From: a virus
Direction: 5' to 3' (one strand)
IMG/VR virus record: IMGVR_UViG_3300009413_000095
Location: 1-22,536 of that record
Length of the DNA: 22,536 bases
In this document: piece after piece, positions 1 through 22,536 of the stretch
How the letters are laid out: each line of letters opens with the position of its first letter
Numbering within the stretch: the first letter of the stretch is position 1
Translations under genes and position numbers: made by a program
The notes under the pieces: generated by a model
What the model was told of the DNA's origin: nothing
What the model saw: the letters and a program-made list of their open reading frames with translations, nothing else
The model's database searches: none

Positions 1-2379
1 CTGGGCAGTGGCGGAGCTTTCGCTGTCAGCCGTATAGACTTTTTCAATATCTATAATCGCCATGGAGTCGGCTCGGTCTTCCACCATATCCAACAAGTGG
101 TTAGTTACCGCCGGTACTGTCACCCCTGGCATCGTTGCCAGGTTGTATTGCACCTGATCGGCATCGGCAATAAGATTAATTGCGCGTTTGAGAGTGGCTA
201 ATTCGTAGCTCGTCTCTTCAGTAGCGCTCGCTCCTACTGCCGTGTTCCGGAAGGGATCTCGTTCAGTCACATCGAAACCATCGACGCCGCCAGCGAGAAC
301 CGTGGTAAACTTGTTATAGCCTGCATCCAGCACATTTTTATAGGAAACCCCGTTTACTGACTGCGATTGCGCTGTAAGGCTCGTGCCCCCCACACGGTAA
401 TCAACATTATAGATACCGGTGCCGTCTACGACTACGTTATTATTACTCGTGTCAAACGTGCCCGAAAGGTTGTCTAACGAAAACACCCAAGCGATTTGGA
501 GAGGATCTGTGTTGCCATTCGCACCACTCAGAGTAGTGGCAATATCGTGCGATGTGTTTGCCCAATCCGACGGATTGACATTGGCGCAGCGAATGCGGAG
601 AAGATCCGGAATTCCTTCATTGTAAGAGACGTTAGTATCCGTGCGATGCACCCAAGCACCCCAATAGTTATTGGAAGGGCTCTTCGGGCTGCCCCACGAA
701 GCTTTTTGGCGCAGCGGAACCGAAGGATAAATCGTCGATGCCGAAACAGCGAAGCGCGCTGCGGGGAGGATCGCGCCAAGACTCAGAACGTCTTGCCCGA
801 CGGTTACATTATTGTTGCCGCCGACGTTACCATAGAGGTTCATCTTGCCGCCGTCAACCATAGTGGAGGTAAGACCCCGGCTGGCGCTAGCGTAAGTCTT
901 TGCGTCTGTGCTTAATCCCAAAGCATTCAAGCCACCGGAGCCGGAGCCCCACGACCAGTCGCGATACTTCAGAGGACCAAACATCCCAAAGGGAAGATAG
1001 GTGGCAGTAACACCACCCCGGTCTACGTCTTCATCCATCACCACGCGAATGTATTTGGAGGTGTTGGTGTATTGGCCATACTCTCGATTACGCTTGGTGG
1101 TAGTATCATAAACTTCATACTTATCCCCGATCTTTCGGGCAATATAGTTAGGAGAAGCAGGATTAAGATCCAAGTTATCCCATCGCTCGATAATCACCGG
1201 AGCATTGTCGAAATCTGTCATTTGGCGCACAAGCAGCGAGAAGGTTCCATAAGTTTGGAAAGCGCCTTCGGCAGCTTTAATATTTGTAATGGAAATCTTC
1301 ACCGAGTTTTGCACCCATTCTCCTGCGGTGCGCGCTTGCAGACGGAACAGCTTCTGCTGCGCGGTGGCATCATAAGAAGCAAAGTCAGAACTCAAATCCT
1401 GTCCGATGAACCAGCCGGTGGTGGAGGTTTGCGCTTGAACAAGCATGTCGTTCTGAACATCCGAGGTGTCTTGTTGGTTGCGCATGGGTAAAACCGCAGC
1501 CCAGTAAGAGTTCCCAAGCTGTCCGGTTTGCCCCGAATTTCCTAGCACCCCCACGGAAGTTGAAGATGACATGTTGAGAAATCTCTCAAATGACTCCCCG
1601 ACCCAGAAATTCTGGCGCGCCGAAGTGGTAGTAATGGTATTGTTAGTTAACGTCGGGTTGGTGGGCATCACCTTTCTGAAGAAGTTAGGTGCTTCCGGAT
1701 CCAAACTGATAGTATATTTCTTTTGTCCGGTCAGCGCACCATCGGTAACACCTACCAGAGTAAGGCTGCCGGCTGTGGTGCCGGTCTCCGAATGATAAAT
1801 TTCACAGCAACTCCCTGTGACGGCGTCATCCCAACGCGTTCCTTCGATATAAACACGTCCGCCGCCGTCTTTGATATAGAAAACGGCTGCCAGTGAGCCA
1901 GTGGTAGCAGTCGGTCGGCCATCGCCATAAGAAGCCGAAGGCCATACATAAAGCCCCCATGCCCCGCCTTTGCTCGGGTCTGCAAGATCCGTTGTCGTCA
2001 TGCTGCCGGCTTTCCAGCCCGCTTCTCCCGAAGCAGCGGTCGCGTTAGGGTGTTGAACTCCCAACAATCTCACATAGGTAAGGGGAGATCCATTTCGTAA
2101 CCACGCTTGAGCAGCGTAAGGTCCGTAAGTAGCAGCAGTTTTATTACCTTGCCGCCACACATCGTCGCCATCGCCGCCAGGAACGGGGTTCCCAAACGTA
2201 TCAACGAAGTCGGAAAAGGAATCAACTGTAACCGGCATCATGCCGGGCCCTTTGGAAGAGCGACCTATAACGATAGGTCCGATTGCAGTGGGTTCTGCCG
2301 GCAATTGAGAGTTATCAACCTCATCAATAAAAACACCGGGAGAAACAAACTTGAATTTTCTTGTAGCATTGTCCGCCAT
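1..2379 (-). CDS. gp18: Contractile tail sheath protein (gp18-like), C-terminus beyond the window
   Basis: An open frame of 793 codons runs from an ATG at 2379 to the left edge without a stop, so the C-terminal end is missing. The start is preceded by a good ribosome binding site (AGGAGAAG, about 9 nt upstream). The N-terminus carries the sheath hallmark PGVFIDEVD near residue 14, followed by a short beta segment (IGPIVIGRSSKGP) typical of sheath protomers. Near the left edge LAGGVDGFDV matches the conserved sheath segment ahead of the C-terminal domain. In T4 relatives this protein polymerises around the tail tube and contracts to drive it through the cell envelope. At over 793 residues it is longer than T4 gp18 (about 660), the extra length lying in the central, probably surface-exposed domains. 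It is the last gene seen in the neck-tail run after gp15. The family call is firm. Confidence 0.93.
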   Translation of the reverse strand, partial: MADNATRKFKFVSPGVFIDEVDNSQLPAEPTAIGPIVIGRSSKGPGMMPVTVDSFSDFVDTFGNPVPGGDGDDVWRQGNKTAATYGPYAAQAWLRNGSPLTYVRLLGVQHPNATAASGEAGWKAGSMTTTDLADPSKGGAWGLYVWPSASYGDGRPTATTGSLAAVFYIKDGGGRVYIEGTRWDDAVTGSCCEIYHSETGTTAGSLTLVGVTDGALTGQKKYTISLDPEAPNFFRKVMPTNPTLTNNTITTTSARQNFWVGESFERFLNMSSSTSVGVLGNSGQTGQLGNSYWAAVLPMRNQQDTSDVQNDMLVQAQTSTTGWFIGQDLSSDFASYDATAQQKLFRLQARTAGEWVQNSVKISITNIKAAEGAFQTYGTFSLLVRQMTDFDNAPVIIERWDNLDLNPASPNYIARKIGDKYEVYDTTTKRNREYGQYTNTSKYIRVVMDEDVDRGGVTATYLPFGMFGPLKYRDWSWGSGSGGLNALGLSTDAKTYASASRGLTSTMVDGGKMNLYGNVGGNNNVTVGQDVLSLGAILPAARFAVSASTIYPSVPLRQKASWGSPKSPSNNYWGAWVHRTDTNVSYNEGIPDLLRIRCANVNPSDWANTSHDIATTLSGANGNTDPLQIAWVFSLDNLSGTFDTSNNNVVVDGTGIYNVDYRVGGTSLTAQSQSVNGVSYKNVLDAGYNKFTTVLAGGVDGFDVTERDPFRNTAVGASATEETSYELATLKRAINLIADADQVQYNLATMPGVTVPAVTNHLLDMVEDRADSMAIIDIEKVYTADSESSATAQ

Positions 2380-2445
2380 TTAACTTTCTTCTCCTATGTA
2401 GTTCAAAGTCATTTGAAGAGTGCAAAGGGTGGGTTTACACTACTA

Positions 2446-2454
2446 TTAAATAGT
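2446..2454 (-). promoter_or_regulatory. Candidate late promoter (ACTATTTAA) before the sheath gene
   Basis: The minus strand reads ACTATTTAA here, 66 nt before the sheath start and just after the gp15 stop and its hairpin. The same octamer ACTATTTA precedes several other structural genes on this strand. It lies in a small imperfect palindrome. The promoter role is inferred from recurrence and position; it is not the T4 late consensus TATAAATA read in the gene direction. Confidence 0.4.
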
Positions 2455-2482
2455 GTGATAAACTTCCAAACTCCCTGATAAT

Positions 2483-2501
2483 CCCTTGACCGAAGTCAGG
2501 G
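2483..2501 (-). terminator. UUCG-capped hairpin at the end of the gp15-like gene
   Basis: On the minus strand the sequence CCCTGAC-TTCG-GTCAAGGG folds into a stem with one bulged A, closed by a C(UUCG)G tetraloop. The gp15 stop codon TGA lies in the left arm. There is no T tract after it, so it may be a weak terminator or an mRNA 3'-end stabiliser rather than a strong intrinsic terminator. T4 is known for similar UUCG hairpins between genes. Confidence 0.45.
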
Positions 2502-3377
2502 TCGATATTTATCTTTATGGTCGGCGTCGAAATAGGGTTCATCCCCCAAGACTACCCGTTCTCGTTGAATGATTAATTTAGCTGCCGATTGGCGGCGCAC
2601 AACATTTGGAGTCTCTTGGTTTTTGTCGGAACCCACCAAATACCCCAACACTTTGAGAGAAATATTAGTTTTAAATATGCGCTCCTGCAATTCTAAGCCG
2701 GTTGAATTGTTCTCAAAAGCAAACTCCGGCTCAATAAAAGCTTCATATTTGTTTCCTTCGTATTTGATCGGGAAGACGCTAGGTGCTCCCGTCTGTGCGG
2801 CAAAGGGAGCCAAAATCTGATTCATCTGCTGTTGGTATTCACAGATGATCCCTATGCTATAGGATACTTCCACAAAGGTAGGCATCGGAATGGTCAAAGT
2901 TTCATATACAATTTCCGTATTGACTCCTGGAAATGTTTGGTAATTGGTATTTGTCTTATAGAAAGATTTTTTAATGGCTGCCGCGTTCGCAAAATTCTTC
3001 GTCTTGCTTTGGTTTACTTCGCGCGCAATGGTGACAGCCCCGCCGCGATCATAGTAGTCAAAGTAGGGAGGAACATGCACTCCGTAACGCCCCTTGTTTT
3101 CTGGATTCTTAGTAACGGATTCTCGTAAAATCGAAATCAGGGGGTAAGATAAAGTTCTGCCGTTGGGTCGCAGCGTGGGGTCGTTTTTAATCTGATACGC
3201 CCGGTCAGGAATAGAGTAGATGACGGGCACCTTGCTAAAGCCCGTGTTGCTATCCGTAAAAATATTCAACTGGTCGTTGATATAGTTGTATAGTGCGTAG
3301 TCAATGTCTTCCAGGCGCGAATGGGCTAACGGATATACAGCATCAAGCTGCTGATTAAGGGGTGTATTAACTGGCAT
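2496..3377 (-). CDS. gp15: Tail completion / sheath stabiliser protein (gp15-like)
   Basis: This 293-residue protein resembles T4 gp15 (272 residues), which caps the finished tail and provides the surface that joins the head neck. Visible similarity: an early segment VPVIYSIPDRAYQIKND followed by LSYPLISI, matching the gp15 pattern of VPITYAS... and LPRINLHL, then a central run (VEVSYSIGIICEYQQQMNQI) corresponding to the gp15 beta segment and helix that ends in ILPYF. Position supports it: it follows the gp14-like gene with an 11-nt overlap and precedes the sheath. I see no signal peptide or membrane segment. The call rests on remembered sequence pattern plus gene order, so the family is probable, not certain. 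Confidence 0.68.
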   Translation of the reverse strand: MPVNTPLNQQLDAVYPLAHSRLEDIDYALYNYINDQLNIFTDSNTGFSKVPVIYSIPDRAYQIKNDPTLRPNGRTLSYPLISILRESVTKNPENKGRYGVHVPPYFDYYDRGGAVTIAREVNQSKTKNFANAAAIKKSFYKTNTNYQTFPGVNTEIVYETLTIPMPTFVEVSYSIGIICEYQQQMNQILAPFAAQTGAPSVFPIKYEGNKYEAFIEPEFAFENNSTGLELQERIFKTNISLKVLGYLVGSDKNQETPNVVRRQSAAKLIIQRERVVLGDEPYFDADHKDKYRP

Positions 3378-3867
3378 TGAACAATCCTCGTCTTGCTTGT
3401 TTACAAACCGCTGTAACCTCTAATGATGTGTTATCCGCAAAGGCGCTGTCTTGTCCAAACAAATAGCGTGGCTGGAAAACGTCTACAATTTCAAAATACA
3501 TCTCGTCATATTGCACAAAATCTCCAAGTCGCACAAACAAGTTTTGATCTTCGGTAAGGCGGCGTCGGTGGAAATGGATCGTTATGTTGTAGACATTATC
3601 AAAGCCATATCTTTCCTGCACCCGATCAGAACCATTATATTCCACCAGGGAATACACCCGGATAGGAGGAAGAAAAGTTTTTTTCATTGCCTCCCCATAT
3701 AAGGTGTGATAGTTGGTGCGCTCAACGTCGATGGGAAAATAGATCACTTCCTCGCCGACAATCTTTTCAATAAGCTCGTCGTTAAGTTGCTTAACAAAGT
3801 TACGTTCGGCCTTCCCTACAAAGAGAGGAGGCGGGGGTGAGCTAGGTTGAGTCCATTTGTTAGCCAT
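3367..3867 (-). CDS. gp14: Neck protein (gp14-like)
   Basis: A 166-residue protein with a proline-rich start (SSPPPPLF), then a region resembling T4 gp14: IYFPIDVERTNYHTLYGEAM near residue 42, then VRLGDFVQYDEMYFEIVDV and FQPRYLFGQ near residues 110-140. In T4 the equivalent reads [30 protein letters not shown]. gp14 with gp13 forms the neck that seals the filled head and receives the tail. The protein is shorter than T4 gp14 (256 residues) and lacks its C-terminal extension. The start ATG at 3867 follows the gp13-like stop by 3 nt, and the end overlaps the gp15-like start, so the three are likely translated from one message. Confidence 0.7.
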   Translation of the reverse strand: MANKWTQPSSPPPPLFVGKAERNFVKQLNDELIEKIVGEEVIYFPIDVERTNYHTLYGEAMKKTFLPPIRVYSLVEYNGSDRVQERYGFDNVYNITIHFHRRRLTEDQNLFVRLGDFVQYDEMYFEIVDVFQPRYLFGQDSAFADNTSLEVTAVCKQARRGLFNAS

Positions 3868-3870
3868 GGG

Positions 3871-5130
3871 TTATCCTACATAAATGCCATGTGGAATCTT
3901 ACCGAGAGTTTCATTAACGCTTGCCTGAAGAGCCTGATCTCCTTCTGCTAATTTGCCGTAAACCATTTCATCCAGAACGGTCTTGAGTTCATCCCGTAAA
4001 CTAATTTGTTCCTCTTTGGCTTCCGAAATAAGCGCCGGTCCATTGAGGGTTATATCATTACCGGGTATAGGTATAGAGGCTAACTTTGATCTTACTTGCC
4101 CCAAAGTTTCTTTACACAGAGATAGCGCAAACCTACGAATCCACTGTTTTCCAATGCTGTTAATATTTGCGTAGGGCACATTGGGGAAAGGTAGCGTATT
4201 CATATTGCTTACGCCATCTGCCCCGTATTTGCGATCCCCCGGCTCATCAAACGCATCTTCGGAAACGCGAAATTCTACCCAAAACTTCGATGGCCAATTG
4301 CCGTTGGGGACGGGGAAGATGCGCAGCTTATTGTCATTTAGCTTAAAGGAATAATGAGAAGCCCTAACATTCATAGCTTCGTTATAATCCATTGCTTGTA
4401 AAATATTTTGCCAGACGGGAACTAATTGGTAGGTGCTGTCATCCGCATACATCCCATAGGTGGAAAGGTTTCCCACGAGACCAACCGCTACCCCGCCAAA
4501 AAACCTCCACGAGGCGCGCGGAGTTTTGTAAAATACTTTTTGAATAGTGATGGCACTTTTCCCAATCGAGCCGGTAAAAGCTGCACCACCCGCACCGCCG
4601 TCAATGGAGGCACTGTAGATAATGGATTGAAGGTCGTAGTCTTGAACATCTTGTTGGGGGGTAAATGAAGCTGAAAATATTTGTTGGCTTGCTCCCACCG
4701 CCGCATGCAGACCTGCTCCTCTTCCGATATGGGTAGCATACCCCAACTGAAAACGCGGGAACTTTAAATTAGGTTTAACATCCATTCCCTTGTCATACGC
4801 TACAAAATTTCCATCCTGATCAAAGGATCCTGTGGTATTCCCGAGCAGGTCCGACAGAACATTTTTTGCCTGATGGGTGTTAACCAGATAAGAATATTCG
4901 AGACATGCTTCTTCGTAAGCGTTATACACATTGACAGGAGTTATCTCCAAATCCAGAATATTGCCCCCGAGTTTATTATAAACATAAGCAACTTGATCTA
5001 CTGCTCCACTCAAAAATGATCCCGTGGTGTATATCCCATAGGCCAGAGAGTCAGCAACATCGGTATAAGTGCCCGTGGCAGGCAAAACCAAGGCACTTAC
5101 GGTGCTAGCAGGTTGTAAATTCGTTGGCAT
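3871..5130 (-). CDS. gp13: Neck protein (gp13-like)
   Basis: A 419-residue protein. Residues about 60-95 (ITPVNVYNAYEEACLEYSYL, then VNTHQAKN) and the C-terminal portion (IRRFALSLCKETLGQVRSKL, then SIPIPGNDITLNGPALISEA) match the conserved ends of gp13-type neck proteins of marine T4-like phages. The C-terminal helix (EEQISLRDELKTVLDEM) is charged. It is longer than T4 gp13 (309 residues), with extra Gly/Ser-rich central sequence. gp13 forms a ring under the portal after packaging. The start at 5130 has GAGGG about 8 nt upstream. It is the first gene after the terminator following the capsid gene and has its own candidate promoter, so it heads the gp13-14-15-18 transcription unit. Confidence 0.7.
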   Translation of the reverse strand: MPTNLQPASTVSALVLPATGTYTDVADSLAYGIYTTGSFLSGAVDQVAYVYNKLGGNILDLEITPVNVYNAYEEACLEYSYLVNTHQAKNVLSDLLGNTTGSFDQDGNFVAYDKGMDVKPNLKFPRFQLGYATHIGRGAGLHAAVGASQQIFSASFTPQQDVQDYDLQSIIYSASIDGGAGGAAFTGSIGKSAITIQKVFYKTPRASWRFFGGVAVGLVGNLSTYGMYADDSTYQLVPVWQNILQAMDYNEAMNVRASHYSFKLNDNKLRIFPVPNGNWPSKFWVEFRVSEDAFDEPGDRKYGADGVSNMNTLPFPNVPYANINSIGKQWIRRFALSLCKETLGQVRSKLASIPIPGNDITLNGPALISEAKEEQISLRDELKTVLDEMVYGKLAEGDQALQASVNETLGKIPHGIYVG

Positions 5131-5170
5131 TGATTATCCCTCTTCAAGATGTAGATATTTCTAACCTTAG

Positions 5171-5178
5171 TAAATAGT
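5171..5178 (-). promoter_or_regulatory. Candidate late promoter (ACTATTTA) before gp13
   Basis: The minus strand reads ACTATTTA 40 nt before the gp13 start and 33 nt after the terminator hairpin. A terminator followed at once by the recurring octamer is the best positional support in the window for a promoter role. Not tested; inferred. Confidence 0.5.
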
Positions 5179-5211
5179 TTTGTCCCAAGTACTTGGCACA
5201 TTAAAACAGAA

Positions 5212-5234
5212 AACCCCGCCACTAGGACGGGGTT
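5212..5234 (-). terminator. Intrinsic terminator after the major capsid gene
   Basis: The minus strand reads AACCCCG-TCC-TAGT-GG-CGGGGTT followed by TTCTGTTTT. Seven pairs, then a bulge, then two more pairs, with a 4-nt loop and a T-rich tail. It lies 57 nt after the capsid stop codon. The other strand also has T-rich sequence after the stem, so the hairpin could act both ways, but no plus-strand gene faces it. It would limit read-through from the heavily expressed capsid gene into the neck genes. Confidence 0.85.
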
Positions 5235-5290
5235 CTCCGATTTTTATTCATAACCTAGTCAGTCAGTCAACAATGACGAGACCGAATATA

Positions 5291-7093
5291 TTATGACTGG
5301 GTTCCTGTCAACCCGTCAACAATAACTAGCCCGAACATGTCAGGACGAACCATCTGTTTGGCATAGCGAGTCATCACGCCCTTGCGAGGCACGAAGTCTT
5401 CGGTACCAAAGATGGTAGGCGTGACCTGTAGCGGAACATACGGAGCATAAACATAGCCGCTTTCGAGGAAGCTGCTACCTTTGCGCCCAACCAGCACGAC
5501 GTTACGAATGAAGTAAGGATCCACATGGATTTCCATCTTACGGCTCAATGAGCCAATATTGACGGCACCCCAGCTTCCCTTCTCCTCATCCACAGCGACG
5601 TTCGCCTTGAAGCCACTCGTAAACTCCAGAATCGAAGCAACTTCAGGGGAGCAAACAACAAAGTTTGCGCCACCGCGAAGCGTCTTACGATGGATTCGAG
5701 CACTCAAGTCATTGATTGTCTCAAGTAACGTCTCATACCATTCACTCACCGTACCGGTGAAGTCAGGATACAAGCTGTTCTGAGTCAGATTCCCAGACTC
5801 ACGGTCTAGGAACTTACCTGGCGAACGGCTCCACCAAAGTGTTCCAGCCGTAGCGTTCACGACAAGATCCTCAAGGATCTCCTGATCAATCTCAAGAGCG
5901 ATCTGCTCGGAGAGAATGCTCGTAAGCTCAACTTCAGCGTCGAGGTTATGATAAGCATTCAAATCCTGAGCCAGTTCCGGGGTCCACTTAGCCTTCAGCT
6001 TTTTAGTGATCGCCGTAACAGCCACAGAATCAACCTTGATGTTGATTTCTGGAATGCTCGGATTGTTTTCCAATCCCCAGCCACCGACGGTCGATGAACC
6101 GGCGATGGCACCAAATGGGTTACCAGCCGCCACAAAGCTATCTTTGATCGGTACGTATACGGTGTGCGACTGCGTCATAGAGTCAGCTAGCTGCGCGACA
6201 CTCAGCACCCCACCCGGTGATAGGGCGACGAGGTTGATCTGATCGCGCGCCGAACCCGAGAAGGTTGTCAGCGAGCGGGCAAAGAAGCTGCCCGAGCCAA
6301 CGCCTGCGACGAGAGCACTGCCGTTGGTGCCCAACACTTGGCCTGCGCCATCAGAACCCGAAGGAACAATAGCTACAAGATCAGCGCCGCCCGACAAATT
6401 AAAGCCGGATGCAGCCAAGACATGAGCATTTATAAGACCAATAGCATAGGTAGATGTGCCCGAAACGAGCGACGGATCGTCGCGTAGGATCTTAGCAAAA
6501 ATACCACCGTCGTCAGACTCGGCTGTGGTGATAAACGTACCGCTACCCATAAGGACGGGGGTGACGCTCGAAACCGATGCCGTGGGCGACGAATACCCGT
6601 TATTGAGTTCGTAGAAACTAAGAGAACCGGTAGAAAGACTGAGGTCTACACCACCTGTAATCTGCTGACCGACCCGACCACCGCCATAAAGCGAGTCGCC
6701 TACTTTTTCAGCAAGACGTGGGCCGCTATCCTGACCTGCACCATTAGCGCCGACAACGCCGCCGTAAGTAAAGTCGAGAAAGAAAATGAGCCCACTTGGT
6801 AGGCTCATAGGTTGAACGGATACAAGATCCTGTGCCAAAAGACCGCCGAATACACGGCGAACAATTGGAAATGCAACTGAGGCAAAGCCTTGAACATCAC
6901 CAGCTTGCATGGTGCTGACTTCTTTTAGAAGTTGAGCAGCTTGGTTTTCTAGGAGGCGAGCCATGGTGTTGCGACCAACATCATCGAGCCCTTCCAGAAG
7001 ACCAGTCTTCTCCCACTTATTAAGAATAGCTTCACCCTCGTGACTAAGCATACGCTGCTTAATCCCTTCTGTGAGTGTGTCTAACATAGACAT
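5291..7093 (-). CDS. gp23: Major capsid protein (gp23-like)
   Basis: A 600-residue protein with the gp23 layout: an N-terminal helical prosequence (ILNKWEKTGLLEGL...), then FPIVRRVFGGLLAQDLVSVQ and PMSLPSGLIFFLDF near residues 75-108, matching T4 gp23 MVRRAIPNLIAFDICGVQPM and SPTGQVFALR. The C-terminal part contains SYVYAP-type sequence (ESGYVYAPYVPLQVTPT) and RKGVMTRYAKQMVRPDMFG. It forms the hexamers of the head shell. The prosequence is expected to be removed by the gp21-type protease at an L/I-x-E site; candidates are LLE49 and LKE58. It is longer than T4 gp23 (521 residues), with a Gly/Ser/Ala-rich expansion around residues 120-330. The start has AAGGAGA 10 nt upstream. Confidence 0.95.
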   Translation of the reverse strand: MSMLDTLTEGIKQRMLSHEGEAILNKWEKTGLLEGLDDVGRNTMARLLENQAAQLLKEVSTMQAGDVQGFASVAFPIVRRVFGGLLAQDLVSVQPMSLPSGLIFFLDFTYGGVVGANGAGQDSGPRLAEKVGDSLYGGGRVGQQITGGVDLSLSTGSLSFYELNNGYSSPTASVSSVTPVLMGSGTFITTAESDDGGIFAKILRDDPSLVSGTSTYAIGLINAHVLAASGFNLSGGADLVAIVPSGSDGAGQVLGTNGSALVAGVGSGSFFARSLTTFSGSARDQINLVALSPGGVLSVAQLADSMTQSHTVYVPIKDSFVAAGNPFGAIAGSSTVGGWGLENNPSIPEINIKVDSVAVTAITKKLKAKWTPELAQDLNAYHNLDAEVELTSILSEQIALEIDQEILEDLVVNATAGTLWWSRSPGKFLDRESGNLTQNSLYPDFTGTVSEWYETLLETINDLSARIHRKTLRGGANFVVCSPEVASILEFTSGFKANVAVDEEKGSWGAVNIGSLSRKMEIHVDPYFIRNVVLVGRKGSSFLESGYVYAPYVPLQVTPTIFGTEDFVPRKGVMTRYAKQMVRPDMFGLVIVDGLTGTQS

Positions 7094-7117
7094 TTTTTTT
7101 AAATCTCCTTAAATGAT

Positions 7118-8134
7118 TTAGTTTTTATTAATACCTGCGAGCGTAGCCCAACGATTTTTAACCGGCGCTTCATCAGAGTCTTCTACCTTGCGGTGTCCGC
7201 TAAGAATCACAGACGATTTTCTTGAAACTACTTCAGACAATGATTGTGCAGTATTCCGTCTTGGATTACCTGCCAATGTCTTTTGAAGGGTCTCATAGAC
7301 CATCTTTGCTTCTTCCACTGTTCGCGCTTCGGAGACCATCTCAGCAATCTTATTTTTTTGCTGCTCATTCAAGGAGGAGTCTTTCAACACGCGATTCGCA
7401 TACAACAATCTAGCGTTTGACTGGTTAATTTCCTCTAACCGATCTTTTACTTTTACTAGAATATTTTTAAGTTCTTTATTTTCATGAGTCAGTGACTCAA
7501 GTTGTTGTGACAAATGGGCATTGTGAGCCTCGACGGCGTCCTTATCCATCCCATCTTCACGAGGAGACGACACAACTCTTTCAAGTGACTCTTCGTCTTC
7601 CTCTTCTTCTGACATTTTTTCAGCGGCGTCTATGTCTTCCTGATCGACGTCAATGACGAGCATCTCTTTAAACATATCAAGAAGATCAGATTCATTCAAA
7701 TCCACTTCCTCGTCGTCACGATTTGCCATCATCCCTTCGTCATCGAGGTCGTCATTACCCGTGACGCCTATCTCGTCAGCAATCTCTTCTGCGTCTAGTT
7801 CAAAAGTTTCTTCGTCACCTTCTTCAGCGTCGGCCGCGGCGATAATTTGATCAAGGTCAATGACCACCACCTCATCCTCCCCAAGATCGGGGTCATGAGC
7901 GGCAGGAAGATCCACAGAAACCTCGGCGTCGCCGTCGAGCCCTAAAGCATCATCGCCCATATCCAAGGGGTCATCACCCATGAAATCGTCGTCTAAATCT
8001 TGTTCAAGAATTTTGTCAACAGCGCCCCTCACCTCTTCGGAATACTTCTGAATCACAGCGCCTTCTGCGCTTTTCAGGGCGGCTTCCCGTAACGCTTGCG
8101 CATCCACTATTGCCTGCTCTAACATACTAGACAT
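7118..8134 (-). CDS. gp22: Prohead core scaffolding protein (gp22-like)
   Basis: A 338-residue, strongly acidic protein directly before the major capsid gene, the position of gp22 in T4. The N-terminus (MLEQAIVDAQALREAALKSA) is helical. Residues about 45-195 are rich in Asp/Glu with several runs (EEEEDEES). Residues about 203-290 form a predicted coiled coil (LSQQLESLTHENKELKNILV), and the end is basic (NRWATLAGINKN), fitting binding to the inner face of the capsid. Such proteins fill the prohead core and are cut into peptides by the head protease before DNA packaging; the sequence contains L/I-x-E sites, as needed. The function is inferred from composition and position, which agree well; sequence similarity to T4 gp22 itself is low. 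Confidence 0.82.
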   Translation of the reverse strand: MSSMLEQAIVDAQALREAALKSAEGAVIQKYSEEVRGAVDKILEQDLDDDFMGDDPLDMGDDALGLDGDAEVSVDLPAAHDPDLGEDEVVVIDLDQIIAAADAEEGDEETFELDAEEIADEIGVTGNDDLDDEGMMANRDDEEVDLNESDLLDMFKEMLVIDVDQEDIDAAEKMSEEEEDEESLERVVSSPREDGMDKDAVEAHNAHLSQQLESLTHENKELKNILVKVKDRLEEINQSNARLLYANRVLKDSSLNEQQKNKIAEMVSEARTVEEAKMVYETLQKTLAGNPRRNTAQSLSEVVSRKSSVILSGHRKVEDSDEAPVKNRWATLAGINKN

Positions 8135-8169
8135 ATAAAGATTCCTTAAAAAGAGGGAGATACATCACA

Positions 8170-8178
8170 TTAAATAGT
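8170..8178 (-). promoter_or_regulatory. Candidate late promoter (ACTATTTAA) before the scaffold gene
   Basis: The minus strand reads ACTATTTAA in the 85-nt gap between the 148-residue virion protein and the scaffold gene, 35 nt before the scaffold start. It shares the octamer with the sites before gp13 and the sheath. It would drive scaffold plus major capsid protein together. Inferred. Confidence 0.48.
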
Positions 8179-8219
8179 TGCTAACGACGTAAAACGCCCA
8201 CAAACTTCGGTCAGCATTA

Positions 8220-8666
8220 TTACACGTTGATACCGGAGCCGCTCAATGTGAACATCGATGATGGATCAATGCCCGTGACGGATGCCTGTAATTCGAATTC
8301 AATCGTTGCCCCCGAATCATTTACCACATAGAGTTCGTTACACTTAACATCCATGGTTTCGCGCGTTGGGGCAACGGTTGCGCCAGATGATCCACTGACG
8401 GTTAGCCAGTTGTGCGCCTGGTTAATCACCGCGTTATCCGAGGGGTTCTTAAAATAGATTTTTATATATTTCGTTGGTGTATGGCACGCGGCTGTAAAAG
8501 ACTTGACAACACCCGGAAAACTAATTTTTACAAGATCGTCGTCAGATAGCATAGAGCCTGTTACAAAAGGATATCCTGACACTTGATACGAGCCGACCGC
8601 GTTAACGCCGGGTCTTTGCATATTGAAGTATTTTGAATTGTCTGGTGAATTTCCGCCAATAGCCAT
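8220..8666 (-). CDS. Small virion structural protein, possible head decoration protein
   Basis: A 148-residue, beta-rich protein with no membrane segment. It begins MAIGGNSPDNSKYFNMQRPG and continues VGSYQVSGYPFVTGS, a pattern I associate with small structural proteins of marine T4-like phages. The rest alternates hydrophobic and polar residues and is rich in Ser, Gly and Thr, as in capsid-surface or fibre-like proteins. It lies between the bS21 gene (3 nt upstream) and the scaffold gene, and has a candidate late promoter 46 nt before its start. Role in the virion is inferred from position and composition; it could also be a head-proximal fibre. Exact function unknown. Confidence 0.6.
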   Translation of the reverse strand: MAIGGNSPDNSKYFNMQRPGVNAVGSYQVSGYPFVTGSMLSDDDLVKISFPGVVKSFTAACHTPTKYIKIYFKNPSDNAVINQAHNWLTVSGSSGATVAPTRETMDVKCNELYVVNDSGATIEFELQASVTGIDPSSMFTLSGSGINV

Positions 8667-8669
8667 TTA

Positions 8670-8981
8670 TTATCTCCGATTCCTAAAGCTTTTTCGGTTG
8701 CTTTCTCTAGGTTTAAATAGTTCTTCTCTCTGCTTATTTACTTTTTGGATTAATCTTTTTCTTTCCCGCTTTTTCTCTCGCCGTTCTTCAGAAGGTTTCT
8801 TAAAGTGGGTGCGACTTCGGGCTTCTTCTAAAATGCCCGCCGATTTAACCTTTTTAATAAACCGACGAACCATTTTTTCGGGATTGTCGTGGCATTCTTC
8901 AGCAGTCACAGTAATAAATTTGTGTAGTGGCTTACGACTAGCGTTAAACGACCGCTTTCGATGTGGGGTGTAATTTTTCAT
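8670..8981 (-). CDS. rpsU: Ribosomal protein bS21 homologue
   Basis: A 103-residue, very basic protein. Residues about 31-85 match bacterial bS21: HDNPEKMVRRFIKKVKSAGI, then LEEARSRTHFKKPSEERREK, parallel to E. coli [20 protein letters not shown] and [20 protein letters not shown]. The host protein is about 71 residues; this one has an extra N-terminal stretch of about 20 residues and a longer Arg/Lys-rich tail. bS21 sits at the small-subunit platform next to the anti-Shine-Dalgarno end of 16S rRNA and affects initiation. Phage-encoded bS21 is already known, notably in some pelagiphages. Here it is embedded in the head gene cluster, 7 nt after its upstream neighbour, so it is probably expressed late. 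Confidence 0.88.
   Translation of the reverse strand: MKNYTPHRKRSFNASRKPLHKFITVTAEECHDNPEKMVRRFIKKVKSAGILEEARSRTHFKKPSEERREKKRERKRLIQKVNKQREELFKPRESNRKSFRNRR
8713..8721 (-). promoter_or_regulatory. Candidate late promoter (ACTATTTAA) inside the bS21 gene
   Basis: The minus strand reads ACTATTTAA within the 3' part of the bS21 gene, 46 nt before the start of the 148-residue virion protein. The distance resembles that of the intergenic copies. It codes for part of the bS21 tail, so chance cannot be excluded for this copy alone. Confidence 0.35.
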
Positions 8982-8988
8982 TGTGGGT

Positions 8989-9381
8989 CTACTTTCGACT
9001 TACAGACGCGGCAGTTGCCCATCTGCCCATCCCTGGAATGCCCGTGAGGTCAACCCCTGGATCGTCAGGGGCAACCCCTGAAAAGGGGCCCTTGCCGTCG
9101 CCGGCAGGAACGGGCTGCGTTCCTTCAAACAGGGTGGGATCACTAAATTGTTGTTTAGCCGCCTCATAGCCAGTATTACCAATTGCGGCAATAACCTTTT
9201 GTTTCGCTTCGTTTGCGCGGGAATCGGTGACGTGGGGAGTGGGCGCTCGTGCTTCATAAAGAGGCTGCGCTCCTTGAAGACCTTGTGCCACCTCCGTAAT
9301 GATGCCCGACAAGACGCCCTCTTCAAAGATGACCTCCTTCACGCATTCTTTAATTATATTTTTTAGTTCCGATTTTTTCAT
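8989..9381 (-). CDS. Unrecognised protein with a possible capsid-targeting N-terminus
   Basis: A 130-residue protein starting at the ATG at 9381. An in-frame ATG at 9444 would overlap the upstream gene by 50 nt, while 9381 follows GAAAGAAAGAC and leaves a 13-nt gap. The N-terminus (MKKSELKNIIKECVKEVIFE) is an amphipathic, Lys-rich helix with I-x-E sites at IKE (residue 12) and ITE further on. It resembles the short targeting peptides that send T4 internal proteins into the prohead before protease trimming. The remainder is low in secondary structure, rich in Pro/Gly (VPAGDGKGPFSGVAPDDPG). Placed between two virion-gene candidates. Internal head protein or core component is a hypothesis; no family recognised. 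Confidence 0.65.
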   Translation of the reverse strand: MKKSELKNIIKECVKEVIFEEGVLSGIITEVAQGLQGAQPLYEARAPTPHVTDSRANEAKQKVIAAIGNTGYEAAKQQFSDPTLFEGTQPVPAGDGKGPFSGVAPDDPGVDLTGIPGMGRWATAASVSRK

Positions 9382-9394
9382 TGTCTTTCTTTCT

Positions 9395-9871
9395 TTATGA
9401 AATTTGATACCATTTTGAATTAGCTGCTGTGGATATCCATACAAATTCTATAGCTTGAGTTCCTGCCGATAATACAGGAGTTGACCCCTGAAAATTTCCA
9501 CTAAGCTGGATAAGAACATCGTCAGCCGCGCCATAGGAGTCCTCCACGATAATAATAAGTTTTTGCCCATGAATATCACCGTCTGGCACGGTCATTGTAT
9601 GAGCATCCATTCCTAATGACGGTTCAAACACGCCCGTGATGCTGCCCGCATCCAAATAGGATATACTCGTGTCAACACTTAATGTGCTGGTTGTTCCTGA
9701 CCCCAAATCCTGCGCAGTTGGAGCAACAACTTGATATCCCTTAATGTCTACACTTCCCGTAACTTGGATTACGTCGTCGGAAGTGTTGCCGAGAATTACT
9801 TTTCCGTCGGGAGTTGCTCTAAATCCCCAAGTGCCGTCAGTATCAGTGGCTCCAAAGCCTGCTCCAGCCAT
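9395..9871 (-). CDS. Beta-rich virion structural protein candidate
   Basis: A 158-residue protein rich in Gly, Ser, Thr, Asp and Val with no Cys-rich motif or membrane segment. The first 60 residues (TWGFRATPDGKVILGNTSDD, then VIQVTGSVDIKG) look like the repeated beta turns of phage fibre or decoration proteins; the C-terminus (FVWISTAANSKWYQIS) resembles the end of many phage surface proteins. Its ATG shares one base with the protease stop codon (TAATG), so translation is probably coupled to the protease. A capsid-surface protein or short fibre is likely from composition and location. No named family recognised. Confidence 0.6.
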   Translation of the reverse strand: MAGAGFGATDTDGTWGFRATPDGKVILGNTSDDVIQVTGSVDIKGYQVVAPTAQDLGSGTTSTLSVDTSISYLDAGSITGVFEPSLGMDAHTMTVPDGDIHGQKLIIIVEDSYGAADDVLIQLSGNFQGSTPVLSAGTQAIEFVWISTAANSKWYQIS

Positions 9872-10467
9872 TAGTCGTCTCCAATTACGTCGTTGAGGGC
9901 TCGATTGATGCGGTCAGCCTTTGTTAGGTGGGTTTTGACTTGGCTTTCTGCCACAAGGTAAGCACCTGTGGTGCTTGGCTCCGAGACTAGGTCAAAGCAC
10001 AGTAGCTGAAAGTCGTCCTCTACCATTGTTATATCACCTTGTTGGCGAGTGGACCCAAGCCCTCGGCTGGAAATACCGAGTTGGACGCCGCCCTCAACAA
10101 GTTGTTTGGCAATCTGTCCAGCAGGGGTCTCTAAGATTTTCATCTTGCCCATAACATCGTCACCTTTCCACCATACTTCTGTGACAAGATGGCTGGCGTT
10201 CTTGAGTTCTACAACTGAACTATCTGGGTGATCAAGTTCGCCGATGGCTCTACCTTCTTTAACGAGTTTTTCATAATTCTTCATTTCCCGCTCAAGAATG
10301 GGCTTGGGGTAAATCCGACCGTTGCCATTCTTTGTGCCAGCGGCTTGGATTTTGCCGGCAACGATGAGGTGGGTACCGTTCTTATTCCCCTCACGCTCCT
10401 CTTCGGTAAGAAGGTCGTCACTATAGTCTAGCTGCATAAACTCTTGTAAGACATATTTCTTATTCAT
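9871..10467 (-). CDS. gp21: Prohead maturation protease (gp21-like)
   Basis: A 198-residue serine protease of the T4 gp21 / herpesvirus assemblin-fold type. The motifs are in the expected order: GNGRIYPKPILEREM near residue 48, the catalytic His in GELDHPD (His80), the nucleophile Ser in GISSRGLGS (Ser133 or Ser134), and FDLVSEPS near residue 158. It acts inside the prohead, cutting the scaffold, the capsid prosequence and internal proteins after L/I-x-E. The N-terminus itself holds such sites (LQE9 and LTE22), consistent with self-processing. The start has AAGGAGA 8-9 nt upstream. A strong hairpin lies just before this ribosome binding site. Confidence 0.93.
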   Translation of the reverse strand: MNKKYVLQEFMQLDYSDDLLTEEEREGNKNGTHLIVAGKIQAAGTKNGNGRIYPKPILEREMKNYEKLVKEGRAIGELDHPDSSVVELKNASHLVTEVWWKGDDVMGKMKILETPAGQIAKQLVEGGVQLGISSRGLGSTRQQGDITMVEDDFQLLCFDLVSEPSTTGAYLVAESQVKTHLTKADRINRALNDVIGDD

Positions 10468-10482
10468 TTTTTTCTCCTTAAA

Positions 10483-10501
10483 GTGCGGGCGCTACCCGCA
10501 C
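10483..10501 (-). promoter_or_regulatory. GC-rich hairpin before the protease ribosome binding site
   Basis: The minus strand reads GTGCGGG-TAGCG-CCCGCAC, a perfect 7-bp stem with a 5-nt loop, then TTTAAGGAG. It lies between the membrane protein stop at 10509 and the protease start. Only three Ts follow, so it is a weak terminator at best. It may instead stabilise mRNA or tune the protease level. The stem ends 4 nt from the AAGGAG. Confidence 0.5.
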
Positions 10502-10508
10502 GATAGAA

Positions 10509-10853
10509 CTACCCCTGCAACACCTTGCGACGGGTCTTAGTCTCCACTTCCGTGTCCACACCCCCTCTAGGTCGATAGTCATGTTGAAATCCTCCATCCG
10601 ATATCAGCATACATAATGCATATGATGTGCCAGATGATAAGCACCCCAAGAGAAGTGCATTAACAAGACTTACATCAAATGTAAATAGTTCTGTAAATGG
10701 GTTTAGGAGCAGAAGAAGTATGCCCGACCAAAAGCCCATACACATGGGACAGTGGAAAAAAGGCTGCGCAGGGCGAGCTTTGTCTAAAACATCCGAAAAA
10801 ACTAAAATCTGGGTGAGGCCGTAAGCACAGCCGACGAAATACAATAAATCCAT
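10509..10853 (-). CDS. Small membrane protein with a CPMC motif
   Basis: A 114-residue protein with two or three hydrophobic segments (about residues 3-20, 40-52 and 62-84) and a polar, basic tail (YRPRGGVDTEVETKTRRK). Between the first two is HCPMCMGFWSG; this Cys-x-x-Cys followed by Gly-Phe-Trp is typical of a small family of unknown-function membrane proteins (DUF1360-like in pattern). Its position between the portal-side genes and the protease matches where T4 carries the small core genes 67 and 68, but it resembles neither. Its role is unknown; a link to prohead assembly at the inner membrane, where T4 heads start, is only a guess. Confidence 0.65.
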   Translation of the reverse strand: MDLLYFVGCAYGLTQILVFSDVLDKARPAQPFFHCPMCMGFWSGILLLLLNPFTELFTFDVSLVNALLLGCLSSGTSYALCMLISDGGFQHDYRPRGGVDTEVETKTRRKVLQG

Positions 10854-10861
10854 TTCTCTTC

Positions 10862-11413
10862 CTAATAAAGGTATCCGTATCCCGTGAAACGGTAGCTGCT
10901 AAGATCGGCAGCCATCCTCCCATAGGGAGTATCTTGGACGGGCTTCACGGCACCCAAGGCAGTGGAATCCTCCGGAGTGGGATCCGTAAAGCGGTCTTCG
11001 ATATCTTGCTTATATTCTTCAGCTTCGTAGTCATCGTCATGAGTGGCACGGATAAATCCTTCGATTTCCAGCAACGCTACCTGCACTGGATCCACCTCCT
11101 CGACGTCAGCCGCATAAAATCCCTCAAGCACGCCGAAAGAAGGTCCGCCCTGAATGCTATCATAAGTAATGACCCCTCCACGGAACAAGTGATCCATGAG
11201 ATCTTTTTGATACTCGTATACGTTATCTCCTACATAGGGCTTAGGGATAGTGGTGATCTTGTTCTCGGCTGGAACAATCACAATATTCATTTTATGATGA
11301 TCGCTGATGAGGATATTCCCGTCAAGAGTCTTTCGAGCTTGAAGGGTGATGGTCGCTTGGGGCGGCGGAGGGGAGCCTAATTTAATCTTGAGGGGCATCG
11401 TCTTTATACTCAC
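10862..11413 (-). CDS. Unrecognised head-cluster protein
   Basis: A 183-residue protein of mixed alpha/beta composition. It starts with a beta-type segment (ITLQARKTLDGNILISDHHK) and ends in an acidic stretch plus aromatic tail (YRFTGYGYLY). Acidic residues dominate 118-150. The start is uncertain: a GTG at 11413 or an ATG at 11398; both overlap the preceding gene, by 32 or 17 nt, and the ribosome binding site is poor for either, suggesting coupled translation. No signal peptide, membrane segment or catalytic motif. It sits between portal and protease, so it is probably a prohead core or virion protein. No family recognised. Confidence 0.6.
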   Translation of the reverse strand: MSIKTMPLKIKLGSPPPPQATITLQARKTLDGNILISDHHKMNIVIVPAENKITTIPKPYVGDNVYEYQKDLMDHLFRGGVITYDSIQGGPSFGVLEGFYAADVEEVDPVQVALLEIEGFIRATHDDDYEAEEYKQDIEDRFTDPTPEDSTALGAVKPVQDTPYGRMAADLSSYRFTGYGYLY

Positions 11414-12215
11414 TTACTAATTTTTGTAGCTTAAGCACTTTCTTTAATTCGCGCGGTCCCACGGTAGAAACATTAAATTCGCGCACCTGCGCGAGCACGC
11501 GCTGAGTATTTTGGACCATTTGGTCATCAGACGACACGTCAGCCAATGAGAGGGATGCCTCCACCGCTTCGTGAATTCGCTTGAGTTCGCTGCCCAGCGC
11601 GAGCCTGAAATCGACGTCATTATCTCCAAAAGCTAAAATATACTTTTCTAAAAGATGACGTTGTTCGGGCAACAGGTGAGCATACCTGTCATTATAATTG
11701 GTCGCAAATTGTTTGACCACGAGCCCATCCACGGGTACCAGCGGGGCGCTAGCTTCCTCTTTCTCGCTGGAGAGCGTTTGAAGAATTTGACGTTCCAGAA
11801 TCACTTTTTGCTTGAGAGGGGTCTTATCACTAAAAATTTGAGCGATTGAGGCAACCGATCGGTAATTGGGAACAAAGTTAGAAAAGAATGATGCCCCCAC
11901 GCTTTGATTAATCTTCCGAATAATCGCAGACTGCTCTTGGAAGATTGCGGTTTTATCCAGTTGCCGGTGCGCCTCTTTGGCGCGGTGGATAGTTTTTTCA
12001 GCCGTATAAACATCGAATCCACTGCACTCAAGCAATGCTCGATAGCACTCCAGTTCTTTACGCAGTGGGGAGCCTGAGTGGAAATGTTCTCTTAAGAGGG
12101 CAGTAATGGCTCTTTTTTGTCGATGATTTTTCTGGACTACTGCGCGGGTCACCTCCCGTATGAGTGACTCAAAGATAAAAGCCGTATTTCGTTTTTTGTT
12201 ATGTTTCACTTTCAT
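11382..12215 (-). CDS. Helical protein downstream of portal, possible prohead core protein
   Basis: A 277-residue, mostly helical protein. The basic start (MKVKHNKKRNTAFIFESLIR) is followed by EVTRAVVQKNHRQKRAITAL, and later parts are charged helices (RELKKVLKLQKLVSEYKD). An L/I-x-E site (IRE) lies near residue 20, as in proteins trimmed by the head protease. The start overlaps the portal gene by 17 nt. I recall similar proteins after gene 20 in marine T4-like phages, always without function. It may replace T4 gp67/gp68 as a core component, but this is inferred only from its place between portal and protease. Confidence 0.65.
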   Translation of the reverse strand: MKVKHNKKRNTAFIFESLIREVTRAVVQKNHRQKRAITALLREHFHSGSPLRKELECYRALLECSGFDVYTAEKTIHRAKEAHRQLDKTAIFQEQSAIIRKINQSVGASFFSNFVPNYRSVASIAQIFSDKTPLKQKVILERQILQTLSSEKEEASAPLVPVDGLVVKQFATNYNDRYAHLLPEQRHLLEKYILAFGDNDVDFRLALGSELKRIHEAVEASLSLADVSSDDQMVQNTQRVLAQVREFNVSTVGPRELKKVLKLQKLVSEYKDDAPQD

Positions 12216-14061
12216 GCTTCTTTTCCAACTGAGTAATTAGTCTCGCGATCTCGATCTTTGTCTCTACAATCAAGTCTTCCTCTTTCTCCAATCCTGCGCT
12301 CACAACTCCCCGGCTTAAGGGTCCCATACCATCCGCTACTCCCTTAAATAGTCTGGCGGTACCCGGATAGGCCGCCTTTTCTCCTGCCGCGGCTAAGGCG
12401 CTACGTTTACGCGCTCCCGCGCGTCGTCTATCCGAAGCAACCGGGGTATAATCATCGCGCTGCCCTGGTTCAGCGAGAAGCGGACCTTCCTCGACCTCTT
12501 CTTCAGCGCCTTCTTCTCCGCCAAGCTCTTCACCGCCCATCTCACCTCCGAGTTCGCCACCCAGTTCTTCGCCCATACCACCACCGCCGCCGGTCGCGGC
12601 TGCTTCACCCGAAGCTTCAAGCAACGCAGTGTGTTTGGCGTCGGTATATTGATCACGCATAACGTGGATAATCTCGTCGTCATCCATCTTAAAGATGCGC
12701 TTGTATATCCATCGTTTAGAAAACAAGCCTTCAGTAGCTGCGCCGGCAATATCGAATTTGGTGCGTAAGTGTTCCAGTTCTTGGAGTTCGGCAATCTTAC
12801 TCGGATTATTGAGCGTCAAATTAAAGTTCATAAGGTCGTCATTACGATACCCCAAGCTAAACAAATGAATCACACAGATCTTTTGAATCTCTGCCAAGAC
12901 AACGCGCTGTAGACGTTGAATGGTGCGCGCAAAACGAATGTCTTTTTGGGCAAGCGTAGTTTTATCTTCCTGAGCATCAGACTGAGCCAGGTATGCCTTG
13001 GGAATTTTAATAGCGGAAAAAAGCTTGTCCCTCAAATAGTTCACATCGTCGATATCGCCCGTAAATTGTCCGCCGGCTAGCGTCTCGATGCGCGAAGAAT
13101 TTCCGGCTCTAACCGGAATATAGTAATCTTCGTCGATACTCATCGGGTTGTAACGCAGATCCACGCGGCCCGAATCAGCATCCACCACTTGATTGCGCTT
13201 CATTTGAGTTTTGACTTGTTCGATATATTGCTCCACATCTTCCGCTGGGATGTTCCCCACATCAATATAAAACACTCGGCGTTCGGGTGAGCGCACAATG
13301 CGATAAGCCATCATTGCATCTTCTAAAAGAATCAACTGTCTCCAAATACGGCGCGCCGACTCTAACACGGAGGTGCCGTAGGGAACATATTTATCATTGC
13401 CCAAGACGCGAAAATGAGCTATTTGCCAATTTTCAAAGGTGACTCCATCGCCCTCTCCGACCCAATAATACTGGATGTAATTTGGGTTCTGGGGGTCTTT
13501 TCCCTCAAGGCGTTCGACTTCTCTTACCGGGAGGGGGATCACATTGGTTATTCCTAATGCATCATCTATATCGAGATACAAAAAGTAATCTCCGTATTTG
13601 CACATGCTCCTGGCCCAACCAAAAAGGTTGGATTCCACGTTTAGCACATTGTAGAGGAGGGTGTGGAGCACGTCTTTTATCTCACGGTTATGACACTCAA
13701 TATGCACGAGAGGGGTGATCTCCGAAGATGTGGTAATCTCATCTGCATATACGTCAAGTGCTGACGCCAACTCCGGTGTGTATTCCATTTGTTCAAAATC
13801 AGTATACCGAACCTGCTTATTGCGTGCGGCGAGAACTTTATTTTGGAGACCGTCGAAAGGATTATAATATTCTTTTTTCTTAAACTCTTTGCCTGTCGCG
13901 GTCGTAAAATTATACTTTTTCACGGTGCGGGGTGACGACCGAGTTACGGAGGGCTGATTATAGTTGACCATGGGGCCGCTGAACAGCCTGGTCAGCCGGC
14001 GAAACAGAGTAGACTCTTGGTTCCGTGGGTTTTTTTGGTTGTTGTTAGTGTTGTCTGCCAT
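12199..14061 (-). CDS. gp20: Portal vertex protein (gp20-like)
   Basis: A 620-residue portal subunit. It contains the T4-type core: YTPELASALDVYADEITTSS near residue 93, IPLPVREVERLEG, HFRVLGNDKYVPYGTSVLES, then ARRIWRQLILLEDAMMAYRI and VRSPERRVFYIDVGNIP, and the channel region YLRDKLFSAIKIPKAYL. Twelve copies form the ring through which DNA enters and leaves; it also nucleates head assembly. After about residue 490 there is a low-complexity Gly/Glu tract (repeats of GGE and GEEL) and an acidic segment, then an Arg/Ala-rich end, which is longer than usual and probably flexible. It starts 3 nt after the terminase stop. Confidence 0.94.
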   Translation of the reverse strand: MADNTNNNQKNPRNQESTLFRRLTRLFSGPMVNYNQPSVTRSSPRTVKKYNFTTATGKEFKKKEYYNPFDGLQNKVLAARNKQVRYTDFEQMEYTPELASALDVYADEITTSSEITPLVHIECHNREIKDVLHTLLYNVLNVESNLFGWARSMCKYGDYFLYLDIDDALGITNVIPLPVREVERLEGKDPQNPNYIQYYWVGEGDGVTFENWQIAHFRVLGNDKYVPYGTSVLESARRIWRQLILLEDAMMAYRIVRSPERRVFYIDVGNIPAEDVEQYIEQVKTQMKRNQVVDADSGRVDLRYNPMSIDEDYYIPVRAGNSSRIETLAGGQFTGDIDDVNYLRDKLFSAIKIPKAYLAQSDAQEDKTTLAQKDIRFARTIQRLQRVVLAEIQKICVIHLFSLGYRNDDLMNFNLTLNNPSKIAELQELEHLRTKFDIAGAATEGLFSKRWIYKRIFKMDDDEIIHVMRDQYTDAKHTALLEASGEAAATGGGGGMGEELGGELGGEMGGEELGGEEGAEEEVEEGPLLAEPGQRDDYTPVASDRRRAGARKRSALAAAGEKAAYPGTARLFKGVADGMGPLSRGVVSAGLEKEEDLIVETKIEIARLITQLEKKHESET

Positions 14062-14064
14062 CGT

Positions 14065-15645
14065 TTATCCTTTTATTATCCACGAAAGATCATGTGTGCG
14101 TCCGTCAGATCCTTCAAATGAATTCTGTGCTTCTTTCTGAGGTTCGTATCCTTGCATCCCCTCAATCTTTGTATTGAGTGTCTTGCCGCCAATGCTAATT
14201 CCGCCGATCATTGCCTTCCTATACTCTATTTCCCTCTGGTTAACTGTCAGTGCCGTGTCTCTCACCCAGCATCCAATAGCTGTTGCAATAACAAGATCGT
14301 CATTGTAACTTCTCATCGCCTGGGGCCGCCCGTTGTGCCACACAAACGTTTTGATCTCGTTTGCAAGACGCTTGGAGTTGATAGTAATTAGTTTGTTTCT
14401 CACGAATTCTTCAAACTTGGCAATCACCAGGGGGCGAGTTTTCATAGACATGGTAAAGCCAGCCACTCCCCCGATAGCCTCTGCCGTAGCTTGGTCTACA
14501 TATTCATGCGTTGATCGGATGCTGTAATAAATGTTATTATACTCTAATTCAGCCAGCCTACTGAGCACTCCAATGCCTAATGAGTTGTTTTCTGTGACCA
14601 ACAGCGCGGAATTATATTCAGTGGCCATATTAACCAACAAAGGTGCAAACATATCGGGGGTTATTTTCCCTTGATACTCAGCAACTTGCTCCATTGTTTG
14701 CACATCTATAATCTGACACACGCTATAATCAGAGCCGTCACCTCGTGCAACGTCTGCAAGAGCTAAATAGTCTCTCCCGAGAACCGGCTCTTTCCAAATC
14801 CAGTAATTTCGATCAAATCCAGTTTTATGCTTGGGGTCGGTGACGCCCTCTAAAATGCGGCGCAGATCATCCCCATGCACCACTGTCTCGCCGGAGGCAT
14901 TAAAATTACACTCAAGCTCTTGGGCGATCTCCCGCTTAGACATGTTGCGTGTTTCTTTTACAAACCACGCCGCATCACGATCGGGGTGAACTTGCCAGGG
15001 AAGCTTTATGGGATTGAAGTCGTTTTTCCCTTCTTCTGCCTCCGAATATATTTTATGAAACCAATTCCCGACGCCATAGGGCGTGCTCAAGGCGATACAG
15101 GTGCCACCTGTGGAAAGAGTGGGATACAACCCGGCCCACATTTCATCCAGTCCCTCGACGATGGCAGCCTCATCCACCACAAGGAGGGAGAGAGCTTCGG
15201 AACGACCTGCGTCACCCGAAGTAGCTGACGCCTTAACTTGAGATCCATTGGATAATTCAAAAGAATTTCGGTTATCTATTTCAATGGCGGCAATACGAAG
15301 CCACGTTGGAAGATTTTTATAAATCGCTTTGGATTTTTTGACAAGGTTGGCAGCCGTTCCGAGCTTCGTGGCCACCACCAAAATATTTTTATCCCGATGG
15401 AATAACATCAACCAACACACATAGGCTGCCACAGTGGTCGATATCCCCAACTGGCGCGCCTTGAGAATAACATTAAAGCGGTGCCTTTTAAAATCCCTTA
15501 AAGCTTCTTCTTGAAACCCATACATGTCAAAAGGGATGAGCCCGTGCATCGGGTGAGAGATTTGGGCATATTGATTAGAAAAATAGACAGGATCTTTGCC
15601 GGATCTTACGACTTCTGCCATAACTTGTTTTTTGGTTAAGCTCAT
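14065..15645 (-). CDS. gp17: Terminase large subunit (gp17-like)
   Basis: A 526-residue packaging motor protein. ATPase: an adenine-binding Gln region (FDMYGFQEEAL, residues 39-49), a deviant Walker A KARQLGIST (62-70), Walker B LLVVDEAA (154-161) and the coupling motif ALSTP (185-189). Nuclease domain of RNase H fold: LADVARGDGSDYS with Asp298, LLVTENNSLG with Glu352, and SYNDDLVIATAIG with Asp449/450, the three acidic metal ligands. It cuts concatemeric DNA and pumps it through the portal. It is shorter than T4 gp17 (610 residues). The start ATG at 15645 follows GAGGTGTAA. It lies just upstream of portal rather than before the sheath as in T4. Confidence 0.96.
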   Translation of the reverse strand: MSLTKKQVMAEVVRSGKDPVYFSNQYAQISHPMHGLIPFDMYGFQEEALRDFKRHRFNVILKARQLGISTTVAAYVCWLMLFHRDKNILVVATKLGTAANLVKKSKAIYKNLPTWLRIAAIEIDNRNSFELSNGSQVKASATSGDAGRSEALSLLVVDEAAIVEGLDEMWAGLYPTLSTGGTCIALSTPYGVGNWFHKIYSEAEEGKNDFNPIKLPWQVHPDRDAAWFVKETRNMSKREIAQELECNFNASGETVVHGDDLRRILEGVTDPKHKTGFDRNYWIWKEPVLGRDYLALADVARGDGSDYSVCQIIDVQTMEQVAEYQGKITPDMFAPLLVNMATEYNSALLVTENNSLGIGVLSRLAELEYNNIYYSIRSTHEYVDQATAEAIGGVAGFTMSMKTRPLVIAKFEEFVRNKLITINSKRLANEIKTFVWHNGRPQAMRSYNDDLVIATAIGCWVRDTALTVNQREIEYRKAMIGGISIGGKTLNTKIEGMQGYEPQKEAQNSFEGSDGRTHDLSWIIKG

Positions 15646-15667
15646 TTACACCTCGAAACGGTGAAGA

Positions 15668-16357
15668 TTAGTTTCTCTTCTTGTCGCGAGTTCCCCATTT
15701 GCCATACGAATCCGCTCGGCGAGCTTTGTAGTCTTGTTTCTTGGTGCTTTCTTTGCCAGTTCGCATTCCCAGTGATTCATCCTCTCGGGCATCGTATCCC
15801 TGTTTGGCAACCTTCGATCGCAAGTCATCCCCCTTGGGGCGCTTATCATTTTTAGGCTTGGGAGCTTTCCCTGAAGCTTTCTCCATGAACTTCTTGATAT
15901 TATCCTCTAGACGGTCCTGGGAAGGTTCGCCGATCACATCGACCCCCTCGATCCCCCCGATAGAATATTGCTTGGTAGCCTCCACCCAATTACGAATGCG
16001 GGAAGTGCTTTGAACCAAAATGTCAGCCGGGGCAACCTCGGTCAAAGAGACACTTTCTTTGGTCACTTTTTTATATTCTTTTTTCAGAAACTTAATAATG
16101 TCTCCAAATTTGCGCTCAATCTCATTTTCAAACTGAGCGCGCGGATGAACTTCCTTCATCATAACATCGCCCTGGTAGGTAACAACCATATTCTGGGCCG
16201 CAAATCTTACGCGGAAGCCGTCAATAAGGCGGCTATCTACAATCGGGTGACCTTCTTCGCGGGTCAAGCCAATTTTTTCATCCATCGTTTCATAGCCGTC
16301 ATAGGCGTTAGCGGCCGCTTGGTTCAAACCTTTAATTACATCTAGAATACTAGCCAT
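15668..16357 (-). CDS. Unrecognised protein upstream of terminase, basic C-terminal tail
   Basis: A 229-residue protein. The first 150 residues are a folded-looking alpha/beta region (DSRLIDGFRVRFAAQNMVVT, then EIERKFGDIIKFLKKEYKKV, then IRNWVEATKQYSIGG). From residue 160 on it is a Lys/Arg-rich, probably disordered tail. It precedes the terminase gene by 22 nt and overlaps the zinc-ribbon gene by 8 nt. In T4 the small terminase gp16 is next to gp17, and this gene or its upstream neighbour could fill that role, but I do not see the gp16 pattern. A DNA-binding or head-completion role would fit the basic tail. Function unknown. Confidence 0.65.
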   Translation of the reverse strand: MASILDVIKGLNQAAANAYDGYETMDEKIGLTREEGHPIVDSRLIDGFRVRFAAQNMVVTYQGDVMMKEVHPRAQFENEIERKFGDIIKFLKKEYKKVTKESVSLTEVAPADILVQSTSRIRNWVEATKQYSIGGIEGVDVIGEPSQDRLEDNIKKFMEKASGKAPKPKNDKRPKGDDLRSKVAKQGYDAREDESLGMRTGKESTKKQDYKARRADSYGKWGTRDKKRN

Positions 16358-16772
16358 TATTTTTTCTCCTTTTGAGCGAGAGTAAAATCTGCTCTTCGCC
16401 GGGTCGCTTGCCCTCTTTCCAGTCAGTTTCTCTGGCTATAACAAAATCCAGATAACAAAAATGACAGCAATCAAACCTATTCATATATAGGTCATCCTTT
16501 GGGGAAAATGAATATGTTTTACAGACCGGGCAGCTTCGATTGCCATGAGCGTGTCTTTGGGGCTTTGTGATGATTGTTTCCCCTAACTCTATTTTTTCTT
16601 TTTTGACCGCAGATTTGTGCTGTGCCTTGTTTCTTTTCTTGAGTTGGCGGAGGTATTCTCGTTCGCGCTGAGGATCCCAGGTGGAACGAAAATCTTGCGC
16701 TGCTACTTTGCCATATTGTTCTGCAATCGCCTTTTCTACTGCCGCTAAATAATTGGGGTCTTTTTTGCTCAC
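16350..16772 (-). CDS. Zinc-ribbon protein of unknown function
   Basis: A 140-residue protein. The N-terminal half is a charged helix (YLAAVEKAIAEQYGKVAAQD, then REREYLRQLKKRN). Residues 81-106 hold CPVC and CCHFC, a four-cysteine zinc-ribbon pattern (Cys81, Cys84, with Cys102/103 and Cys106). The sequence then continues YLDFVIARETDWKEGKRP. It overlaps the genes on both sides (4 nt upstream, 8 nt downstream), so it belongs to the packaging operon. Zinc ribbons of this kind commonly bind nucleic acid or proteins. It may be a packaging partner of the terminase; no family with a known role is recognised. Confidence 0.7.
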   Translation of the reverse strand: MSKKDPNYLAAVEKAIAEQYGKVAAQDFRSTWDPQREREYLRQLKKRNKAQHKSAVKKEKIELGETIITKPQRHAHGNRSCPVCKTYSFSPKDDLYMNRFDCCHFCYLDFVIARETDWKEGKRPGEEQILLSLKRRKNNG

Positions 16773-17155
16773 TGTTGGTAAACCGCTTTAACTATAGCCA
16801 CTGAAAAGCCCGCACCCATAAGAAGACCAGTCACAACACCAATGGTACCCTTGTTGCGGCTAAACCATGTGTTGTTCACCAAAGCGGCCTCACGAAGTTC
16901 TTTCACCGCTTGAAGGTAGATATCTTTTTCGGCGGCGCAGGCGCGGCGATCTACAGTGCAGTTTCCTAATTCCGCGGTGGTATCAACTTTGTTCTGCAAA
17001 ATCTTGCGGAAATCTTCCTCACTTACCAAAATCCCCACATAAGTATTTCCCTCCTGCTCCACGGTCGCCGGGCGTGGATCAAATGTTACAACCTCTTCTC
17101 CTCGGGCTGGTATTGCCAGAGCTAGAAGAGCGAAAAAAACACCAATGCATCTCAT
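16769..17155 (-). CDS. Exported protein with signal peptide and C-terminal membrane anchor
   Basis: A 128-residue protein. Residues 1-19 are a signal peptide (IGVFFALLALAIPARG) with probable cleavage before EEVV. The mature part has an N-terminal beta segment (TYVGILVSEEDFRKIL), two cysteines (in GNCTVDRRACAAEK) that could form a disulphide in the periplasm, a helix, and a C-terminal hydrophobic segment (GTIGVVTGLLMGAGFSVAIV). There is no lipobox. Many tailed phages carry a protein of this shape near lysis genes; a role in envelope disruption is possible. It follows the tubulin-like gene by 1 nt and overlaps the zinc-ribbon gene with ATGA-type coupling. Function unproven. Confidence 0.65.
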   Translation of the reverse strand: MRCIGVFFALLALAIPARGEEVVTFDPRPATVEQEGNTYVGILVSEEDFRKILQNKVDTTAELGNCTVDRRACAAEKDIYLQAVKELREAALVNNTWFSRNKGTIGVVTGLLMGAGFSVAIVKAVYQQ

Positions 17156-17156
17156 T

Positions 17157-18290
17157 TTACTTAAGGAACTTCTTCAAGCCCTCGATACGCTTAGAGGGGC
17201 GCTTTAGCCCGCTGACTAAAGTGTAAGTCACGAGCTTATCGCGCTTATTATCCTCGTAGATACCGCGATGAATGATGGCTCCTCCGGTAAGAGCCGCTAA
17301 AGTATCGAAGCCAAATTCAATGCTATCCATCAATCCCACAGTTTCTTCAAAGATTGCCTCGCCTCCCACCACAATGCATGCTGCACCGGTAGCAGTCGTC
17401 AGGTCAAAGCCTTCGGCCAGAAGAGTCTTCTCCAGATTCTTCTTAAGGGCGTTGGAGATGGCAGTTTCATTTTCTACATCTTTAACCGCAGTCACTCCCA
17501 TAATCATACACCCAGGCTGACGCATAATACTATCATAATCGGTCGCATCGAAAGTCGTGTATTCCGAATCTTGATTTGCTAGAACATTAAACACATGGAA
17601 AAGCCCAGCAACCGTGTTGTTGATGGTGGTCCAAAACTTTTTGACTGTAAGGCGCGGGTAAAGCTTTTTGATTTTTTCATTGTCAACCATAATGAACGGC
17701 GCAATCTTTCCTTTTTCCGCCAAGCCACACAGTTGGGCGATGCGAGCGTGAGCATTTTTGGCTACGGTAGGTGAGGCTGACTCGCCGGCTGTGGGTAGCG
17801 ACGCTACAACACCGACACGCTTATCTACATCTTCCACCCCAATATAGGTGAAATATTTCTTAGCCACCTTGATGAGGGTGTTGACGGTTCCTCCACCAGA
17901 GCCTCCCGAGACGCCAAGGCAGATGAGGACACGGTCAACGTTATTCCCAAAAACCTCACGGAAGAGGTTGAAAACTTCTTGCTCTTTGCGTTCAATAGCC
18001 GCCTGAGCTTTAGCTTGGTCTTTACCTGCGCCTTGTTCACCATGTTCGTCAACAAGAAACTTTTGGTTTTCTGGGATGTCTAGTCCGTTTAGGTCGGCTC
18101 GGGCTGTATTAACAGCCACGGTCTTGGTATAGCCCATATCATAAAACGCCTTTGCCATCCGTCCGCCGCCTTGGCCAGCGCCCACGATAGCAAACGTCAA
18201 AGCGCCGCCGGACTTATCTTCGACAGCCTCTTCTTCTTCGTTTAGGTCGGGATCGTAATCCTCAATGTCTAGTGTAGGAATGTCTACCAT
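17157..18290 (-). CDS. Tubulin/FtsZ-family GTPase
   Basis: A 377-residue cytoskeletal GTPase. An acidic N-terminal tail (residues 1-28) precedes a tubulin-like fold: nucleotide loop IVGAGQGGGRMAKAF (35-49), VAVNTARADLNGL (58-70), the tubulin signature LGVSGGSGGGTVNTL (125-139), then SLPTAGES and NNTVAGLFHVFN. The T7 synergy region FDATDYDSIMRQPGCMIMG (247-265) aligns with the FtsZ region NLDFADVxxVM, keeping both aspartates that trigger hydrolysis in the neighbouring subunit; the FtsZ Asn is replaced. This suggests polymerisation-dependent GTPase activity. Phage relatives include TubZ and PhuZ, filaments that segregate plasmid-like genomes or centre the phage nucleus. The C-terminus is basic (RPSKRIEGLKKFLK), not the acidic tail of PhuZ. 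It sits between possible lysis and packaging genes. Subfamily unresolved. Confidence 0.9.
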   Translation of the reverse strand: MVDIPTLDIEDYDPDLNEEEEAVEDKSGGALTFAIVGAGQGGGRMAKAFYDMGYTKTVAVNTARADLNGLDIPENQKFLVDEHGEQGAGKDQAKAQAAIERKEQEVFNLFREVFGNNVDRVLICLGVSGGSGGGTVNTLIKVAKKYFTYIGVEDVDKRVGVVASLPTAGESASPTVAKNAHARIAQLCGLAEKGKIAPFIMVDNEKIKKLYPRLTVKKFWTTINNTVAGLFHVFNVLANQDSEYTTFDATDYDSIMRQPGCMIMGVTAVKDVENETAISNALKKNLEKTLLAEGFDLTTATGAACIVVGGEAIFEETVGLMDSIEFGFDTLAALTGGAIIHRGIYEDNKRDKLVTYTLVSGLKRPSKRIEGLKKFLK

Positions 18291-18300
18291 CTGATTCTCC

Positions 18301-18615
18301 TTAAAAATCCAATTCTTTGTAAAGTTGAGATAGCGCCTCTAATCGCTTCTGTCGGTCGGTTATCTCTGTTGTTAAATTCAGTTTGCGGGTATAAATATTT
18401 TTTATTGCCCCAATTTTATCTTTCTCTAGTTCGGCACGAATTTGGTTTTCTTTCGCTGCCACCTTCATATCTGTAACTATTCTATCAACAATCTCAGATC
18501 TGTTAACCCCCGGCTTAATAAGAAGGTAAAAATAGTAGGCGACCAGCACAAGAGTCACTGACGCCAGAATCGCCTTCCATCCGTATTCCTTTATTTTGAA
18601 TTTGATCCAGTTCAC
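18301..18615 (-). CDS. Inner-membrane-spanin-like protein
   Basis: A 104-residue protein with one N-terminal membrane segment (residues 14-33, ILASVTLVLVAYYFYLLI) and a long charged helix with coiled-coil character to the C-terminus. This is the layout of Rz-type inner-membrane spanins, which span the periplasm with an outer-membrane partner and fuse the membranes at the end of lysis. The start is GTG at 18615, overlapping the stop of the holin-like gene (GTGA), so translation is coupled. No nested Rz1-type lipoprotein was found in this gene. Other single-pass coiled-coil proteins would look the same, so the call depends on the neighbouring holin-like gene. Confidence 0.55.
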   Translation of the reverse strand: MNWIKFKIKEYGWKAILASVTLVLVAYYFYLLIKPGVNRSEIVDRIVTDMKVAAKENQIRAELEKDKIGAIKNIYTRKLNLTTEITDRQKRLEALSQLYKELDF

Positions 18616-18797
18616 TTACCATGCTTCCATTTGCTGGCAATGTCTGCCGCCCCCTGTAAACCAATATAAGCTAGAGATACCGCAACCCAGTCATCACTTG
18701 CGAGCATTCCTGCCCCTAAAAACATAGTGGAAGTTATCCATACCATTAATTTTCGTGATGCCCATTTTCCGAGCCACTTGTCTAATTTTTCGTGCAT
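18612..18797 (-). CDS. Holin-like small membrane protein
   Basis: A 61-residue protein: charged N-terminus (MHEKLDKWLGKWASRK), two hydrophobic segments (about 17-33 and 36-53) separated by ASDDW, and a short basic tail (KWKHGK). The pattern RK..., then a membrane segment, SDDW and AYIGLQGAADI resembles small phage holins. Holins form lesions in the inner membrane at a set time to start lysis. It has a very strong ribosome binding site (AGGAGGTG), which lies in the loop of a 10-bp hairpin that also covers the first two bases of the start codon. The next gene is a spanin-like protein. No endolysin gene is in the window, so lysis function is probable, not shown. Confidence 0.6.
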   Translation of the reverse strand: MHEKLDKWLGKWASRKLMVWITSTMFLGAGMLASDDWVAVSLAYIGLQGAADIASKWKHGK

Positions 18798-18823
18798 ATC
18801 TACAGCACCTCCTCTGTAGATAT
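18796..18823 (-). promoter_or_regulatory. Hairpin around the ribosome binding site of the holin-like gene
   Basis: The minus strand reads ATATCTACAG-AGGAGGTG-CTGTAGATAT followed by G. The arms are a perfect 10-bp inverted repeat, the loop is exactly the Shine-Dalgarno sequence, and the last two paired bases are the A and T of the start codon. A long transcript from upstream would form it and should translate poorly. A transcript starting from the promoter-like sequence just upstream would lack the left arm. This mirrors the T4 lysozyme gene, where early transcripts hide the start site and late ones do not. Confidence 0.75.
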
Positions 18824-18830
18824 AAGTAGT
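18822..18830 (-). promoter_or_regulatory. Variant of the candidate late promoter (ACTACTTAT)
   Basis: The minus strand reads ACTACTTAT, differing at one base from ACTATTTA over the octamer. It overlaps the outer end of the hairpin. If transcription begins 6-7 nt downstream, as at T4 late promoters, the message would start near 18815 and omit nearly all of the hairpin's left arm. Inferred by analogy. Confidence 0.35.
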
Positions 18831-18842
18831 CAGCTTTTCTTT

Positions 18843-19649
18843 TTACTCTCCCTGGTAAGGGGCGAAAATATCCACGTCGCCAGCATTTAAATCCGCTGCG
18901 ACTTTATCGACCTCGCCGGCATCTGGTTCCAATACAGGCATCTTATCTCGCGACTCCGCCCATGGCGGGGGGCTTTGTTTCACCGCATCGAGTCGATCCG
19001 CTAACACAAGTTTGGCTTTATCAACGCTGCCGAAAGTGTCTTCTAAGACGCGCTTGGCAGTTTCAGCATCCACAAACTCTCCAATACCATTGGCTACAAA
19101 TTGGTTAATAAAATTATTAACATCCTCTGGGGTGGCAGTCATTATGTTGTGCGGGCTCGGGTCTTTCCTCATTCCAGGGTGAAAGGCATCCCCCACAAGG
19201 GCTAGGACTTTTACCAAATCCTCCCCCGGCATATCCACAACTTTACCCCCGAGTTGAACACCGGGTCCCGCCGCAAGAACGGAAGCTGCCCAGCGGTGGT
19301 GCCCGTCCATAATATAGCCGTCTTTTGAAATAACTGCTCCCAAATCCCCACCAGGCCCATTTTTAAAAGGTCCAGGTAGCTTTCCCATCATCGAGATGGC
19401 CATCCCCAAGGCTTGACCCAATTTTATTTCTTGTTGTGACGGCTTCAATTGAGTGGCAGGAATAGCAGCATTATCCTTGACAATGACTACGTCATCTTCA
19501 ATTTTCCCATCCTTTTTTCCGCCGGTTGCTACCTTTTTCGCACGCTCACCCGATGCTGGCTTGGGAAAAGGAAATTTGGTAGCATCAAATTTTCGTTCCT
19601 GAACTACTCTCTTCACCACTTCGGTTATGAACTTTTTCGTAATTTTCAT
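18843..19649 (-). CDS. ParB/sulfiredoxin-fold protein with capsid-targeting-like N-terminus
   Basis: A 268-residue protein. Residues 62-150 match a ParB-like nuclease/sulfiredoxin fold: conserved LKPSQQEIKLGQALGMA, then GAVISKDGYIMDGHHRWAAS with the hallmark DGHHR (115-119), where ParB-fold proteins bind nucleotide or DNA ends. The N-terminus MKITKKFITE closely resembles the T4 capsid-targeting peptide MKTYQEFIAE and ends in the same I-x-E cleavage motif, suggesting packaging inside the head and injection with DNA. Residues 20-60 are basic. The ribosome binding site GAGGAGATG is strong, and a promoter-like CCTATTTA lies 29 nt upstream of the start. It precedes the possible lysis genes. Enzymatic function unknown; could be a DNase, kinase or nucleotide-binding protein. 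Confidence 0.72.
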   Translation of the reverse strand: MKITKKFITEVVKRVVQERKFDATKFPFPKPASGERAKKVATGGKKDGKIEDDVVIVKDNAAIPATQLKPSQQEIKLGQALGMAISMMGKLPGPFKNGPGGDLGAVISKDGYIMDGHHRWAASVLAAGPGVQLGGKVVDMPGEDLVKVLALVGDAFHPGMRKDPSPHNIMTATPEDVNNFINQFVANGIGEFVDAETAKRVLEDTFGSVDKAKLVLADRLDAVKQSPPPWAESRDKMPVLEPDAGEVDKVAADLNAGDVDIFAPYQGE

Positions 19650-19678
19650 GTAGGGTCATCTCCTCTACGGATTCTAAG

Positions 19679-19686
19679 TAAATAGG
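19679..19686 (-). promoter_or_regulatory. Candidate promoter (CCTATTTA) before the ParB-like gene
   Basis: The minus strand reads CCTATTTA, one base from the recurring ACTATTTA, 29 nt before the ParB-like start and just after the stop of the 59-residue gene. It would make the ParB-like, possible lysis and tubulin genes a late unit. Inferred. Confidence 0.38.
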
Positions 19687-19690
19687 TTGT

Positions 19691-19870
19691 CTAATGTCTT
19701 TTCGCCCGCTTATGTAGCTCCGCCAAACCAGCGGCCACCCTTACTTCTTTTCCTTTATAAATAATGGTTGCAACCTTTTCCCAAGTGTGGTATTCTTTGA
19801 GGAGACCTATCTTCCATCCTTCATGGTCCGCCTGAGTGTATTTGAACCTTACTAAATCGCCGGCTCTCAT
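19691..19870 (-). CDS. Small KOW/SH3-like protein, copy 2
   Basis: A 59-residue protein found by direct translation: it starts MRAGDLVRFKYTQADHEGWK, continues IGLLKEY, and ends AELHKRAKRH. The ATG overlaps the stop of the hydroxylase-like gene as ATGA, which supports real, coupled translation. The start M-R/K-AGDLV followed by G-hydrophobic-L resembles the small SH3/KOW-barrel proteins seen in many phages, and the gene on the other side of the hydroxylase begins the same way (MKAGDLV). The two are probably paralogues. Function unknown; such barrels usually bind nucleic acid or protein. Confidence 0.72.
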   Translation of the reverse strand: MRAGDLVRFKYTQADHEGWKIGLLKEYHTWEKVATIIYKGKEVRVAAGLAELHKRAKRH

Positions 19871-20301
19871 CTATTGCGTGACCTTTTCTCAAGAGTGCCT
19901 GTGAGCCAATCTGTCAATGGGAAAACAACATTCCATGACTGGTTCTGGTTTTTCATGTGGTGATTCCAATGCCACCAAAAGTATTTCTGTGAGAACTTTG
20001 GATGATGATGTAAAATAGTATGAACTATAGAGAACAATATCCCATATATGACAACCCCGAAGAAGAATCCTGAAGATATCCACATCGTGGGAAAATGCAT
20101 CATTGCCAGTAGGGGTGCCCCGAACTGCTCAAGGGCGGAGGCTTTTGTGTCATAGAATCCATTTTTTCTAGCAATAATGTGATGTTCTCTTAGGTGAAAA
20201 CCGAATGCCGAGTTCTCTGCCTTGCCTAGACCATGGTACAGATAGCGGTGAACCAAGTACTCTATTACGTTTCCATAAATCAAACCGCATATAATACCCA
20301 C
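19867..20301 (-). CDS. Fatty-acid hydroxylase / sterol desaturase-like membrane di-iron protein
   Basis: A 144-residue membrane protein with the histidine clusters of the fatty acid hydroxylase superfamily: EYLVHRYLYH (His18, His23), HLREHH (His36, His40, His41), HTILHHHP (His94, His98-100) and HWNHH (His111, His114, His115). These bind two irons that activate oxygen to hydroxylate lipid chains or related substrates. Two hydrophobic segments lie near residues 62-92. It is short for the family (usually over 200 residues), lacking N-terminal membrane helices. The start is GTG at 20301 with GAGG about 9 nt upstream; an in-frame TAA lies shortly before, so no longer ATG form exists. It lies in the cytochrome c cassette. 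Substrate unknown. Confidence 0.82.
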   Translation of the reverse strand: MGIICGLIYGNVIEYLVHRYLYHGLGKAENSAFGFHLREHHIIARKNGFYDTKASALEQFGAPLLAMMHFPTMWISSGFFFGVVIYGILFSIVHTILHHHPKFSQKYFWWHWNHHMKNQNQSWNVVFPLTDWLTGTLEKRSRNR

Positions 20302-20318
20302 CCCGAAGATCCTCTTTT

Positions 20319-20531
20319 TTATTTATTTGTGCCCGCAGAAACGACAACTATATCGTCTTCATGAATGTCGTAAATGCCACCTTCGGCCACTTCCATTCTA
20401 TCCTCGCTTTCGTAGCCGACCCACCACACATTCCAGTAGCCCGGTAGATCACACGCACCCATTACAAGACCGTAGCCGCCTGAGCCGCTGCGGCTGAATA
20501 TATTACTTTGAACTAGGTCGCCGGCTTTCAT
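20319..20531 (-). CDS. Small KOW/SH3-like protein, copy 1
   Basis: A 70-residue protein beginning MKAGDLVQ. Upstream in-frame starts exist (GTG at 20555, ATG at 20543), but the ATG at 20531 overlaps the stop of the preceding small gene (ATGA) and gives the same N-terminus as the 59-residue paralogue, so it is preferred. It contains GGYGLVMGACDLPGYWNVWW, then an acidic stretch ending EDDIVVVSAG, consistent with a small beta barrel. Function unknown. It stands just before the hydroxylase-like gene. Confidence 0.72.
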   Translation of the reverse strand: MKAGDLVQSNIFSRSGSGGYGLVMGACDLPGYWNVWWVGYESEDRMEVAEGGIYDIHEDDIVVVSAGTNK

Positions 20532-20698
20532 TTTATATCCCATTCGTGGTCCCACGCGTTTTCATCTTTTTTTGGTTCGCCCGGATCTTCTCGGAGCGTC
20601 TCTATAATAGATAGTGCGGTAGGCAAGCCAATTAGCGTAGATATCAGGAGTCCGCTGATGTATGGGTTAAGTTCCATGAACCAATCAAAGACAGGCAC
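20528..20698 (-). CDS. Small membrane protein after cytochrome c
   Basis: A 56-residue protein found by direct translation, from a GTG at 20698, 6 nt after the cytochrome stop, to a TGA overlapping the next start. An ATG at 20677 is an alternative start. Residues 13-33 form a membrane segment (ISGLLISTLIGLPTALSI), followed by an acidic and charged tail (LREDPGEPKKDENAWDHEWD). Both junctions are tight, which supports it as a gene. It could anchor or assist the cytochrome or the hydroxylase, but nothing in the sequence shows this. No family recognised. Confidence 0.65.
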   Translation of the reverse strand: MPVFDWFMELNPYISGLLISTLIGLPTALSIIETLREDPGEPKKDENAWDHEWDIK

Positions 20699-20704
20699 CT
20701 TGGC

Positions 20705-21043
20705 TCATTTTTCGCCGAAAGAAAGGCGAATATAATCTATCACGAATATGACCTGCCCTACATTAAGAAGATTCTTCCATGCAGGCATCCGCCCTTTGCC
20801 CTCAAAAATACTTTGGAGTAACGCCCCGTCGGTCTTGGCAAGGATGGTCTTGTCATTCACGAAGTCCGCTCCCAACCCGTTAAGTCCAGTCCCGTCATAT
20901 CCGTGACACGACGTGCAGTACATTATATAAGTTCGTTCGCCGGGGTGTTTTGCGGCATCAGGCTTGGCCACGTCTGGTATTCCCGCATCAGGCGGGGTGG
21001 CTTGGGAGCATCCGATTAGGGTGAGGAGTATTAACTTTTTCAT
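20705..21043 (-). CDS. Lipoprotein class I cytochrome c
   Basis: A 112-residue monohaem cytochrome c. The N-terminus MKKLILLTLIGC has a lipobox (LIGC), so Cys12 is probably lipidated and the protein tethered to a membrane in the periplasm. A Pro/Asp/Ala linker (PPDAGIPDVAKPDAAKHPGE) leads to the cytochrome fold: haem site CTSCH (Cys43, Cys46, His47), GYDGTG, and the axial Met in GRMPAW (Met86), then the C-terminal helix VGQVIFVIDYIRL. All essential residues are present. It would carry electrons between respiratory complexes or to an oxygenase and needs the host's haem-attachment system. The linker style resembles myxobacteria-like lipoproteins, suggesting acquisition from a host. It leads the accessory cassette. 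Confidence 0.9.
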   Translation of the reverse strand: MKKLILLTLIGCSQATPPDAGIPDVAKPDAAKHPGERTYIMYCTSCHGYDGTGLNGLGADFVNDKTILAKTDGALLQSIFEGKGRMPAWKNLLNVGQVIFVIDYIRLSFGEK

Positions 21044-21046
21044 TTT

Positions 21047-21202
21047 TCACTCAAATGTAAGTTGGCCCGAATAGGGGACAATATAAAATTCTTTTCTCAA
21101 GGCTTTGGCAATTGCTTCCGCCAGTTCTTTTTTTTCTTCGGGGCTCAATTTACAATTAGATGTTTGAGCCAAGACTTTTTCTATGTTCTTACTGATTGAC
21201 AT
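21047..21202 (-). CDS. Small helical protein before cytochrome c
   Basis: A 51-residue protein found by direct translation, from the ATG at 21202 to a TGA at 21049-21047, 3 nt before the cytochrome start. It overlaps the end of the HNH gene by 14 nt. The sequence is helical (SPEEKKELAEAIAKALRKEF) and ends YIVPYSGQLTFE. No membrane segment, signal peptide or metal motif. No family recognised; its tight spacing is the main support. Confidence 0.6.
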   Translation of the reverse strand: MSISKNIEKVLAQTSNCKLSPEEKKELAEAIAKALRKEFYIVPYSGQLTFE

Positions 21203-22406
21203 TTTCTTTTGTTGCCTTCAAATACTCGTTCAGTTTTTCGGGAAAGTTAAGATAAGGATACTCTGGACCGTGAAGTTCTACCATCCTTTCATCATGGATT
21301 TTCGCTGCTTCTTCAGGAGTGCTGCACGCTCCGAGGTAAAAGGATTTTCTTTTTCTTGTTCCACCCGTTGTGATCACCTCATTTGTCTTGTAGGATGGTA
21401 ACCAAGAGTCTTTTTTATATTGTCTGCCGGCAGCTTTAAACGTGACACCAAAATAACCAGTTGTCCTACTTCGCCACCTGACGCCAAACTCAGAAGTGAG
21501 GGTTCTCGTGGGTTTGTCATTATATTTTAAAATTCTACCTACAGTGTGATATTCCCACTCCGCACCGTTACGGGTCCGATAACCTCGGCGATTGAACTCT
21601 CGTGAGATTTCTTTCAAACTGTCTCCCCTCTCATATAACTCTAGAACTTCATCAAGGTACTTGAGGGCAAATGCTGTTTTGGAGTCTTCGTGATAGTTGC
21701 GATTAGATAAAGGATTAATCTCCACTGTATCTTTCTCGGCAATCCACTGGTCTATTTTTTCTGGATAGTTAAACAGCCTGACAGTGTGCTGGTCCTCTGG
21801 GACGTATTTTGCAGTGGAGCGATCATATGCTTCAGCAGCCTCCTCCTTTGTGGAGTACATACCAATATATGGTCTAGGTGCTCCATTATCCAGAGCTAGC
21901 TGGCTTGTTGTAGCCATCCAAGCTTTCCGATAGGATTCCGGCTGATCTCTTTTATTATTTAGTTTGCGAACCCCTTTGAAGCCTGATTTGTTGTCCTTGG
22001 TGGCTCCTCGGTTGGAGCAGTTCTCCTTATGGGTCACCGACCGAAGGTTACACTTTCTATTGTCTAAAGTATCCCCACTGATGTGATCTGTCATCATACC
22101 TTTTGGAGTTTGGTTGATCAAAACATGAAGAGATAGATTCTTACGCCTGCGGCGGCGGCCGCCGTTTGGTCGCCAGCCTCTTTCTTTTTCTTTAGTCGTT
22201 TGGTTTACCTTGATCCAGCCCCCATCAGGGTGAGGAACTTGGGTGTTCACATACCACCTTATTGAGTGACCAAGTTTTTGATCTTTTTTGATAACCCAAT
22301 GATGCTGACTGACCTTTTTCCAGTCGTCAGCATCAATAAGAACTTTAAACTCGCCCCATTTCTTACTTTTAATAATAAACTCTTTTGTTTCCAACTTATC
22401 CTCCAT
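21189..22406 (-). CDS. HNH endonuclease with two AP2 domains
   Basis: A 405-residue mobile-type endonuclease. Residues 9-70 are the usual N-terminal domain of HNH-AP2 homing enzymes (VLIDADDWKKVSQHHWVIKK). A basic run (GGRRRRRKNLSLH) leads into the HNH core DHISGDTLDNRKCNLR (residues 107-122, with His94, His108 and Asn116 as candidate catalytic residues). A first AP2 DNA-binding domain spans about 141-217 (SGFKGVR, then YIGMYSTKEEAAEAYD), a helix-turn-helix of the resolvase/recombinase type about 247-296 (LYERGDSLKEISREFNRRGY), and a second AP2 domain about 317-392 (GYFGVTF, then FYLGACSTPEEAAKIHDE). Two AP2 units plus an HTH suggest recognition of a long target. It stands 20 nt after the gp46-like gene as a free-standing gene; no intron is evident. 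Confidence 0.9.
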   Translation of the reverse strand: MEDKLETKEFIIKSKKWGEFKVLIDADDWKKVSQHHWVIKKDQKLGHSIRWYVNTQVPHPDGGWIKVNQTTKEKERGWRPNGGRRRRRKNLSLHVLINQTPKGMMTDHISGDTLDNRKCNLRSVTHKENCSNRGATKDNKSGFKGVRKLNNKRDQPESYRKAWMATTSQLALDNGAPRPYIGMYSTKEEAAEAYDRSTAKYVPEDQHTVRLFNYPEKIDQWIAEKDTVEINPLSNRNYHEDSKTAFALKYLDEVLELYERGDSLKEISREFNRRGYRTRNGAEWEYHTVGRILKYNDKPTRTLTSEFGVRWRSRTTGYFGVTFKAAGRQYKKDSWLPSYKTNEVITTGGTRKRKSFYLGACSTPEEAAKIHDERMVELHGPEYPYLNFPEKLNEYLKATKENVNQ

Positions 22407-22426
22407 TTTGCGGGGACGAAATAATA

Positions 22427-22536
22427 TTATTGACTGACATAAGCATAACCATCTTTACTCTCAATGTCAATGGTCATATCGGCAATATCTTTGAGACTAT
22501 CTAAGTGAGTAATCAAAAGCACAGTCTTGTAGTAGC
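22427..22536 (-). CDS. gp46: C-terminal end of a gp46/Rad50-type recombination ATPase
   Basis: Thirty-five codons run in from the right edge and end in TAA at 22429-22427. They read YYKTVLLITHLDSLKDIADM followed by TIDIESKDGYAYVSQ. The segment LLITHLDSLKD is the H-loop region of SMC/Rad50-type ABC ATPases, with the His that contacts nucleotide, and its place at the very C-terminus matches T4 gp46, the ATPase of the gp46/gp47 nuclease that resects DNA ends for recombination-dependent replication. Only this fragment is visible, so the call rests on a short but characteristic sequence. Confidence 0.75.
   Translation of the reverse strand, partial: YYKTVLLITHLDSLKDIADMTIDIESKDGYAYVSQ

Follow-up and report, generated by a model that had tools for sequence, protein, structure and literature searches.

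Phage tubulins are known chiefly as PhuZ, which belongs to the phage nucleus, and as TubZ, which belongs to plasmid-like partition. What, then, does a tubulin-type GTPase do in a T4-type phage, where a preliminary description made from the DNA alone had placed one between possible lysis and packaging genes? Our study examined this gene in a 22,536-bp IMG/VR record, the whole of which is referred to here as the window (Table 1), together with its relatives in other phages and in bacteria.

The minus-strand ORF starts with ATG, fills its interval exactly and is preceded by a good ribosome-binding site (AAGGAG); a plus-strand reading of the same interval was rejected, as it has stops throughout. 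The 377-aa protein matched Pfam Tubulin PF00091 (E=3.9e-9, 37.5 bits, cut-off 33) and TubZ-like_C PF22453 (E=5.3e-7, 30.2 bits, cut-off 26), and a search of PHROGs gave no family for it. The T1, T4 and T7 motifs were assigned by alignment with FtsZ, TubZ and PhuZ, and a tubulin GTPase domain carrying all three places the protein within the tubulin/FtsZ superfamily. The nucleotide loop, tubulin signature and T7 aspartates claimed in the preliminary description were all found, with the signature slightly off consensus (SGGSGGG; GGGTGTG in FtsZ). D248 and D251, within FDATD, stand at the positions of the FtsZ T7 aspartates, and the T7 loop is invariant across three phage clades and the aligned cellular homologues. 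The same description's basic C-terminus and acidic N-terminal tail were borne out by residue counts, with 12 D/E against 1 K/R in the first 26–27 residues and a basic final stretch of 15 residues (KRPSKRIEGLKKFLK). The proteins of phage clades 2 and 3 continue past the basic C-terminal helix into a short acidic end.

Table 1. Position, strand and supporting evidence for the tubulin gene, its motifs and tails, and the neighbouring phage genes in the window
Feature	Position	Strand	Evidence
Tubulin/FtsZ-superfamily GTPase gene (377 aa)	17157..18290	-	Pfam, AlphaFold2, Foldseek, pN/pS
T1 nucleotide-binding loop GAGQGGGR, residues 37-44	18159..18182	-	Motif alignment; loop as in TubZ
T4 tubulin signature loop SGGSGGG, residues 128-134	17889..17909	-	Motif alignment
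T7 loop YTTFDATDYDS, residues 244-254	17529..17561	-	Motif alignment
Acidic N-terminal tail, residues 1-27	18210..18290	-	Sequence comparison, low model confidence
Basic C-terminal helix KRPSKRIEGLKKFLK, residues 363-377	17160..17204	-	Sequence, model, alignment
Terminase large subunit, T4 gp17 type	14065..15645	-	Pfam Terminase_6N 5.4e-8; phrog_2 1e-46
T4-type portal gp20	12199..14061	-	Portal_T4 7.3e-80
T4-type prohead protease gp21	9871..10467	-	Peptidase_S77 1.3e-29
T4-type major capsid protein gp23	5291..7093	-	Gp23 1.4e-72
104-aa protein, N-terminal TM then charged region; 5' flank of insertion point	18301..18615	-	Conserved synteny
61-aa hydrophobic protein, holin-like by eye	18612..18797	-	Conserved synteny, median 80% identity
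128-aa protein, signal-peptide-like N-terminus and C-terminal TM; 3' flank	16769..17155	-	Synteny, hydropathy
140-aa protein with CxxC pairs, conserved neighbour	16350..16772	-	Synteny
229-aa conserved neighbour upstream of terminase	15668..16357	-	Synteny

Structure prediction, a superfamily tree and a search for the phage nucleus shell protein chimallin had been proposed as checks. AlphaFold2, given a diverse alignment that included homologues from the bacterial class Phycisphaerae, returned a tubulin-superfamily fold with a pLDDT of 86.7 and a pTM of 0.88, in which residues 12-25 were the sole segment below pLDDT 50; close homologues alone gave a pLDDT of 52 and an unusable model. Foldseek against the PDB ranked TubZ top (E about 1e-21, TM 0.74-0.76), followed by archaeal FtsZ and CetZ (CetZ TM 0.67-0.73). 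The best viral predicted structure was A0A6J5RW92, an 'FtsZ' of an uncultured Caudovirales phage (TM 0.86), which at 26% identity is too distant for the same clade. PhuZ predicted structures were far behind, at a TM of about 0.5 (0.53 for PhuZ Noxifer).

Close relatives (83-94%) were found on 80 retained IMG/VR contigs, three of them 172-190 kb in length, and a broader pattern set recovered 320 IMG/VR stretches encoding relatives, which removes the possibility, raised at the outset, that related phage genes might be lacking. Phage clades 2 (L122-L132) and 3 (L133-L136) stand at about 65% identity, and three further sequences (L294-L296) are 72-73% identical to the clade 3 tubulin. Across clades 1-3 the tubulins share about 65% identity and the terminases only about 34-40%. 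Among cultured phages the only match was weak, to the FtsZ-like gp138 of Bacillus phage G (E=0.02, 21% identity), which lies on a long separate branch. The pN/pS of the tubulin was 0.068 over seven phages, compared with 0.185 for terminase, 0.158 for the protease, 0.240 for the portal and 0.137 for the 61-aa neighbour; the tubulin is under strong purifying selection and is the most constrained of the five genes compared. This tubulin-like GTPase family is widespread in uncultured T4-type phages.

Homologues of T4 gp17, gp20, gp21 and gp23 identify the window as that of a T4-type myovirus, and the claim of a tubulin GTPase in such a phage therefore holds, with the gene complete, constrained and accompanied by T4-type head and packaging genes. 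Ribosomal protein bS21 is encoded between the head genes (8670-8981, minus strand, Pfam E=3.6e-11) and is conserved in relatives. Towards the other end of the window lie, all on the minus strand, a fatty acid hydroxylase (19867-20301, Pfam E=3e-7) and a small c-type-cytochrome-like protein (CTSCHG; 20705-21043), which are possible auxiliary metabolic genes, and, at the window edge, a 405-aa protein resembling an HNH/AP2 homing endonuclease (21189-22406). Recurrent N-termini (MKKLLTEWRKFLKE or MKITKSQLRQLIKEE) that resemble T4 capsid-targeting sequences were seen in the protein at 18843-19649 (minus strand) and in many ORFs of G003 (L141-L150). The 18843-19649 protein also has a ParB-like DGHHRW motif, and its candidacy as a partition partner was rejected, as its place beside the tubulin is not conserved. 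The T4 late promoter TATAAATA was likewise discounted, its two matches in the window both being opposite to the gene strand and at chance frequency.

The tubulin is co-directional with its neighbours at gaps of 1-10 nt, the 128-aa gene beginning 1 nt past the tubulin stop, and small membrane proteins with TM segments by hydropathy lie on both sides. When clade 1 contigs were laid out, the order was constant: 18612-18301-tubulin-16769-16350-15668-terminase-portal. Sampling by terminase gave 37 contigs with enough upstream sequence to score the tubulin, which was present in 34 of them, including every one (34/34) with a terminase identity of at least 75%. The terminases of the three contigs without it are 63-70% identical. 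One of these, from a sister phage (L348), keeps every flanking gene in order and provides a natural empty site (L348:4031-4745), where the homologues of the 18301 and 16769 genes overlap directly; the remainder of its 55-kb contig held no tubulin. Clade 2 again has the gene near the terminase, with neighbours that differ from those of clade 1. In clade 3 its neighbours are recA-like and dUTPase-like genes, or else a phoH-like gene lies close by; these clade 2 and 3 names were given by reading the sequences. IscU-, IscA- and ferredoxin-like genes adjoin the clade 2 tubulin (L123:4809-5769, L131:6845-7466).

The tubulin is thus a discrete one-gene module, strongly retained once present. Given the clean empty site of the sister phage and the different locations of the gene in other clades, the tubulin does not belong to the lysis or packaging machinery, and the suggested link to packaging or a packaging site was not upheld. 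Of the position first described, the nearby T4-type packaging genes stood, and the flanking membrane proteins as lysis genes are plausible only; the 61-aa protein showed no TM above threshold in a 19-residue hydropathy scan. The tubulin might nonetheless work with these membrane proteins, for example as a membrane-tethered ring or timer that localizes lysis or remodels the envelope, and its constant place among small membrane proteins in clade 1, inserted exactly between two possible lysis genes, fits such a role. We consider this unlikely, however, as L348 retains the flanking genes without a tubulin, and clades 2 and 3 carry a tubulin without these flanks.

Comparison with the known tubulin systems placed the protein apart from each of them. 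Identity as FtsZ, or as a recent copy of a host FtsZ, was rejected, since the TIGR00065 score was 46.9 bits against a cut-off of 295.2 and the protein lies on a long separate branch; in place of the FtsA/ZipA-binding C-terminal peptide of FtsZ, it ends in the basic helix. The FtsZl1/Tubulin_2 family (Makarova and Koonin 2010, PMC2875224) was matched at 16.2 bits, below its cut-off of 27. TubZ of Bacillus plasmids and phage c-st shares the fold, the C-terminal domain and the GQGGGR T1 loop, but is only about 20-26% identical and does not cluster with the phage protein in the tree. These likenesses would accord with a plasmid-like or pseudolysogenic phage whose genome is partitioned by a TubZRC-type system. 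Each of the four plasmid regions inspected has a small hypothetical ORF (about 93-117 aa) ahead of tubZ, whereas no TubR-like gene was recognized beside the phage tubulin, where the neighbouring ORFs, which encode membrane, CxxC or uncharacterized proteins, had no HTH family match. Furthermore, no tubC-like iteron array was found in 16.3-19.7 kb of the window, and T4-type head and packaging genes surround the tubulin, so that partition of this type seems very improbable.

PhuZ of the Chimalliviridae resembles the protein in being a phage-encoded tubulin and in its proposed role, but the structural match is poor, the two do not cluster in the tree, and the acidic C-terminal tail of PhuZ is replaced by a basic end. 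The chimallin search was run on two large relatives (190,528 and 178,630 bp) and gave no match to 201phi2-1 gp105, a single-sequence search being weak for a divergent chimallin; single-sequence queries with the 201phi2-1 subunits of the nucleus-phage RNA polymerase likewise gave no convincing match in these two genomes. The head genes of the window are of the T4 type. The suggestion of a tubulin other than PhuZ or TubZ is therefore correct at the level of sequence family and partners, while the predicted fold remains closest to TubZ.

The phylogenetic inference, from trees that set the phage and Phycisphaerae proteins beside PhuZ, TubZ, FtsZ and phage G gp138, placed the phage tubulins in a group distinct from PhuZ, TubZ and FtsZ. 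The phage proteins fall in a single clade (100/100), which joins a family from Phycisphaerae, and together these are split from three plasmid TubZ proteins by a 100/100 branch. The distinct phage group put forward in the preliminary description was supported; what it had missed were the closest relatives, chromosomal Phycisphaerae tubulins, most of them with a histone H1-like tail. A T4-type phage tubulin group that is neither TubZ nor PhuZ and is tied to Phycisphaerae tubulins appears new, and was absent from the literature searched, in a comparison made without one 2025 catalogue of chimallin/phuZ phages.

Family patterns run against 84,980 species genomes found two MAGs, both of Phycisphaerae (Planctomycetota), at 49-50% identity to the phage tubulin (main copies L139 and L140); one has a contig with two tandem paralogues and the other has cellular genes beside the tubulin. 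Strong matches occurred in 4 of 392 sampled Planctomycetota genomes, all in one order, within which 28 of 161 genomes were positive, many of them having two or three copies. When 159 genomes of this order were searched with PF00091, 26 gave matches above the cut-off and one further genome a sub-threshold match. As all 26 were positive for the phage-related family, no canonical FtsZ or other PF00091 protein above the cut-off was seen in these 159 genomes. Phycisphaerae have been described as dividing by binary fission without FtsZ (PMC8882080, PMC5147048). The cellular genes have ordinary chromosomal surroundings, with ruv, his, cysS, pgk and gap identified by eye, and one positive genome is a single 2.96-Mb contig.

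This unnamed family (L139, L140, L164-L166, L176-L200) contains the closest non-viral relatives of the phage form. Both share the IPxLxxE N-terminal segment, the GTPase motifs and a C-terminal P..R.EEL/EGL segment, and the phage tubulin belongs to the family by that first segment and by clade membership. About twenty cellular main copies have Lys/Arg-rich N-tails of 47-270 residues before a conserved IPxLxLEQYE; Pfam names no family for these tails, and 'H1-like' describes their composition, not their function. Most main copies combine such a tail with housekeeping neighbours and often a tandem pair, whereas in the phage form the tail is short and acidic, and the protein ends in a basic KKFLK. 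That acidic tail holds IPxLxxEDxxP, common to the Phycisphaerae homologues, where it follows the H1-like tail. The window copy has only 16 codons between the upstream stop and its ATG, and the longest pre-domain stretch among 86 phage copies was 47 residues. The H1-like tail does not define the family, because some cellular copies are without it too (L187, L190, L191).

Several features of the cellular copies were also recorded. On contigs L164, L165, L166 and L177-L196 most tubulins are H1-like-tailed and often form a tandem pair, and on L170-L175 (G270, G218, G166) there is a divergent second copy. The L170 second copy is probably a non-GTPase partner subunit, judging from its sequence, because its T4 signature loop has been lost (ESEKGG). 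Second copies with a C-terminal extension were seen at L187:2-1405 (minus strand) and L190:2751-4109 (plus strand), the latter extension resembling the end of an NtrC-type AAA+ domain (SWPGNIREL). No IMG/VR relative of the cell-type tubulin L176 was found when it was searched with its own patterns.

The phage clade groups with the second-copy cellular paralogues (98/89), and an alternative tree with all cellular proteins in one clade was not rejected (p-AU 0.059). Capture of the phage gene from a Phycisphaerae-like donor would be the simpler reading, and this ancestry suggests a Planctomycetota host. A tmRNA gene in the 178,630-bp related phage (L158:4108-4430, minus strand) was rejected as a host marker, as its tag, ANDDFQLALAA, is unlike those of the Phycisphaerae order, in which every normal tag that could be read has G as its first residue and most tags have MAA as their last three; the tmRNA DNA itself had only short, weak matches, in phages.

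A relative this close to chromosomal tubulins (about 50% identity) could interfere with its host, the phage subunit co-assembling with, capping or redirecting the host's own tubulin of this family, or FtsZ where the host has one, and so blocking division or freeing the host nucleoid for the phage. Having lost a DNA-binding tail, the phage subunit would be well suited to disrupting a host filament that is bound to the nucleoid; most cellular main copies have an H1-like tail that the phage form lacks, and the phage gene travels as an accessory module of one gene. PhuZ filaments mixed from the subunits of two phages are known to be non-functional (PMC13282480), which also counts in favour of interference. 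However, all catalytic motifs are kept under very strong constraint, beyond the need of a pure poison, and the three tail-less cellular copies show that a missing tail is not peculiar to phages. Furthermore, Phycisphaerae are no more than candidate hosts, and the related-phage tmRNA tag differs from the tags of the order. We regard host interference as the main alternative reading, though a less likely one.

Our preferred reading, to which we assign a probability of roughly 0.55, is that the protein forms an active cytomotive filament and thereby positions phage DNA or capsids. An active polymer is indicated by the retained GTPase motifs, the strong constraint and the TubZ-like fold, and positioning is put forward as its most likely job by analogy with PhuZ, which places and centres the phage nucleus and transports capsids (PMC13282480). 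The phage tubulin would bind GTP and polymerize head to tail into dynamic filaments of TubZ-like subunits, and its operon position suggests that it would be made together with the head and packaging proteins. The filaments may then bring their cargo, either the replicating mass of phage DNA or capsids, to a suitable position in the cell by pushing or carrying it. The phage subunit is without the H1-like tail that could let the cellular relatives bind DNA, and no TubR-like adaptor or tubC-like array was recognized beside its gene, so that contact with the cargo would have to be made by the acidic N-tail, by the basic C-terminal helix or by a partner encoded elsewhere. The acidic tail and the want of a recognized adaptor weigh against a positioning filament in this respect, as do the tubulin-free sister phage at the same site and the failure to find a partner gene conserved across the three tubulin-bearing phage clades. 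T4-type phages in general are without a tubulin, and this was also counted against positioning. A fuller version, in which some Phycisphaerae, as members of the FtsZ-less Planctomycetota, use a tubulin that binds the nucleoid directly via its H1-like tail and T4-type phages captured it, stripped the tail and run a third phage spindle without a nucleus, is doubtful as a whole.

In summary, it is probable that these phages assemble filaments of their own from a type of tubulin that had not been described in phages before, as indicated by an intact tubulin GTPase whose closest relatives are in Phycisphaerae, bacteria described as being without FtsZ. If the fuller version were true, a third phage spindle, neither PhuZ nor TubZRC, would move phage DNA or capsids without a phage nucleus. 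A third tubulin group, present in ordinary T4-type phages, would mean that phage filaments need not be tied to either the phage nucleus or plasmid-like partition, and would raise the question of what phage filaments do without a nucleus. The cellular side of the finding may matter more than the phage side, as the Phycisphaerae tubulins with intact GTPase motifs are concrete candidates for a part in division or nucleoid segregation in these bacteria.
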